Of a stretch of DNA of 43,377 bases, positions 1 to 43,377 are shown in pieces. Each line of letters opens with the position of its first letter. Positions within the stretch are counted from its first letter, which is position 1. The notes below the pieces were generated by a model. The model made no database searches, had not been told where the DNA came from, and saw only the letters and a program-made list of their open reading frames with translations. Source of the stretch: a virus. The translations under genes and the position numbers were made by a program. The stretch is from the IMG/VR virus record IMGVR_UViG_3300037140_000074, positions 1 through 43,377 of that record; one strand, 5' to 3'.

Positions 1-142
1 AGCGGCATCCACGACAGTAATGTCACGGGTGAATTTTGAAAACATAGAACGCACAAATAACAAGCTGTTCAAAGATACGATGATTAGTAACTTGCTTCTC
101 ATGTTTCCTTTCTACATGCTTGCTAAGCCTTCAGAACCTAAT
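1..142. repeat. Terminal direct repeat, left copy (matches 43236-43377)
   Basis: Bases 1-142 match 43236-43377 with a single difference: G at 127 against T at 43362. The first 126 bases are identical. The simplest reading is that the record is a circular or terminally redundant phage genome of 43,235 bp whose contig ends overlap. The mismatch changes a Lys codon to Asn in the gene that spans the junction, so it may be a population variant or a sequence error. A true short packaging repeat cannot be excluded, but lying inside a coding sequence makes that less likely. Confidence 0.9.
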
Positions 143-655
143 GTATATGGAAATTACGGCAAGTTTGTTCTTCAATCTACACTTGGTCAAAACACCACTT
201 TTACAATCCCTGATCCAGGTTCAGCTACAGCAAGTTTTGTAGTTACTCCTGGCTCAAGCTCATCGTTATTGCAACATGCAACAATTCCGTTAACTGCTGC
301 TAATTTAATTGCTATGTACGCAACACCAGTGCAGCTTGTTGCCGCCGGTGCTGCTGGTACGAATATTGTTGTCCAGAAAGTGCTGTTTACTATAACAACA
401 ACTGCTACTGCTTTTACTGGTGGTGGTGTTCTTGAATTTCAAATCGGCAATACTGCTCACGGTGCAGGGACTGCAACCACCGCAACTATCGCGGCTGCTG
501 TTGTAACTGCTGGGGCTGGCACTTCCTACACGACTGTAATTCCAGTTTCTTATACAGGTACTGCGGCCACTGGGCTATTTATCTCTAACCAGACAGCGGC
601 ATTTGCAGCGGGTACAGGTACTGCTATAGTTGATGTTTGGTATAGCGTCGAATAA
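1..655 (+). CDS. Signal-peptide-bearing virion-like protein, 3' part (gene starts at 43168)
   Basis: This is the 3' part of a gene whose start lies at the other end of the window. Joining 43168-43235 to 1-655 gives about 240 residues in one frame. The ATG at 20 is internal. The C-terminal two thirds is rich in Ala, Thr and Gly, with alternating small and hydrophobic residues as in beta-rich phage decoration or adhesin domains. It contains IPLTAANLIAMYATPVQLV, a phrase I associate with small phage structural proteins. It lies between the cement-like gene and tail tubular protein A, where head or neck accessory proteins occur. The exact role is unknown. The N-terminus is a clear Sec signal, which is odd for a virion component. 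Confidence 0.8.
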   Translation, partial: AASTTVMSRVNFENIERTNNKLFKDTMISNLLLMFPFYMLAKPSEPNVYGNYGKFVLQSTLGQNTTFTIPDPGSATASFVVTPGSSSSLLQHATIPLTAANLIAMYATPVQLVAAGAAGTNIVVQKVLFTITTTATAFTGGGVLEFQIGNTAHGAGTATTATIAAAVVTAGAGTSYTTVIPVSYTGTAATGLFISNQTAAFAAGTGTAIVDVWYSVE

Positions 656-664
656 GGAGGGGCT

Positions 665-1354
665 ATGGCCGCTCCAAATTCAAGCGTAGATATCATAAAT
701 TTAGCATTAGGGCAGCTTTATCAATCACCGATAACCTCGCTTAATGATGCTAATGCCCCACAAGCGACGATAGCTAATCGTGAATATGATGCTTGTCGGC
801 GTAGTTTGCTTGCTAGTTATAACTGGACGTTTGCAAAAACGCGGGCTTTTTGTCCTCAGATCGCAAACTATATTCCACCTTTTGATTTTAGTTGGGGGTA
901 TCAGTTACCGCTCGATTTTCTTTCTTTTATGTGGCTAGGTTATGATTGGCACCGTTATTGGAAGTTCCCTTATGACATTCAAGGGAATATCATTTTGACA
1001 GGCCCGCCAGCTCAAGATCCAGCTAATACAACAGCTACGCCTTGGCCTCATATAGCTTTGAAATACATTCAAGATAACACTAATGTTGCTTCCTGGCGAC
1101 CAACTTTTATTGACTGTATGAAATATAAATTGGCTAGTGAGCTATGTATGCCGATTACGGGCAATATGGACATGCTAAAAGTTATGCAAGAAAAACTTGA
1201 AATGGCGATTATAAATGCTCAAAAACTTAACCATATCGAGCGCCCTGTACTTGTTACTGAAGTTGATCCTATTGAAGAAGCGCGTTGGGTAGGCAATGAC
1301 ATGTGTCAGCTTAATATTGACCCTAATGCTTGGGGCAATACGGATGCACGATGA
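665..1354 (+). CDS. Tail tubular protein A / adaptor (T7 gp11-like)
   Basis: The 229-residue product has the pattern of podoviral tail tubular protein A, the ring that joins the portal to the tail nozzle. The N-terminal helical part (SVDIINLALGQLYQSPI, then REYDACRRSLLASYNWTFAK) matches the family hallmark of an early Asn-Ala-Leu helix and an R..Y...R...L....W.FA segment at about residues 38-56. Aromatic-rich turns and a helical C-terminus follow. A GGAGG lies 5 bases before the ATG. The next gene, tail tubular protein B, starts in the stop codon (ATGA at 1351), the usual A-B pairing in T7-like tails. Confidence 0.85.
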   Translation: MAAPNSSVDIINLALGQLYQSPITSLNDANAPQATIANREYDACRRSLLASYNWTFAKTRAFCPQIANYIPPFDFSWGYQLPLDFLSFMWLGYDWHRYWKFPYDIQGNIILTGPPAQDPANTTATPWPHIALKYIQDNTNVASWRPTFIDCMKYKLASELCMPITGNMDMLKVMQEKLEMAIINAQKLNHIERPVLVTEVDPIEEARWVGNDMCQLNIDPNAWGNTDAR

Positions 1355-3999
1355 GTAGGTCAAATTCTACGTTATTGAACTTCGTTGGCGGTGAAATATC
1401 GCCACTTATGGCAGGGCGAACAGATAGTGAGATTTATAAAAAGAGCCTTTTATGGTGTCAGAATTTTATACCGTTACCGCAAGGTGATTTACAAAACAGA
1501 CCAGGATCTTTTTTAGCAGGGCTTTCTAAGAATAACTATAATGCTGTAGCAATTCCTTTTCAGTTTAGTGCTCTGGATGCGATTATGATAATAATTGCTG
1601 GGGCAGTGACTGGGGTACTCGGTTCTCAGCCGCCAGCAACTATGCGCTTTTATCGCAACGGCGCTGTTATTTTAAACACAGCAACAACAATATCGGCGGG
1701 AACAAATGCTAATCCGTGTCAAATAACGTCCGCTAGTCACGGACTTAGTAACGGGCAAGAAGTCTATATTTCTGGCGTTGTTGGGATGCCTCAATTAAAT
1801 GATCGATTCTTTTTAGTAGCTGGAGCAACGACAAATACGTTTACGCTTCAAGACCCGTTCGGTAATGCAGTTAATTCAACTGCTTACGGCACTTATATTT
1901 CTGGTGGTACGGTAGCGTCTATTTATGAGCTAGCGACACCGTATCAGCAGAATGATTTAACTAATCTACGTTACGCTCAAATTGGCGATCAGATGTACAT
2001 CGACTGCCAAAATCCAACTACAAAAGCAGCTTATGCGCCTTACATACTAACGCGTAGTGATTTTACGAGCTGGACATTAGCAACGTATTCACGCACTAAT
2101 GATCCTTTTGCAGCCACTACAGTAACGGCAACAGGGGCTACGCAAGCTAATCCTTGTGTAATTACAACCGGATCTACAACAGGATTAGCAAACGGAGCTG
2201 TTATTCAAGCTAGTGGCTTTGTGGGAACGACACAGCTTAATGGTAACTTTTATATTGTCCAAAATGTGGTTGCTAACACTTCGTTTTCACTTACTGATCT
2301 TAATGGAAATGCTATAAATAGCACCGGATTTAGCGCATATTCTTCTGGTGGTACTCTTACTTTAACTACTTTATGGCCAGCTATTCCTTTTTTCACAGGG
2401 GATGGAAGATTAGGACACACTAACACCTTGCAGAATCCTGAAGGTTTTTGGGCATCTGAATTACCCAGTGGTTCTACTTCTAACTTTACTAATTTCACTA
2501 CTGGATCTACAGCAGATACAGCTATGATTTATAATCTTGCTCCTGTAGCGGGTATTATAGATAGCATTGCTGATGCTGTGCAGTTTAGTGGAAACATTGG
2601 TTTTCTTGGTGCCAGTTCAGTAAGATTGGCTTATGGAGCGCAACCAGGAACGCCACCAACACCGTTAGCAATTAGTATTCAGCCGACAATACAAGGCGCT
2701 TTAAAAGCTAAATCACTTGTAGTTAATTGGGATTTAATTTTTATTGATGTTAACCAAAAGAAACTGCGGGGGATGCAATATAACCTAGCATTTAATGACT
2801 ATCAAGCGTCAGATTACAATTTAATTTCAGACCATTTAGGGAAAGAATCACCGTTTATAAAACAGGTTTGGGTAAAAGGTATCCCTGAGATTATTTGGCT
2901 GCTTAGAGCTGATGGTGTTTTGCTTAGTTTCACTTTTAACAATATTGAAAATATTGCAGCGTGGGCTAGACATTATGTTGGTGGTAACGGGCAAGTTATT
3001 GATATCGGAGCTATTCGTAATTCTAATGGTGATGATGAATTGTGGATGGTTGTCCAACGAACTATCAATGGAGTAGTTTTTACTTCTATTGAAGTTTTGA
3101 GTCAATGGCCGCAATTTCCGGATCAACGTCAATTCTATTCGCCTGTTACGGGACAAGAGGCTTCAACAGCGCAGCAGAACGATTTACAAAACTGGGCGAG
3201 TGCTTCGTGGGAAGCTGGCAAAGACTGTTCTTATTTAGATACGGCTCTTACTTATGACGGACATGATAGGGGGAATACAGCTAATGCGACTATTACACCT
3301 TCTGGAACTACTGGCGCTATTACTATTACTTCTAATAACGCCGTGTTTCAGGCGTCCGATGTTGGACAGCAAATATGGAAAGATTATTCAGCAACAGGCT
3401 CCGGTGGAGGACAAGCCACTATCACCGGCTACACATCTTCTACTTCAGTGTCAGCTACGGTAAAAGGAGCGTTTGACAATACTAATGCGATTGCACCCGG
3501 AGATTGGGGCTTTGCAGTGCAACAGATAGTCAATCTGCAACTGTTTGAAGGGCAGACAATGGGTGTTCAAGCTGATGGTGGTAAACACCCACCTCAAACA
3601 GTGACAGGCGGTTTGATTAATCTACAGTGGTTTTCTGAAGTTGTTCAGGTCGGTTTTGGTTATGTGTGCTTAGCGATTACGCCAAACTTAGCTCCTGAAA
3701 GTAGTAAAGCGGGTTCGACAGCAAGCAAGCCAAGAGCTATTAAAAGGCTGCGTCCAAGGTTCTGTCAGACGATTGGCTGCTGGATAGGGACATCACTTTA
3801 CAATCTCCAAGAGGTTATTTTTAGACAAGCACAGCAGATAGCAAACCGAGTGCCACCTCCATTTACAGGAATTGCAGATTTAACAGCATCAGATATGATC
3901 AGCAATGACACCAAGCAAGTAGTGATGGCGCATTTTGATCCTTCGCCTTGTACAATATCCACTGTAGATGTGGAATTTGAAACTAATGAACCCCCCTAA
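1351..3999 (+). CDS. Tail tubular protein B / nozzle (T7 gp12-like)
   Basis: The product is about 882 residues, the tail nozzle that forms the DNA exit channel. It begins MSRSNSTLLNFVGGEISP, the typical start of this family, with GGE.SP and a G-R-D segment, then LPQGDLQNRPGSFLAG (the P.G.L..RPG motif). The start at 1351 overlaps the previous stop as ATGA. A longer frame from 1330 exists but lacks support. Two related copies of a domain with HGLSNGQEVYISGV-type sequence occur at roughly residues 111-190 and 258-340. They resemble the FCCH-like inserts seen in many podoviral nozzle proteins. The C-terminus carries STVDVEFETNEPP, close to the usual end of the family. Confidence 0.88.
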   Translation: MSRSNSTLLNFVGGEISPLMAGRTDSEIYKKSLLWCQNFIPLPQGDLQNRPGSFLAGLSKNNYNAVAIPFQFSALDAIMIIIAGAVTGVLGSQPPATMRFYRNGAVILNTATTISAGTNANPCQITSASHGLSNGQEVYISGVVGMPQLNDRFFLVAGATTNTFTLQDPFGNAVNSTAYGTYISGGTVASIYELATPYQQNDLTNLRYAQIGDQMYIDCQNPTTKAAYAPYILTRSDFTSWTLATYSRTNDPFAATTVTATGATQANPCVITTGSTTGLANGAVIQASGFVGTTQLNGNFYIVQNVVANTSFSLTDLNGNAINSTGFSAYSSGGTLTLTTLWPAIPFFTGDGRLGHTNTLQNPEGFWASELPSGSTSNFTNFTTGSTADTAMIYNLAPVAGIIDSIADAVQFSGNIGFLGASSVRLAYGAQPGTPPTPLAISIQPTIQGALKAKSLVVNWDLIFIDVNQKKLRGMQYNLAFNDYQASDYNLISDHLGKESPFIKQVWVKGIPEIIWLLRADGVLLSFTFNNIENIAAWARHYVGGNGQVIDIGAIRNSNGDDELWMVVQRTINGVVFTSIEVLSQWPQFPDQRQFYSPVTGQEASTAQQNDLQNWASASWEAGKDCSYLDTALTYDGHDRGNTANATITPSGTTGAITITSNNAVFQASDVGQQIWKDYSATGSGGGQATITGYTSSTSVSATVKGAFDNTNAIAPGDWGFAVQQIVNLQLFEGQTMGVQADGGKHPPQTVTGGLINLQWFSEVVQVGFGYVCLAITPNLAPESSKAGSTASKPRAIKRLRPRFCQTIGCWIGTSLYNLQEVIFRQAQQIANRVPPPFTGIADLTASDMISNDTKQVVMAHFDPSPCTISTVDVEFETNEPP

Positions 4000-4000
4000 G

Positions 4001-4453
4001 ATGACTGATAAATATACCTATCGACCTTTTACGAGGGACGAACTTTGGGATTTTAATTTGGTTTATGAGAGAATTTTAGTACAAAAGCAGGCAGCTTATT
4101 TATTGTCGTTAGGATCAGATCCTACTAAAGAAACTTACTGCGTGGTGTCTTGTTGGGGCGGAGAGCCATTTTCGATAGGTGGCTGGCAGCAAGCTGATGG
4201 GGATGCGACGAGAATCTTTGCTATTCCTTGCCAGAAGATTTTTTCAATTCCTTTAACTTTTGTGAGAATCGGCTTAAAATGGGTGCAGTATCTGGAAGCG
4301 CAACCTTGGTGTAAGAGATTGGAAGCAACAACAATGCCTGTAGAAAAGTTAGATCCTTGGATGAGAGCATTAGGTTTTACTTTTGAAAAAATTATGCCTA
4401 ATTATTTAGATGGGCAAGATTATAAACTGTGGGTAAAGGAAGGAAGCCTATAA
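4001..4453 (+). CDS. GNAT-fold-like protein of the ejection cluster (T7 gp13-like position)
   Basis: About 150 residues from the ATG at 4001, one base after the nozzle stop (TAAGATG), so translation is probably coupled. A longer start at 3986 or 3968 is possible. The sequence looks like a small acetyltransferase-fold protein. A beta-alpha start (YRPFTRDELWDF) is followed by Gly/Trp-rich strands and a C-terminal RALGFTFEKIMPNYLDGQDYKLWV, much like the end of GNAT domains. Proteins of this type sit between nozzle and internal virion genes in many T7-like phages (gp13 position). No clear acetyl-CoA pyrophosphate loop is visible, so enzymatic activity is doubtful. Confidence 0.6.
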   Translation: MTDKYTYRPFTRDELWDFNLVYERILVQKQAAYLLSLGSDPTKETYCVVSCWGGEPFSIGGWQQADGDATRIFAIPCQKIFSIPLTFVRIGLKWVQYLEAQPWCKRLEATTMPVEKLDPWMRALGFTFEKIMPNYLDGQDYKLWVKEGSL

Positions 4454-4980
4454 CTTATGGTGGCATATCGAAGTCTGAAACTAACCTGACTAACTTTAGT
4501 AATCAGGTTAATACGATGGGTGCAGCCGAGCAACAGACAGCAGCTAATGAACAAGCTACTGCGGAGTATAGTCAGGCATCATATTCAGTTCAATATGCTG
4601 CTGAACAAGCTGAACAGACGGCATACACCACAAGTCAGCAAGCAGGGAATCAAGCAGAAGGGTATGCTTCTGGTGGTGTATCGCCGGGAGAAGGAACACC
4701 GTTATCTGTACTTAATACAACACGGGCTATGGGGCAGATTCAAGAAAATGCGTATACTTTGCAAGGACAGTTGCAAGCTCAATTAGCAAGAACACAAGGC
4801 GACATTTATCAACAATCAGGATTAGAAGCGGTTCTGTCAGCAGAAGGTCAAAATCAAGCAGCTACGCAAAATACACAGATTCAACAAGCAATTAGAAATA
4901 CGCAGCAATTAGACAGCTTGTTAGGAACGGGTGTTAGCGTTGCTACAAGTTTAGCTAGTGCTTTCATAGTCAAACCATGA
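4429..4980 (+). CDS. Internal virion protein, gp14-like
   Basis: A 183-residue Gln/Ala-rich helical protein with no charged clusters and a hydrophobic C-terminus (LLGTGVSVATSLASAFIV). This composition is typical of T7 gp14-like ejection proteins that enter the outer membrane. The start is taken as GTG at 4429 because the N-terminus MGKGRKPITYGG resembles the short basic start of this family, and it overlaps the previous gene by 25 bases. No strong ribosome site is seen. It is the first of three consecutive genes (4429, 4988, 7147) that match the gp14-gp15-gp16 order of T7-like ejectosome genes. Confidence 0.7.
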   Translation: MGKGRKPITYGGISKSETNLTNFSNQVNTMGAAEQQTAANEQATAEYSQASYSVQYAAEQAEQTAYTTSQQAGNQAEGYASGGVSPGEGTPLSVLNTTRAMGQIQENAYTLQGQLQAQLARTQGDIYQQSGLEAVLSAEGQNQAATQNTQIQQAIRNTQQLDSLLGTGVSVATSLASAFIVKP

Positions 4981-4987
4981 GGATAAT

Positions 4988-7147
4988 ATGCCTAAAATAA
5001 CACCATTTGAACCGGATAGACTAGCTTCCCCGCGAGTGGGCGTAGCCGATAGAAGCCCCAAAGGTGAAGGGTTACGTGAGTATGCTAAAGACCTCCGCGG
5101 CACTGAAGAAGAATTAAATCAATTACAAGGCGCACAAATTGCAGGAGTATCAGAAATAGGCAATGCGGCAGCTTCTGGGATAACTAAAATCGCATACGCT
5201 ATGGCGTATAACAATCATGTAAAAACTGCACAGAATAAAGCGTTAGCTAGTATGCAGGCAGAAGCTGACGATACTGCTCTTGGCGATAAATTAGCAAAAT
5301 CAGCGCAAGAGTTGCAGCAACAATATAAGAGTGATCCTGAAGCAGGATACGATAAATTTATAGAAACAGCACAAGCAGCAACAGATTACGCTAAAGATTA
5401 TTACGAAAACCATTCTAATCCAAATACGGCAGCAGGGCCTTCTACGATTAGTACTCCTGGAAAATTAGCAGGGGGTAACAATCAGTTTAAAAACCCAACA
5501 TTAATTTTAAAAGCGCATGCTTCAATGGATCACACTTTGAATCAACACGCTTTAACTATGGATAAATGGCGTTTTGACCAAGGTACTACTAATGCGCATT
5601 TAATTGGTGATACAGCAGTGGCAGCCGCGCAAAATCGCATATCAGCTATTAGCTCGACTAACATACCTACAATTTTAAGTGGCTATTTAAGTGAAAACAG
5701 CACGGTCAATAGAAAGCTAACATCAGATGTTATGCATGAACATATGGGACAGGATTGGATAGATAATAAAGTTCCCGAAGCAAAAAATAAATTGAGCAAT
5801 ACGGCAGCGACTCAGATGATTAATACACTGTTTGGAAAAGATCCAGTTGATGCATTGCACACAGCAAAAATGCTCCGAACTGGAATAGTATTTAATAAAG
5901 GTTTTGATGGCATAGCTGTACCTTTAGATTTATCAGATAAAGACCGCGAAGGTTATGAAACTAAATTACGTGGGTATGAAAATGCAGCATTAGGGCAATT
6001 GGTTACTGACGCTAAAGTTAAAGAAGCAGGCGCTACAGCCGATGCTGGCACATATAAATTAAACGCTGCAAAGAATCAGCGTAATGATGCCGTACTCACT
6101 AACATTGCTAGTGATGTTCAAAAGAAAATTGATGCAACAAATGCGGATACAGAGCTTACAAAAGCTGATGACACAATTCTACCTAAAGTAAAACAGGTTT
6201 ATATTAATGGCTTAGTAGCGCAACGTGGGCAATACGAAACTGCTTATGAAAAATCACAAAGCTACATGGCAGAAAATGCTCGAATACTTCATGGCGAAGT
6301 AGTGGCAACTGAACGTGAAAACAAAAAAATAAAAGCGGATGACCATAGAGCGGCTTTAGGCGAGATACATAATGGAGTAAATAGGCTAGCTGAAATTGCA
6401 ACAGGTAATCTTGGTGAAAATGCAACTCAAGTACAGGAGCTTGCTTTAGCACAAGTTCAACAAATAAATGCGGCGCAAACTGCAAATAAAATATCACCTG
6501 ATGAAGCTCAAAAATATATAAAAGAGTATGCAAGCTTAATTAAAGCCAGTGCGGTTTATACTAAGTCTGATCCGGGTGTTCTTAGTATTTTCGGCGTTAA
6601 AAGTGAAGTTGTTAAATCTACAGGTGAAGATGCAGCTAAAGCTCAGCAAGGGGCGCTTAATCAGTTTTATACTTCAGTTAATAAGCTTCAAGGAATGGTT
6701 TCACAAACTCAAACTAATATTACTGATTTTAATATGTCACCTGAACAAAATGCAGCGTATCAAAGAAACGTAGCTGATGCTGAACAGTTAATTAAAGGGC
6801 CATTAAACCCTAAACAGCAAGCGGTTATGCGTGAAAAGGCTATTAAAGAAGTGCCTTCAGTGAAAGTCGTAAAAGCTATTCCTAAGCAAATTCAAGGACA
6901 GAAAGCGCCTACTAAGTCTGGTTTAGGTATACCTCCGCCACCACCCGGTACTACAGAAGGTACAATGAAAACTATAGAGCAGTATCAAAAAGAAGCGGCG
7001 CAAGAAGCTGTAAAACCTTTTGAAGCACGAATAGCAAAACTTGAAGCGCAATTAGCAGCACAATCAAAAGAACCAACTACACAGGCTACTAGTGGACAGC
7101 CTGAATTAAAAGCTGAACAAGGCGTATTAGCTCAAGAGGCTAAATAA
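4988..7147 (+). CDS. Internal virion protein, gp15-like
   Basis: The 719-residue product is almost wholly alpha-helical and rich in Ala, Lys, Gln and Glu, with no signal or membrane segment. Such long helical proteins form the ejected core of T7-like podoviruses. The N-terminus (PKITPFEPDRLASPRVGV) is a short conserved-looking arm that I have seen in internal virion proteins of other podoviruses. The last 90 residues contain a proline run followed by a coiled coil (FEARIAKLEAQLAAQ). AGGATAAT just upstream of the ATG serves as ribosome site, and the stop overlaps the next start (TAATG). The function is inferred from position and composition. Confidence 0.7.
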   Translation: MPKITPFEPDRLASPRVGVADRSPKGEGLREYAKDLRGTEEELNQLQGAQIAGVSEIGNAAASGITKIAYAMAYNNHVKTAQNKALASMQAEADDTALGDKLAKSAQELQQQYKSDPEAGYDKFIETAQAATDYAKDYYENHSNPNTAAGPSTISTPGKLAGGNNQFKNPTLILKAHASMDHTLNQHALTMDKWRFDQGTTNAHLIGDTAVAAAQNRISAISSTNIPTILSGYLSENSTVNRKLTSDVMHEHMGQDWIDNKVPEAKNKLSNTAATQMINTLFGKDPVDALHTAKMLRTGIVFNKGFDGIAVPLDLSDKDREGYETKLRGYENAALGQLVTDAKVKEAGATADAGTYKLNAAKNQRNDAVLTNIASDVQKKIDATNADTELTKADDTILPKVKQVYINGLVAQRGQYETAYEKSQSYMAENARILHGEVVATERENKKIKADDHRAALGEIHNGVNRLAEIATGNLGENATQVQELALAQVQQINAAQTANKISPDEAQKYIKEYASLIKASAVYTKSDPGVLSIFGVKSEVVKSTGEDAAKAQQGALNQFYTSVNKLQGMVSQTQTNITDFNMSPEQNAAYQRNVADAEQLIKGPLNPKQQAVMREKAIKEVPSVKVVKAIPKQIQGQKAPTKSGLGIPPPPPGTTEGTMKTIEQYQKEAAQEAVKPFEARIAKLEAQLAAQSKEPTTQATSGQPELKAEQGVLAQEAK

Positions 7148-10100
7148 TGCCTTTAACTCAACAAGATATTCAAAAGCTTAATGCATTACAAGATCCTACT
7201 CCAAGTAGGACGGTGACAACTGCTGAACCAATAGTCCAAGATGCACCTACTCAAACCGGTAGCTTATCTGCTAATGATGTCCAAAAGCTTAAACAATTAA
7301 ATACTCAAGATTTTAAAGTTTCTGCTACTGGCAATTCAGTAGAGCCGGTTGAAGGGTTGCAAGCATCTATTCAACGATTAGGAACGCATTATCAAACTGG
7401 CGTATCTGGTGTAATGGATAGTGTTGATGGTGCTGCTGTAGGGCTTGGCTTAATGACTGAAGATGAGTTTAAGCAGAAAGCATTACAATCAGGATTACAA
7501 ACTACCTCACAAGAAGATGACATTAATACAACAGGCTTTGCTAAGTTTGTTGATGTCTTTGGTGGCACAGTAGCGCAAGCTATACCAAGTCTTGGATTAA
7601 CTCTTGGTGGTGCAGCAATTGGTACTGTGGCTGCGCCTGGTGTTGGTTCAGTAGGTGGCGCAGCATTAGTTATGGGTACGTTAGCTTTTGGTCATGCTAA
7701 AGCAGATGGCATTAGACGCGGAGAAGATCCTTTAAATTCAGAAGCAAGCGGAATAGCTTCAGGCATTATTAACGGTGCATTAGCTACAGTTGGTGTAGGT
7801 TTTACTGGCAAAGTAGCTAAAGATATTAGTGCAGAAGTTTTATCTTCTCAACCATTTAAAGATGCTATGTATCAATCAGGTATTAAACTTACTCAGTCAA
7901 TGGGGCTTAATTTAAGCTCAGCAGGAGTGGCTTCGATAACTGATTCGCTCGCTAAGTATGTTGCTACACGCGCATCTAGTGGGGCTAAGCCATTTACTGT
8001 AGAGGAAGGTGTAAAAGATTTTGGTGACGCATTAAAAGCAGGAGCAATTCTTACTGGTACTATAGGCGTTGCTACGGCGGGTGTAGGACTTGGCTTAGCT
8101 AAAAACGCATCGTTAGAAGCTCGCGCACAATATCTATCAGAATACCTTAAGCAAGAAACTGCAAAGATTCACGCAGAGAATGAAGCTGCATTGATGGCTA
8201 AGCATTTTCCTGAAGTAGAAAAGAAAGAAAGTAAAGCAGCGCCACTTCAAGGACGCGTTGAAAAAGATGCGGAAGTTGAAAGCCTTAAAAAACAACTGGC
8301 TGCTGCTGAACAAAAAATAAAAGACCACATAGCAGAAAACCTTGAAAATGTAAAAGCTAAAGGTGAAGCAGTTAAACTTCAACAACAGTTAAATGCTGTT
8401 TTAAAAGAGATACGCGATTTAGAAGAAAAGCTAGCAACTAAAGACGTTTATAGTGTAGAAGTTCAAGACCACGGACATCTATCGGCTGTTGATAATACTA
8501 ACGTATTAAAAGCTCAACTTGAAAAAGCAGAAAAAAGGCGGGATGATTTAACAGAAGAATTTAAAAGAGTAAATTCAGTACGTGATAAAGCTGCTAAGAC
8601 TTCATCGAATATTTATTTAGAGCGTGATGCGTTAAAGAGTAAGCTTAAAGAAGCTGAAGCAAAAGCAGCAGAAGCACAAAAAGCGGCTGATAAATTGTAT
8701 AAAGAAACAGTTGAATACAATAAAAAAGTTCAGGCAGAAGAAGATGCTAAGGCTTTGGAAGAAGCAGAAAAGCAGAATGAAAAATATCAAGATGAGCTAT
8801 ATCGTAAAAATCTTATTGATGAAGCGGTATTAGCTGTAAGCGTTGATAAAGGTGCGGGCAAAGCTATCGTTAATGCGCGTAAGGAAGTTCCTGTAGGGCC
8901 GCTATCACCTGCGCAAGAAGCCGCATTAAGAGCAAAAGTATTTATTAGTCGTGATCCAAATGAAGTGTTTAACTTAGTTACTGAGCTTACAGAAAGCTTA
9001 GCGCATAAGTTGCCTAACAGCCGCGTGTCTGGTTGGTCAGGTATGGATTTACTGAATCATCTATACACTATTTTTCAGTATATGTCGCCAGATAATATGT
9101 ACAAGTTAGCAGCTAAGTTTGATGCAACCACAGCAGTAGATGCTAGAGACATTATTCAAACTAAGTTAACTAATAAGCTTTATGGTCATGTACAAGCTGC
9201 TACAGGACTTGATAGAAAAGGCGTTGAACGCTTAGCAATTAAAGCACAGAAAACGAAAGTTACTGTTACAGCTACAGGCGCTGATGGTGTCGAACATACT
9301 ATCACTCTGACTATTGGTAAGGTACAAGCTTTTCTTGCATTGATGAAAAACAAGAAAGCACAAGCAGCTTTGACTGATAATAAAGAAGGCAATAACTTTA
9401 CTCTTGAAGCTACTCATGGTGATACGTCTACACAAGCGGTATTTGAAGCAGCATTAAAAGCTGCGGGTCCTAATTTTTATAAAATGCTTAAAGGCATAGC
9501 AGACTTCTATGATGAGATAGGGCCCGATTTAAAAAAATTCCACGATAAGCGTAATCCAGATAACCCATTAAATCTTGAAAAGAATTACGGTCAGCAAGTT
9601 CATAGAGAAGGAGCGAATGAGCCGTCTAAGACTAGCCTGACTCCTGAAGTTCCTGGTTGGGATTTAATACCTGGCGAATCAAAAGGTACTGGTAAAGGCA
9701 ATTCAGCACCACCAGGAATAGTTAAACCGAGAGAAGCTTTAAAGGGCCGCATAATAGCGCACGATGCTTTTAGCAGCGCACAGAATCACGCACGTAAGGT
9801 AGCCAACTATTTTGCTTTTAGTGATCCATCAAAATTGTGGGTAGACTTACTAGGCAGTAAAGACTTCCGGCATTTTGTTTCTTCGCATTTTGGCGATAGT
9901 ACTTTGAAAGGTTTAGAAACTGATTATGAGCATGTAGTACACGGATCACCTCAAGCATTAACAGAAGTCGGCCCGATAATAAATTTCCTTCTTAATGCTA
10001 AAGCAGTTCAAGTTCTAGTTGGTAATGCACTATATGCGCCTAAACATGCGCTAACGGTTGCTAATGGCTTACTTTATAAATACGAAGGCGAATCACTTCC

Positions 10101-10986
10101 ACCATTAACTTTAATGCAAGCCGCACTAGACTTGACTTTACATCCAAACAAAGCAAAAACAATATTGGGTAGAGAAGAAGTAAATATCCGCTATACACGC
10201 AAGGACTATCTTGCAACCGCTGCTGGCTCAGGAAAGATGACAAAGGCTATTGGAGCTACGATTATCCCAGGGGATAAAGTAGCAGTAGCCACGATAATAC
10301 ATGCTATTGAGAATTTTGTTTATGAACAGACTGGTGACAGAGAATTAGCGCAAGCAGAAGCTGCCAAAGGTGTCGAGCAAGTGTTAGCTTCTAACTCGAC
10401 AGCTAAATCAACACCGATGACGCGGGGCTTAGTTGAACGGTATGTGACTCAATTCTCCGGGCCTGAATCTGTGGTAGCTAGAAATGTCAGAACTGCTTGG
10501 CGTATAGCAGCTAATCATCCAACGCATGAGAATTTAGTTAATGCTATTTATACAGACTTTATCGGGCGGTCAGCATTGGTGCTGTTTACTATTCCTTCTC
10601 TTGTGTATGTAGCAGCTCTAGCAAATTTAGGGCCTCATAAGCAAAATGATGAGAAGGTTAAAAATGCTCTTTGGCACATTGCTAACACTTACATGGTTGG
10701 ATCACAGTTCCCTTTACCAAGTTTAGTTGTGCCTGCATTATTTACTTTAGCGGTTGACAGGGTATTTCATGAGAATTTTTATATACCCGAAAAGAACGTA
10801 CCCGGTCTTGAAAACATAGCAAGCCTTAAATCTGCTAGCAGTGAGGCAGCTAATATGGTTCGTGGAAAAACGCATAAAACTATGCATAACGTGCTTCAAA
10901 TGATGATTAATGCTATTCAAGGGACATCTTTACCGATACCTTTATCACAAGTCCGTGGCGCAAAAGACTTACTACCAAAGAAATAA
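7147..10986 (+). CDS. Large internal virion protein, gp16-like
   Basis: At 1279 residues this is the largest gene. The N-terminus holds two short similar words (QQDIQKLNALQD and NDVQKLKQLN). Next comes a Gly/Ala-rich hydrophobic part (residues about 140-235) with repeated GGAAIGTVAAPGVGSVGGAA-type stretches that could insert into a membrane. Residues about 340-560 form a long charged coiled coil. The C-terminal third is helical and contains two hydrophobic segments near FTIPSLVYVAALANLG. Position and size fit the gp16-type ejection protein that spans the envelope. I do not see a lytic transglycosylase motif, so the peptidoglycan-cutting domain found in T7 gp16 appears to be absent. Confidence 0.75.
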   Translation: MPLTQQDIQKLNALQDPTPSRTVTTAEPIVQDAPTQTGSLSANDVQKLKQLNTQDFKVSATGNSVEPVEGLQASIQRLGTHYQTGVSGVMDSVDGAAVGLGLMTEDEFKQKALQSGLQTTSQEDDINTTGFAKFVDVFGGTVAQAIPSLGLTLGGAAIGTVAAPGVGSVGGAALVMGTLAFGHAKADGIRRGEDPLNSEASGIASGIINGALATVGVGFTGKVAKDISAEVLSSQPFKDAMYQSGIKLTQSMGLNLSSAGVASITDSLAKYVATRASSGAKPFTVEEGVKDFGDALKAGAILTGTIGVATAGVGLGLAKNASLEARAQYLSEYLKQETAKIHAENEAALMAKHFPEVEKKESKAAPLQGRVEKDAEVESLKKQLAAAEQKIKDHIAENLENVKAKGEAVKLQQQLNAVLKEIRDLEEKLATKDVYSVEVQDHGHLSAVDNTNVLKAQLEKAEKRRDDLTEEFKRVNSVRDKAAKTSSNIYLERDALKSKLKEAEAKAAEAQKAADKLYKETVEYNKKVQAEEDAKALEEAEKQNEKYQDELYRKNLIDEAVLAVSVDKGAGKAIVNARKEVPVGPLSPAQEAALRAKVFISRDPNEVFNLVTELTESLAHKLPNSRVSGWSGMDLLNHLYTIFQYMSPDNMYKLAAKFDATTAVDARDIIQTKLTNKLYGHVQAATGLDRKGVERLAIKAQKTKVTVTATGADGVEHTITLTIGKVQAFLALMKNKKAQAALTDNKEGNNFTLEATHGDTSTQAVFEAALKAAGPNFYKMLKGIADFYDEIGPDLKKFHDKRNPDNPLNLEKNYGQQVHREGANEPSKTSLTPEVPGWDLIPGESKGTGKGNSAPPGIVKPREALKGRIIAHDAFSSAQNHARKVANYFAFSDPSKLWVDLLGSKDFRHFVSSHFGDSTLKGLETDYEHVVHGSPQALTEVGPIINFLLNAKAVQVLVGNALYAPKHALTVANGLLYKYEGESLPPLTLMQAALDLTLHPNKAKTILGREEVNIRYTRKDYLATAAGSGKMTKAIGATIIPGDKVAVATIIHAIENFVYEQTGDRELAQAEAAKGVEQVLASNSTAKSTPMTRGLVERYVTQFSGPESVVARNVRTAWRIAANHPTHENLVNAIYTDFIGRSALVLFTIPSLVYVAALANLGPHKQNDEKVKNALWHIANTYMVGSQFPLPSLVVPALFTLAVDRVFHENFYIPEKNVPGLENIASLKSASSEAANMVRGKTHKTMHNVLQMMINAIQGTSLPIPLSQVRGAKDLLPKK

Positions 10987-11022
10987 CTACGCTATACTTA
11001 TGGCAACAATGAGGTAAAAATT

Positions 11023-11118
11023 ATGGGTATGAGTTGGGAAACAGTATTTATTGGCTTCATCTTCGGCATTGGTTTTTGGGTAGCTAATTTCTTGGTTGGT
11101 ATTATTCTTAAACGATGA
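11023..11118 (+). CDS. 31-residue single-pass membrane protein
   Basis: A small gene of 32 codons. GAGG lies seven to eight bases before the ATG, and the TGA overlaps the tail-fibre ATG as ATGA, so translation is coupled. The product starts MGMSWETVFIGF and has one long hydrophobic helix with Gly and Trp (FIGFIFGIGFWVANFLVGII), ending in the basic LKR. Nearly the whole protein is membrane-spanning. Tiny membrane proteins at this place, between the ejection and fibre genes, occur in other podoviruses. A role in lysis or in membrane passage of ejection proteins is only a guess. Confidence 0.75.
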   Translation: MGMSWETVFIGFIFGIGFWVANFLVGIILKR

Positions 11119-12281
11119 CAATTTCTAATCTCGATTTTGAAAATTCTTATACTACGGATGGGGTAACTAATCCGTACAGTTTTACTTTTCCAGCAACTGA
11201 AACAGATCAGGTACAAGTTTATCTGAATGGTGTCCTTCAAAATAGCGGTTTTATAGTAGCTCTCAGTTTAGTAACTGATGGCGGTACAGTAACCTTTACC
11301 ACTCCACCAGCAACAGGACGGACACTGCTTATTTATCGAAGTTCTAATTTGCTTCAGTTGGATACGTTGGCTGACAACCAGCCATTACCACCAGCCACAC
11401 TTGAAGCAATGATTGATAAGCTAACAATTATTGCTCAGCAATTACAAGCACAATTAAATAATGCAATTGTTTTTCCACCTACTGCTGGTATTACATTTGA
11501 TGCTAATAATACAGCTAATTGGATTTTGGGGATGGACCCAACCAATGAGATTCTTGAATTTTTAAACCCAGTTACAGTATTTCAAAATGCTTTTCCTAAT
11601 GCCGGTGCTGGTAATGTAGTAGCACCTGTTAGTGCAGTCGTAGGAAATCTACCGACTTTTAACAGCACAAATGGACAAAGATTAGCGGATAGTGGAACTT
11701 CATTAGCTTCAATTTTAGCAGCTATTGCTGGTTTAGCTCTGGCTTTATTTGGTACAGCAAATCCTAACGGTGTTACAACAGGCTCGCAAGGGCAGATGTA
11801 TTACGATACTACCAATGTAGTGGAATATGTTTGTACGGCAGCCGGTAACAATAATTGGTTACGTTTAAGCATTCCGGCGGGCTCTCAACTCATATGGTCT
11901 AGCACGGCTGCCGTACCTCCAGGTTGGGTGTTATGCAACGGCTCTAATGGTACTAAAAATACAATTGGCCTGGTTATTCAAGGTGGGGATATTACTGGTG
12001 GAAGTTCAACAGCTAATGCTGCTGGTTACGTTAAGATTGCTAATCAAAGTACAGGAGGTACTACAACCAATAGTGGATTAGTTAGCGGTACAGTAGCTGG
12101 AACCACGGGTAGTCCAAGTGTAGGTACTGCAAGTGTTATTCAAGGATCAGATGGATTGTCTGGTGCTTTAGTTACTACTGTTGGTGGATCGAGCTTTAGT
12201 TCTTCGCTAAGTAATGGAGTTACATCTGCTATACCGACTCAACCTGCTGTTCTTTCACAACCGTACATCATGAAACTTTAG
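11115..12281 (+). CDS. Tail fibre / collar protein with T7-fibre-like N-terminus
   Basis: The 388-residue product starts with a T7-fibre-like attachment domain. Residues 1-115 contain F..SYTTDGVTNPYSF, the FPATETDQVQVYLNG segment and LLIYRSS..LQ, typical of the part that docks on the tubular proteins. A helical linker follows (LEAMIDKLTIIAQQLQAQL). After a short shaft, residues about 255-290 carry the tail-collar signature (IPAGSQLIWSSTAAVPPGWVLCNG). The last 100 residues are Gly/Ser/Thr-rich and end QPYIMKL, as in collar-domain proteins. It probably binds the host receptor. The start overlaps the 31-residue membrane gene. Confidence 0.85.
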   Translation: MTISNLDFENSYTTDGVTNPYSFTFPATETDQVQVYLNGVLQNSGFIVALSLVTDGGTVTFTTPPATGRTLLIYRSSNLLQLDTLADNQPLPPATLEAMIDKLTIIAQQLQAQLNNAIVFPPTAGITFDANNTANWILGMDPTNEILEFLNPVTVFQNAFPNAGAGNVVAPVSAVVGNLPTFNSTNGQRLADSGTSLASILAAIAGLALALFGTANPNGVTTGSQGQMYYDTTNVVEYVCTAAGNNNWLRLSIPAGSQLIWSSTAAVPPGWVLCNGSNGTKNTIGLVIQGGDITGGSSTANAAGYVKIANQSTGGTTTNSGLVSGTVAGTTGSPSVGTASVIQGSDGLSGALVTTVGGSSFSSSLSNGVTSAIPTQPAVLSQPYIMKL

Positions 12282-12288
12282 AGGGCAT

Positions 12289-12732
12289 ATGGCTAGTTAC
12301 TATTTTCCGATACAACAATTTTTACAAGCGTTTAACGGGCTGGGCTTAGCTAATATTAGCGGCACATCAGGTAATTTTACTTTTACGTATATTGTGGGTA
12401 CATCTTCAGCTAATCAAACAGTGATAGAAGATGCAGCAGCGGCTTGGGATTGGGAAGCAGTCCCTAATCCACCACCTTGGCAAAAACAAGCGACTGGTAA
12501 TGTTGCCGGTTTTGTCGCGGCATGTTGGGCGGATAGTAATTTGTCGCCCACAGCAAAAATTTATATTGCGAATGCTGCACTAACTTTATTAAATTGGCAA
12601 TTTATACCTGCGGCAGTTACGCAATATTGGACATATTTAGTAGCTTCTGCACCGGCATGGCTTGATTCTGGTACTGAAACAATTATACTTGGATACGCAT
12701 TAGCTTATGGAATTCCGTTAGTTTCACAATAA
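12289..12732 (+). CDS. Hypothetical protein downstream of tail fibre
   Basis: 147 residues, not recognised. It is rich in aromatic and small residues, with AAAAWDWEAVPNPPPWQKQATG in the middle and helical segments on both sides (NVAGFVAACWADSNLSP, AKIYIANAALTLLNWQF). There is no signal peptide. GAGGG lies 6 bases before the ATG. It follows the fibre by 7 bases and precedes the lysis genes, so it could be a fibre chaperone, a second receptor-binding subunit or a baseplate-type accessory. Nothing in the sequence decides between these. Confidence 0.6.
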   Translation: MASYYFPIQQFLQAFNGLGLANISGTSGNFTFTYIVGTSSANQTVIEDAAAAWDWEAVPNPPPWQKQATGNVAGFVAACWADSNLSPTAKIYIANAALTLLNWQFIPAAVTQYWTYLVASAPAWLDSGTETIILGYALAYGIPLVSQ

Positions 12733-12744
12733 AGGAGAAATCAA

Positions 12745-13056
12745 ATGGGCTTTAGTCTTAATCCGGTAGAAATACTCAAAACAGAAGTTCTTAAATACAA
12801 AGATAAAGCAGGTCATCCTGAAGTAGAAGATGCTTTAGCTGGCGTAGAAAAAGCAGTATTGATTATTGATAATTTTGTAAGCAAACTTACTCCAGCAGAT
12901 GTGGAAGAAGTGTTAGCTTTGTTACCTGCTCCAGTAGCTAGTAAATTTGCTCCTGGTGAGCTAACAGTTCTTGCAGCTGCTATCGCTAACTTACCTGCTG
13001 AATTGAAGAAGATAGAAGCTGCTATAACTAAATTAGAAACAGAATTGGCGGGTTAG
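12745..13056 (+). CDS. Small helical protein upstream of lysis genes
   Basis: 103 residues with a good ribosome site (AAAGGAG 8 bases before the ATG). The sequence is a series of amphipathic helices separated by Pro/Gly (KLTPADVEEVLALLPAPVA, KFAPGELTVLAAAIANLP) and ends in a coiled coil (ELKKIEAAITKLETELA). No transmembrane segment is evident. Small helical proteins of this kind are common next to phage holins, but I do not recognise a named family. Confidence 0.6.
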   Translation: MGFSLNPVEILKTEVLKYKDKAGHPEVEDALAGVEKAVLIIDNFVSKLTPADVEEVLALLPAPVASKFAPGELTVLAAAIANLPAELKKIEAAITKLETELAG

Positions 13057-13089
13057 TTTATTCAGAGACTGAGTTTTGGGGTTAGTAAC

Positions 13090-13548
13090 ATGACAGACGA
13101 TCTATATCAACCAGTTCAAGGAGAGGTACTACCTCCAAGACAAATAGCCCAATTGCTGGTTTGTCGAATTGTTATTATCGTCACCGTGGCAACAATAGCA
13201 ATAGCAGTCATGTCTGTTTACTGCCCCAAAGACTCCAATAAAGATACAGTAACTATTTTAGTTGGCTTTGTGGGAGCCGCTATTGTAGGACTTCTTGGTT
13301 TAGCCAAATCCCAAGAAAATTCCTACCTGATTAAAATGGAAGGGGGTAAGAATCAGCAAATGCTACAAGACCATGCATGTTTAGTAAAAGATCAATTAAG
13401 CAGTTTGGCTAATGCAACGTATCGCATTGCGACTAAATCTGAAAATGCTGATACTGCAGCTGCTCTTAAAGAAGAAACTGAGCACACTGCAGCTACTCTT
13501 AAAGAAGAAACTGAGCACACTGCAGCTGCTCTTAAAGAAGTCAAATAA
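13090..13548 (+). CDS. Holin-like protein with two membrane helices and a repeated tail
   Basis: 152 residues. Two predicted membrane helices lie at about residues 23-43 and 54-72, joined by a short loop with Cys and Asp/Lys, followed by a long charged C-terminal tail. It sits directly before the endolysin and shares one base with it (TAATG), the usual holin place. The tail ends in 2.67 copies of an 11-residue unit, AALKEETEHTA. At 152 residues it is longer than most class II holins (about 65-95), because of this tail. The holin role is inferred from topology and context. Confidence 0.7.
   Translation: MTDDLYQPVQGEVLPPRQIAQLLVCRIVIIVTVATIAIAVMSVYCPKDSNKDTVTILVGFVGAAIVGLLGLAKSQENSYLIKMEGGKNQQMLQDHACLVKDQLSSLANATYRIATKSENADTAAALKEETEHTAATLKEETEHTAAALKEVK
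13453..13540 (+). repeat. 33-bp in-frame tandem repeat in the holin-like gene
   Basis: Units begin at 13453, 13486 and 13519. The second is full length and the third is cut after 22 bases. The copies differ by one base (GCTGCT against GCTACT), changing Ala to Thr. The unit encodes an 11-residue charged coiled-coil-like segment. Near-identity suggests recent duplication by slippage, and copy number is expected to vary between isolates. Confidence 0.9.
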
Positions 13549-13979
13549 TGTATTCACTTTCACTAGCAGGCAGTAATGATTTAAAAAACGAAGAAGGACT
13601 TCGTTTGACTGCATATTACTGTCCTGCGGGAAAGTTGACTGTTGGTTACGGGCATAGACTTTTTACTGCTGAGATGCAGACTATCACCAAGGAGCGAGCA
13701 GAACAGTATTTTATTGATGACGTCAATCGTGTTCTTACTGAACTATGGTTTGAGTGTAAGACCTTAACTCAGCATCAAGTAGATGCCTTGGTTAGCTTTA
13801 TTTTTAATATTGGTATTGGAGCTTGGCGAGGCTCTACAGCTAGACGAGATTTACTAAATGGCCGCTTTGCGGTAGTACCAAAAGAAATGAAGCGCTGGGT
13901 ACATGATGACCATGGTGTTGTTATAGCTGGATTAGTAATCAGACGAGAAAAAGAAATTACAGAATTTCAAGAAGTTTAA
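13548..13979 (+). CDS. Endolysin, GH24 lysozyme (muramidase)
   Basis: A 143-residue glycoside hydrolase family 24 lysozyme that cuts the glycan strands of peptidoglycan at the end of infection. The catalytic triad is plain: Glu16 in NEEGLRLTAYYC, Cys25 and Thr31 (E-8-C-5-T), followed by VGYGH. The D/C position is Cys, as in a subset of phage lysozymes. DALVSFIFNIGIGAW is the conserved helix downstream. There is no N-terminal signal or SAR segment, so release across the membrane should depend on the upstream holin-like protein. Length is near the usual 145-165. I see no Rz-type spanin gene nearby. Confidence 0.93.
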   Translation: MYSLSLAGSNDLKNEEGLRLTAYYCPAGKLTVGYGHRLFTAEMQTITKERAEQYFIDDVNRVLTELWFECKTLTQHQVDALVSFIFNIGIGAWRGSTARRDLLNGRFAVVPKEMKRWVHDDHGVVIAGLVIRREKEITEFQEV

Positions 13980-13988
13980 GGGGGGACT

Positions 13989-14033
13989 ATGAAAAGCAAA
14001 CCTAAACCAAAGCCTAAACCAAAATCGTACTAA
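13989..14033 (+). CDS. 14-residue Lys-Pro repeat peptide
   Basis: AAGGGGGA ends 2-3 bases before an ATG that opens a 15-codon frame encoding MKSKPKPKPKPKSY, just after the endolysin stop and before the terminator at 14037. The alternation of Lys and Pro over four repeats is not what random AT-rich sequence gives, and both codons for Pro are mixed (cct, cca). The spacing to the ribosome site is short. It may be a real micropeptide or the remnant tail of a longer gene. The function is unknown. Confidence 0.45.
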   Translation: MKSKPKPKPKPKSY

Positions 14034-14036
14034 ATT

Positions 14037-14074
14037 AAAAACCCTTGGTTAATGACTCCAAGGGTTTTTCTTTT
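14037..14074. terminator. Strong bidirectional rho-independent terminator
   Basis: Arms AAAAACCCTTGG (14037-14048) and CCAAGGGTTTTT (14058-14069) pair perfectly over 12 bases around a 9-base loop. The run TTTTTCTTTT follows on the plus strand, and A-rich sequence precedes, so it can also act on the minus strand. It lies between the end of the late plus-strand operon and the minus-strand genes ending at 14092, exactly where converging transcripts must stop. Confidence 0.92.
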
Positions 14075-14091
14075 CCCGGCAGGAAAAACTT

Positions 14092-14376
14092 TTACGCGTT
14101 TGAATCAGCTGTAGTTACTGAAGTAATAGCCGCTTGCAGTTTTGCTGCATCAGCATTTACTTCATTCAGTTCAGTAGTTACATCAACTCCACTTTGAGCT
14201 TTAGCAACGACCGCCTGATAATCTGTAATCAGTGTAGATACAGCACCAAGTAGCGTGTTTTCTAGGGCTTCTTCCGCTGCGATAGCGGCATCTAAATCAC
14301 CAATTTGTGCAGTCATTTTATCAATCCTCCTAAGAATTTCGTCTAATTTTTGTTCCATCCGTTTAAGGCAAAACAT
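14092..14376 (-). CDS. Small coiled-coil protein
   Basis: Up to 94 residues. The ATG at 14376 overlaps the stop of the upstream gene (TGATG). A second in-frame ATG at 14316 has a perfect AGGAGG nine bases upstream and would give 74 residues (MTAQIGDLDAAIAAEEALEN...). That AGGAGG is itself Arg-Arg in the longer frame. The product is a helical, Ala/Thr/Val-rich coiled-coil protein of a type common in phages (short VTTELNEVNADAAKLQAAI repeats). The function is unknown. It may be made in two lengths. Confidence 0.65.
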   Translation of the reverse strand: MFCLKRMEQKLDEILRRIDKMTAQIGDLDAAIAAEEALENTLLGAVSTLITDYQAVVAKAQSGVDVTTELNEVNADAAKLQAAITSVTTADSNA

Positions 14377-14744
14377 CAGATATGTACCACTTGTAAAATA
14401 TTCAATGCTAACGATGCCATATTACCAATAAACATAGCTTTTTGTATGTGTGGATGTTTGGTATAAAAATCTCTATGGTCTGGCAGGGATTTTAAAAAAA
14501 CTTTATTTGCCTGGTAATCTTCTTTATGGATTGTCAATGGATAGATAACATCAAGCTGCTTGTAAACCCAGTATTCCGGCTCATGTTTGTACCAGCGGGT
14601 ATTATGCTCTATCAATTCAATAAGCTGGTAGTTATGACCGCTGATGGTTATATTGACAACACTGGGTAGTTGTGCAAAAGCAGTTTGAGCAAATATAATT
14701 ACTGCCGCTAAGATAGATAGTATAATTCTGAAAGCTTTAGTCAT
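14376..14744 (-). CDS. Secreted or membrane-anchored protein of unknown function
   Basis: From the ATG at 14744 the product is 122 residues. It has a classic Sec signal: basic MTKAFR, hydrophobic IILSILAAVIIF, then AQTAFAQ with an Ala-x-Ala cleavage site. The frame continues upstream only to a TTG at 14798, which would bury the signal peptide, so 14744 is preferred. The mature part is rich in His, Tyr and Trp (HNTRWYKHEPEYWVYKQ) and ends in a hydrophobic helix (FIGNMASLALNILQVV) that might anchor it. It starts only 8 bases from the plus-strand gene at 14753, so each gene's promoter would lie within the other. Confidence 0.65.
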   Translation of the reverse strand: MTKAFRIILSILAAVIIFAQTAFAQLPSVVNITISGHNYQLIELIEHNTRWYKHEPEYWVYKQLDVIYPLTIHKEDYQANKVFLKSLPDHRDFYTKHPHIQKAMFIGNMASLALNILQVVHI

Positions 14745-14752
14745 ATTGAGGG

Positions 14753-15310
14753 ATGAAAATAATGCCAATGCGCAAATACGAGAATATAATTCTACCAATT
14801 TTAGTGGCTTTAGCGTTATTTATCTTTAGCACTTCTTCGGCTAATAGTTCAGTCCCTAATACCGATACAAGCGCCGGTAGAGTAAATGCAAACGTAGCTT
14901 CTCGCCCTAAGTATCTTTTATCATTGCAGTTTGCCAGTAATGCAAATAACTTCCCGACTGCTGATCCTTCACCAGACGGAACACCATTAACAGAAACCTC
15001 AGCCACTGGTCGCACTCAATCATCAGGCATAGTAACTGTAGAGCTTACTGGTGGGTTTACTGCTCCGGTAACCCTTACAGCTTATTACTGGGTTAAAGAT
15101 TCAGTAACAGCAGCTAATAGCCATTGGTCACGGTTAGGCCCTGCTGCTGCTTCTTATGCTGTAGCTATGGATAGTCATTACACAACAGCCACTTTTGTTT
15201 GTCCACCAAATACCCCTTTCCTGATTACGTCTAGCGCTGCAATAACTGGAAATGTTTATATTGATTGTATAGCAGATCCGCTTAACTCTAATAGACCTGC
15301 GGGGTACTAA
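14753..15310 (+). CDS. Signal-peptide-bearing protein, possibly virion-associated
   Basis: 185 residues from 14753; ATGs at 14762 and 14768 are also possible, and a GAGGG at 14747 fits 14762 better by spacing. The N-terminus is a Sec-type signal (MRKYENIILPILVALALFIFS, then STSSANSS). The mature part is a Thr/Ser/Ala-rich beta-type domain with LTGGFTAPVTLTAYYWVKDS and a C-terminal strand GNVYIDCIADPL. Two Cys may pair. The next gene shares its last base area (TAATG at 15310). The function is unknown. The style recalls phage surface or decoration proteins, but the signal peptide points to the periplasm or beyond. Confidence 0.65.
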   Translation: MKIMPMRKYENIILPILVALALFIFSTSSANSSVPNTDTSAGRVNANVASRPKYLLSLQFASNANNFPTADPSPDGTPLTETSATGRTQSSGIVTVELTGGFTAPVTLTAYYWVKDSVTAANSHWSRLGPAAASYAVAMDSHYTTATFVCPPNTPFLITSSAAITGNVYIDCIADPLNSNRPAGY

Positions 15311-16350
15311 TGAAAAAATACAGTTGGCTAATCGCACTTTGTCTATCCCTTATTTTTATTCAGACTTCATACGCTCAAACAGTGGGCGTAGTGGGCCCTG
15401 CGATCGGCTTTCCTTCAGGTGGTGGTGCAGGTGGTAGCTCCGCTGCTGCTTATACCGTTCTAGGTAATTTTACGAGTTCAGCGGCAACGCCAACTTACAG
15501 CTACGCACCTATAGGGGCACAGGCGCTGACTACTACGGCGACTTTGACAGCTGATTCTCCGAGTTATAATTACTGCACTGGACTAACCGGTTTCACTGTC
15601 AATTTACCTGTCGCAAGCACTTGCATTGGTAAAGAGCTCACTATTTACAGCGCTATTACAGCTTACAGCACTACAACTATTTCTAGACAAAGTAGTGACG
15701 TAGTTGAATTTGGCCAGGACGGTAATGCTGTTACATCATTCACTATACAGACGGGAATGTCTGTAAAAGTCATTGCCGTGGCAAGTGGGGTTTGGCAAGT
15801 AGTACAAGCACCCTTTCCCATACTGACATTAAATCCTACTCCGACTAGTGGAGGAATATTAGTCGGGGCTGCTGGTACTGGACACCTGGCATATCTCAAT
15901 GCTGGAACTTCAGGACAACTTTTACAAATATTGGGTACAGGCCCAACATATACCAGCACACCGGGTTCAGGCACTTCTTTAACTTCTATTACTGTTACAC
16001 ATCAAATAGGCGGGGGCACCGCTCCAACAGTAGCCGTGGGGGCTGGAGCGGGAACCGGTGGAAGCCCCGGAGCTACAATTACTGGCCACGATACTGATTT
16101 CGTGGTTACTTTAACAACTGGTACGACCGCAGGAACAGGCGTGATATTCACTGTTACTTTCGGTGCTGCTTATGCTTCCGCGCCTATAGTTCAAGTAACT
16201 CCTGCGAGCGCTGCTACAGCAGCTCTAGTAGGCGGACTCACGCAATCATATCCAACAAGTACAACGACAACAACGGTTCTTAATTCAGGTTCTACAGGAT
16301 TGACCGCAGCAGGGGCTGTATATGTTTTCAATGTGCACGTGGGCCAGTGA
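15310..16350 (+). CDS. Tail-tip-like adhesin with Sec signal peptide
   Basis: 346 residues. Residues 1-22 are a textbook signal peptide (MKKYSWLIALCLSLIFIQTS, then YAQ). A Gly/Ser linker follows (FPSGGGAGGSSAAAYT). The C-terminal 90 residues resemble the beta-rich domain at the tips of many phage tail fibres: GHDTDFVVTLTTGTTAGTGV, then VTFGAAYASAPIVQVTPASA and VYVFNVHV. So a domain normally found on virions is here coupled to export. It could be a secreted decoy or surface protein, or a structural protein with an unusual N-terminus. The start overlaps the previous stop (TAATG), and the gene overlaps none downstream. Confidence 0.75.
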   Translation: MKKYSWLIALCLSLIFIQTSYAQTVGVVGPAIGFPSGGGAGGSSAAAYTVLGNFTSSAATPTYSYAPIGAQALTTTATLTADSPSYNYCTGLTGFTVNLPVASTCIGKELTIYSAITAYSTTTISRQSSDVVEFGQDGNAVTSFTIQTGMSVKVIAVASGVWQVVQAPFPILTLNPTPTSGGILVGAAGTGHLAYLNAGTSGQLLQILGTGPTYTSTPGSGTSLTSITVTHQIGGGTAPTVAVGAGAGTGGSPGATITGHDTDFVVTLTTGTTAGTGVIFTVTFGAAYASAPIVQVTPASAATAALVGGLTQSYPTSTTTTTVLNSGSTGLTAAGAVYVFNVHVGQ

Positions 16351-16354
16351 TGTC

Positions 16355-16846
16355 ATGAAAATAACAGGAACATTGGAAAATTTAGGAAAGAGACTGCTTG
16401 CTTACAGTGAGATAGACACTATAACCGGTTGTCGCAACTGGAAGCGGGGGTTATATTCTAAAACTGGTGGCTATGGTTGCGTTAGATTTAATGGGGCAAA
16501 ACTACCAGCCCATCGCGCTGCCTATCTTGTTTTCAAAGGCGAGATTCCTGCTGGTTTATTTGTCCGGCATCTTTGTCATAATCGACTTTGTATAGAACCA
16601 AAGCATTTAGAAGTTGGTACACAGTTTGATAATCTTCAAGATAGTGTGAAAGATAAGCGCTTTCAGTGGGGAGAAAATCACCATAATGCAAAACTTACTT
16701 GCGAGGATGTCCAAGCATTACGGCATTTAATTGCCGCAGGATTAAGCAACGTGGATATAGCGCAAGTTTTTAAGATAAGTCATGTCCAGGTCGCCAATAT
16801 TCGTCATGGCAAATTATGGCAACATCTTAAAGTAGTAGGACAATAA
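16355..16846 (+). CDS. HNH homing endonuclease with C-terminal HTH
   Basis: About 163 residues from the ATG at 16355; a longer frame from 16322 would overlap the previous gene. The HNH nuclease core is visible: CRNWKRGLYSKTGGYG, AHRAAYLVFKGEIPAGL, then VRHLCHNRLCIEPKHLEVGT..DN with the metal-finger His and two Cys. The last 50 residues form a helix-turn-helix recognition unit (LSNVDIAQVFKISHVQVANI). The architecture matches free-standing phage homing endonucleases that cut DNA lacking the insertion. It shares the same layout with the minus-strand gene at 40954-41412, so the two are probably paralogs. It separates the adhesin from the genes at 16859-17387. Confidence 0.88.
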   Translation: MKITGTLENLGKRLLAYSEIDTITGCRNWKRGLYSKTGGYGCVRFNGAKLPAHRAAYLVFKGEIPAGLFVRHLCHNRLCIEPKHLEVGTQFDNLQDSVKDKRFQWGENHHNAKLTCEDVQALRHLIAAGLSNVDIAQVFKISHVQVANIRHGKLWQHLKVVGQ

Positions 16847-16858
16847 GGAGTAGAAGAA

Positions 16859-17176
16859 ATGGCAGCAGCAACTTACGTGCAGTTACAGCAAATCGCAAAC
16901 GATGCAAATTTTAGGGGCAGGGCTCAAGTAGCGTTCAAAACAAATGCTATGTTTGTAATGAACAATAATAATCCTACAGGATCGTTATTGGCTTACTGTA
17001 ATCAGATCATAGCGGGACAAGTGGACGGTTATAATTTAGCCTTATCAGTACTTACCGCAGGGGCTGTAGTGGCAGTAGCTGTTCCAGATGGCGTAGGGTG
17101 CCTATCCGTAAGCGATGCTTTAATAATAGGCGCGGTTCAAACTAACTTTAATGCGATGGCAGGAATAGGCGGTTAA
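16859..17176 (+). CDS. Small hypothetical protein, tail-accessory island
   Basis: 105 residues with AAGGAG 9 bases before the ATG and a TAATG overlap with the next reading frame. The N-terminal half is helical (TYVQLQQIANDANFRGRAQVAF) and the middle is hydrophobic (LSVLTAGAVVAVAVPDGVG). It resembles short proteins found beside tail genes of other phages, often in tandem with the family of the following broken gene. No catalytic motif is visible. Confidence 0.55.
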   Translation: MAAATYVQLQQIANDANFRGRAQVAFKTNAMFVMNNNNPTGSLLAYCNQIIAGQVDGYNLALSVLTAGAVVAVAVPDGVGCLSVSDALIIGAVQTNFNAMAGIGG

Positions 17177-17387
17177 TGATTAACCTCCAGGCCGCAGATG
17201 TTGCAAAAGCTACTAACTCAAGCATTGTTCCGGTTGCAATTGCTTCTTACACTGTTGGTGCGGCTGATGGCACTTTCATTGTTTCTGGCAACGTAAATTT
17301 AACCGCTGTTACTACTGCCAGCTTTACGTTGGCACATTTACTAGTGTCACTTATAATGCTGAAGGTTATATAACCCAAATAGGTTAA
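17176..17387 (+). pseudogene. Internally deleted, frameshifted small phage protein gene
   Basis: The frame from 17176 begins like a common phage family (VPVAIASYTVGAADGTFIVSGNVNLTAVTTASFTL). It then runs out of sense (HLLVSLIMLKVI) and stops at 17373. Reading from about 17331 in the +1 frame gives GTFTSVTYNAEGYITQIG and a stop at 17387, which is how I remember the end of the same family. The middle of the protein, roughly 40-45 residues with the second beta half, is missing. The simplest reading is an internal deletion of a length not divisible by three. Truncated expression from 17176 is still possible. Confidence 0.6.
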
Positions 17388-17491
17388 GGGCAATGTCCTG
17401 CACAAGTAAAACTATAAATCCAAGCAATAAAACTAACGGCAGCAAGAAGGGCTATAAGATCCCAGTTTGAATAATCTTCAATGTTTTTCAT
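17384..17491 (-). CDS. 35-residue single-pass membrane protein
   Basis: The ATG at 17491 overlaps the RuvC stop as ATGA, the junction style used throughout this operon. The product begins MKNIEDYSNWD and has one hydrophobic helix (LIALLAAVSFIAWIYSF), ending TCAGHCP with two Cys. It is the last gene of the minus-strand early operon and ends inside the broken plus-strand gene. Small size, coupled start and clean topology support a real gene. The function is unknown. Confidence 0.65.
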   Translation of the reverse strand: MKNIEDYSNWDLIALLAAVSFIAWIYSFTCAGHCP

Positions 17492-17916
17492 ATGGTTGTT
17501 GTGTATCCAATTAAAACCGCATCAAAAATATCGCCTTTAACTTCAGATAGTTGTGGAAATAATTGCAAAGCTAATACTTCACTAGCTGCTTTTTCTTTGC
17601 GTAGTAAGCCTAATTTCTTCTGCCAATCTTGCGGTCTTACTAAAGTAAAAGGATAGCCCATTGTTTTTACAGTTGTTTGAACGGCTTCTATATTACGGCC
17701 AAACGTATGCATGGATTTAACACCCTGGCCAGAGAATGAATGGACATCTTCAACGACGATTAATCTCGGTTGAAGCCGCCACAATCTATAAGCCAATACA
17801 TCCCGCCATTCAACATTGTATTTAAAAGAAAATACACTGTGGAATTTATCATCAGCAAAAATTGCACAAGCACCATTGGCACCTGGATCTATACTGAATG
17901 TGTATTTAATGCTCAT
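17488..17916 (-). CDS. ruvC: RuvC-like Holliday junction resolvase
   Basis: 142 residues with the RNase H-fold resolvase signature: IDPG at Asp10, VVED at Glu56, and the C-terminal GDIFDAVLIG with Asp129 and Asp132. These four acidic residues bind the two metal ions that cut four-way junctions. The middle has a Lys/Arg-rich RPQDWQKKLGLLRKEKAAS, as in phage RuvC proteins. It probably resolves recombination or branched replication intermediates before packaging. It lies downstream of the DNA polymerase in the same operon and is overlapped by small genes on both sides. Confidence 0.88.
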   Translation of the reverse strand: MSIKYTFSIDPGANGACAIFADDKFHSVFSFKYNVEWRDVLAYRLWRLQPRLIVVEDVHSFSGQGVKSMHTFGRNIEAVQTTVKTMGYPFTLVRPQDWQKKLGLLRKEKAASEVLALQLFPQLSEVKGDIFDAVLIGYTTTI

Positions 17917-18064
17917 TTATTTCAAGTTCCACAACGGAAGGTGTAACAACAACCACTGTAGTTTCTATAGGAGATTCAATAAATTTTGGTAGCTCGACTT
18001 GATGCTTTTCGTAGTGTTTGTAATCCCAAGCTATTTTTCTCACTAGTTCTAAATTACTACTCAT
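17906..18064 (-). CDS. 52-residue hypothetical protein between polymerase and resolvase
   Basis: The ATG at 18064 overlaps the polymerase stop (ATGA), and the stop at 17906 lies inside the start of the resolvase gene, an 11-base overlap. The product starts MSSNLELVRKIAWDYKHYEK and has a beta-prone valine-rich stretch (ETTVVVVTPSVVELEI). It fills what would otherwise be a 144-base gap in a gapless operon. I do not recognise it. Confidence 0.65.
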   Translation of the reverse strand: MSSNLELVRKIAWDYKHYEKHQVELPKFIESPIETTVVVVTPSVVELEINEH

Positions 18065-20025
18065 TTTCCGTACCTCTTTTCACACCAATAACTAAAATCC
18101 AATGGTAACCCTTCCGCCCAGTCCGGTTTACTACATTTAGTAAACTGTTTAAGTTGTTCTAAAACTGTCTCTGCTTTACTCTCATCAACTTCCATAGTAA
18201 ATTCATCATAACAATGCATAACTACGGGTGCAATTTGTTTATGCGCTTTGCCTTTATACCAATCACTAACGTCTTGATTAATGCCTTGAGCTACATTTTC
18301 CATTAATACACCTTTCCACAGCGCTTCTGGCTGACTATGGCGATTAACATACTTGTAATTCTTACCGTCCGTTTTTACTTGGTGGTAAAACAGTTGTCGT
18401 CCTGATGGCAGCGTCAATACTCGCAAACCGCTGTTTTTTACTTCGATATTAATGATTCCTGCACTTCCTCCGTGGATAAAGGCTTGTTCAAGCGTGTCCC
18501 AATAAGCGGTAATAAGAGGGAAGTCCCGTCTGTATCGTTGTTTAAGGATATCGACTGCAAAGCCTTCTCTTTGAGATAGTGGCTTGAGTGGCTTTTTATC
18601 AATGTAGTATTTATAATTTCGTTCCGCATCTCCAATTTCCAATTCCGTGGCGTTTGAAAGGACAAGATCTGCCAAAGCAGAGAAATTGATTTTATAATTC
18701 TCCGCAACCCTTTGGCCTGCACCAATTCCGCCCGCGAAGCCAAACGCCAATACGGTAGCCTTGCTCGCAGTTCTCTCCATGACATCATTTTTAGTTATCT
18801 CCCTGCCAAAAATTGACTTCCCATAAGTACAGTATGGATCAGTTGTGGCAAATAAGTCTAAAAATTTCTGCTCTCCTGCCACCCAGCCGGTCGCTCTAGC
18901 CTCTATTTGAGCAAGGTCTACCCCAACTAGCATCTTACCTGGGGGAGCGCATATCATGCCCCGTAAAGCCCCTTTTAGCTTCTCTGCTGGTTTATCAGCA
19001 TGTAAGTAACTTGCAGGGTAAGGATTTAAACAGTGAGCATAAAAGTCAGAATTTTCTGATCTAGGTAGGTTTAAAATTTGCGGCCCGCTTCCTGTTGGTC
19101 GCCCAGTATGAGCGCCGTACCAGAAATGCATCCCATAAAGCCTGTGGTTAACTTGGTAGTCAGCCATTTTTTGGTACTTAGCTAAAGAAGTTAATCCAGT
19201 TTCTTGGCGAAGTTCAAGAACTTGACGCGCTACTGATGGTGGTAATACATTCAACATCTTAGCAATGCTGTCTGCTGTACAATCTGAAAGTTGTAAGGCG
19301 TTTCGACTATTAAACCACTCAACAATTTTTGCAGTTTGATTTACTGTAGTAACGTAACCTTCTGTTAAATATTGAATACGTCTATCATTCTGCGCTTCAA
19401 TTTCACGCTTTAATTCAATCGCGTTTTGGATTCCACACAAATCAACTGGTACACCAAGAGCATTTATTTCTGCATCCACTTCCCAGCTCCTTTGAACATC
19501 TGGTGGAAGGTCAGGAAGCTTCTGATCAATCTCTCGCATAACTGCCACATCGTTAATGCAGTAAGAATACAGCCTATTAAAATCATCAGGCGAATCTTGA
19601 GGCGTATATTTTCCACTAACAAGTTTTTGCATCACTCCTTTGCCAATAATATCTTTAAGTTTAGAACATCCTAATGCTTTGGCTGCATCATCTAACCCAG
19701 CAGGATAACCATAATAAAGACATTTAGCCATAGTGTCTGTCCATTCTGATGGTTCACTTTTCCATTTAAGAATACGCTTTAAAACTTCCATTTCAAAAGC
19801 AGCATTGTGGCTGACACTTTTTGTAGCTTGATCTACAAGCATTACAAAACCAAAAAAGCCGTCTATTTTTTGGCAGTCATCGTAAGGTATTAAACTAATA
19901 GGCCCGTCATCAATTGCATAAGCGATACAATTAATGCCAGCATGTTCATCTGATAAACAACGCACAGCACCTTGTTTTTTTAAATCACCAGGCCAATATG
20001 TTTCTATATCAAGATAAAGTTTCAT
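18061..20025 (-). CDS. DNA polymerase, family A with 3'-5' exonuclease domain
   Basis: 654 residues; the replicative polymerase. The N-terminal DEDD exonuclease shows LDIET (residues 5-9), SVSHNAAFEMEVL (71-83) and YCINDVAVMREI (155-166). Polymerase motif A is VGVDLAQIEARATG with Asp370. Motif B is RTASKATVLAFGFAGG with Arg418 and Lys422. Motif C is MHCYDEFTMEV with Asp607. Motif C of family A is usually HDE; here the His is Tyr. Family members of this length are typical of phages that also carry DUF2800, DUF2815, SNF2 and VapE proteins, as this one does. ATGA overlaps join it to the genes on both sides. Confidence 0.93.
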   Translation of the reverse strand: MKLYLDIETYWPGDLKKQGAVRCLSDEHAGINCIAYAIDDGPISLIPYDDCQKIDGFFGFVMLVDQATKSVSHNAAFEMEVLKRILKWKSEPSEWTDTMAKCLYYGYPAGLDDAAKALGCSKLKDIIGKGVMQKLVSGKYTPQDSPDDFNRLYSYCINDVAVMREIDQKLPDLPPDVQRSWEVDAEINALGVPVDLCGIQNAIELKREIEAQNDRRIQYLTEGYVTTVNQTAKIVEWFNSRNALQLSDCTADSIAKMLNVLPPSVARQVLELRQETGLTSLAKYQKMADYQVNHRLYGMHFWYGAHTGRPTGSGPQILNLPRSENSDFYAHCLNPYPASYLHADKPAEKLKGALRGMICAPPGKMLVGVDLAQIEARATGWVAGEQKFLDLFATTDPYCTYGKSIFGREITKNDVMERTASKATVLAFGFAGGIGAGQRVAENYKINFSALADLVLSNATELEIGDAERNYKYYIDKKPLKPLSQREGFAVDILKQRYRRDFPLITAYWDTLEQAFIHGGSAGIINIEVKNSGLRVLTLPSGRQLFYHQVKTDGKNYKYVNRHSQPEALWKGVLMENVAQGINQDVSDWYKGKAHKQIAPVVMHCYDEFTMEVDESKAETVLEQLKQFTKCSKPDWAEGLPLDFSYWCEKRYGK

Positions 20026-20384
20026 TTATCACCATCCGGGCTTGGCCTTGTAGTTACCCAAAATCCTTTTTTCAATGTTTGCATACGCTCATATTTTTCT
20101 TCAGTGGTATGACCGTCCCACACTTTGCCTTGATTACGTTTTAGGTGATCAAACATTGATAAATGGGAATCATGAATATGCCATGTTGCCTGACCCGTTG
20201 GTAAATATAAAAACACTATCCAACGCCAATCATCCTTCCACTCTTTATCTGCCTCTGGATGGCGTTCTAAATAAGACGGAAATATTTTACTAAGATAACA
20301 AACTAAGTGGTTACGTTCAGTATAAGCGTTATCTTTTGCTGAGCGTAATGCTTCTATTTCATGATCTTTATTTTCATATTTCAT
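20022..20384 (-). CDS. Conserved phage protein of unknown function
   Basis: 120 residues. The N-terminus is helical (HEIEALRSAKDNAYTERNHLV). The middle has WRWIVFLYLPTGQATWHIHDS and the end has WDGHTTEEKYERM, phrases I associate with a widespread phage hypothetical family encoded beside replication genes. The aromatic and His-rich core suggests a compact beta-sandwich. No catalytic site is evident. It is tied to both neighbours by ATGA overlaps. Confidence 0.65.
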   Translation of the reverse strand: MKYENKDHEIEALRSAKDNAYTERNHLVCYLSKIFPSYLERHPEADKEWKDDWRWIVFLYLPTGQATWHIHDSHLSMFDHLKRNQGKVWDGHTTEEKYERMQTLKKGFWVTTRPSPDGDK

Positions 20385-20659
20385 TCGTTAAGCATCTCCC
20401 AACATTGAGCATAGCCAGCAATATCAGCAGCAGTATCACGTTTATAACCTTGCTTACCACGGCAAATTTTTAAAGCTATCATCATTAGAATTACATCATT
20501 AGGCTCAACTATAATTTCAGGTCTACTATCATTCAGTCTTAAAACTACCGTCCACATATCAGCAATATCTTTAAAATTATATTTAGGATGCCCGTATTCT
20601 TCTCTACGCGGGCCGTTAACAAGTTTGGCTGCTTCCTCTAAGATAGTTTCTTCTTTCAT
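20381..20659 (-). CDS. DUF6378-like protein
   Basis: 92 residues matching the phage DUF6378 pattern from memory: EEAAKLVNGPRREEYGHPKYNF near the start, then EPNDVILMMIALKICRGKQG and DTAADIAGYAQCWEML. These all-alpha proteins resemble MazG-like fold members and commonly lie in replication operons. A nucleotide-related role is possible but unproven. The start overlaps the upstream stop by four bases. Confidence 0.75.
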   Translation of the reverse strand: MKEETILEEAAKLVNGPRREEYGHPKYNFKDIADMWTVVLRLNDSRPEIIVEPNDVILMMIALKICRGKQGYKRDTAADIAGYAQCWEMLNE

Positions 20660-20919
20660 GATGGCCTTATTATCTCCTTATTGTGAAATCTACTATGCGC
20701 CTGCGCCATTGCTAACATAATTTCTGCTAATCGCTTATCCCATAATCGCCGCTTCCAACAACGTTCAAACATAACTGGATAACGGCAAATACGGCAGACC
20801 ATTCTTAAACGCATCATTGATTTTTCTGGATCTACTTCAGTAAAAAAATCTTTGTACTCTCTATTAGTACGCGCATCTAACCACCGAAGGATTTTTTTAG
20901 CATCTTCAGTTGGGATCAT
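20656..20919 (-). CDS. Small hypothetical protein with a CxxC pair
   Basis: 87 residues, basic and helical, with MVCRICRYPVMFERCW at about residues 40-55. This is a CxxC plus a third Cys that might bind zinc. The rest is rich in Arg, Lys and Trp, suggesting nucleic-acid contact. Not recognised. The start overlaps the end of the next upstream gene by 14 bases. Confidence 0.55.
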   Translation of the reverse strand: MIPTEDAKKILRWLDARTNREYKDFFTEVDPEKSMMRLRMVCRICRYPVMFERCWKRRLWDKRLAEIMLAMAQAHSRFHNKEIIRPS

Positions 20920-21133
20920 CTTTTTCTAGCACCCATTTAATATCGCGTTTTAAATCGTAAATAAAAGCGCTCTTAATGTGGCGCAGCCGTTTAATTAAAA
21001 CAGATATAGCTTTTTGTTTGCGTGTCATTTCTGGAATACCAAGCCGCTTACGTATCAGTTTATTACGTGCTGCTTGTTTTTGTTCGGCAAGTTCCCACGC
21101 ATCTACCCACATTTTATCGAGAGAATTAATCAA
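20906..21133 (-). CDS. Small basic helical protein
   Basis: 75 residues with a high share of Lys and Arg (RNKLIRKRLGIPEMTRKQKAI). It begins MINSLDKMWVDAWELAEQKQ, a helical segment. It probably binds nucleic acid or a protein partner, but I recognise no family. An ATGA overlap at 21130-21133 couples it to the gene upstream. Confidence 0.55.
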   Translation of the reverse strand: MINSLDKMWVDAWELAEQKQAARNKLIRKRLGIPEMTRKQKAISVLIKRLRHIKSAFIYDLKRDIKWVLEKDDPN

Positions 21134-21429
21134 TGCATCACCCTCCCATTCTTACCGCCAAAGCTTTTAGGTATAACAATTAATGGCTTATGAGCATTTT
21201 TAGTATGTATAAACGCTTCTTTAAAAAAATCTTCTAGCATATGCTCAGGCCACTTATCATGCTTATACCAAAGCCGGACTTCAATTATCTTTGGACACCT
21301 TAGACACTCAGCTTCTAACTTGACCATTTCTTGTTCTTCGACGACTGAAAATTTCAGCTCGCTATAATCTTTGCCGATATACTTATCTAGCTCATTAAGT
21401 ACAGCTGAAATTTTCTCGTCGAAAGTCAT
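21130..21429 (-). CDS. Hypothetical protein downstream of the DUF2815 gene
   Basis: 99 residues from the ATG at 21429, which follows the DUF2815 stop by two bases. A start at 21450 would add MGCISLS and overlap that gene. The sequence has an alternating charged and hydrophobic pattern (FDEKISAVLNELDKYIGKDY) and two Cys in LEAECLRCPKIIEVRLWYK. The end is KPLIVIPKSFGGKNGRVMH. No family recognised. Confidence 0.55.
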   Translation of the reverse strand: MTFDEKISAVLNELDKYIGKDYSELKFSVVEEQEMVKLEAECLRCPKIIEVRLWYKHDKWPEHMLEDFFKEAFIHTKNAHKPLIVIPKSFGGKNGRVMH

Positions 21430-21431
21430 GC

Positions 21432-22238
21432 TTAAACTAATGCACCCCATGGATCAGCTTTAGCAGTTTGTTGAGCAAACGGACTAGGAGCTAATTCCTC
21501 GCTTGGTGCAAATGGTGCGAACACTTCATCAGGATTCGATTCACCTACTAATCGATCGCCTTCACGAACAAACAGTACGCTTTCTAGCCCTAACAAAACA
21601 CGACCGCCAGTTTTCTTATTGTCATTCCAGTAAGCCCGTCCATGAACTTTAACAATACAACCAGCCCACATTTCATGAGGTTCAACATCAATCAACATCT
21701 TAAAGTATTCATTTTCTTTAGGTACTGTTAATCCACGTAGACTCTTTTCTTGAACTATAGCTTCTATCTTAGCCATGTCTGCTGGATTATTAGGATTAGC
21801 AAACTTCTTTACTTTAGGAGCGTGAGCGGCTACGGCAGCATCATATTTTACACGTTGCGCCGGATCAGTTAATGCAGTACCTTCCATTTTTAAAAACTTA
21901 AGCGATATAATTTTGCTAAAGCCTAAAACGAATTTGCCAACAGCATATGGGTACAGTGAGTGATCGCGTCCTGGCATTTCTTCTAGCTTACGTAATCTGC
22001 CTTGTGTGCCAAATACGTATTTTTGCCAGTTAACTTTGTCATTCGTTTGTGCAACCAAAGCAACAGCTTTTGTAATCTGATCGTTTACTGTTATGGTTGG
22101 TACAATTAACTCGCATTTATAACTTTTACTGCCTGGGCTAACTTCAACATCTTGGGCTTCGCCAGGATGTAACGCTGGAAAGCTTAAAATGCCTTCAGGT
22201 GTTACAAATGATGTTTCTTCTCTGTCTAATTTTATCAT
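21432..22238 (-). CDS. DUF2815 protein, likely ssDNA-binding protein
   Basis: 268 residues. It resembles DUF2815, a phage family often likened to gp2.5-type single-stranded DNA-binding proteins. Recognisable parts are the strand SFPALHPGEAQDVEVSPGS near the start, YPYAVGKFVLGFSK, and the late KENEYFKMLIDVEPHEMWAG..KVHGRAYWNDNKKTGGRVLLGL. The C-terminal tail is acidic and disordered, Pro/Ala-rich (PDEVFAPFAPSEELAPSPF), as in SSBs that recruit partners. It is paired with DUF2800 and the family A polymerase, the usual set. The ribosome site AAAGGA lies 8-9 bases before the ATG. Confidence 0.8.
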   Translation of the reverse strand: MIKLDREETSFVTPEGILSFPALHPGEAQDVEVSPGSKSYKCELIVPTITVNDQITKAVALVAQTNDKVNWQKYVFGTQGRLRKLEEMPGRDHSLYPYAVGKFVLGFSKIISLKFLKMEGTALTDPAQRVKYDAAVAAHAPKVKKFANPNNPADMAKIEAIVQEKSLRGLTVPKENEYFKMLIDVEPHEMWAGCIVKVHGRAYWNDNKKTGGRVLLGLESVLFVREGDRLVGESNPDEVFAPFAPSEELAPSPFAQQTAKADPWGALV

Positions 22239-22253
22239 GGTTATTATCCTTTA

Positions 22254-22295
22254 TTGGTTATGTTGGTTATGTTGGTTATGTTGGTTATGTTGGTT
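22254..22295 (-). repeat. 9-bp tandem repeat before the DUF2815 gene
   Basis: Four full copies and a partial fifth of TTGGTTATG (plus strand) run from 22254 to 22295. They touch the stop codon of the DUF2800 gene and end about 15 bases before the DUF2815 ATG. On the transcribed strand the unit is CATAACCAA. The sequence is non-coding and low in structure. It might act as a translational spacer or binding array; slippage variation is likely. Confidence 0.9.
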
Positions 22296-23416
22296 TATGA
22301 AAAAACTTCCTCCAAAGTTTTAGTACCGTTTTTTGCTTGGACAAGTTTAGCACCTATATTCGGTCGCTGAACAAGTGGTGTTAAATCCAGTGCAAGTTTT
22401 TTGGCTTTGAGTAATCGTTCAAATGGAGCAGGCCCGATTAAGCTTCTTGGTGCAAATTCATCTTGCTTCAATCCTGCTTCTTTAGCTTTTGCCATGACTT
22501 CTTTGTCATCAATCCAAGCTCTATTACCTTGACCATCTTGTAATGTCCAACCAGGCACAGCAGTAATATCTTGCATCAATAAGTTTTTGGCATCTTCTTT
22601 ATTTGCTTTACACCAATCTTCTATAGCAGAGATAACAGCTAAGTTATCAGCCAATCTCTGCCCGCGTCCTGGGCCAACCTTTTCTTTATTTAGCAACCGT
22701 TCAAAGTCTCCGTTACTAGCTTCACTCAGCCACCTAATACGCTCAGGACAAGTTGACCTGACAGGACAGTATTTATCCATACAATGGTCACCAGGAGTAC
22801 GCAAATCTGGATTAGCTTCCGCTTGTGCGATAGCTTCTTTAAACATAATTGCATACTGCGCTAATTCGCATAATGTTAACGTCCACCTACGAACATGAAC
22901 TTCATACGGTGCTTCTGTATCCGGCTGTAAGATAATCAAATGGACATTGTTTAGCGTGGCAGCAATAAAAGGATCTAATCCATTTAAGTAGCTACAAGCA
23001 TAAAATAACATCTGAATGTTTTTCTCAGCCATTACTTGATTGAAACCAGTTTTGGTATCTGCAATAAACAAATCGCCAAAAACTTTAAAAGCACCATAAT
23101 CTAGCTTACCGCCAGCATTATGCCCAAACATAACTTTCTTTTCTACTTCAATGTCATCTTGAGTAAAGCCGTGTTCGGCTGCTACTTCAAGGAGTGTAGT
23201 TAATACACCTTGTGCGATAAGCTCTTCTGTATCTTGTAAGTAATTAGTATCTTTGGCATTTTTGAAGAGCGCTTCGATTCGCTCATGTATTCTTGTACCT
23301 CTTTCTGCCGCCGCAGAACCGGGTATTTCGCCAAGCTCGGATCGTGCTTTAGCACTTCCTGGGCAAAGCGAAGTAAGTTCGATTGTTGATCCGCTGTATT
23401 TTTCATGCTTGCTCAT
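22295..23416 (-). CDS. DUF2800 protein: Cas4/RecB-like PD-(D/E)XK nuclease
   Basis: 373 residues. The nuclease core is GKLDYG (Asp106), IADTKTG (Asp120, Lys122) and NIQMLFYACSY (Gln135). His44 lies in the early helix TRIHERIEAL. Four cysteines, Cys18 and the cluster DHCMDKYCPVRSTC (Cys212, 217, 223), match the iron-sulfur arrangement of Cas4 and AddB-type nucleases. It probably trims DNA ends for recombination or degrades host DNA, together with the DUF2815 protein. The ribosome site is AGAGGATCAA just before the ATG, a form shared with several early genes here. Confidence 0.87.
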   Translation of the reverse strand: MSKHEKYSGSTIELTSLCPGSAKARSELGEIPGSAAAERGTRIHERIEALFKNAKDTNYLQDTEELIAQGVLTTLLEVAAEHGFTQDDIEVEKKVMFGHNAGGKLDYGAFKVFGDLFIADTKTGFNQVMAEKNIQMLFYACSYLNGLDPFIAATLNNVHLIILQPDTEAPYEVHVRRWTLTLCELAQYAIMFKEAIAQAEANPDLRTPGDHCMDKYCPVRSTCPERIRWLSEASNGDFERLLNKEKVGPGRGQRLADNLAVISAIEDWCKANKEDAKNLLMQDITAVPGWTLQDGQGNRAWIDDKEVMAKAKEAGLKQDEFAPRSLIGPAPFERLLKAKKLALDLTPLVQRPNIGAKLVQAKNGTKTLEEVFS

Positions 23417-23516
23417 TTGATCCTCTTTAATTATAAAATATTGGAAGGGGTTCTGTTTATCGTCTATTCCACCCCTCGCCCTAAGTTAGACGTTTTTTCT
23501 AGACCAACTAGAAACT

Positions 23517-23798
23517 TTATAAAACTGATTCACCTTCATCTTCCACTTCGTCGCCATCGTCAGCATCGGTGTCGTCAATATCTTCTTGTTCTGCTTCGGT
23601 ATCAGCTAAAACCGGATCTTTAATTAACTTACAAAGCTGCTCTGTGATAGTTTCCAAATGCATACCAATACGCTGTAATCCCTGATCAAGTGTTAAAACG
23701 AACACTTCCGTTACCGGTTTAGTTTTTACTTTAACCACTGCTTTGCTTTTTACTTTAGGCTTCACTTTGGCTTTTACTTTCGTTTTTGCTTTTACCAT
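23517..23798 (-). CDS. Lys-rich/acidic two-part protein, paralog of the SNF2 C-terminal segment
   Basis: 93 residues in three parts: a Lys/Val repeat arm (MVKAKTKVKAKVKPKVKSK), a central helix (TLDQGLQRIGMHLETITEQL), and a very acidic tail (QEDIDDTDADDGDEVEDEGE). The central helix aligns with IEENIERIALNMELLLRALM inside the SNF2 gene, and both begin M-x-KAKT. The basic arm could touch DNA and the acidic tail could mimic it. AGAGGA is 8 bases before the ATG. The function is unknown. Confidence 0.65.
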   Translation of the reverse strand: MVKAKTKVKAKVKPKVKSKAVVKVKTKPVTEVFVLTLDQGLQRIGMHLETITEQLCKLIKDPVLADTEAEQEDIDDTDADDGDEVEDEGESVL

Positions 23799-23902
23799 TT
23801 AAATATTCCTCTATTGATTGTTGATTAATACCGGCTGCTTTGCAGCTATTGCAACAACAGCAACCGGCATGATTATACGGATTGTCTGCGTAAGCTAGTG
23901 CT

Positions 23903-25627
23903 TTATTTGATGACTCCAAGGAAAGCGGCAAACTTTTCTTCTGGCAATTCGCCAAGTCTTGTGCATCCAAAGAAGGCAAGGGTATTTTGAAACATTTTTA
24001 GTCCTTCTTCACCCGGTTTAGCTTTAAGAGTGGCTAATACTTCATCTTCAAAAGCTTTACGGCGTGATCCATCAGGCGCTTCTGGTGGAGCAATACCAGC
24101 AGGCACAGGAGCCGCAAGTAATGCATCAGGGCCACTTGTAGCCTTCTCAAAGTTCGTTGCTGCACGTTCTGCCATAGATGGTTCATAGGGCACGTGTACT
24201 GCATTAGGTGAAGGGCCTGCTTTTACAGTTCCAGCTATAGGAACTGCGGTTGCGATACCAGGAACTTGCATTAAAGCTCTAAGAAGCAATTCCATATTAA
24301 GTGCAATTCGTTCAATATTTTCCTCGATTGAAAATTCTTGATTAGTAGTTTTGGCTTTAGCCATAGTGAAAGTTCCTCCGTTCGGTTTTGTAATTATGTC
24401 AATGACTTTTCGCTTCTGATAACTTGTCCCATGTATGGTTTCTTCATAAGAATTAGTTGCTAAAAGCTTGGTTAGAATAACAGGTCTTGTTTGCCCTAAC
24501 CGCATGATTCGAGCAATTGCTTGATCCTCTTTTCCTGGTGACCATTCTGGCTCAGCTTCGATAACTTCATTACAAACTTCCTGTAAGCTGTCCAGTCCTT
24601 CTCCACCACTTCCTATCTGAATCATTATAACATGACAGATTGGATTAGTCAAAAACTCATTTACGTTATCAATTCGTTGTTTTGGTGTCATTCCACCATA
24701 AACTTTAGCAAATTTAGGAAATCTCTTACTAATCTGTCCAATAACTTCTCGGTGATATGTAAAAACCAGTATCTTGTCAATACCACTATCTAATCTGTCT
24801 TGTATATAATTTGCTATCTGTGGTATCTTGGCTTCTGCAATTACCCGCCTTAATGTTGGTGCTTCCATAAAGCCGTCACCTAGATATTCTGGGTGTTTAT
24901 CATAAGGAACATCCAACCAAACTTCGTTCTCAATTAGTGGTGGTTTATCAGGCCAAACATCTTCTAACGATCGCCTCAACATAAATGGTTGGAGCTTTTC
25001 TGTTAGCTCGCCAATATTGGAAGCTCCGCGTCCTTGGTTATACGCACCACCACAATAATGAGCTATGTATTGGCTCCAATTATCGTAAGGTTTAATTACT
25101 TGTGGTGCTAGCGTTTTTAGTATTGGATACAGCTCTAGTGGTCTATTAGGCATGATAGTTCCTGACAGTGCCCATTTCCAATAACAGTTATTAGCTAAAC
25201 CAGTTCCCTTACGAAAAATAGAATGTGTTTGCTGACTACCATGCGTTTTCAAGCGTTGTACTTCATCTAAAATGAGTGCATGATATTTGCGCTTGAGCAG
25301 TTGTTCTCTTAGGCGAAAGGTTCTGACCAGTTCGTAATTAATTACTATCCACGGTTGACTAGTTATATGAGCATCAAGGCCGTACAAGACTTGAATTTCA
25401 TCTTCACCACAGAGGCCCCATTTAACCATTTGGTGCTTCCACTGCTCTTTAATGATAGCAGGCACTACGATGATACCAGTCTTGCAACCGGACTCTTTGG
25501 CGGCTTGGATTGCACTAATTGTTTTGCCGCATCCGGGTGCATCTGCCAAGAGACTGTGTGGCATCCCGAAGGGCTGTGAAAGCAGATGTTTTACTGCGGC
25601 TTTTTGGAAGTCGTAAAGTTGATTCAT
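23903..25627 (-). CDS. SNF2-family helicase with extra C-terminal domain
   Basis: 574 residues. Residues 1-420 form a compact SNF2/superfamily 2 ATPase: ADAPGCGKT (Walker A, residues 28-36), ILDEVQ (119-124), WALSGTIMP (152-160), ILVFTYHR, GSGGEGLDSLQE (339-350) and WSPGKEDQAIARIMRLGQTRP (362-382). Phage SNF2 proteins usually end near here. The rest (422-574) begins MAKAKTTNQ and is preceded by GGAGG ten bases upstream, so it may also be made alone from an ATG at 24364 (153 residues). The tail ends GELPEEKFAAFLGVI. The protein probably remodels replication forks together with the prim-pol/VapE helicase. The start overlaps the upstream gene as ATGA. Confidence 0.88.
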   Translation of the reverse strand: MNQLYDFQKAAVKHLLSQPFGMPHSLLADAPGCGKTISAIQAAKESGCKTGIIVVPAIIKEQWKHQMVKWGLCGEDEIQVLYGLDAHITSQPWIVINYELVRTFRLREQLLKRKYHALILDEVQRLKTHGSQQTHSIFRKGTGLANNCYWKWALSGTIMPNRPLELYPILKTLAPQVIKPYDNWSQYIAHYCGGAYNQGRGASNIGELTEKLQPFMLRRSLEDVWPDKPPLIENEVWLDVPYDKHPEYLGDGFMEAPTLRRVIAEAKIPQIANYIQDRLDSGIDKILVFTYHREVIGQISKRFPKFAKVYGGMTPKQRIDNVNEFLTNPICHVIMIQIGSGGEGLDSLQEVCNEVIEAEPEWSPGKEDQAIARIMRLGQTRPVILTKLLATNSYEETIHGTSYQKRKVIDIITKPNGGTFTMAKAKTTNQEFSIEENIERIALNMELLLRALMQVPGIATAVPIAGTVKAGPSPNAVHVPYEPSMAERAATNFEKATSGPDALLAAPVPAGIAPPEAPDGSRRKAFEDEVLATLKAKPGEEGLKMFQNTLAFFGCTRLGELPEEKFAAFLGVIK

Positions 25628-26016
25628 GCCCGCACTATAATAATTGCAGTAGTGCTACCGGGCATCCACCAAGAATCTTCCGGTTTTATTGCAAAAGTCA
25701 GTCTGTATTTTTTACAGTACGCAGTTAACGCAGTTAACGCAGCTAACATCGGAGCTTCATAGTCCCCTCGAACAACTGTGCTCCCTCTTTTAACAAAATG
25801 GTAGGGTTGTGTGATAAACATTTCAGGCTTGCCGTTTTTTATCCATAACGAATTATGATCAAAAACGTCCTGTAGGTATTTATCAATTGCATGTAAATCT
25901 TCCCGCCATTGATACCATGTTTGGTGTAGCCCAATTAGGCGCGTAGGTATTACACTACCTTTTGTTTCAGTGTACCCTTTAGTGACTCTTGCAAAAATCT
26001 CTTGATTTCTTGGCAT
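25624..26016 (-). CDS. Hypothetical protein upstream of SNF2 helicase
   Basis: 130 residues, not recognised. It has an aromatic-rich middle (LIGLHQTWYQWREDLHAIDKYL), a basic MFITQPYHFVKRGSTVVRG and a beta-type end (LTFAIKPEDSWWMPGSTTAI). No metal or nuclease motif is clear. It is coupled to the SNF2 gene by ATGA and lies three bases below the gene at 26020. Confidence 0.55.
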   Translation of the reverse strand: MPRNQEIFARVTKGYTETKGSVIPTRLIGLHQTWYQWREDLHAIDKYLQDVFDHNSLWIKNGKPEMFITQPYHFVKRGSTVVRGDYEAPMLAALTALTAYCKKYRLTFAIKPEDSWWMPGSTTAIIIVRA

Positions 26017-26019
26017 ATT

Positions 26020-26427
26020 TTATTCAACCCCTGTAGTCCAAGTTATTTCCAAGTCCCCTTTTTCAAAACCGTGGAGTACAAAAGGCTGCGCCAATTTATA
26101 TAAGTCTAAAAGCGTGTAGTCCCCTTTCTTAGCCCCCGCTTCTTGTAATGATTCTTCAATGCAAGAAGCGACGATTACCCAGTTATCGCATACTGAACTG
26201 AAGTCATAACCGCGACTTGAGTACCGCGGTACTAGATACCTTTCTTTTAAATACTCTCTGCGCTCTTTGCGCTCCGCTTTGTGACGTAAATGTGTTTCTA
26301 GCGAAGTATCAATTTCTTCATCTTCTTCATCTAATTCTTTTTCCTTTGACACCATTTTACATATTTTATCTACTGCCTTTCCTACTTGAACAACTTCTTC
26401 TGATGTTATGGGACGAAATTTATCCAT
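26020..26427 (-). CDS. Charged hypothetical protein
   Basis: 135 residues. The first 60 are strongly charged (KEKELDEEDEEIDTSLETHL, then KAERKERREYLKERY) and helical. The second half has GYDFSSVCDNWVIVASCIEE and ends LEITWTTGVE. Not recognised. The start overlaps the HTH gene by eight bases. Confidence 0.55.
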   Translation of the reverse strand: MDKFRPITSEEVVQVGKAVDKICKMVSKEKELDEEDEEIDTSLETHLRHKAERKERREYLKERYLVPRYSSRGYDFSSVCDNWVIVASCIEESLQEAGAKKGDYTLLDLYKLAQPFVLHGFEKGDLEITWTTGVE

Positions 26428-26641
26428 TATTCACTCCTACTTTCTTCAACCTGTTAATTTCCCGCTGATCTGATTCATCAGTTTTAAAAAATCCAGACCT
26501 GTATCGTCTTCTTGTTTTAGCAATTATGCCGTATATAGACAGAATATTTACTTTATAATAGTCGCTAATTTCATGTATTTTTGCTCCTGCTTTGTAGTCA
26601 GCATAAATTTGCTTGTCTCTTTCAAATTGTGGTTGGCTCAT
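26420..26641 (-). CDS. Small HTH DNA-binding protein
   Basis: 73 residues from the ATG at 26641, which overlaps the stop of the helicase gene (ATGA); an ATG at 26674 would lie inside that gene. The core QFERDKQIYADYKAGAKIHEISDYYKVNILSIYGIIAKTRRRY is a helix-turn-helix of the resolvase/transposase type. It may regulate the early operon. No catalytic domain is attached. Confidence 0.7.
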   Translation of the reverse strand: MSQPQFERDKQIYADYKAGAKIHEISDYYKVNILSIYGIIAKTRRRYRSGFFKTDESDQREINRLKKVGVNNG

Positions 26642-28785
26642 AACAGATGCTTCCAAGCATCCATTTTCTGCCACATACCATCGCCAGAATTGCCTCTATT
26701 AAATTCAAATCCTAATTCTTTTAATACCTGATACGCACGTTTTCTGTGATGCGCTCCTACTTCTTTTGCTTGGAAGCCTAATGCTGCTAAAACTTCATTA
26801 GTACCAAATTCGTCAGGATGGGCTAAACACCAACCAGCTAATATATCTACCCACGGATCGGATTCTCGCCTGCTTGACTGTTCTGCGACTGCAAGTTTGA
26901 CAATTTCTGGATCTGTAATCCATGGTTTTTCGCCTTCTCGATAGCGATGACATGCTTCAGCGAAGTATTGATCTCGCATCTTTATTAATCTATCAATATC
27001 AAATCTTCCGGTAGCAACCGGCCAATATCGCCGGTTTTGAAAATCCCGTAAATATTCTCCTGACGCCGAAGGGTTAAGCGTTGCAATAAATACTGATTCT
27101 CTAGGCACCGATTCAGCAGTCCGAGCGTAGGAGGGACGGTATGTATCCACTGAAGTCGTAATAGTTTTTTTAAGCCAAGCAAACTCAGCCTTTGAAAATG
27201 TATTGTCAATTTCAGGTAGCTCAACAATCCATTTACCACGAAGAGCTTGATATGTGTCTTTATCATTTGGAATTAATTCCCCTGTTGAATACCAGTCACC
27301 GCCTAACGTTTCTACCCATGTACTTTTCTTCGTTCCCTGCTCAGATTCAAGAACTAATAAATAATCTTGCTTACAGCCAGGTTCAAATATTCGCTTAACT
27401 GCACTAATTAAAATACACCTGCCGGCATCTCTTGTGTACGGAGTATCCTTACAGCCAGTAGTATCAGGCAGTATTCTATCAAGCCGATTAAGCCCGTCCC
27501 ATTTAAGCCCATTTAAATAGTCTTTTACTGGATGATATGGCGTAGCTGCTACTCTGACAGCAGCTGCAATGCGTTCTATTCCTACCTCAAGCATGTATTC
27601 AGGTGTAGCTGATAACCAACCTTGAATATATTCATAATCGCCAGTAGACATGCCTTCAGTTTTGTTTATCTGATCTCGTCGCCAATCAGGCCTATTTTTA
27701 ATTTCCACTCTGTCAGCAAACTGATTATAAAAAATGCGTCCATGCCAATATTTAGAGTGACGCAAAATCCAAATTACATTTCCTTGTGTATTTGCCGCGC
27801 CTATCACTTTATTATTCTTGTCTAATTTTGGTGTGAGAATTTTTTGGAATAGAGTTTTTTTTACTTCTTCGTTTTGAAAACTATCTGAAGCAGTCACATT
27901 GTTCGATTGTTTTAGTACAGTTAATTCTGGCTTTTTAAATACTGCTTCTGGGCTGCTACTGCCAGGAGCATTTTTAGCGTAAGCATAAGCATTTTCAACA
28001 GTAGTCAGTAACTCTTTTTCAGGCAGTGGTGGTAAATTTCTTGGATTCCATTCATTAGCTAAATGCTGGTAAGCTACTTCTAATGGCAGATTTAAATCTC
28101 TTGCTCTGGCTGCAATTTTAAAAGCCGTAATGCCTCTTGTTCGGTCTGACTTTGGAGCCGCTGGTTCTTCACTTTGACAAATTTGCTTAAACTGATCTTC
28201 AGAATCTAGCGACCAATCATCAGCACCTGTTTTAACGGCGCTTGCTGCTTGTTCTAGCGTAGTTAATATGCTTAGTGGTAGTAATGCAGGCGCTCCGTCA
28301 TTTATAAGTACGTAATCGCCAACTACATGCCTGCCATCAGTCATAACTTGATCACGATGACAACCTGGGCCGACAATACAATGGTTTTCTGATCTAAATT
28401 CAATGCCTGGATATAGTTTCTGAGCTTTTCTAATTTTTATAGTAGGGTCTTTCTTATATCTTAAATGCCAGCCATTGCTCGGCGTTTTAACTGCTCTTGT
28501 CCCCGTCGGATATAGTGTCAGCCATTCTTTTAAAGGATCGCGTCCTGGTGGATAGTTTTTAGGATCACAATCTAAACAAAGATCATCTGCTTGTAAAGCT
28601 ATGCCATAACTGCCTTCTGGCTTGTAAACGCCTTTGCCCACTTTGTTCCAAGCCAAAAGTGCTGGCTCATTAGTATGGTGTTTCATAGGAAAATAGTGTT
28701 CTATTTCCTGCCAGCCGCTACTAATAGCGTTACAAGTATTGTCAGTTTTGTCAGTAGGTGGTATATTTGTACTTGCTTGATACAT
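26638..28785 (-). CDS. Bifunctional prim-pol / VapE-type replicative helicase
   Basis: 715 residues. The N-terminus is an archaeo-eukaryotic-type prim-pol domain: ADDLCLDCDPKN with Asp72 and Asp74, SNGWHLRY with His107, and GIEFRSENHCIVGPG. A middle linker with PriCT-like helices follows. The C-terminus is a VapE (PF05272-type) superfamily 3-like ATPase: WDGLNRLDRI, Walker A in LESEQGTKKST (479-489), Walker B in KWIVELPEID (518-527) and the later SVPRESVFIATLNP. Together these would start replication by making primers and unwinding. AAAGGATCAA is the ribosome site. Upstream lie a hairpin and the pentamer tract, a possible origin. Confidence 0.92.
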   Translation of the reverse strand: MYQASTNIPPTDKTDNTCNAISSGWQEIEHYFPMKHHTNEPALLAWNKVGKGVYKPEGSYGIALQADDLCLDCDPKNYPPGRDPLKEWLTLYPTGTRAVKTPSNGWHLRYKKDPTIKIRKAQKLYPGIEFRSENHCIVGPGCHRDQVMTDGRHVVGDYVLINDGAPALLPLSILTTLEQAASAVKTGADDWSLDSEDQFKQICQSEEPAAPKSDRTRGITAFKIAARARDLNLPLEVAYQHLANEWNPRNLPPLPEKELLTTVENAYAYAKNAPGSSSPEAVFKKPELTVLKQSNNVTASDSFQNEEVKKTLFQKILTPKLDKNNKVIGAANTQGNVIWILRHSKYWHGRIFYNQFADRVEIKNRPDWRRDQINKTEGMSTGDYEYIQGWLSATPEYMLEVGIERIAAAVRVAATPYHPVKDYLNGLKWDGLNRLDRILPDTTGCKDTPYTRDAGRCILISAVKRIFEPGCKQDYLLVLESEQGTKKSTWVETLGGDWYSTGELIPNDKDTYQALRGKWIVELPEIDNTFSKAEFAWLKKTITTSVDTYRPSYARTAESVPRESVFIATLNPSASGEYLRDFQNRRYWPVATGRFDIDRLIKMRDQYFAEACHRYREGEKPWITDPEIVKLAVAEQSSRRESDPWVDILAGWCLAHPDEFGTNEVLAALGFQAKEVGAHHRKRAYQVLKELGFEFNRGNSGDGMWQKMDAWKHLL

Positions 28786-28799
28786 TTGATCCTTTATGC

Positions 28800-28832
28800 A
28801 AAACGTCTCTCTGATCCGGGGGCGTTTTTCTT
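28800..28832 (+). terminator. Weak terminator-like hairpin
   Basis: AAAACGTC (28800-28807) pairs with GGCGTTTT (28821-28828), including one G-U pair, around a 13-base loop and followed by TCTTTT on the plus strand. On the minus strand it lies in the 5' leader of the prim-pol gene. No plus-strand gene ends here, so it may stop stray transcription, or it may be leader structure. Confidence 0.4.
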
Positions 28833-28842
28833 TTGCGGATTT

Positions 28843-28886
28843 ATAATTCTAGACTTCTTGATTAGAGAAGTCTAGAATTATTTTTT
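28843..28886 (+). terminator. Perfect 16-bp hairpin with T run, opposite to gene direction
   Basis: ATAATTCTAGACTTCT (28843-28858) and AGAAGTCTAGAATTAT (28866-28881) pair without mismatch around a 7-base loop. Six T residues begin with the last base of the stem on the plus strand. All annotated genes nearby read on the minus strand, where no T run follows. It adjoins the pentamer tract that starts at 28894. It could block plus-strand (antisense) transcription coming toward the tract, or be a DNA cruciform. Confidence 0.7.
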
Positions 28887-28893
28887 CCTTTTT

Positions 28894-29481
28894 GCCTGCT
28901 GTGATTCGCTGTGCTCAACTCCGCTTTGCTTCGCTTTGCTTCGCTTCGCCTGCTACGCTATGCTGAGCTTCGCTGAGCTTTGCTTGGCTACGCTATGCCT
29001 GCTGTGCTGCGCTTGGCTATGCTTCGCTGGGCTTTGCTTAGCTGTGCCTGCTGTGATTTGCTGCGCTCTACTGGACTAAACTGAGCCCCACTATGCCTGC
29101 TGTGCTTCGCTATGCTGGGCTACGCTCTGCCTGCTGCGCTTTGCTTTGCTTCGCTCTGCTTCGCTAGGCCTGCTGAGCTAGGCTCCGCTTCGCTGGGCTA
29201 GGCTACGCTGGGCTATGCTACGCTGGGCTACGCCTGCTGTGCTAGGCTTTGCTGTGCTTCGCTGTGCTTCGCTTCGCTACGCTGGGCTGTGCTTCGCTTC
29301 GCTTTGCCTGCTGTGCTGCGCCCTGCTGTGCTGGGCTGTGCTGGGCTTAGCTTCGCCTGCTGTGCTTTACAGGGCTTCGCCTGCTGTGCTGCGCTTGGCT
29401 CCGCTCGGCTCCGCTCGGCTTCGCTTTGCCTGCTATGCTGCGCTTCGCTCGGCTTCGCTCCGCTTTGCTTTGCCTGCTATG
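28894..29481. repeat. 588-bp degenerate pentamer (NNGCT) tract with GCCTGCT punctuation
   Basis: The whole gap between the prim-pol gene and the gene at 29484 is made of five-base units ending in GCT, with two variable bases (CG, TT, GG, AC, TG and so on). GCCTGCT words occur at 28894, 28948, 28997, 29046, 29095, 29129, 29168, 29232, 29306, 29355, 29379, 29428 and 29472. All twelve intervals are 4 modulo 5, and 49 occurs five times. The tract is visibly richer in G and C than its neighbours. Open frames through it are low-complexity artefacts. Possible roles are replication origin, packaging site or structured RNA; none is shown. Confidence 0.93.
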
Positions 29482-29483
29482 AA

Positions 29484-29996
29484 TTATTTATCCTCCCCTC
29501 CTTTAGAAGCGTAAGCTTTAATTACTTTATTTATCACTATAAATACAGGATTTAATTCACCAAGCATATAAAAACGGCTTTTAAATACGCCTAACTCCAT
29601 AAATGCTGTCTTTAGTAGCTCATCTCGTAGTTTTGCATCCTTCATCACATCTTCAATATCTCTGTAGCCCCCTCCACGACTACGATCTGAAAGAAGGCTG
29701 ACAAATTTACGAGTTGGTGGATTAATACATACAGTTAGGTTACTCAGATCCTTTTTGACTGGCATAACAATTACTATTTGAATTAATCGCTGCGCCTGTA
29801 ATAAACGATACTTTTCTCCCGCTTCTGAATCATCCCAAATAAACTCGTAATGCAAAGCGCTTTTAACATCCCTAGCAGCATCTAATACTTGCTGTGATTT
29901 TAAAAGGCTACGCTTAGTTTTAAGCTTTCGAGCAAGCTCCGTAAGTTCATCATAAATAATTTGTTCGCGCGTTATTTCAATATTTGTCTGACTCAT
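29484..29996 (-). CDS. Conserved phage protein of unknown function
   Basis: 170 residues. HYEFIWDDSEAGEKYRLLQAQRLIQIV, then a middle with CINPPTRKFVSLLSDRSRGGGYRDIEDVM and LRDELLKTAFMELGVFKSRFYML, match a widespread phage hypothetical family as I remember it. It is usually encoded next to the family of the upstream gene (29996-30661), as here. The product is soluble, mixed alpha/beta. Its start shares one base with the upstream stop (TAATG). The stop lies two bases from the pentamer tract. Confidence 0.7.
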   Translation of the reverse strand: MSQTNIEITREQIIYDELTELARKLKTKRSLLKSQQVLDAARDVKSALHYEFIWDDSEAGEKYRLLQAQRLIQIVIVMPVKKDLSNLTVCINPPTRKFVSLLSDRSRGGGYRDIEDVMKDAKLRDELLKTAFMELGVFKSRFYMLGELNPVFIVINKVIKAYASKGGEDK

Positions 29997-30661
29997 TATT
30001 TTGCACCTACTTTTTTAGCGTTAGCTATACCAAATGTTCCCCAGCCCATACCTACACTACTCTTAGAAAATGGTCTTCCACAACCAACACCAACTTGTTG
30101 GCCAGCTCTAGCCATTAAATTAAATGCTGATTCATGAGACATCATATCCGCGTCATAACTCACTTTAACTTGTGCTGTCCATTCTCTCCACATAGCGCGA
30201 GTTACGATATTCGTTGTTCCCATACCAATACGGACATCAGATTGAAGCATTTCAGAACCATTTTTACTGTAAATGCGCACTAATGGTGTCCCATCTTCTT
30301 TATCAAACCCATCAGGATCAACAAATAGAGCCATTTTAAATTTAGTCATTTCTTCCCCTACCGCACTAGCTGCTCGTACCATTGCAGATTTAAAAGCGGT
30401 ACATGGAATACCAACCCAACCATCATCGCTGATATGCTGAGAATCCAGGTATTCTTGATCGTAATCTCTGACTTTCCTACTAGCTTTTTTGCCTTTTTTA
30501 TCTGCTTTTTCAGTACTCATATCAAGTAGCATTGTCTGTTTAGCCTTTTCACTAAATTTACATTGTACGTATGGTGCTGTTCCTTCAATATTTATTTGTA
30601 CTTCTTGAATGTTCGGCGCGGAAATATTAACCATGCCTGTTTCTTTTTTACCAAATGCCAT
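29996..30661 (-). CDS. Conserved early phage protein
   Basis: 221 residues. Features are QINIEGTAPYVQCKFSEKA near the start, a Lys-rich loop, GWVGIPCTAFKSAMVRAAS in the middle, VRIYSKNGSEMLQSDVRIGM, and a Gly-rich end (GRPFSKSSVGMGWGTFGIA). I recognise this as a phage protein family commonly found in early operons but know no function for it. The Gly-rich loops recall RAMP-type folds, which is speculation. The ribosome site is AGAGGATCAA, as in the DUF2800 gene. Confidence 0.7.
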   Translation of the reverse strand: MAFGKKETGMVNISAPNIQEVQINIEGTAPYVQCKFSEKAKQTMLLDMSTEKADKKGKKASRKVRDYDQEYLDSQHISDDGWVGIPCTAFKSAMVRAASAVGEEMTKFKMALFVDPDGFDKEDGTPLVRIYSKNGSEMLQSDVRIGMGTTNIVTRAMWREWTAQVKVSYDADMMSHESAFNLMARAGQQVGVGCGRPFSKSSVGMGWGTFGIANAKKVGAK

Positions 30662-30680
30662 TTGCTTGATCCTCTTTGAT

Positions 30681-30771
30681 CCAACTAACTTTTAGTTGGG
30701 TATTCAAGGCAGCGCTGGGCTACGCTTCGCTGCGCCCCGCTTAGATATGATAAGCCTGCCTTGAATACCAA
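30681..30771. repeat. Two competing hairpins enclosing a pentamer island
   Basis: A long stem pairs 30696-30712 (TTGG, bulged G, TATTCAAGGCAG) with 30756-30771 (CTGCCTTGAATACCAA). Its 43-base loop is largely the same NNGCT pentamer sequence as the 28.9-29.5 kb tract (about 30711-30741). A second hairpin, CCAACTAA (30681-30688) with TTAGTTGG (30692-30699), shares four bases with the long stem, so only one can form fully. The structure lies in the leader of the 30661 gene. It could regulate that gene or be a small insertion element. Confidence 0.8.
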
Positions 30772-30776
30772 ACTAT

Positions 30777-31010
30777 TTACAATAATTCCTGCCATCTTTT
30801 AGCTTTCGCTTTAGTATTTCGTGGTCTGCCTTTTACCCAGTGTTTATTAAAATCGTGGCTGTTAACTATCAGCATTGTTTCAATAAATGGCAATAATCGT
30901 TTTCTGTTATCAATTCGGCCAACAGGCAAAATGCCACGCGCAACTAATTTGCGAATGTTGTCGATTGATAATCCTGTCCTTTCTGCTACTTCTTTAAGTG
31001 TTAGTTCCAT
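30777..31010 (-). CDS. Excisionase/MerR-like HTH regulator
   Basis: 77 residues. ELTLKEVAERTGLSIDNIRKLVARGILPVGRI is a winged helix-turn-helix of the MerR/excisionase type, and the end is basic (KGRPRNTKAKAKRWQELL), fitting minor-groove DNA binding. With no integrase in the genome it is more likely a transcription regulator of the early region than an excisionase. It overlaps the zinc-ribbon gene by 17 bases. Confidence 0.75.
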   Translation of the reverse strand: MELTLKEVAERTGLSIDNIRKLVARGILPVGRIDNRKRLLPFIETMLIVNSHDFNKHWVKGRPRNTKAKAKRWQELL

Positions 31011-31188
31011 GATCTGTTTCCTTTTTTATATGTTTTAATTGCCCTTCCACTATTATGGTGTCTTTTATTGGCAGCTCAGGCACACATTGCATGTGGTAGT
31101 AGTGATATTCGTTATCATAAATTTTACGTGTTCGTACTGTCTCAGTTTGAGATATTGGCCCCTTACATTTACTACAAAAATTAGTCAT
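30994..31188 (-). CDS. Small zinc-ribbon-like protein
   Basis: 64 residues from the ATG at 31188, chosen because AAAGGAG lies nine bases upstream; an in-frame ATG at 31281 would run through the neighbouring small gene. CSKCKGPI near the start and YYHMQC later give a CxxC and an HxxC that could hold one zinc ion. The rest is charged. It probably binds nucleic acid or a host protein. Confidence 0.65.
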   Translation of the reverse strand: MTNFCSKCKGPISQTETVRTRKIYDNEYHYYHMQCVPELPIKDTIIVEGQLKHIKKETDHGTNT

Positions 31189-31189
31189 C

Positions 31190-31339
31190 TTAAAATACTC
31201 CTTTATACTTTGGCTGATGAAACCAGCCATTAGCGGCAGTTTCATTATTAATACCTTCATCCCTTGTGCTTTGATAATCAAATGAGCCTACAAGTACTAA
31301 ACTTAATGCTATAAAAGCTATTATCAAAAATATTTTCAT
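31190..31339 (-). CDS. 49-residue membrane or exported protein
   Basis: GGAGACAAA directly precedes an ATG at 31339, giving 50 codons that stop at 31190, one base before the zinc-ribbon start (TAAGATG). The product has a hydrophobic N-terminus (MKIFLIIAFIALSLVLVGS) that could be a signal or anchor, followed by a short polar tail (FDYQSTRDEGINNETAANGW). Spacing and ribosome site are excellent. It is the first of three neighbouring genes for tiny envelope proteins. Confidence 0.75.
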   Translation of the reverse strand: MKIFLIIAFIALSLVLVGSFDYQSTRDEGINNETAANGWFHQPKYKGVF

Positions 31340-31359
31340 TTTGTCTCCACTCTTAACCC

Positions 31360-31626
31360 TTAATAAACGAACTTAGTTCCGTACGGTTGTGTAACTGTAC
31401 CGAATTGCCCTGATGAAGCGCCCATTGGTGAATAAGGGTAAGGAGTGTAATTACTACTATAACTATCGCTACAGTATCCGCTATTACTTTCACCATAAGC
31501 AGTGAGTAAAGCTATTGGAGCATGACAAATATGCTTAACTAACCGCTTCAAACTAAACTTAGCTTCGCAAGGCTCGTTAGCGTTAACAATAATTGAAATT
31601 GCTAATAGTACAGATAATATTTTCAT
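31360..31626 (-). CDS. Small secreted Tyr/Ser-rich protein
   Basis: 88 residues with a signal peptide (MKILSVLLAISIIVNANE). The mature part has three Cys and a Tyr/Ser/Pro-rich C-terminus (GYCSDSYSSNYTPYPYSPMG). It overlaps the membrane gene upstream as ATGA. A role in altering the host envelope early in infection, for example in excluding other phages, is plausible but inferred only from location and export signal. Confidence 0.65.
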   Translation of the reverse strand: MKILSVLLAISIIVNANEPCEAKFSLKRLVKHICHAPIALLTAYGESNSGYCSDSYSSNYTPYPYSPMGASSGQFGTVTQPYGTKFVY

Positions 31627-31805
31627 TTAATCTCCTTACTTTTAAGAACTGCCCATATAAAACATAAAAATAAAACGCAAATGAAAATAACAAATGAAAC
31701 GATTGAAGGTAAAAATACTACCCACCAAGACCAATCAATTATTTTTGCAAGCTTTGCAATAACAAAAATGATAGTTAAAACCCCTAAAAGTCCGATATTT
31801 TTCAT
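31623..31805 (-). CDS. Small membrane protein, Fragile-X-F-like
   Basis: 60 residues, two membrane helices. LLGVLTIIFVIAKLAKIIDWSWWVVF closely follows the pattern of the short transmembrane Fragile-X-F family found in phages and bacteria (K.IDWSWWWV). It ends in a charged KSKEIK. The upstream leader holds two hairpins (31824-31868). Confidence 0.75.
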   Translation of the reverse strand: MKNIGLLGVLTIIFVIAKLAKIIDWSWWVVFLPSIVSFVIFICVLFLCFIWAVLKSKEIK

Positions 31806-31823
31806 TTTACCTCTTGCTTGATA

Positions 31824-31868
31824 CCGATCACATAATCGGGTAGGGATAGGCTAGATAATCTAGCCTAT
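31824..31868. other. Two tandem hairpins between DUF932 and membrane-protein genes
   Basis: ATAGGCTAGA (31846-31855) and TCTAGCCTAT (31859-31868) pair perfectly around a 3-base loop. CCGAT (31824-31828) and ATCGG (31835-31839) form a second, smaller stem. On the minus strand they follow the DUF932 stop, and neither is followed by a T run. They may act as an RNA processing or stability element, or as an attenuator. Confidence 0.65.
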
Positions 31869-31879
31869 CAATTACCAAA

Positions 31880-32875
31880 TTAAGTAGTTACCAATTGCTT
31901 AGCTAATTCAAGTGCTTTAAGATCAATCTGCCGATTAGGGCCAACCAGAACTGATTTTAAACGCCTGTCCTCACCTACTGCTTGAACATGGTTCAGGTAG
32001 TAATTAACTGCCTGATATGCGCCGTAAACGGTGCCATTTGCATTTGGCTGATCAACGATTGATGATTCAGTTTGAAATATTTCGTTAATAGCATTTTGCA
32101 ATTTGAGCAAGCGATCTGCTTCTTTCCTCGCAACTTCTTTATCTTCACTCGTTGCATTGTCTGACAATGCTTGCATACGTGGAAAGAATATTCTCTTAAC
32201 ATATTTATCAAGATCCGCTTGTACTATTTGATGTGTCATTAACTGCTCTAATTGCTTGCCGTAAGCTAAGAATTGCCCGTTGGCAGTATCAATCAGATCA
32301 GTAACTAACTCGACATTATGGCCAACATTGCCCTTATGCCTAACACGGATTAAGCTTGATTGATTAGATCCTTCAGCCATTGACAAGGTATTTGCACATA
32401 CCACGCGAATAGGAACAAAGCCAACGCGAGCTGACTTCATGCCAGTATGCTCATTAGACAGCATTATAAAGCGCTTTATATGCTCACCATTGCCAACAAG
32501 CAAGTCGCCGGGTAGTCTGAGCAATAAAACAATTTCCTGCCCATCCTTGAGCGTGAGAGCGCTCTCAGGAATACAGCCGGCTTCAAGTAAAGGATCTATA
32601 CAGTCAATTAGTTCAGAGTTTTGCAAAACTGAGTATTGAGCCGATAGCTTGTCACCAAGAATAATCCGCTTGCCGTTATATTCTCTTATTGTTGCATATG
32701 TAGTTGTTGGCTCACCATGAGCTGTGAACAACTGTTCTTTAGCTATTGGATAACCAAATTTTTCAATAAGGTCTGGCTTGGTTATTATTCGGTCTTTGAA
32801 TATTTCACCCTTACCATGCCAAGCGTCTTGCAAATAAAACATTGCCGAATCAGTTTCATTGATTAAATCTGCCAT
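31880..32875 (-). CDS. DUF932 family protein
   Basis: 331 residues matching the DUF932 pattern: WHGKGEIF near residue 19, REYNGKRIILGDKLSAQYSVLQNSELI, then FIMLSNEHTGMKSARVGFVPIRVVCANTL and the final VYGAYQAVNYYLNHVQ. Such proteins are common in phages and plasmids and are expressed early. Plasmid relatives are sometimes annotated as antirestriction-related, but the biochemical role is not established. It is one of the first early genes, downstream of the control region. Confidence 0.85.
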   Translation of the reverse strand: MADLINETDSAMFYLQDAWHGKGEIFKDRIITKPDLIEKFGYPIAKEQLFTAHGEPTTTYATIREYNGKRIILGDKLSAQYSVLQNSELIDCIDPLLEAGCIPESALTLKDGQEIVLLLRLPGDLLVGNGEHIKRFIMLSNEHTGMKSARVGFVPIRVVCANTLSMAEGSNQSSLIRVRHKGNVGHNVELVTDLIDTANGQFLAYGKQLEQLMTHQIVQADLDKYVKRIFFPRMQALSDNATSEDKEVARKEADRLLKLQNAINEIFQTESSIVDQPNANGTVYGAYQAVNYYLNHVQAVGEDRRLKSVLVGPNRQIDLKALELAKQLVTT

Positions 32876-32899
32876 TTGTGTACCTCGTTAACCGATTAT

Positions 32900-32955
32900 T
32901 TTCTAGGACATTCCTAGCCTTTTAATACGGTATACAAGTGCTTGAATAGCAAGCA
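32900..32955. other. Hairpins in the DUF932 leader
   Basis: Within the 93-base gap above the DUF932 gene, GTGCTTG and CAAGCAC pair around ctatt on the minus strand (about 32937-32955). CTAGGA and TCCTAG flank a short centre at about 32903-32917. The second contains CTAGGACA, the half of the operator-like TGTCTAGGACA found at the two early promoters. No -10 follows it here, so it may be a regulator site or only RNA structure. Confidence 0.5.
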
Positions 32956-32968
32956 CCCGTTTACCAAA

Positions 32969-33505
32969 TTAAGTGGTGATTGATAAAAACTCGGCAATTT
33001 TATTGCAATGCTGGCAAATAACGGGCTTGCCAGGTGTCACTAAATGCGTGAATGTATGCGGCGTAGACAAGCATTGATACAAGCCAAGCTTGCCTGGCAA
33101 TTTAGCTAGCTTGTTAGCCAATGGGTAAGAGCTGCCATGTTCTAGTGGCTGTATAGTATTAACTATAGGATTAACCGGCTTGAAATTTGTCGGCGGGCAG
33201 ATATCGCCTTGGCACTCGGCTTCTTTAGGTACTAATAGGCTATTAAGCGATTGATTGAGAACATCACGATTAGCCTTGATAGCCGCTTCCATAGCATTAT
33301 GGTCAATAACTGCTTGAGTGTCATCGCAAACGGTCTGTAAGTGGTTACCTTGGCACTTGTGGAAGTCAGCACGAGCCGTGAGGCCGTCACTATCTACGTT
33401 TGTCAAGTACCATTTGTAGCTTGTGTAGCTACGTTGCCAAGCAACCATAGCTTGACATTTGTTGCAAAATGTTGTTTTTTGCGCTTGAATTCTACCTGTT
33501 GACAT
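32969..33505 (-). CDS. Early zinc-binding protein of unknown function
   Basis: 178 residues. FCNKCQAMVAW at the start and ICQHCNKIAEF at the end are two CxxC knuckles that may join in one or two zinc sites. Between them are further Cys/His (HKCQGNHLQTVC, CQGDIC). The C-terminal VTPGKPVICQHCNK reads like a zinc ribbon. It has its own strong promoter (33530-33558) and ribosome site (AGAGGGTC), so it should be highly expressed soon after entry. A host-takeover role is possible. Confidence 0.65.
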   Translation of the reverse strand: MSTGRIQAQKTTFCNKCQAMVAWQRSYTSYKWYLTNVDSDGLTARADFHKCQGNHLQTVCDDTQAVIDHNAMEAAIKANRDVLNQSLNSLLVPKEAECQGDICPPTNFKPVNPIVNTIQPLEHGSSYPLANKLAKLPGKLGLYQCLSTPHTFTHLVTPGKPVICQHCNKIAEFLSITT

Positions 33506-33529
33506 TTGTTTGACCCTCTTTGCTTGTTA

Positions 33530-33558
33530 ATTATACCTTTAATCTGTCTAATTGTCTA
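33530..33558 (-). promoter_or_regulatory. Early promoter P1 with operator-like TGTCTAGGACA
   Basis: Reading the minus strand, TAGACA (33558-33553), a 17-base spacer and a perfect TATAAT (33535-33530) form a sigma70 promoter 25 bases above the gene at 33505. The near-palindrome TGTCTAGGACA (plus 33553-33563) overlaps the -35 exactly, and a TAGACAGATTAAA motif fills part of the spacer. P2 has the same arrangement, which points to joint regulation. Confidence 0.85.
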
Positions 33559-33582
33559 GGACAAGTCATTTTTTTAATCTGT

Positions 33583-33681
33583 CTACTCACTTTCATCTTG
33601 ATTAGTGTTGTCAGTATCGTTTGTGTGTGTAGCCAAGTAGTCAATTCTCATTAGATACGCTTCATATTCGTTGTCATTCAT
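33583..33681 (-). CDS. 32-residue acidic peptide, first early gene
   Basis: AAGGAGG eight bases before an ATG at 33681 opens a 33-codon frame ending at 33583. The product starts MNDNEYEAYLMRIDYLATHT and is strongly acidic and Asn/Asp-rich (TNDTDNTNQDESE). It sits just downstream of promoter P2. The ribosome site is among the best in the genome. It may mimic DNA or bind a host enzyme, as small acidic early phage proteins sometimes do, but this is inference. Confidence 0.7.
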   Translation of the reverse strand: MNDNEYEAYLMRIDYLATHTNDTDNTNQDESE

Positions 33682-33716
33682 GTTGATAACCTCCTTTTTA
33701 ATCTGTCTACTCTCTT

Positions 33717-33745
33717 ATTTTAGCACTTTAAGGTCAATCTGTCTA
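33717..33745 (-). promoter_or_regulatory. Early promoter P2 with operator-like TGTCTAGGACA
   Basis: On the minus strand TAGACA (33745-33740), a 17-base spacer and TAAAAT (33722-33717) precede the 32-residue acidic gene. TGTCTAGGACA at plus 33740-33750 overlaps the -35, the same placement as at P1. The first transcript of infection probably starts near 33710. Confidence 0.8.
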
Positions 33746-33770
33746 GGACATTTGATTAAAACTGATAAAT

Positions 33771-33909
33771 GGCACGGCTCGGAATAGTGATAGGCTGCCT
33801 TAGCTGCCTTAGATTAGTTAAAACAGAATAGTTAAAGGACAAATAAATATTTTCTGTACGCCTAAGATGGCTAATTTGAGTGTCTGAGGCATTTTAGGCA
33901 GCCCGTGCC
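33771..33909. ncRNA. Possible structured RNA or long hairpin
   Basis: GGCACG (33771-33776) pairs with CGTGCC (33904-33909), and GGCTGCCT (33793-33800) pairs with AGGCAGCC (33896-33903). The right-hand partners are directly adjacent, so the two stems stack with a one-sided 16-base bulge. A second copy of GCTGCCTTAG follows the first and could swap into the stem. The enclosed 95 bases are AT-rich. Strand and expression are unknown. Confidence 0.4.
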
Positions 33910-34018
33910 TTTCGCTGGTGTTTTGGCAAAGTGAAATAATCGCGTCTAAGCAAACCAGGCCCGACAGGCAGGCATTTTGCGTGATACCACTTTCTTAATA
34001 ATTGCATAACAATTGCCT

Positions 34019-34052
34019 GACAGTTTACCGGCAGCTCCGCTGATAAACTGTC
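34019..34052. other. Hairpin in control region
   Basis: GACAGTTTA (34019-34027) and TAAACTGTC (34044-34052) are perfect inverted repeats. CAGC and GCTG pair inside around tcc. TGTCTAG follows immediately, recalling half of the operator-like word at P1 and P2. There is no T run, so a terminator is unlikely. Confidence 0.6.
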
Positions 34053-34131
34053 TAGTAGGCGTAGTTAACAAGACCTTGACATTGTGTAACAGTGTAATTA
34101 AGGTAAAAACTAAACGTTAGGCATAAAACAG

Positions 34132-34160
34132 AGGCGGCTAGAAGGTCATTCTAGCCGCCT
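34132..34160. other. Perfect 12-bp GC-rich hairpin in control region
   Basis: AGGCGGCTAGAA (34132-34143) and TTCTAGCCGCCT (34149-34160) pair perfectly around ggtca. On the minus strand CTGTTTTATG follows, giving a weak terminator. It may insulate the early and late arms, or form a cruciform at an origin. Confidence 0.7.
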
Positions 34161-34537
34161 GAAATATGTTTGGCTGGTAATCCTACCCTAATTAGCTAAC
34201 GCGAGCTTGCAGCGTACACATAGCTTTTGTCAAGCGGCTGTCTTATCATGTATTAGCAACGTATGACATCTAAGCGTACTAATCTGTCCTTGTTATCTAA
34301 TCTCTTTACATCTATACTCTTTGCATATACCATGTCAAGCTCTTGTTATCTTGTTGCCAGGCGGGTAAAAGCATTCTTTTACCTTTGACGTACACGACCC
34401 ACCAATAGGCAGCGCCTGACTTACAAGCCCATATACACAAACTAAAAATAAAAATTTTATCCTGTACAAATTAATTACTTCTTGACAATAAAAAATTCTA
34501 TACCAGACATTTTACAATGGTGGACAGATTAGAATTA

Positions 34538-34567
34538 TTGACACAACCCGCACCAACTCGATAGACT
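34538..34567 (+). promoter_or_regulatory. Plus-strand promoter for the packaging/structural arm
   Basis: TTGACA (34538-34543), an 18-base spacer and TAGACT (34562-34567) lie 33 bases before the gene at 34600. A small inverted repeat AGACT/AGTCT (34563-34577) covers the start region. A GGACAGATTAGA word sits just upstream, the complement of the motif at the early promoters. The -10 is only a partial match, so an activator may be needed. Confidence 0.55.
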
Positions 34568-34599
34568 CATATTAGTCTCACACCTTCAGGAGAAACAAA

Positions 34600-35250
34600 A
34601 TGGACATTGCAGCATTATTAGCAACGAAAGCAGAAACACCGCAAGAATCACAAACGGTTGTTACACCAGCAGAACAGCTACCAGCAAGCGAAACTGAATA
34701 CACTGTGGCAACTTTTCAAGGTTTATATTACAAAGGCGTAGCGAATGGCAAAGAAGCGGTTTCATTCAAAATAGACATTAAAGTTCCATTCACATGTTTA
34801 AGAGATCAAGGTTATCATCCAGCATGGGTAATGCAGAAGATGGGCAAAAGCCTTCTTGGTAAAGACGCAGCATTTGGCGGTTTACGTAATTTTGAACTTA
34901 CGCAAACAACAAAATTACCTAATGATTTGAATCCAATCGAGCATTTAAACTGGACGGCTAATTATCATGATTTGTGCAATTTGGTTAAACGGTACGCTAC
35001 AGAACGGCAGTATTACCCATTAGATCCGTCTGAAGGAACACCACTACCAGCAAGACGAGTCTCAGTGATGCAAGAGCTATTCAGTACACCAGCTTCGCTA
35101 CGAAACGCGATTAAGCGGTGTATTGCAGATCCAGAAGCTTTTGATAAAGAGCAAGGAAAATTAGTTAAAAAATGGACTGACGCTGATACTAAAAAGATGC
35201 GTAATCTCGATAATGAACTTATGAGATTGAATGAAACTAATGGCAGATGA
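34600..35250 (+). CDS. Hypothetical protein, first gene of the plus-strand arm
   Basis: 216 residues, not recognised. A disordered Gln/Thr/Pro-rich start is followed by TVATFQGLYYKGVANGKEAVSFKIDIKVPF, a beta-type region, and a helical C-terminus (RNAIKRCIADPEAFDKEQGK). AGGAG lies 8 bases before the ATG. Position before the terminase genes suggests a role in packaging control or late regulation. Confidence 0.6.
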   Translation: MDIAALLATKAETPQESQTVVTPAEQLPASETEYTVATFQGLYYKGVANGKEAVSFKIDIKVPFTCLRDQGYHPAWVMQKMGKSLLGKDAAFGGLRNFELTQTTKLPNDLNPIEHLNWTANYHDLCNLVKRYATERQYYPLDPSEGTPLPARRVSVMQELFSTPASLRNAIKRCIADPEAFDKEQGKLVKKWTDADTKKMRNLDNELMRLNETNGR

Positions 35251-35662
35251 ACTATCAATCATAGCTGATTCACCAATATCACCACCAGTACAAGCTAATG
35301 AACCCCCTGATTATTCTCAGAAAGCATTAGACGCTCAACTACGTCCTGAAATGATTGAAGCAGCTAGAATGTCTGTTGGTGATTTGGTAGCGCTTGTACA
35401 AGACGTAGAGCAATTTAATAAGCTTCCAGCTTTTAAAGCGAGTTGGATTAAAGCTTTGCTACGCGCTGTTACGGCAGGAGAAATGCAAGCAGTGAGCTTT
35501 GTACAAGAACACCTTGTCGGTAAAGCAATTCAACGAGTACAAACAGAAAATGTTAGCTATACATATCAGGACTTGTTACATCGGATCAAGGAAAAAGAGG
35601 CCCGCTATCAGATAATTGTAAATGATGAACCTTCACCTAAGACATGGAGTGATTTGTTATGA
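35231..35662 (+). CDS. Small terminase subunit-like protein
   Basis: Up to 143 residues; ATGs at 35231 and 35240 are both possible, overlapping the upstream stop. The C-terminal half reads like small terminase or DUF5681-type proteins: WIKALLRAVTAGEMQAVSFVQEHLVGKAIQRVQTENV with a GKA.QRV phrase and helical surroundings. It directly precedes and overlaps the large terminase (ATGA at 35659), the normal TerS place. The assignment rests mainly on position. Confidence 0.6.
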   Translation: MKLMADELSIIADSPISPPVQANEPPDYSQKALDAQLRPEMIEAARMSVGDLVALVQDVEQFNKLPAFKASWIKALLRAVTAGEMQAVSFVQEHLVGKAIQRVQTENVSYTYQDLLHRIKEKEARYQIIVNDEPSPKTWSDLL

Positions 35663-37302
35663 CGATAAAACAATTAAGTCAAGAAGAATGGGACCTCCAC
35701 CAACGTTTGCTGACAGACTTTCCATTTTTCTCAAGACACATAATTAAAATCGAGCCTAAAGATTTACAAGAAACCGACGAGAATTTTAAAGAATCAATAT
35801 CGATTCTAGCGGATGAAGATTCACTAGACGGCACAATTCCTTTACTGTTCCACCCCGGTCAGTTGAAACTGTATGCAGCAATAAAATCAATGCAGGACGA
35901 GCTTGGATTTATCCGTATTGCAATGGTTAAGCCACGGCAGGTTGGCTGGTCAACACTGATTCAGTCATATTTGTACTGGCGAGCAACAATGACGAAAGGG
36001 ATGAGAATCCACATCGTCAGCCACAATACCGACAGTACCAGACAATTCTTACGCAGGTTTAGAAAAATATGCAAAGGAGCGCCCGCTTACATCACCCCTG
36101 GTAGACCTGTAGATAATTCAAAAGAAATCATTTTAGACAATGGAGCTTCAGTATCTATAGCGACAGCAGGAACACCAGATGCTATTCGTTCTTCAAGTTT
36201 TCATGCTGGTCACTTAACAGAAGAACCTTCTTGGCCAGAACCTGAAGCCACTATGGCAGCTTTAATGCCAGCATTATCGGATGGGCCTAATTCGATTTGT
36301 TTTAGAGAAGCAACGTCTAAAGGTAAAGGAACACCTTGGCATAGGTTTATTCAAGACGTTCAAACAAACCAGACTGAATGGAGGTTATTCTTTGATGCTT
36401 GGTTTAGCCACCCAAAATATCAAACAACACCACCGCTAGGATGGCAGCCTAACGAAGAAGCATTAGAAGCTCAGCGCTTATACAATCTCACACTTCACCA
36501 ACTTTTCTGGCGAGCTAATAAAATTAAATCGCTTGGCGCTTTATGGCTGTTTAAACAAGAGTACCCAGGCACTGTAGAAGAATCATTTCAAGCTTCTGCT
36601 AATACTCTTTACAATCCAGATACGATTACAAGAGCTAGAAAGAACGACAAAAATCTTATACCTGATCCGTATGCTCCATTGATTATGGGCGTAGACCCCG
36701 CTAGAACAGGCGACAGGACGGTTATCGCTTTTAGGCAGGGTAAAGTTGTGAGAGAAGTTCGCGTGTGGCCTAAAATGGACGACATGCGCCTTGTAGGTAT
36801 TATTGCTACTTACTTGAAAGATGGGTACAACGGTAAAGCAGTATCCAAGTGTTTTATAGATTATGCTATCGGTGAAGGCCCAGCTTCAAGGCTTAGAGAG
36901 CTTGGCTTTTACAAAGAGGTACAGACTGTACATTTTGGCGAAACGCCTAGTGAAGAACGGTATGCAAACAAGCGGATTGAGATGGCGATGAATCTACGTG
37001 ATTGGTTAGGCGATACAGGTGAGCATGTTGCTATTCCTGACAGTGATGATATAGCTGCTGACTTGTTAGCTATCCCAGATTTTGTGAACAGTACAGGCTC
37101 TGAAAAGCTCAAGCTTCCACCTAAAGACCTTATCAAGAAGGAGTACGGCCGCTCTCCTGATATCTTTGACGCTATTATATTAACTTTTGCTTATCCTGTA
37201 GCTGGCGAACGTCCTGCTGCTCTACATGAATTTGCCCGGAATAACTTAGCCCACTTGCCACCTAGCGAATTTGCTTCTATTCTTAAAGACTTTGAAAGCT
37301 GA
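35659..37302 (+). CDS. terL: Terminase large subunit
   Basis: 547 residues; the packaging motor. The ATPase has an adapted Walker A, MVKPRQVGWST (residues 89-99), and Walker B with catalytic Glu in GHLTEEPSW (184-192). The RNase H-fold nuclease shows IMGVDPARTGDRTVIAF with Asp346, KCFIDYAIGEG with Asp401, and SPDIFDAIIL with Asp501 and Asp504. Length is usual for podoviral TerL. Packaging type cannot be told from this alone, and the contig ends do not define physical ends. Confidence 0.93.
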   Translation: MTIKQLSQEEWDLHQRLLTDFPFFSRHIIKIEPKDLQETDENFKESISILADEDSLDGTIPLLFHPGQLKLYAAIKSMQDELGFIRIAMVKPRQVGWSTLIQSYLYWRATMTKGMRIHIVSHNTDSTRQFLRRFRKICKGAPAYITPGRPVDNSKEIILDNGASVSIATAGTPDAIRSSSFHAGHLTEEPSWPEPEATMAALMPALSDGPNSICFREATSKGKGTPWHRFIQDVQTNQTEWRLFFDAWFSHPKYQTTPPLGWQPNEEALEAQRLYNLTLHQLFWRANKIKSLGALWLFKQEYPGTVEESFQASANTLYNPDTITRARKNDKNLIPDPYAPLIMGVDPARTGDRTVIAFRQGKVVREVRVWPKMDDMRLVGIIATYLKDGYNGKAVSKCFIDYAIGEGPASRLRELGFYKEVQTVHFGETPSEERYANKRIEMAMNLRDWLGDTGEHVAIPDSDDIAADLLAIPDFVNSTGSEKLKLPPKDLIKKEYGRSPDIFDAIILTFAYPVAGERPAALHEFARNNLAHLPPSEFASILKDFES

Positions 37303-37316
37303 AAGAGTAGCACTCA

Positions 37317-37385
37317 ATGAAGAAGAAGCTCAACATAGGGACAGAAGTGACGCTATTAGAAATAGATAAAGGAGGCTGCTATTAG
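37317..37385 (+). CDS. 22-residue leader frame before the ATT-start gene
   Basis: An ATG at 37317 opens MKKKLNIGTEVTLLEIDKGG and ends TAG at 37383-37385. Its last codons contain the AGGAGG that serves the next gene, and its stop overlaps the putative ATT start by one base. It could deliver ribosomes to that start by termination and reinitiation. It lacks a strong ribosome site of its own, so it may be incidental. Confidence 0.35.
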   Translation: MKKKLNIGTEVTLLEIDKGGCY

Positions 37386-37674
37386 TTTTAGTGGCGGAGG
37401 TGCTTCAGCAGCATCGGCAGAGCAACAAACCTTGGCAACTATGCAGGAACAGCAAGTGGCGTTGAATAATCAACAAGCGCAACAACAAGCTTCTTATGCT
37501 GCCCAAGATGCTGCAACACAAGCTTCTGTAGCAGCACAGTTTGCTTCTGCTACACAACAAACACCAGCAGCTCAAGCAGCTTCTCAACTGGGAATACTAG
37601 CCTTCATTAATACATCGTCCACAGGATTATCAAACAATCCAAAAACAGGGTCTTTACGACTATTAGGAAATTAA
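37381..37674 (+). CDS. Gln/Ala-rich protein before portal, probable ATT start
   Basis: The frame has no ATG until 37432, which would give 80 residues. It is open back to ATT at 37381, and AGGAGG (37370-37375) lies five bases before that ATT. From there the protein would begin (M/I)SFSGGGASAASAEQQTLATM, 97 residues, in the style of the small Gly-rich protein that often precedes the podoviral portal. The rest is a Gln/Ala-rich helix, like internal or scaffold-associated proteins. Either a rare ATT start or a base error (ATG read as ATT) explains it. Confidence 0.6.
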   Translation: MSFSGGGASAASAEQQTLATMQEQQVALNNQQAQQQASYAAQDAATQASVAAQFASATQQTPAAQAASQLGILAFINTSSTGLSNNPKTGSLRLLGN

Positions 37675-39585
37675 ATGGGAACAACTTTAAATCCAATCAG
37701 CGTACCGCAAAAAACGCCCATTAAAGCGAATCGCCAACAAAGCGATCAATTTACTCAACTTGCTTTGGAGGTCTATCATAGATATCAGCAACTCTGTTTA
37801 CGCCGGGATGGATGGCGTAATATTTTTATGTTACTGTCCAAGTACCTCCGTATGCGTCCTGTTTGGTTTGGTGATACAGGAGTGCCTTGGCGTACCCCCC
37901 GCTTGTCTGTTATTAATGTGTCTGACGATACCGCTGTGGACATGGCTAATACCTGTGCAATAGCATTAGGTGGCGCGCTGTGGCCAAACATATCAGAATC
38001 ATTTGAAGTAGTTTTACAAGTACCACCAGAAGCTATGTCTGATATGTATGATCAACTTCAATCAGATGAGCTAAAAAACTATGAGCAAGAATGTACGCGC
38101 AAGGCGCGTGGTGTAGTTGACCATCCTAATGCCGGGTTTTTAATAGCTCTTGGTGAATGTTTAAAGGATGATGTTGATTATGGAACCGCAGGGATTAATG
38201 GTGAAGAACAAGATGGCAGAGAGTGTCCAGTACACTACCGTTCAATAAGCATTGAAACGGCAGTAATTGACGAAGGCAAAAATAAACTAGTTGATACTGT
38301 ATTTTTTGAATTTGCTTATACAGCAAAAGAAATGGTAAATATTTATGGTGGAGACAACGTTTCTGACCGAACGCAAGAATTATATGATGCTGACCTTTAT
38401 GATGATTATATAAAAGTAATTCATGCTGTTTATCCGCGCCCTAAAAACGCTGCTGGTTATCCAACTAAAGAAGGAGAGGAAATAGAAAATAAGCCTTATG
38501 CTTCTGTTCATTTTGAGTTTGATACTAAATGGGTAATCAAAGAAAGTGGAATGGATGAGCTAACAGCTTTTGTTACTAGATTTACTAAATGCCCTAATGA
38601 ACTTTATGGTAGAGGTTTAGGCTTAGCAGCTCTACCTTCCATTAAAGAGATGAATGTAAATCGCAAAGCGTTTAGTGTAGCCGAACTTAAAAATTGCAGA
38701 CCTCCTTTAGGCTACTACCAAGACCAAATTGGCGGTGGTGGTCAAGTTGATATTAGCGAAGGCGCGCAAGTTCCGTTATTCACTACAGGACGAGTACCAC
38801 AAAACACACCACCAATTATTAGACTTATTGACCATATTGATACTTCAAGCATGGAACAACGAATCGAAAAACTTGCTGAATTGATAGGCGGAAAGTTTCT
38901 TTTAGACAAACTTCTCGATTTTAATAATAAGACTCGTATGACAGCAGAAGAAACACGAGAGCGTTCAGGTTTTAGGGATCAAGTTTTAAGCCCTATTTTT
39001 AGCAGATTTTTTATTGAAATTTTATATCCAATTCTTATGTTTACTTTGAAAGTAATGAACAGGAAAAGTTTGCTTGGCTTACATCCAGTTAAAGACGCTA
39101 GAGAAATACAGCAATTAACTGCTGATGGTATTACACCTTTTGTAATGCCCGCTTTAGTAGCTAAAATGATTGACCGAGGATTCTTCCCTTTTGGTGTCAG
39201 ATTCGTTTCGCCAGCAGCAAGAGCTATGCGAGCTGATTCACTTACTGGTTTAGAACAGCTTACTAATTACACAATGGCTTGGGCTAAATCAGGACATCCA
39301 GAAGCTTCTGATAATTTAGATATAGATGCAGCAGTACGTGAATATCAGCATTTATCTGGTGCGCCTATTAAAGTAATGCGAGCTAATGATAGTTTGAAGA
39401 AAGTTCGTAAGCAATCAGCATTAATGCAGCAACAACAGATGGCGTTGCAGCAAGGCGAAATTAAAGCCACAATTGCACAGAAAGGCGCTACTGCTGCTAA
39501 GAATTATGCAAATGCTCAACAGCATGGTGGACAAGGTATGCCAAATATAGGAGGGGATAATGGCCAAGGCTCTAACGCCGCATGA
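37675..39585 (+). CDS. Portal / head-to-tail connector protein
   Basis: 636 residues of the podoviral head-tail connecting family. It shows WRNIFMLLSKYLRMR and the early Asp/Asn-rich region, VFFEFAYTAKEMVNIYG, TRFTKCPNELYGRGLGLAALPSIKEMN (the conserved YGRGP-like segment), and MTAEETRERSGFRDQVLSPIFSRFFIEIL (helical wing). The C-terminus is a Gln/Ala-rich tail. The protein would form the dodecameric ring at the packaging vertex. The ATG follows the previous stop directly (TAAATG). Confidence 0.92.
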   Translation: MGTTLNPISVPQKTPIKANRQQSDQFTQLALEVYHRYQQLCLRRDGWRNIFMLLSKYLRMRPVWFGDTGVPWRTPRLSVINVSDDTAVDMANTCAIALGGALWPNISESFEVVLQVPPEAMSDMYDQLQSDELKNYEQECTRKARGVVDHPNAGFLIALGECLKDDVDYGTAGINGEEQDGRECPVHYRSISIETAVIDEGKNKLVDTVFFEFAYTAKEMVNIYGGDNVSDRTQELYDADLYDDYIKVIHAVYPRPKNAAGYPTKEGEEIENKPYASVHFEFDTKWVIKESGMDELTAFVTRFTKCPNELYGRGLGLAALPSIKEMNVNRKAFSVAELKNCRPPLGYYQDQIGGGGQVDISEGAQVPLFTTGRVPQNTPPIIRLIDHIDTSSMEQRIEKLAELIGGKFLLDKLLDFNNKTRMTAEETRERSGFRDQVLSPIFSRFFIEILYPILMFTLKVMNRKSLLGLHPVKDAREIQQLTADGITPFVMPALVAKMIDRGFFPFGVRFVSPAARAMRADSLTGLEQLTNYTMAWAKSGHPEASDNLDIDAAVREYQHLSGAPIKVMRANDSLKKVRKQSALMQQQQMALQQGEIKATIAQKGATAAKNYANAQQHGGQGMPNIGGDNGQGSNAA

Positions 39586-39883
39586 GCAGCTTGAAAAAGC
39601 ATATTTTTCAATTCTGAAATTCCCAGAAGGTGTTTTAATTATGAAACACATTTTGGACATTACAGGTTATAATGCTCCTGATTTGATGACGTATAATCCA
39701 GCAACGTCTGAGCTGAATGTAAATGCATCAATCTATAATTTATCGAAGCGTGATGTTTGGGTAAAAATAAAAGAATTTTTGACGCCTGAACAGCAAGCTT
39801 ACATTGAAAAAACAGAAATACAACAGTTAGTTAAATCAGGTGAACAGCCTGTAATTACTCAAGAGGAAAGAGAAGATGGCTAA
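39560..39883 (+). CDS. Bbp19-like structural protein
   Basis: 107 residues. Near the start, YFSILKFPEGVLIMKHILDITGY and the later NLSKRDVWVKIKEFL resemble the short Bbp19-type domain (one small domain with F..V...P.G..VL..L and a G.R..... helix) found between portal and scaffold in BPP-1-like phages. It overlaps the portal gene by 26 bases, with AGGAGG before the ATG. The role is probably structural. Confidence 0.6.
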   Translation: MAKALTPHEQLEKAYFSILKFPEGVLIMKHILDITGYNAPDLMTYNPATSELNVNASIYNLSKRDVWVKIKEFLTPEQQAYIEKTEIQQLVKSGEQPVITQEEREDG

Positions 39884-40064
39884 CGATTTTGCCATTAAAG
39901 AAAAGCTCTCTGAAGAAAAAATAAAAGATCAACTATTTAAAATAGCACATGAGCTTATGTTTAGATTGACTTGGTGTGGCAATTTAGATTCGACTGTTTT
40001 AAGTGATATCGGCCATACTTTTATAAATTTATCAAAACAAAAAGGAAGAATAAAAAATGGATGA
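39876..40064 (+). CDS. Small helical protein before scaffold
   Basis: 62 residues, mostly helical and charged (FAIKEKLSEEKIKDQLFKIA), with one Cys and HTFINLSKQKGRIKNG at the end. It overlaps both neighbours by eight bases. Not recognised. Confidence 0.55.
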   Translation: MANDFAIKEKLSEEKIKDQLFKIAHELMFRLTWCGNLDSTVLSDIGHTFINLSKQKGRIKNG

Positions 40065-40953
40065 AGTAGTACAAGCAGACATTCAAGGTTCAGGTACAGT
40101 GGCAACAATGCCTTCGCCTGATGCTCCTGCTCCATTACCGGATTTTATGTCGGTAGTACCGGAAAAGTTTAAAGAAGCTCAATGGGTAAAAGACACTGCT
40201 AAATCAGAAAAGCCTTTTGAAGCATTTTTTAGTCAATTTGAAAATGCTCAAAAAACTATTGGTGAAAAATCAAAAGCTTTAGAAATTCCAGGGGCAGATG
40301 CTACACCTGAGAAAGTAGCCGAATTTCGTAAAGCATTAGGCGTACCTGATAAACCAGAAGGTTACGAATACACTCCACCCGATATATCTAAAGAACCAGA
40401 AGCAGTTCAAAAGATTTTAAAAGAACGTGAATCAGATCAAACGTTCATGAATACAATGCGACAAAAAGCATTGGATGCTGGAATCACACCAGCGCAATTT
40501 AAAACGCTTGCAGCAGAATTTGACGGACTTACAGTTGCTCAAGTAAAAGCACAAGTACAAGGCCAAGCACAAGCACTAGAAACGCTAAAAACGCAGCGTA
40601 ATGAAAATCTAGCTAAGCTCTACGGTGATAATGCTCCTGCTTATATCAGACAGGCTGATGAAACTCTTTTAAAAGCTATTCCAGAAAGTATCCGTAAGTT
40701 GAATGATCCTGGTTTAGCTTTAATTGAAGCTCTCAGAATTATTAATGACAAGGTTTACAAGAGCGATGTTATTGGTACAACTAATCAAGGGGCACCTGAA
40801 TTAACGATGCCTCAACTCCGAGCAAGAATTGTAGAGTTGACTAGTAAGCCTGAGTACGCAAATAAGTTTGCTCCTGGGCATAGCGCTTTGAAACATCAAG
40901 TCGATCAACTTTATATTGAAGAAGATAGACTAAAGAAAAATAAGATAGAATAG
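40057..40953 (+). CDS. Capsid scaffolding protein
   Basis: 298 residues; helical, Lys/Glu/Gln-rich, without hydrophobic core segments. The layout is typical of podoviral scaffolds: disordered Pro-rich start (PSPDAPAPLPDFMSVVPEKF), then WVKDTAKSEKPFEAFFSQFENAQKTIG, VAEFRKALGVPDKPEGYEY, a long central helix (VKAQVQGQAQALETLKTQRN) and a basic C-terminus (YIEEDRLKKNKIE) that could contact the coat. The LGVPDKPEGYE phrase is a strong family sign. It ends one base before a converging HNH gene, with no terminator between them. Confidence 0.87.
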   Translation: MDEVVQADIQGSGTVATMPSPDAPAPLPDFMSVVPEKFKEAQWVKDTAKSEKPFEAFFSQFENAQKTIGEKSKALEIPGADATPEKVAEFRKALGVPDKPEGYEYTPPDISKEPEAVQKILKERESDQTFMNTMRQKALDAGITPAQFKTLAAEFDGLTVAQVKAQVQGQAQALETLKTQRNENLAKLYGDNAPAYIRQADETLLKAIPESIRKLNDPGLALIEALRIINDKVYKSDVIGTTNQGAPELTMPQLRARIVELTSKPEYANKFAPGHSALKHQVDQLYIEEDRLKKNKIE

Positions 40954-41412
40954 TTAAACGTGTGTCCAATAAGGGCCAGAACGGCGAATTACATTCCAAA
41001 TAGTGTGATAATTGACTGTTAAATGCTGTGCAATTTTCACAATTTTCCAGCCTTCTTTATAGAGTTTTCGCGCTTCTATTACTTGTGTAGAAGTTAAAAT
41101 AGTCCTACCATGTATTGCTCCGTAGGCATGACGTTTTTTCTGCATTGCATCAAGTTTATTATCTTTAGCAGTTCCAATAAACAGATGATCTGGATTTACA
41201 CAATTACGTACATCGCATTTATGTAAAATGTCTAATGTATCAGGTAGTTCTTTAAAATAGAGTTTCCAAGCGTATCTATGTGCTTTTACTGTTTGTTTAT
41301 AAGAAAGTTTAAAATGCCCATATCCACGGGCAAGGTTTGCAGTCCAAAGCCAGCAAGAATCAGTCTTTCTAACTTTTGCCCAAAATCGTTGTTCTGTGGT
41401 AAGCTTTTGCAT
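40954..41412 (-). CDS. HNH homing endonuclease with HTH, inserted between scaffold and coat
   Basis: 152 residues on the minus strand, opposite to all neighbours. The HNH core is CWLWTANLARGYGHFKL, AHRYAWKLYFKELPDTL, ILHKCDVRNCVNPDHLFIGTAKDN, followed by a C-terminal HTH (GWKIVKIAQHLTVNYHTIWNV). The layout matches the gene at 16355-16846. Insertion between scaffold and coat genes is typical of free-standing homing endonucleases. AGGAG lies eight bases before the ATG but inside a hairpin (41415-41452). Confidence 0.9.
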   Translation of the reverse strand: MQKLTTEQRFWAKVRKTDSCWLWTANLARGYGHFKLSYKQTVKAHRYAWKLYFKELPDTLDILHKCDVRNCVNPDHLFIGTAKDNKLDAMQKKRHAYGAIHGRTILTSTQVIEARKLYKEGWKIVKIAQHLTVNYHTIWNVIRRSGPYWTHV

Positions 41413-41414
41413 AT

Positions 41415-41452
41415 AAATAGCTCCTGTTGCTTTGCGGTGACGAGAGCTATTT
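41415..41452 (-). promoter_or_regulatory. Hairpin covering the HNH ribosome site
   Basis: AAATAGCTC (41415-41423) and GAGCTATTT (41444-41452) pair perfectly over nine bases. On the minus strand the 3' arm lies directly before the ATG and pairs the last bases of AGGAGC, the ribosome site of the HNH gene. In T4 the I-TevI homing endonuclease is held down by a ribosome-site hairpin; this could work likewise. Confidence 0.6.
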
Positions 41453-41464
41453 TAACATGGGGTA

Positions 41465-41494
41465 TTGACAGATTAAAGTTAGCACTTGTAATAT
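41465..41494 (+). promoter_or_regulatory. Sigma70 promoter of the coat gene
   Basis: TTGACA (41465-41470), an 18-base spacer and TAATAT (41489-41494) lie 124 bases before the coat ATG. The -35 is followed by GATTAAAG, so the promoter begins with the GACAGATTAAA word also found at the early promoters. A dedicated promoter explains high coat expression despite the opposing HNH gene upstream. Confidence 0.8.
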
Positions 41495-41528
41495 ATTAAT
41501 TACTGGGCAGGCCTTAGTAGGCTCCTAA

Positions 41529-41610
41529 ATCTTTTAAACGTCCGATATGCGGATAGCGTTCCTAAAAGATAGACAACTAAAAAATAGTTTTAAACGTCTA
41601 TCTTTAGGAG
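41529..41610 (+). promoter_or_regulatory. Structured coat-gene leader with two exclusive hairpins
   Basis: Hairpin 1 pairs ATCTTTT (41529-41535) with AAAAGAT (41564-41570), with inner stems AACG/CGTT and TCCG/CGGA. Hairpin 2 pairs 41561-41574 with 41596-41608 over 13 bases with one bulged A. It takes in AGG of the ribosome site AGGAG (41606-41610), which lies 7 bases before the coat ATG. AAAAGAT is shared, so only one hairpin can form. TTTTAAACGTC occurs twice, once per hairpin. Such designs switch translation on and off. Confidence 0.6.
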
Positions 41611-41617
41611 AATCACT

Positions 41618-42523
41618 ATGGCACTTCAGTCCTCAATTGGGGATGTCTTGATAACCAAGTTCTCAGACACCGTATTCAGATTGGCTCAACAAACTATGGC
41701 CCGCACACGGGTTATTGTGGAAATGGAGCAATTGAACGCTGAACAGATGATGTTCCCCCGAATCGGTTCTGCTGAAGTTCAACAACTAAACACCAGATTT
41801 GCTGAAATTATCCCTGCTGACATCCAGTGGGACAATCGCCGTTTGTCAGGAGCTAGATTCGGCTTACCTTTATTCGTTGATAAATGGGATGCTGAACGGA
41901 TGCTTGCAGACCCGCAATCTGAATTGGCAATGAGAGCCACACAAGCGTTAGAAAGAAACTTAGACCGTATCGTTATAGCAGCAGCTACAGCAACCGTGTT
42001 TACCGGTAGAACAGGTACTGTACCTGTAACCGCCGCAAATGATGGTGTAACTACTGTTGACTGCGTTAATGGTTTCACTTATGAATCTTTGCTGCAAATA
42101 GATGCTAACTTCCAAGCTCAAGAAGTTGGGATGGAAGCACCTTTACGCAAATTCCTGTTAATGTCAGAACAAGAACACCAAGCCTTAATGAAAGAAGGTA
42201 CTTTAATTAGTGGTGACTTTACTCGTCAATACGTTGTCGAGCAAGGCTACATGATTAAGGCTCTTGACTTCGATATCATCAGATTTGGTTCTGGTGTGCC
42301 TCTACCAATGCTTCCTGTAGTTGCTAATGTCCGAGCCAACCTTGCTATCGCTTATGGCGCTATCAAATTAGGTATCACACAAGCTTGGGAAATCGACGTT
42401 GAAAAACGTACTGATAGATGGCAAACAACTCAAGTTCTAGCCGTAGGTACTTGTGGCGCGGTACGGATGGAAGGTGTTCGCGTTCAAATTGTTAACACCA
42501 CACCTGCACCAAACCCAGCATAG
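41618..42523 (+). CDS. Major capsid protein
   Basis: 301 residues; an HK97-fold coat protein of the BPP-1/Bbp17 kind from memory. Signs are MALQSSIGDVLITKFSDTVFRLAQQ near the start, the VEMEQLNAEQMMFPRIG region, RRLSGARFGLPLFVDKWDAERML, LERNLDRIVIAAATATVFTG, FLLMSEQEHQALMKEGTLIS, and AIAYGAIKLGITQAWEIDVEKR in the C-terminal part. It follows scaffold (with an HNH insertion between) and has its own promoter and structured leader. Confidence 0.88.
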   Translation: MALQSSIGDVLITKFSDTVFRLAQQTMARTRVIVEMEQLNAEQMMFPRIGSAEVQQLNTRFAEIIPADIQWDNRRLSGARFGLPLFVDKWDAERMLADPQSELAMRATQALERNLDRIVIAAATATVFTGRTGTVPVTAANDGVTTVDCVNGFTYESLLQIDANFQAQEVGMEAPLRKFLLMSEQEHQALMKEGTLISGDFTRQYVVEQGYMIKALDFDIIRFGSGVPLPMLPVVANVRANLAIAYGAIKLGITQAWEIDVEKRTDRWQTTQVLAVGTCGAVRMEGVRVQIVNTTPAPNPA

Positions 42524-42561
42524 TAATTGAATTACATAGTAGAAACTTTAGAGGATAAAAA

Positions 42562-43164
42562 ATGACAGCCGCAGTTCAAAGTTACTTAACCAATTACGGT
42601 ACTACTGGTTTCAATCCTTCTGAGGATACAACCGGGATTCCAGAAAACTGGGCGTTGCAACAAGGCGGCGTGAAGATGCGCTATGCGCAACAAACGATCA
42701 AGCCAAATTCAGTTACTGATTCTTCTTTATCAACTTATTTGTTGATGAAAGATATTCCGTCAGATGCAATTCTTTTACGTTGTGATCTAGAAGTTGATAC
42801 CAACACTGATGCGATATATGCCAATATCGGTTTATATGTTTCCGGCCAGACAGGTGGTACGGTAGTAGCGACATATGGCCAGAGCGCAGGTGTTCCTTAC
42901 ACTTCTGGCGTAGCGGGCAGTTATTGTTATTATGGTGGAGCTTCAGGTACTGATTTAACATCCGCAACTACTCCTGCCTATAGTTCAATGTTGGATGGGT
43001 GTGCTAATTTGACTCACGCAAATAGACTTCAACCTACATACTATAATGCTGGTGATACTCTTTTGAAAAAGCCGGGTTCTTATGATTTAGTCTTTGAAGC
43101 AGTTTCAGGTATCAGTACAGCGGCTTCTATAACTGCACACATGCAAATAATCGATAACGGGTAA
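42562..43164 (+). CDS. Bbp16-like capsid cement protein
   Basis: 200 residues, beta-rich and Gly/Thr/Ser/Tyr-rich. VQSYLTNYGTTGFNPSEDTT is followed by ALLRC-like strands (DAILLRCDLEVDTNTDAIYANIGLYVSG) and DLVFEAVSGISTAASITAHM. It lies directly after the coat gene, where BPP-1 has its cement protein Bbp16. AGAGGA is eight bases before the ATG. The homology is suggested by position, size and style, not by a decisive motif. Confidence 0.6.
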   Translation: MTAAVQSYLTNYGTTGFNPSEDTTGIPENWALQQGGVKMRYAQQTIKPNSVTDSSLSTYLLMKDIPSDAILLRCDLEVDTNTDAIYANIGLYVSGQTGGTVVATYGQSAGVPYTSGVAGSYCYYGGASGTDLTSATTPAYSSMLDGCANLTHANRLQPTYYNAGDTLLKKPGSYDLVFEAVSGISTAASITAHMQIIDNG

Positions 43165-43167
43165 ATC

Positions 43168-43377
43168 ATGAAAAAATATCTCTCAGCATTACTCGCACTC
43201 TTTTTTGCAGTATGTGCAATTCAGCCTAGCTTTGGAGCGGCATCCACGACAGTAATGTCACGGGTGAATTTTGAAAACATAGAACGCACAAATAACAAGC
43301 TGTTCAAAGATACGATGATTAGTAACTTGCTTCTCATGTTTCCTTTCTACATGCTTGCTAATCCTTCAGAACCTAAT
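43168..43377 (+). CDS. Signal-peptide-bearing virion-like protein, 5' part (continues at 1)
   Basis: The ATG at 43168 follows the cement-gene stop by three bases. The product begins with a clear Sec signal (MKKYLSALLALFFAVCAIQP, then SFGA) and continues into SRVNFENIERTNNKLFKDTM, the same frame as bases 20-655. Base 43362 (T) differs from base 127 (G), giving Asn here and Lys there. The full protein has about 240 residues. A second hydrophobic segment, NLLLMFPFYMLA, lies near residue 52. Confidence 0.85.
   Translation, partial: MKKYLSALLALFFAVCAIQPSFGAASTTVMSRVNFENIERTNNKLFKDTMISNLLLMFPFYMLANPSEPN
43236..43377. repeat. Terminal direct repeat, right copy (matches 1-142)
   Basis: Second copy of the 142-base terminal repeat. 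It lies within the coding sequence that starts at 43168 and crosses the contig junction. See the left copy for the mismatch and its interpretation. Confidence 0.9.

Follow-up and report, generated by a model that had tools for sequence, protein, structure and literature searches.

VIPR (Viral Interference Programmable Repeat) systems are the subject of a preprint that the Doudna laboratory posted in 2026 (10.64898/2026.04.26.720920, PMC13142463). They consist of a Vipr protein of the RAMP type, an accessory (vap) gene, and vrRNAs in which 9–16 GGY repeats alternate with hypervariable NN dinucleotides; the features described there also include a vap that acts on DNA and an invariable structured 3' tail on the vrRNA. 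The NN letters jointly specify a DNA target in which the pairs stand one skipped base apart, the skipped base usually being a codon wobble position, and the systems repress genes of competing phages. The vrRNA co-purifies with Vipr, and the VIPR of phage SUSP1 shows reprogrammable 1-nt-skip DNA recognition. All seven VIPR types are given as having GGY/NN "or a related consensus (fig. S17)", and VIPR is presented as the first known case of an RNA-guided system reading a gapped code, with an argument that it precedes CRISPR (PMC13142463).

The 43,377 bases analysed here, referred to below as the window, make up an entire IMG/VR virus record, among whose other genes are those for a head-tail connector, a family-A DNA polymerase, a Prim-Pol/VapE protein, an SNF2 helicase and an exonuclease. 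The window very probably contains a VIPR locus carried by a phage, with a leftward transcript that is predicted to cover vipr (30661–29996), vap (29996–29484) and, in its 3' portion, some 12 guide RNAs in an array (29481–28894). A predicted Vipr RAMP protein with its G-loop, a pentamer vrRNA array flanking vipr, and a putative accessory gene are all present. The in-register triplets near the vipr gene, read on the vipr sense strand, are 98 AGC, 14 GGC and 5 AGT, so that 103 of the 117 are AGY; the triplets thus depart from the strict GGY of VIPR, and we class the locus as a VIPR with a variant AGY triplet and not as a canonical GGY member.

The array (28894–29481, minus strand) was described in the initial annotation as degenerate NNGCT pentamers with phased GCCTGCT punctuation, and this description is borne out. 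The word GCCTGCT occurs 13 times at 28894–29472, its 12 intervals (54, 49, 49, 49, 34, 39, 64, 74, 49, 24, 49 and 44) are all 4 modulo 5, and whole NNGCT pentamers fill the stretches between the marks, with 97 GCT in 588 bp. The autocorrelation check suggested in that annotation gives 0.600 at lag 5 (0.294±0.024 and a maximum of 0.374 in 1000 first-order Markov shuffles) and 0.583 at lag 49 (0.297±0.024, maximum 0.386, again in 1000 such shuffles), both far above the shuffled maxima. The tract was also rightly called GC-rich in an AT-richer genome (60.5% GC vs 40.6% for the whole 43,377-base record), and two of its five bases are indeed variable, hypervariable NN dinucleotides standing beside a constant triplet. 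Read on the minus strand, the tract is (AGC-NN)n in 12 register blocks split by AGC-A-GGC junctions. Each GCCTGCT mark is such a junction, in which the triplets lie 1 nt apart instead of 2, so that the 5-nt register breaks there and, as had been noticed, the phase shifts by one base. The blocks have the formula GGC NN (AGY NN)n AGC and neighbouring blocks are linked by a single A; the opening triplet is GGC in every block, the body triplet is AGC, the number of NN per block is 4–14, and the final NN is AC in most blocks.

In minus-strand order the NN letters are as follows. Block U1 (29432–29474) reads AA AA GG GA CG GA GC AT; U2 (29383–29430) reads AA GA CG GG CG GG CA GC AC; U3 (29359–29381), which is short and probably decayed, reads GA CC AA AC; and U4 (29310–29357) reads GA TA CC AC CC AC AG GC AC. 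Next come U5 (29236–29308) with AA GA GA AC CC GT GA GA AC GA AC AA CT AC and U6 (29172–29234) with GT CC GT AT CC GT CT CC GA GG CT TC, and then U7 (29133–29170) with CT GA AG GA AA AA GC and U8 (29099–29131) with AG GT CC AT GA AC. U9 (29050–29097), which has four AGT triplets, reads AT GG TC TT CC AG GC AA AC; U10 (29001–29048) reads AC TA AA CC GA AT CA GC AC; U11 (28952–28999) reads AT GT CA AA TC GA TC AT GT; and U12 (28898–28950) reads GA GA AA GA AA GG TG AC GA AC.

The gene at 29996–30661 (minus strand, 221 amino acids) is, by profile comparison and structure prediction, a Vipr protein with a predicted Csm3/Cas7-like RAMP fold. It matches phrog_4652 (E=3.5e-17), a profile of its family matches PDB entry 36pp, "SUSP1 Vipr protein" (E=1.6e-45), and the family member of Felixounavirus Alf5 is near-identical to 36pp. 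Its AlphaFold2 model (pLDDT 82.5) matches Csm3-type RAMPs of CRISPR types III and VII (Foldseek, E down to 6e-6), and it carries the GxGxxR loop in the form GVGCGRP, which contains Cys194. The candidate vap gene (29484–29996, minus strand, 170 amino acids; phrog_15946, E=1.8e-13) overlaps the vipr stop codon, and the array begins immediately after it. Its homologues lie beside vipr in Mycobacterium phage Saal, cyanophage Cy-LDV1, Gordonia phage UmaThurman and IMG/VR loci; its model (pLDDT 78) gave no Foldseek match better than E=1.9. A strong minus-strand hairpin in the vipr 5' leader (30693–30775; −46.2 kcal/mol over 126 nt, z −5.4) encloses a short AGC-NN tract, and a 16-bp minus-strand hairpin just downstream of the array (28843–28881; within a 111-nt fold of −27.6 kcal/mol, z −4.0) is a candidate 3' tail or processing/termination element. 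As for an invariable structured 3' tail, inside the blocks there are only the preferred last NN (AC) and the junction, with the one hairpin after the array. Rfam found no match in the window or in eight loci. Two other repeats were seen in the window: at 22254–22295, in the gap before the exonuclease gene, TTGGTTATG is repeated perfectly 4.7 times, an iteron-like arrangement that is a candidate origin or operator, and at 13453–13540 a 33-bp unit is present 2.7 times inside an ORF of the structural region.

A scan of viral contigs with a pattern of seven in-phase GCT triplets matched at least 119 stretches. Among the matches listed, about 40 contigs have degenerate tracts in which many of the 16 possible NN occur, and the cellular genome matches listed for the same pattern are simple repeats with few NN types. 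ORFs around the tracts were called and compared all against all, and the dominant family, beside the tract in 32 contigs among the matches listed and thus reached from the DNA pattern alone, is PHROG 4652 (~195 amino acids, listed by PHROG as unknown function); its coding strand is opposite GCT, so that the tract is AGC-NN in the sense of the gene. Conversely, when the protein alone was the starting point, 13 of 13 named phage and plasmid loci proved to carry GGC/GGT-NN pentamers along the sense strand of vipr: Felixounavirus Alf5, P. aeruginosa LESphi2, Gordonia MakoManhole, Trine, UmaThurman and Ecliptus, Mycobacterium Saal, LittleE and prophiBWHA-1, Pseudomonas Medea1, cyanophage Cy-LDV1 and two plasmids. 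The tract has sense-strand orientation relative to vipr in 40 of 41 loci, and this linkage spans phages of Proteobacteria, Actinobacteria and Cyanobacteria at loci that differ in their neighbouring genes, often with no replication genes there. The junction of the window recurs in its clade: in loci L065, L087 and L083 the junctions mostly have spacer A and a first triplet GGC, and GGC-A-GGC is found in Cy-LDV1, Saal, Ecliptus and L285. The search of related phages that had been proposed thus turns up the pentamer grammar in tens of viral contigs that are independent of one another and, spelled GGC/GGT-NN, also in phage isolates, and for this reason the tract is not the assembly artefact that the initial annotation had named as a refuting outcome.

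Several narrower searches were also made. A nucleotide search with the tract in the named phages gave no match, the prim-pol protein as query found no syntenic relatives in viral contigs, the Family A alignment was too diverse to serve as a locus query, and no match to the window Vipr came up among 386 cyanobacterial genomes, a set taken from the phylum to which a Nostoc genome belongs. Among 398 Pseudomonadota genomes drawn evenly from the phylum, 15 have a phrog_4652 (Vipr) match, and every detectable tract there is of the GGY kind. In Gordonia phage UmaThurman, gp40 (L255, 3628–3951), annotated "hypothetical protein" and with translation MVRRGAAGRGQVRLGRSGSVRLGRSG..., sits on the pentamer tract and is probably a spurious ORF over the vrRNA array. 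In Gordonia phage MakoManhole (L252, 2940–3150) two near-identical segments between pentamer tracts carry the tRNA T-arm-like sequence GTGGGGTTCGACTCC; these segments, which are possibly vrRNA tails, drew no call from ARAGORN or Rfam.

If targets are read as NNxNNx with x at the wobble position, the NN letters of a guide should resemble codon positions 1–2 in one orientation. Scored with the window's own codon usage, sense positions 1–2 exceed phase-mixed coding by 14.3 nats for the window NN (n=86); the letter-shuffle null is 0.1±3.6 nats and reaches 14.3 in none of 5000 shuffles (p<0.0002), and reversing each NN gives −13.2 nats. In 41 AGY contigs (1832 NN) the total is z = 8.3 over shuffles and the score is positive in 33 of the 41, with t=5.1 for the AGY-contig signal when the window is left out. 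Sense 1–2 is the best of the six phases in 28 of 42 contigs, and its likelihood is above that of the phase mixture itself in only 24 of the 42. Period 3 and the sense direction of the NN thus follow without any target, and the NN grammar of the window is as a one-base skip predicts, in support of such a skip.

Exact 1-nt-skip scans of viral_contigs with four window guides and one guide of locus L027 gave 1 match for U6, 11 for U5, none for U11 and 8 for U10. These look like chance, and no natural target of the window guides was found in these scans: the U5 matches are low-complexity KEETPVEE stretches, the remaining guide letters fit the U6, U5 and U10 matches poorly, and no contig has convincing targets of two guides. 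The L027 guide fits the vipr gene of L067 in 17 of 18 letters with the skips at wobble positions, which is suggestive only, the exact scan being empty and shuffled guides equally good overall. In the fetched loci, matches with a 1-nt skip show no enrichment against other skips or against shuffled guides.

Across 41 Vipr loci there is a bimodal split in the first base of the triplet, A making up 0.62–1.00 in 28 loci and 0–0.11 in 13; the AGY loci of this set were found through an AGC-type pattern, so their share is no measure of abundance. The Vipr tree calls for at least five to six changes between A and G, and on it the window (AGC) lies in a 100/100 clade with Cy-LDV1 (GGC), a Rhodoplanes plasmid (GGC) and L083 (AGY). 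In a scan of all columns, the best correlate of the A/G state is residue 194 (window numbering) of the GxGxxR G-loop, which is Asp or Glu in 13 of 13 GGY loci vs 1 of 28 AGY loci; the Fisher value of 8e-10 is optimistic because the residue was picked by that scan. Arg153 tracks the state less strictly (12/13 GGY vs 3/28 AGY). Among phylogenetically independent pairs 4.5 of 5 go in the expected direction, a number at which a sign test cannot reach 0.05. Of 22 further Viprs scored from other genomes and contigs, 19 have a detectable tract and all 19 fit the residue-194 rule; this set includes L248 and L306–L307, which are the same as or close to earlier loci, L244 and L245, from contigs already known for AGC tracts, and 14 new GGY cases, some of them closely related to one another. 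The 112-kb phage record IMGVR_UViG_3300028837_001424 (G009; loci L240, L248 and L066) has two Vipr genes 3 kb apart (68508–69089 and about 71831–72469), each with a matching array: the triplets are GGC/GGT beside D194 and AGC beside A194. Locus L082 has Arg153 and Glu194, yet an AGC-NN tract on the vipr antisense strand. Read in that direction its array (1297–1775; AGC-NN, AAC-T-GGC junctions) is an apparent exception to the residue-194 rule; the vipr sense reading (GCT-NN, GCC-A-GTT junctions), with first base G and spacer A, fits the rule and would be a possible third triplet dialect.

We lean, with some reserve, towards a reading of these patterns as follows: GGY and AGY are mutually exclusive dialects, at least two in number, between which Vipr has switched back and forth at least five times by way of residue 194 (acidic for G, uncharged for A), giving orthogonal systems, and in the clade of the window the one-base register break is the boundary between guides. 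The acidic side chain at 194 would read the first purine by selecting guanine (GGY), a natural reading being that the carboxylate pairs with guanine N1/N2, and a small or uncharged residue, such as the Cys of the window, may allow adenine (AGY). The block-opening triplet stays GGC, and would have to be read differently or belong to processing. By analogy with the published system (PMC13142463), Vipr would oligomerise on the RNA and hold the constant triplet, each NN would be presented for pairing with double-stranded DNA in the pattern NNxNNxNN, and the outcome would be repression of genes of competing phages. Since AGC-A-GGC breaks the 5-nt register, a Vipr filament presumably could not run through it; the break would end one filament and start the next, and each block would then be a separate guide.

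Four functions had been suggested for the tract in the initial annotation, of which only the patterned RNA (AGCNN) is right, and even there its cause, a guide array with a vipr gene 0.5 kb away, was missed; the packaging site and the recombination substrate are wrong for what is a VIPR guide array. As for an origin, the tract is GC-rich and lies ~110 bp 5' of the Prim-Pol/VapE-like gene, with AT-rich hairpin DNA between array and gene, and could be a DNA-level replication element of that module with iteron-like sites read by the primase-helicase. The position directly before this gene, as first noted, is real (its ATG is at 28785), but the neighbours that matter are the two genes on the other side of the tract, and the link to the prim-pol gene is incidental, other tract loci having no such neighbour: across unrelated phages the tract accompanies vipr and not the helicase, the neighbours vary and are often not replication genes, the tract keeps one strand with respect to vipr, its triplet goes with the identity of a Vipr residue and the NN letters are codon-like, and we consider an origin, iteron-type or other, highly improbable. 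Slippage of a 5-bp unit into a neutral degenerate satellite would account for a tract that is pentameric, GC-rich and partly repetitive, but not for hypervariable NN beside a constant triplet, for identical register breaks, or for the repeated linkage of one protein family and one strand in phages of three bacterial phyla, and these observations contradict it. TRAP-type RNA binding uses a NAG-NN pattern and was dropped because the linked protein is a RAMP; a G-quadruplex was dropped because AGC is without a GG run; and a CRISPR array was rejected, as only a 7-bp word recurs and no cas gene is among the scanned proteins, the Vipr/vap pair included.

The last alternative accepts the RNA and the protein and denies only the guide: Vipr would bind the transcript through AGY as a scaffold or sponge, with the NN free to vary. 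The protein-RNA linkage and NN freedom would look alike under this reading, the co-purification of vrRNA with Vipr (PMC13142463) agrees with it, and so does the lack of targets in the exact scans of viral_contigs. The NN are not free, however, but have the sense codon 1–2 grammar that no shuffle of the window letters equals and that recurs over the 41 contigs, and the DNA recognition by SUSP1 VIPR is reprogrammable (PMC13142463); a scaffold or sponge is accordingly improbable, and a guide array remains our reading.

New beyond the main text of the preprint (PMC13142463) are the switch between A and G and the residue proposed for it, the model of the junctions, and a codon test that needs no target. 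The window offers an AGY-for-GGY dialect, the amino acid that likely chooses it, and a suggested delimitation of guides in head-to-tail arrays, and the codon-grammar test recovers the direction of the guides and the one-base skip from an array alone, whatever its targets. If this is true, one residue would be enough to predict orthogonal VIPRs, which could be used together, and many of the pentamer tracts that viral contigs carry without an explanation would turn into readable lists of guides.

Among the closest known systems is the type II VIPR of Escherichia phage SUSP1 (PDB 36pp), with which the window shares a phrog_4652 Vipr RAMP, an adjacent accessory gene, and intergenic sense-strand pentamer arrays of a constant triplet and hypervariable NN. 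It differs in its triplet (AGY instead of GGY), in units joined head to tail through AGC-A-GGC where SUSP1 has ~100-nt vrRNAs each with a structured tail, in the family of its accessory gene (phrog_15946), and in the place of its Vipr on a distant branch of the Vipr tree. The closest Vipr relatives are those of cyanophage Cy-LDV1 (BK059895) and the Rhodoplanes serenus plasmid NZ_LR026982, at 48% and 42% identity, respectively; Cy-LDV1 also has register-break junctions (GGC-A-GGC) and a homologous vap, but both relatives combine GGC/GGY with Glu194, whereas the window has AGC and Cys194. Mycobacterium phage Saal and Gordonia phages UmaThurman and Ecliptus belong to the same wider clade (97/91), and this group has GGC-A-GGC junctions, with vap homologues in Saal and UmaThurman; unlike the window, all three have the GGY code and an acidic residue 194. 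The predicted fold (Foldseek E=6e-6 to Csm3) and the glycine-rich loop resemble the Class 1 CRISPR RAMP backbones (Csm3/Cas7). In contrast to those systems, no cas genes or CRISPR repeats are seen in the window, and its units are of 5 nt with two guide bases where those of CRISPR are of 6 nt with five.

What the first reader, a model, noticed from the sequence alone, without database searches (positions are those of the whole stretch)
30681..30771. A second pentamer island is held in the loop of a long hairpin
The NNGCT pattern recurs at about 30711-30741, exactly within a 43-base loop closed by a 16-bp stem (one bulged G). A competing 8-bp hairpin overlaps one arm. Two separate loci with the same unusual grammar argue that it is a dispersed element, possibly mobile or bound by one factor, not local slippage. 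Inverted-repeat borders recall miniature elements, although no target duplication is evident.
Basis: partly seen in the sequence, partly recalled or inferred. Interest (0 to 1): 0.7.

Follow-up and report, generated by a model that had tools for sequence, protein, structure and literature searches.

The report
Stem-closed guide RNA beside phage VIPR
The odd five-letter repeats held in a hairpin are most likely a guide-RNA segment of a phage-encoded VIPR system, a recently described relative of CRISPR that phages use to switch off rival viruses; this is a new example, with one unusual hairpin arrangement, of something already reported.

Summary
In detail: a stem with 20-nt arms (one mismatch, 43-nt loop), the only one of its kind in the window, encloses a tract of pentamers. 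On the coding (minus) strand the grammar is AGC/GGC-NN. The tract fills the gap just 5' of a gene whose product models as a Csm3/Cas7-type RAMP protein and aligns with Vipr of phage SUSP1. A second conserved gene and a 585-bp array of the same pentamers follow. Relatives carry the same layout. In a scan of IMG/VR for (GCTNN)8, 38 of 119 hits carried a Vipr homologue, the array being on the same strand in 37 and within 1 kb in 36. This is VIPR (preprint PMC13142463): Vipr plus vrRNAs of GGY/NN pentamers that read DNA with a 1-nt skip. The window array has 12 guide-like blocks, all 5n+4 nt long. The island in the finding is best read as an upstream vrRNA tract closed by its own stem; the mobile-element reading is not supported. 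No target was found for any of four guides tested. The stem closure has one parallel (L140), and its role is unproved.

The parts
30756..30775 (-). 5' arm of the stem on the coding (minus) strand: TAGTTTGGTATTCAAGGCAG
   Evidence: the repeat finder; shuffles
30714..30760 (-). Upstream pentamer (vrRNA-like) tract: GGCAGGC TT ATC AT ATC TA AGC GG GGC GC AGC GA AGC GT AGC CC AGC; six perfect units at 30714-30741
30693..30712 (-). 3' arm of the stem: CTGCCTTGAATACCCAACTA
   Evidence: the repeat finder; fold
30681..30699 (-). Competing 8-bp hairpin overlapping the 3' arm, just upstream of the vipr ribosome-binding region
   Evidence: sequence; fold
29996..30661 (-). vipr: RAMP (Csm3/Cas7-fold) protein, phrog_4652
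   Evidence: AlphaFold2 model; Foldseek; VIA-align Z 11; hhalign to SUSP1 Vipr; PHROG
29484..29996 (-). vap: accessory protein, phrog_15946; homologues found in 29 loci, all of which also carry vipr
   Evidence: structure (no clear PDB match)
28894..29478 (-). Downstream array: 12 blocks of GGC-NN-(AGC-NN)n-AGC-A, each 5n+4 nt, bounded by AGCAGGC delimiters
28843..28881 (.). 17-bp hairpin at the far end of the array; terminator-like (T run) only on the + strand
30777..31010 (-). Small MerR/excisionase-like HTH gene that ends one base before the stem; neighbour, probably not part of the system

Best explanation
The region is a VIPR locus of an uncultivated tailed phage, read on the minus strand: stem-closed upstream guide tract, vipr, vap, then an array of 12 guide-like blocks. 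The finding is the upstream tract. Proposed working: the leader RNA is made with the operon; the 20-nt arms pair and present the pentamers as one unit; Vipr subunits bind the constant RGC triplets; the variable NN pairs read a DNA target with one base skipped per step and repress it. Shown here by computation: the stem, the tract, the RAMP fold, homology to SUSP1 Vipr, shared locus layout, and same-strand linkage of arrays to vipr across many viruses. Inferred from the preprint: RNA production, Vipr binding, the 1-nt-skip code and repression. Inferred by me, with weak support: that the stem closes and protects a functional upstream vrRNA (about 0.6 given VIPR).
For: Vipr fold: AlphaFold2 pLDDT 77.5, pTM 0.75; the top 50 PDB matches are CRISPR effector complexes, most often Csm3-like subunits, best E 4e-6, Z 11. 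Homology to SUSP1 Vipr: hhalign probability 99.4, E 1e-21 with a 10-member profile that includes distant members, and E 4e-7 over 46 residues near the C-terminus with a close 4-member profile. Same layout as SUSP1, where I read GGY-NN tracts on both sides of the gene pair; the preprint reports one upstream and three downstream vrRNAs (PMC13142463). Conserved synteny at 53% Vipr identity with a GGC-NN array in a 67% GC phage and GGC-NN arrays around the same genes in cyanophage Cy-LDV1. Linkage: 38 of 119 array hits hold vipr, 37 on the same strand, 36 within 1 kb (some hits are near-duplicates). Delimiters [AG]GCAGGC are spaced 5n+4 in 94 of 108 gaps over 19 loci (my tally). NN pairs of 188 tracts look most like codon positions 1-2 (126, against 48 and 14; no permutation of 200 as good), as the 1-nt skip at the wobble base predicts.
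Against: No target: exact 1-nt-skip patterns of four window guides found nothing in IMG/VR and no self-target stands out. Tests on guides of two relatives were at chance level. In the window alone the codon-like NN signal is explained by base composition (p = 0.42). The upstream tract has only six perfect units and variant ATC triplets, and close relatives lack it, so it could be decayed. The core is AGC, not the GGY of the published main text. The supplement of the preprint could not be read.
Confidence: 0.88

Rival explanations
1. The stem-loop is a regulatory leader, not a guide: free Vipr binds the pentamers in its own 5' leader, shifting the balance between the long stem and the 8-bp hairpin next to the ribosome-binding site, so that Vipr limits its own synthesis when guides run short.
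For: Position directly 5' of vipr; two nearly equal-energy, mutually exclusive structures; the tract is short and carries variant units; a second stem-closed tract also lies just 5' of vipr in L140.
Against: No conservation of the stem or hairpin in close relatives; SUSP1 makes a real guide from its upstream position (PMC13142463).
Confidence: 0.2
2. The upstream tract is a decaying or recently duplicated piece of the downstream array without a present function.
For: ATC variant units; absent from nearest relatives; tracts vary freely in number and position between loci.
Against: ATC also occurs in two blocks of the main array; enclosing 20-nt arms with one mismatch would not be expected in a remnant.
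Confidence: 0.2
3. A mobile or miniature inverted-repeat element inserted between two genes.
For: Inverted arms around a defined core; close fit to an intergenic gap.
Confidence: 0.03
4. Coding low-complexity sequence or replication slippage.
For: Frames through the array are partly open on the + strand.
Against: Period 5 is not a codon multiple; variable NN with constant triplets and a 5n+4 punctuation occur across loci of very different GC content.
Confidence: 0.01

Closest known systems
VIPR of Escherichia phage SUSP1 (type II VIPR; PMC13142463; KT454805 about 27.5-29.5 kb)
   Same: RAMP protein gene plus accessory gene, one tract upstream and further tracts downstream on the same strand, constant triplet alternating with variable NN
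   Different: SUSP1 uses GGY with separate tracts carrying hairpins and tails; the window uses mostly AGC, a continuous array cut into 5n+4 blocks, a vap not matched to that of SUSP1, and a stem that closes the upstream tract
VIPR staggered arrays with overlapping vrRNAs (mentioned in PMC13142463, fig. S18)
   Same: Possibly the same thing as the register-shifted contiguous blocks seen here
Class 1 CRISPR (Csm/Cmr, Cas7 backbone)
   Same: RAMP fold and the expected polymerisation on a guide RNA
   Different: No CRISPR repeats and no other cas genes seen among the window proteins searched; period 5 instead of 6
TIGR-Tas
   Same: Phage-encoded array with non-CRISPR guides
   Different: Tas carries a Nop-related domain and longer guides (own knowledge); here the effector is a RAMP

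Membership tests
VIPR | Vipr: a small RAMP protein with G-rich loop | tested here: met
   Csm3/Cas7 fold, Z 11; invariant G, R and G residues in the C-terminal loop region; profile match to SUSP1 Vipr
VIPR | Tandem pentamers with a constant triplet and hypervariable NN next to vipr | tested here: met
   12 blocks plus the upstream tract, triplet AGC/GGC; linkage in dozens of loci. Published main-text motif is GGY or 'a related consensus'
VIPR | Accessory gene (vap) beside vipr | tested here: met
   phrog_15946 protein, homologues in 29 loci, always with vipr; not matched to a published vap number
VIPR | Small RNAs made from the tracts and bound by Vipr | not testable with these tools
   No expression data for this virus
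VIPR | Target match by the 1-nt-skip rule | tested here: inconclusive
   No exact targets in IMG/VR for four guides; codon-position signal in pooled loci, composition only in the window
VIPR | Structured 3' tail after the repeat tract | tested here: inconclusive
   The 3' arm pairs with the 5' arm; no alignment of tails was possible without close relatives
Miniature inverted-repeat element | Same arms at several places | tested here: not met
CRISPR-Cas | CRISPR repeats or Cas1/Cas10/other cas genes | tested here: inconclusive
   None seen in the proteins searched; not every ORF was searched

The most novel reading that the evidence does not exclude
A caged or self-regulating VIPR guide: the leader of the vipr gene carries a single guide closed in a long stem that competes with a second hairpin, so the same RNA acts as a guide and as a sensor that sets Vipr level. 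The stem-closed leader tract in a distant VIPR (L140) would be a parallel case.
Probability: 0.2. Interest if true: 0.65.

Novelty: new member of a known kind. Interest (0 to 1): 0.5.

Why it matters
It places a blind sequence observation inside VIPR, an RNA-guided system proposed to predate CRISPR and reported only in 2026. It adds a member with an AGC core, a clade-wide 5n+4 punctuation of its arrays, and a stem-closed guide in the leader of the effector gene. These features give testable questions about how vrRNAs are cut out of continuous arrays and how Vipr levels are set.

Tried and rejected
Rfam gave no match to the window. blastn of the region against phage records gave no match. Target searches: four window guides in IMG/VR, none found; guides against the window itself, no standout match under the 1-nt skip; a Bradyrhizobium prophage guide in 265 genomes, 3 hits against 2 control hits with 2 mismatches, not significant; a mycobacteriophage guide in IMG/VR, 1 hit, chance level. 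The codon-position test on the window alone was not significant against permutation. Fold of vap: only weak MarR-like PDB matches, E above 1, not used; three viral matches without a named function. Mobile-element reading rejected. The PADLOC mad1 match is to the neighbouring HTH gene over 41 residues and was not taken as a defence system.

Full report
What is there. The window is a whole IMG/VR virus record of 43,377 bases with a tailed-phage gene set: terminase, head-tail connector, tail proteins, DNA polymerase, VapE-like primase-helicase. The island of the finding lies between two minus-strand genes, an HTH gene that ends at 30777 and a 221-aa gene that starts at 30661. Its 20-nt arms (30693-30712, 30756-30775) hold a 43-nt loop. 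The loop carries six perfect [AG]GC-NN units (30714-30741). No other run of four or more exists outside the large array, and 200 shuffles of the rest of the window reached at most 4. Twenty shuffled windows gave no comparable inverted repeat. The RNA fold is 5.2 standard deviations below shuffles. The long stem and the 8-bp competitor are nearly equal in energy.

The correct strand of the repeat. The genes here run on the minus strand. On that strand the repeat is a constant triplet, AGC or GGC, followed by two variable bases. The downstream array (28894-29478) splits into 12 blocks, each GGC-NN-(AGC-NN)n-AGC-A, so every block is 5n+4 nt long, and the blocks meet at AGCAGGC. The upstream tract begins with the same kind of delimiter, GGCAGGC, then TT ATC AT ATC TA AGC GG GGC GC AGC GA AGC GT AGC CC AGC. 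The ATC triplet also occurs in two blocks of the main array, so it is a tolerated variant and not by itself a sign of decay.

What it belongs to. A search with the 221-aa protein found two viral relatives at 53% identity. At the same place, after the same second gene, their genome (67% GC) carries a period-5 array with GGC-NN units and the delimiter GGCAGGC. Of these, 38 hold a homologue of the 221-aa protein in the DNA fetched. In 37 the array is on the same strand as that gene, and in 36 it is within 1 kb. Some of these hits are near-duplicates. The remaining 81 were not classified; many have short flanks.

The protein. AlphaFold2 on a 10-sequence alignment gives pLDDT 77.5 and pTM 0.75. The 50 best PDB matches are CRISPR effector complexes, led by Csm3-like chains, with Z about 11. 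A literature search then found VIPR (PMC13142463): a RAMP protein, Vipr, with vrRNAs of GGY/NN pentamers that bind DNA with a 1-nt skip and repress it. I fetched its type example, phage SUSP1. The two genes at 28031-29061 with GGY-NN tracts on both sides fit its description; that these are its vipr and vap is my reading. The window protein aligns with this SUSP1 protein by hhalign, E 1e-21 with the broad profile. That profile includes distant members that may resemble SUSP1; with only close members the match is E 4e-7 over 46 residues.

The family in this clade. Vipr homologues were found in 19 bacterial genome loci and in phages of Mycobacterium, Gordonia and a cyanobacterium. In all, 62 held loci (the window included) have a Vipr homologue and most have tracts up- or downstream. 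The second gene, phrog_15946, has homologues in 29 loci, all with vipr. The 5n+4 spacing of [AG]GCAGGC holds in 94 of 108 gaps over 19 loci, with one duplicate locus left out (my tally). The preprint mentions staggered arrays with overlapping vrRNAs; this may be the same thing, but the supplement could not be read.

Does the code hold here. The rule predicts that NN letters copy codon positions 1 and 2 of target genes. Over 188 tracts in 50 loci, positions 1-2 fit best in 126 tracts against 48 and 14 for the other phases, and no permutation of 200 did as well. The permutation also mixes letters between tracts, so part of the signal may be tract-level composition. In the window alone, composition explains the fit (p = 0.42). 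Exact target searches of IMG/VR with four window guides, including the upstream one, found nothing. The host is unknown, so absence of a target is weak evidence.

The special feature. Stem closure of an upstream tract is not general. The nearest relatives have no upstream tract. A systematic look at 145 tract clusters found one close parallel, L140, where arms of 17 nt with mismatches enclose the tract 5' of vipr (fold). In several AGC-type loci neighbouring tracts are separated by palindromes, which gives flanking complementarity of another kind. I therefore commit to a functional upstream vrRNA closed by a stem as most likely (about 0.6 given VIPR), with leader regulation and remnant as rivals.

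Verdict. VIPR membership is strong on protein fold, homology, layout and repeat grammar; RNA production, binding and repression are inferred from the preprint. The finding is real, the mobile-element idea is not supported, and the kind of system is already reported.

Noticed in passing
L150 7150-7690, L152 4603-4827 and 5409-5582, many loci: Pentamer arrays of this Vipr clade are cut into blocks of 5n+4 nt by [AG]GCAGGC across phages and bacterial genomes of very different GC content.
   Followed up: partly
window 28843-28881: A 17-bp hairpin with a T run on the + strand stands at the far end of the array, where the genes run on the minus strand; its role is unclear.
   Followed up: no
L153 (Mycobacterium phage ByChance), about 2155-2350: GGC-NN tracts run up to and into the annotated 5' part of gene 40; the annotated start is probably too early.
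   Followed up: no
window 22254-22295: Perfect 9-nt tandem repeat TTGGTTATG, 4.7 copies, between two minus-strand genes.
   Followed up: no
window 13453-13540: 33-nt tandem repeat, 2.7 copies, 96% matches, inside an open reading frame.
   Followed up: no
window 33506-34599: About 1.1 kb without an open reading frame of 100 codons or more between divergent gene blocks; possible control region.
   Followed up: no
L035, L047, L053, L072, L083, L131: AGC-NN tracts separated by regularly spaced palindromic spacers upstream of vipr, about 110 nt apart.
   Followed up: partly

Follow-up and report, generated by a model that had tools for sequence, protein, structure and literature searches.

A covarying leader RNA at the capsid gene of distant aquatic podoviruses, complementary to its own ribosome site in most clades

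The capsid gene of the podovirus analysed here is preceded by a compact and strongly covarying RNA, which is tied to this one gene across very distant aquatic podoviruses. This leader is a conserved, cis-acting RNA, with two mirrored 4x1-loop hairpins near the predicted 5' end of the transcript; in most clades it is, on statistical grounds, complementary to its own Shine-Dalgarno (SD) region, at places that are clade-specific. In our best reading of the results, the RNA represents a new family of leaders that control coat translation by way of a putative effector, and we give a probability of roughly 0.6 to control of capsid translation being its main role. Phages make coat protein late, in large amount and matched to scaffold, and to our knowledge RNA-level control of this production is little known in tailed phages. 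The leader RNA can also be used as a marker of capsid transcripts in viral metagenomes.

An initial annotation of the window, i.e. the whole stretch of 43,377 nucleotides analysed (IMG/VR record IMGVR_UViG_3300037140_000074), had described two alternative hairpins just upstream of the capsid gene. The region that it covered is the 3' half of the larger conserved, structured leader RNA, whose core, made of the hairpins P1 and P2, was missed there.

The capsid locus and its leader

The first and last 142 of the 43,377 bases of the virus record (1-142 and 43236-43377) form a direct repeat of 99% identity, so that the record looks like a complete podovirus genome; it is probably complete, the repeat being either terminal or the result of a circular assembly. 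The major capsid protein gene (41618..42523, + strand, 301 aa) is assigned by homology to annotated capsid proteins (phrog_3437, E 5.8e-28). Upstream of it lies a scaffold-like protein gene (40057..40953, +; phrog_3742, E 9e-22), which is in synteny with the annotated scaffold protein gene of MW202485. The capsid transcript would start from a sigma-70-like promoter (41465..41494, +), with TTGACA at 41465-41470 and a -10 box that can be read as TGTAAT (spacer 16) or TAATAT (spacer 18), and the sequence places the SD of the capsid gene, AGGAG, at 41606..41610 (+).

The 60 or 90 nt upstream of the gene are more stable than all of 1000 dinucleotide shuffles, and the 120 nt upstream more stable than 998 of 1000. 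In the predicted ground state the SD is paired, with an openness of about 1% when the full leader is folded. Opening the capsid start site costs 9.4 kcal/mol, a value that about 6% of shuffles reach and that ranks 7th for closure among 37 genes of the genome; the closure of the SD is, by itself, no more than modestly unusual, and not exceptional for this genome.

An HNH endonuclease gene on the opposite strand (40954-41412, -) separates the scaffold gene from the capsid promoter. There is no HNH gene at the corresponding place in the related contigs L004, L006, L007 and L027, L004 having there an 84-aa ORF of unknown kind. The SD of the HNH gene sits inside a perfect 9-bp inverted repeat (41415-41452, AAATAGCTC/GAGCTATTT) and its start site costs 11.0 kcal/mol to open (rank 3 of 37 genes); hairpins hiding the ribosome site are known in homing endonuclease genes of the T4 type. 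The most strongly closed start site among the genes tested is that of gene 665-1354 (14.9 kcal/mol), and a second HNH endonuclease gene is located at 16322-16846 (+).

A conserved core of two mirrored hairpins

With the terminase as query, four contigs with related heads are retrieved, the capsids of which share about 80% (L004) or about 48-51% (L005, L006 and L007) identity with that of the window. Capsid profiles add L027 (64%) and about 80 further loci, and the portal as query finds no relatives. The leaders of the relatives commonly display the same layout, namely a TTGACA promoter, two hairpins and an SD, and their hairpins have a 4-nt side (GUAG, GGAG, GCAG, AUAG etc.) facing a single U.

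In the window, the conserved core of the leader RNA, as matched by covariance model R3, spans 41502..41562 (+) and begins about 9 nt past the promoter. According to the sequence and the R3 alignment, P1 (41505..41525, +) reads GG[GCAG]GCC-uuagua-GGC[U]CC, the 4-nt side of its 4x1 internal loop being on the 5' strand. P2 (41538..41559, +), which reads ACG[U]CCG-auaug-CGG[AUAG]CGU, has the mirrored 4x1 loop and forms the inner part of the first of the two hairpins of the initial annotation. Among the tabulated leaders, 24 have an exact TTGACA at most 70 nt upstream of the element, and the median distance from the -10 box to P1 is 9 nt.

The seed alignment contained 17 leaders of one distant clade, with the structure set by hand and the pairs counted; 9 pairs show two-sided changes, which none of 500 shuffles reaches. 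Model R1, built from these 17 distant leaders only, recovers the L006 and L007 leaders of the window clade, and its matches in 494 kb are capsid leaders only. The window leader is recovered by R2 (E 0.014) and scores 36.9 bits with R3 (E 1.6e-6 in 494 kb), which gives a single match in the window's own genome (E 1.5e-7), with no second copy, all these E-values being rough owing to a shortened calibration. At E < 0.001, R3 yields 38 matches, i.e. 37 distinct ones since L001 and L035 are one contig, and all 38 lie directly upstream of a capsid gene.

Two-sided changes affect 15 of 19 pairs in an alignment of 34 sequences (covariation 0.414 vs 0.153 shuffled) and 16 of 19 pairs in the 23 sequences left without the seed clade (0.510, compared with 0.159 for shuffled alignments and no more than about 0.10 for slid ones); in neither case does any of 500 shuffles reach the observed value. 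Since a model-fitted alignment is biased in favour of the structure of the model, the slid controls and the recovery across clades weigh more than these raw percentages. A chance structure is refuted by the shuffles. A DNA operator could be considered, inverted repeats occurring in operators too, but the two-sided changes pass through G-C, A-U and U-G pairs, and the matches are on the transcribed strand and at one place only; chance structure or operator is, as an explanation, hardly conceivable. We conclude with near certainty that a conserved structured RNA exists at capsid leaders.

The internal loops are also conserved. Their 4-nt side is most often GUAG (15 of the 38 members) or GGAG (14) in P1, and GGAG (21) or GUAG (8) in P2, and it faces a single base that is almost always U. 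In seven leaders (L032, L003, L051, L054, L119, L028 and L029), AUAC opposite C is seen by eye, the model scores being weak; for several of them the weak matches fall at the expected place. In some clades the middle of the core forms a hairpin; in the seed clade it is predicted to form an H-type pseudoknot, the strands of which are invariant and so provide no covariation evidence.

Occurrence of the leader RNA

In total, the leader RNA is found in 37 distinct environmental leaders and 38 records of cultured Vibrio phages, and 13 of 22 whole records contain it once, at the capsid leader. A scan of IMG/VR with a DNA pattern built without capsid information gives 23 matches, 18 of which are just upstream of a capsid homologue; the five others lie in GC-rich sequence and seem to be fortuitous. 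The window leader DNA itself, used as a probe, has no match in IMG/VR. Among cultured phages, Vibrio phages VP5, phiVC8 and K300 carry the core according to the model (E about 2e-6), the Vibrio phage leaders recurring in 19 + 19 records, and the core is seen by eye only in Alteromonas phage ZP6 and Vibrio phage 1.182.O.

A 12-bp inverted repeat (GTTCTCCCTATG / CATAGGGAGAAC) surrounds the -10 box of the capsid promoter in VP5 (L148, about 410-450), and nearly the same repeat, with one mismatch, is found at this box in phiVC8 (L150). From its sequence, it is a possible candidate operator.

The capsid leaders of pelagiphages with related capsids (L042, L043, L045 and L047) have no R3 match. In bacterial genomes, the capsid profile finds nothing and the DNA pattern gives 42 scattered matches, mostly in GC-rich genomes, none of which stands; the best bacterial model score (L155, 25 bits) comes from a coding repeat and was rejected. 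Nothing in Rfam 15 reaches the gathering threshold for the window and ten relatives, and a permissive Rfam search of 11 further loci gives only sub-threshold, implausible matches. No such RNA is described in the literature searched, a limited set of journal papers with few from subscription titles.

Pairing of the ribosome site in the window

The initial annotation proposed a translational switch, in which AAAAGAT pairs either upstream with ATCTTTT, in a hairpin 1 that frees the ribosome site, or downstream, in a hairpin 2 that hides it. The pairing words are indeed present at 41564-41570 and 41529-41535, respectively, and so is the duplicated word TTTTAAACGTC (41532-41542 and 41588-41598). 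This exact 11-base duplication is absent from the relatives' leaders that were read and, considered as a T7-like promoter repeat, the word does not recur in the window beyond chance.

Hairpin 2, hereafter P3 (41560..41609, +), closes the SD. Its stem of 14 bp with one bulged A pairs TCCTAAAAGATAGAC (41560-41574) with GTCTATCTTTAGGA (41596-41609) and is topped by a 5-bp apical stem; folded alone, it reaches -17.8 kcal/mol and covers AGGA of the SD. This part of the proposal is supported by comparison within the five-member window clade, where P3 is kept with changed bases in L004, L006, L007 and L027. The pairings are UCCUAAA/UUUAGGA in the window, UCCAAAA/UUUUGGA in L027, UCCAAGA/UCUUUGGA in L006 and CCC..AGAC/GUCU..GGG in L007. 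As the MAFFT alignment of P3 in this clade is non-structural, its covariation rests on the reading of the stems and on the swap test described below.

Hairpin 1 (41529..41570, +) consists of P2 and an outer extension of 8 bp (41529-41536 with 41563-41570), with an energy of -11.9 kcal/mol. A simple switch, with hairpin 1 freeing and hairpin 2 closing the SD by kinetics or temperature, would be in line with the existence of both hairpins, with the stretch that they share (41563-41570) and with hairpin 1 forming first in prefix folds. The outer half of hairpin 1 (ATCTTTTA/TAAAAGAT) is, however, not conserved (own vs swapped p = 0.16, n = 5), and hairpin 1 does not free the SD. Forcing it costs 0.7 kcal/mol (-37.0 vs -37.7 kcal/mol) and the SD is paired in both folds, because a second anti-SD, CTCCTAAA (anti-SD 1, 41522..41529, +), captures it. 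Anti-SD 1 is the exact complement of TTTAGGAG (41603-41610), overlaps the 3' strand of P1 and, when the full leader is folded at minimum energy, is the partner of the SD. Timing by temperature finds no basis either: in the nearest-neighbour model, SD openness does not exceed about 1% at any temperature between 4 and 37 C, so that an RNA thermometer is not supported. This simple switch is very improbable. What stands of the proposal is a translation-linked, covarying leader RNA, and other clades likewise show alternative pairings of the SD region: covariation in related leaders is found for the core, P3 and the SD pairing, but not for the outer stem of hairpin 1.

Pairing of the ribosome site across clades

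In the swap test, the best duplex between the leader (-150 to -30) and the SD region (-25 to 0) was compared between own and clade-mates' sequences; the clades were assigned by the analyst from the leaders, which gives own pairs no advantage since the permutation runs within clades. Own pairing beats swapped pairing in clades A (z -4.6), B (z -6.2) and D (z -4.5; p <= 5e-5), with weak agreement in the window clade, C (z -1.9, p 0.03, n 5), and in the small clade E (p = 0.009). Controls with coding, upstream and downstream DNA show no effect, except for the clade A core against +50..75 (p = 0.03). The anti-SD lies in the pseudoknot region in clade A, in the loop and 3' strand of P2 in clade B (CUCCUAUG with CAUAGGAG in L119, CCUUGUGAUGG with CCAUUACAAGG in L003) and in P3 in the window clade. 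Compensating changes thus maintain SD pairing in clades A, B, C, D and E, but not in VP5 and phiVC8, which keep P1 and P2 with little SD pairing (duplexes of -9.1 and -5.5 kcal/mol, respectively). SD closure is therefore not universal, and it may be an added layer on the core.

The main rival explanation comes from this persistence of the core where SD pairing is not kept, and from its position near the transcript start. The put RNA of phage HK022 binds the beta' zinc-binding domain of RNA polymerase and suppresses termination. By analogy, the nascent two-hairpin RNA would bind the host RNA polymerase, in order to read through pauses or terminators of the structural operon, SD pairing being secondary. 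The presence of one copy, just behind a strong sigma-70-like promoter, fits such a role. Complementarity to the own SD in most clades would not be expected from it, however, and no intrinsic terminators were found near the window leader by a simple scan. Moreover, put acts early and at two promoters, whereas the leader RNA is found at one structural-gene promoter, and neither R1, R2 nor R3 matches the HK022 stretch where putL is located (L048), which by eye lacks the twin loop. We consider a put-like function as unlikely.

Proposed role of the leader RNA

Across leaders, the mean modelled SD openness is about 0.2. With the core imposed, clade A goes from 0.18 to 0.38 (p = 8e-5) and the other clades go from 0.23 to 0.46 (p = 6e-4), in models that leave out pseudoknots, ligands and proteins and where the rise partly follows from exclusivity, as any imposed structure occupying the anti-SD would open the SD. 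As the free leader is mostly SD-closed and the imposed core opens the SD in most leaders, these models suggest that the folded or bound core could be the ON state. For the window the gain is small, SD openness being 0.17 before and 0.34 after the core is forced, because P3 and P2 can coexist. P3 thus stays closed beside the folded core, and opening would need a further step, which could be provided by the effector, the ribosome or competition between anti-SDs.

Control of capsid translation would then proceed as follows. One effector could recognise the core, the two loops of which resemble paired binding sites; its binding, or the folding of the core, would shift the leader between SD-closed and SD-open states, and coat protein would be made late, in quantity, or in proportion to an assembly partner. 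One rather doubtful possibility is that, in a widespread RNA family, unassembled capsid or scaffold protein sets coat translation according to the state of assembly, by binding to both of the mirrored 4x1 loops in its own leader. Alternatively, the leader could sense nothing and P1 could be a 5' stabiliser or processing structure, shielding the capsid mRNA from decay. This mRNA is expected to be abundant, and P1 starts about 9 nt past the -10 box, near the 5' end, as would suit a stabiliser. A stable stem would suffice for this purpose, though, and would require neither that both hairpins conserve their 4x1 loops nor that the leader covary with the SD, so that we hold this explanation for quite improbable. 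As the leader RNA is present in cultured Vibrio phages, both the effector and the mechanism of the proposed translational control are directly testable.

Comparison with known systems

Some riboswitches act on translation, such as those of the preQ1-II and SAM-II type. Like these, clade A leaders are predicted to form an H-type pseudoknot, with strands complementary to the SD region; unlike riboswitches, the leader RNA has no Rfam riboswitch match and precedes a capsid gene, not a metabolic gene, and its single copy at this gene speaks against a metabolic riboswitch. In RNA phages, the coat-protein operator represses the replicase gene, and in P22, autoregulation concerns the scaffold gene. 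In both, the level of a structural protein feeds back on translation, and by analogy the leader RNA might resemble them in this respect.

In T4, the leaders of genes 32 and 43 act on the phage's own ribosome site through a hairpin or pseudoknot that precedes the start (PMC3014915). The capsid leader is likewise a structure of a phage mRNA, upstream of the start and tied to the ribosome site. It differs from the T4 leaders, which bind replication proteins, by being at a capsid gene and by its mirrored 4x1-loop hairpins and clade-specific anti-SDs. In HK022, putL follows PL closely and forms two stem-loops in about 70 nt (PMC9378689). The leader RNA, of about 60-80 nt, also has two hairpins at a short distance from its promoter and from the predicted 5' end of the phage transcript, but the models reveal no relation of sequence or structure to putL. 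Unlike the put RNAs, which belong to early promoters and of which putL shows no twin 4x1 loop by eye, it is predicted to pair with the SD in most leaders.
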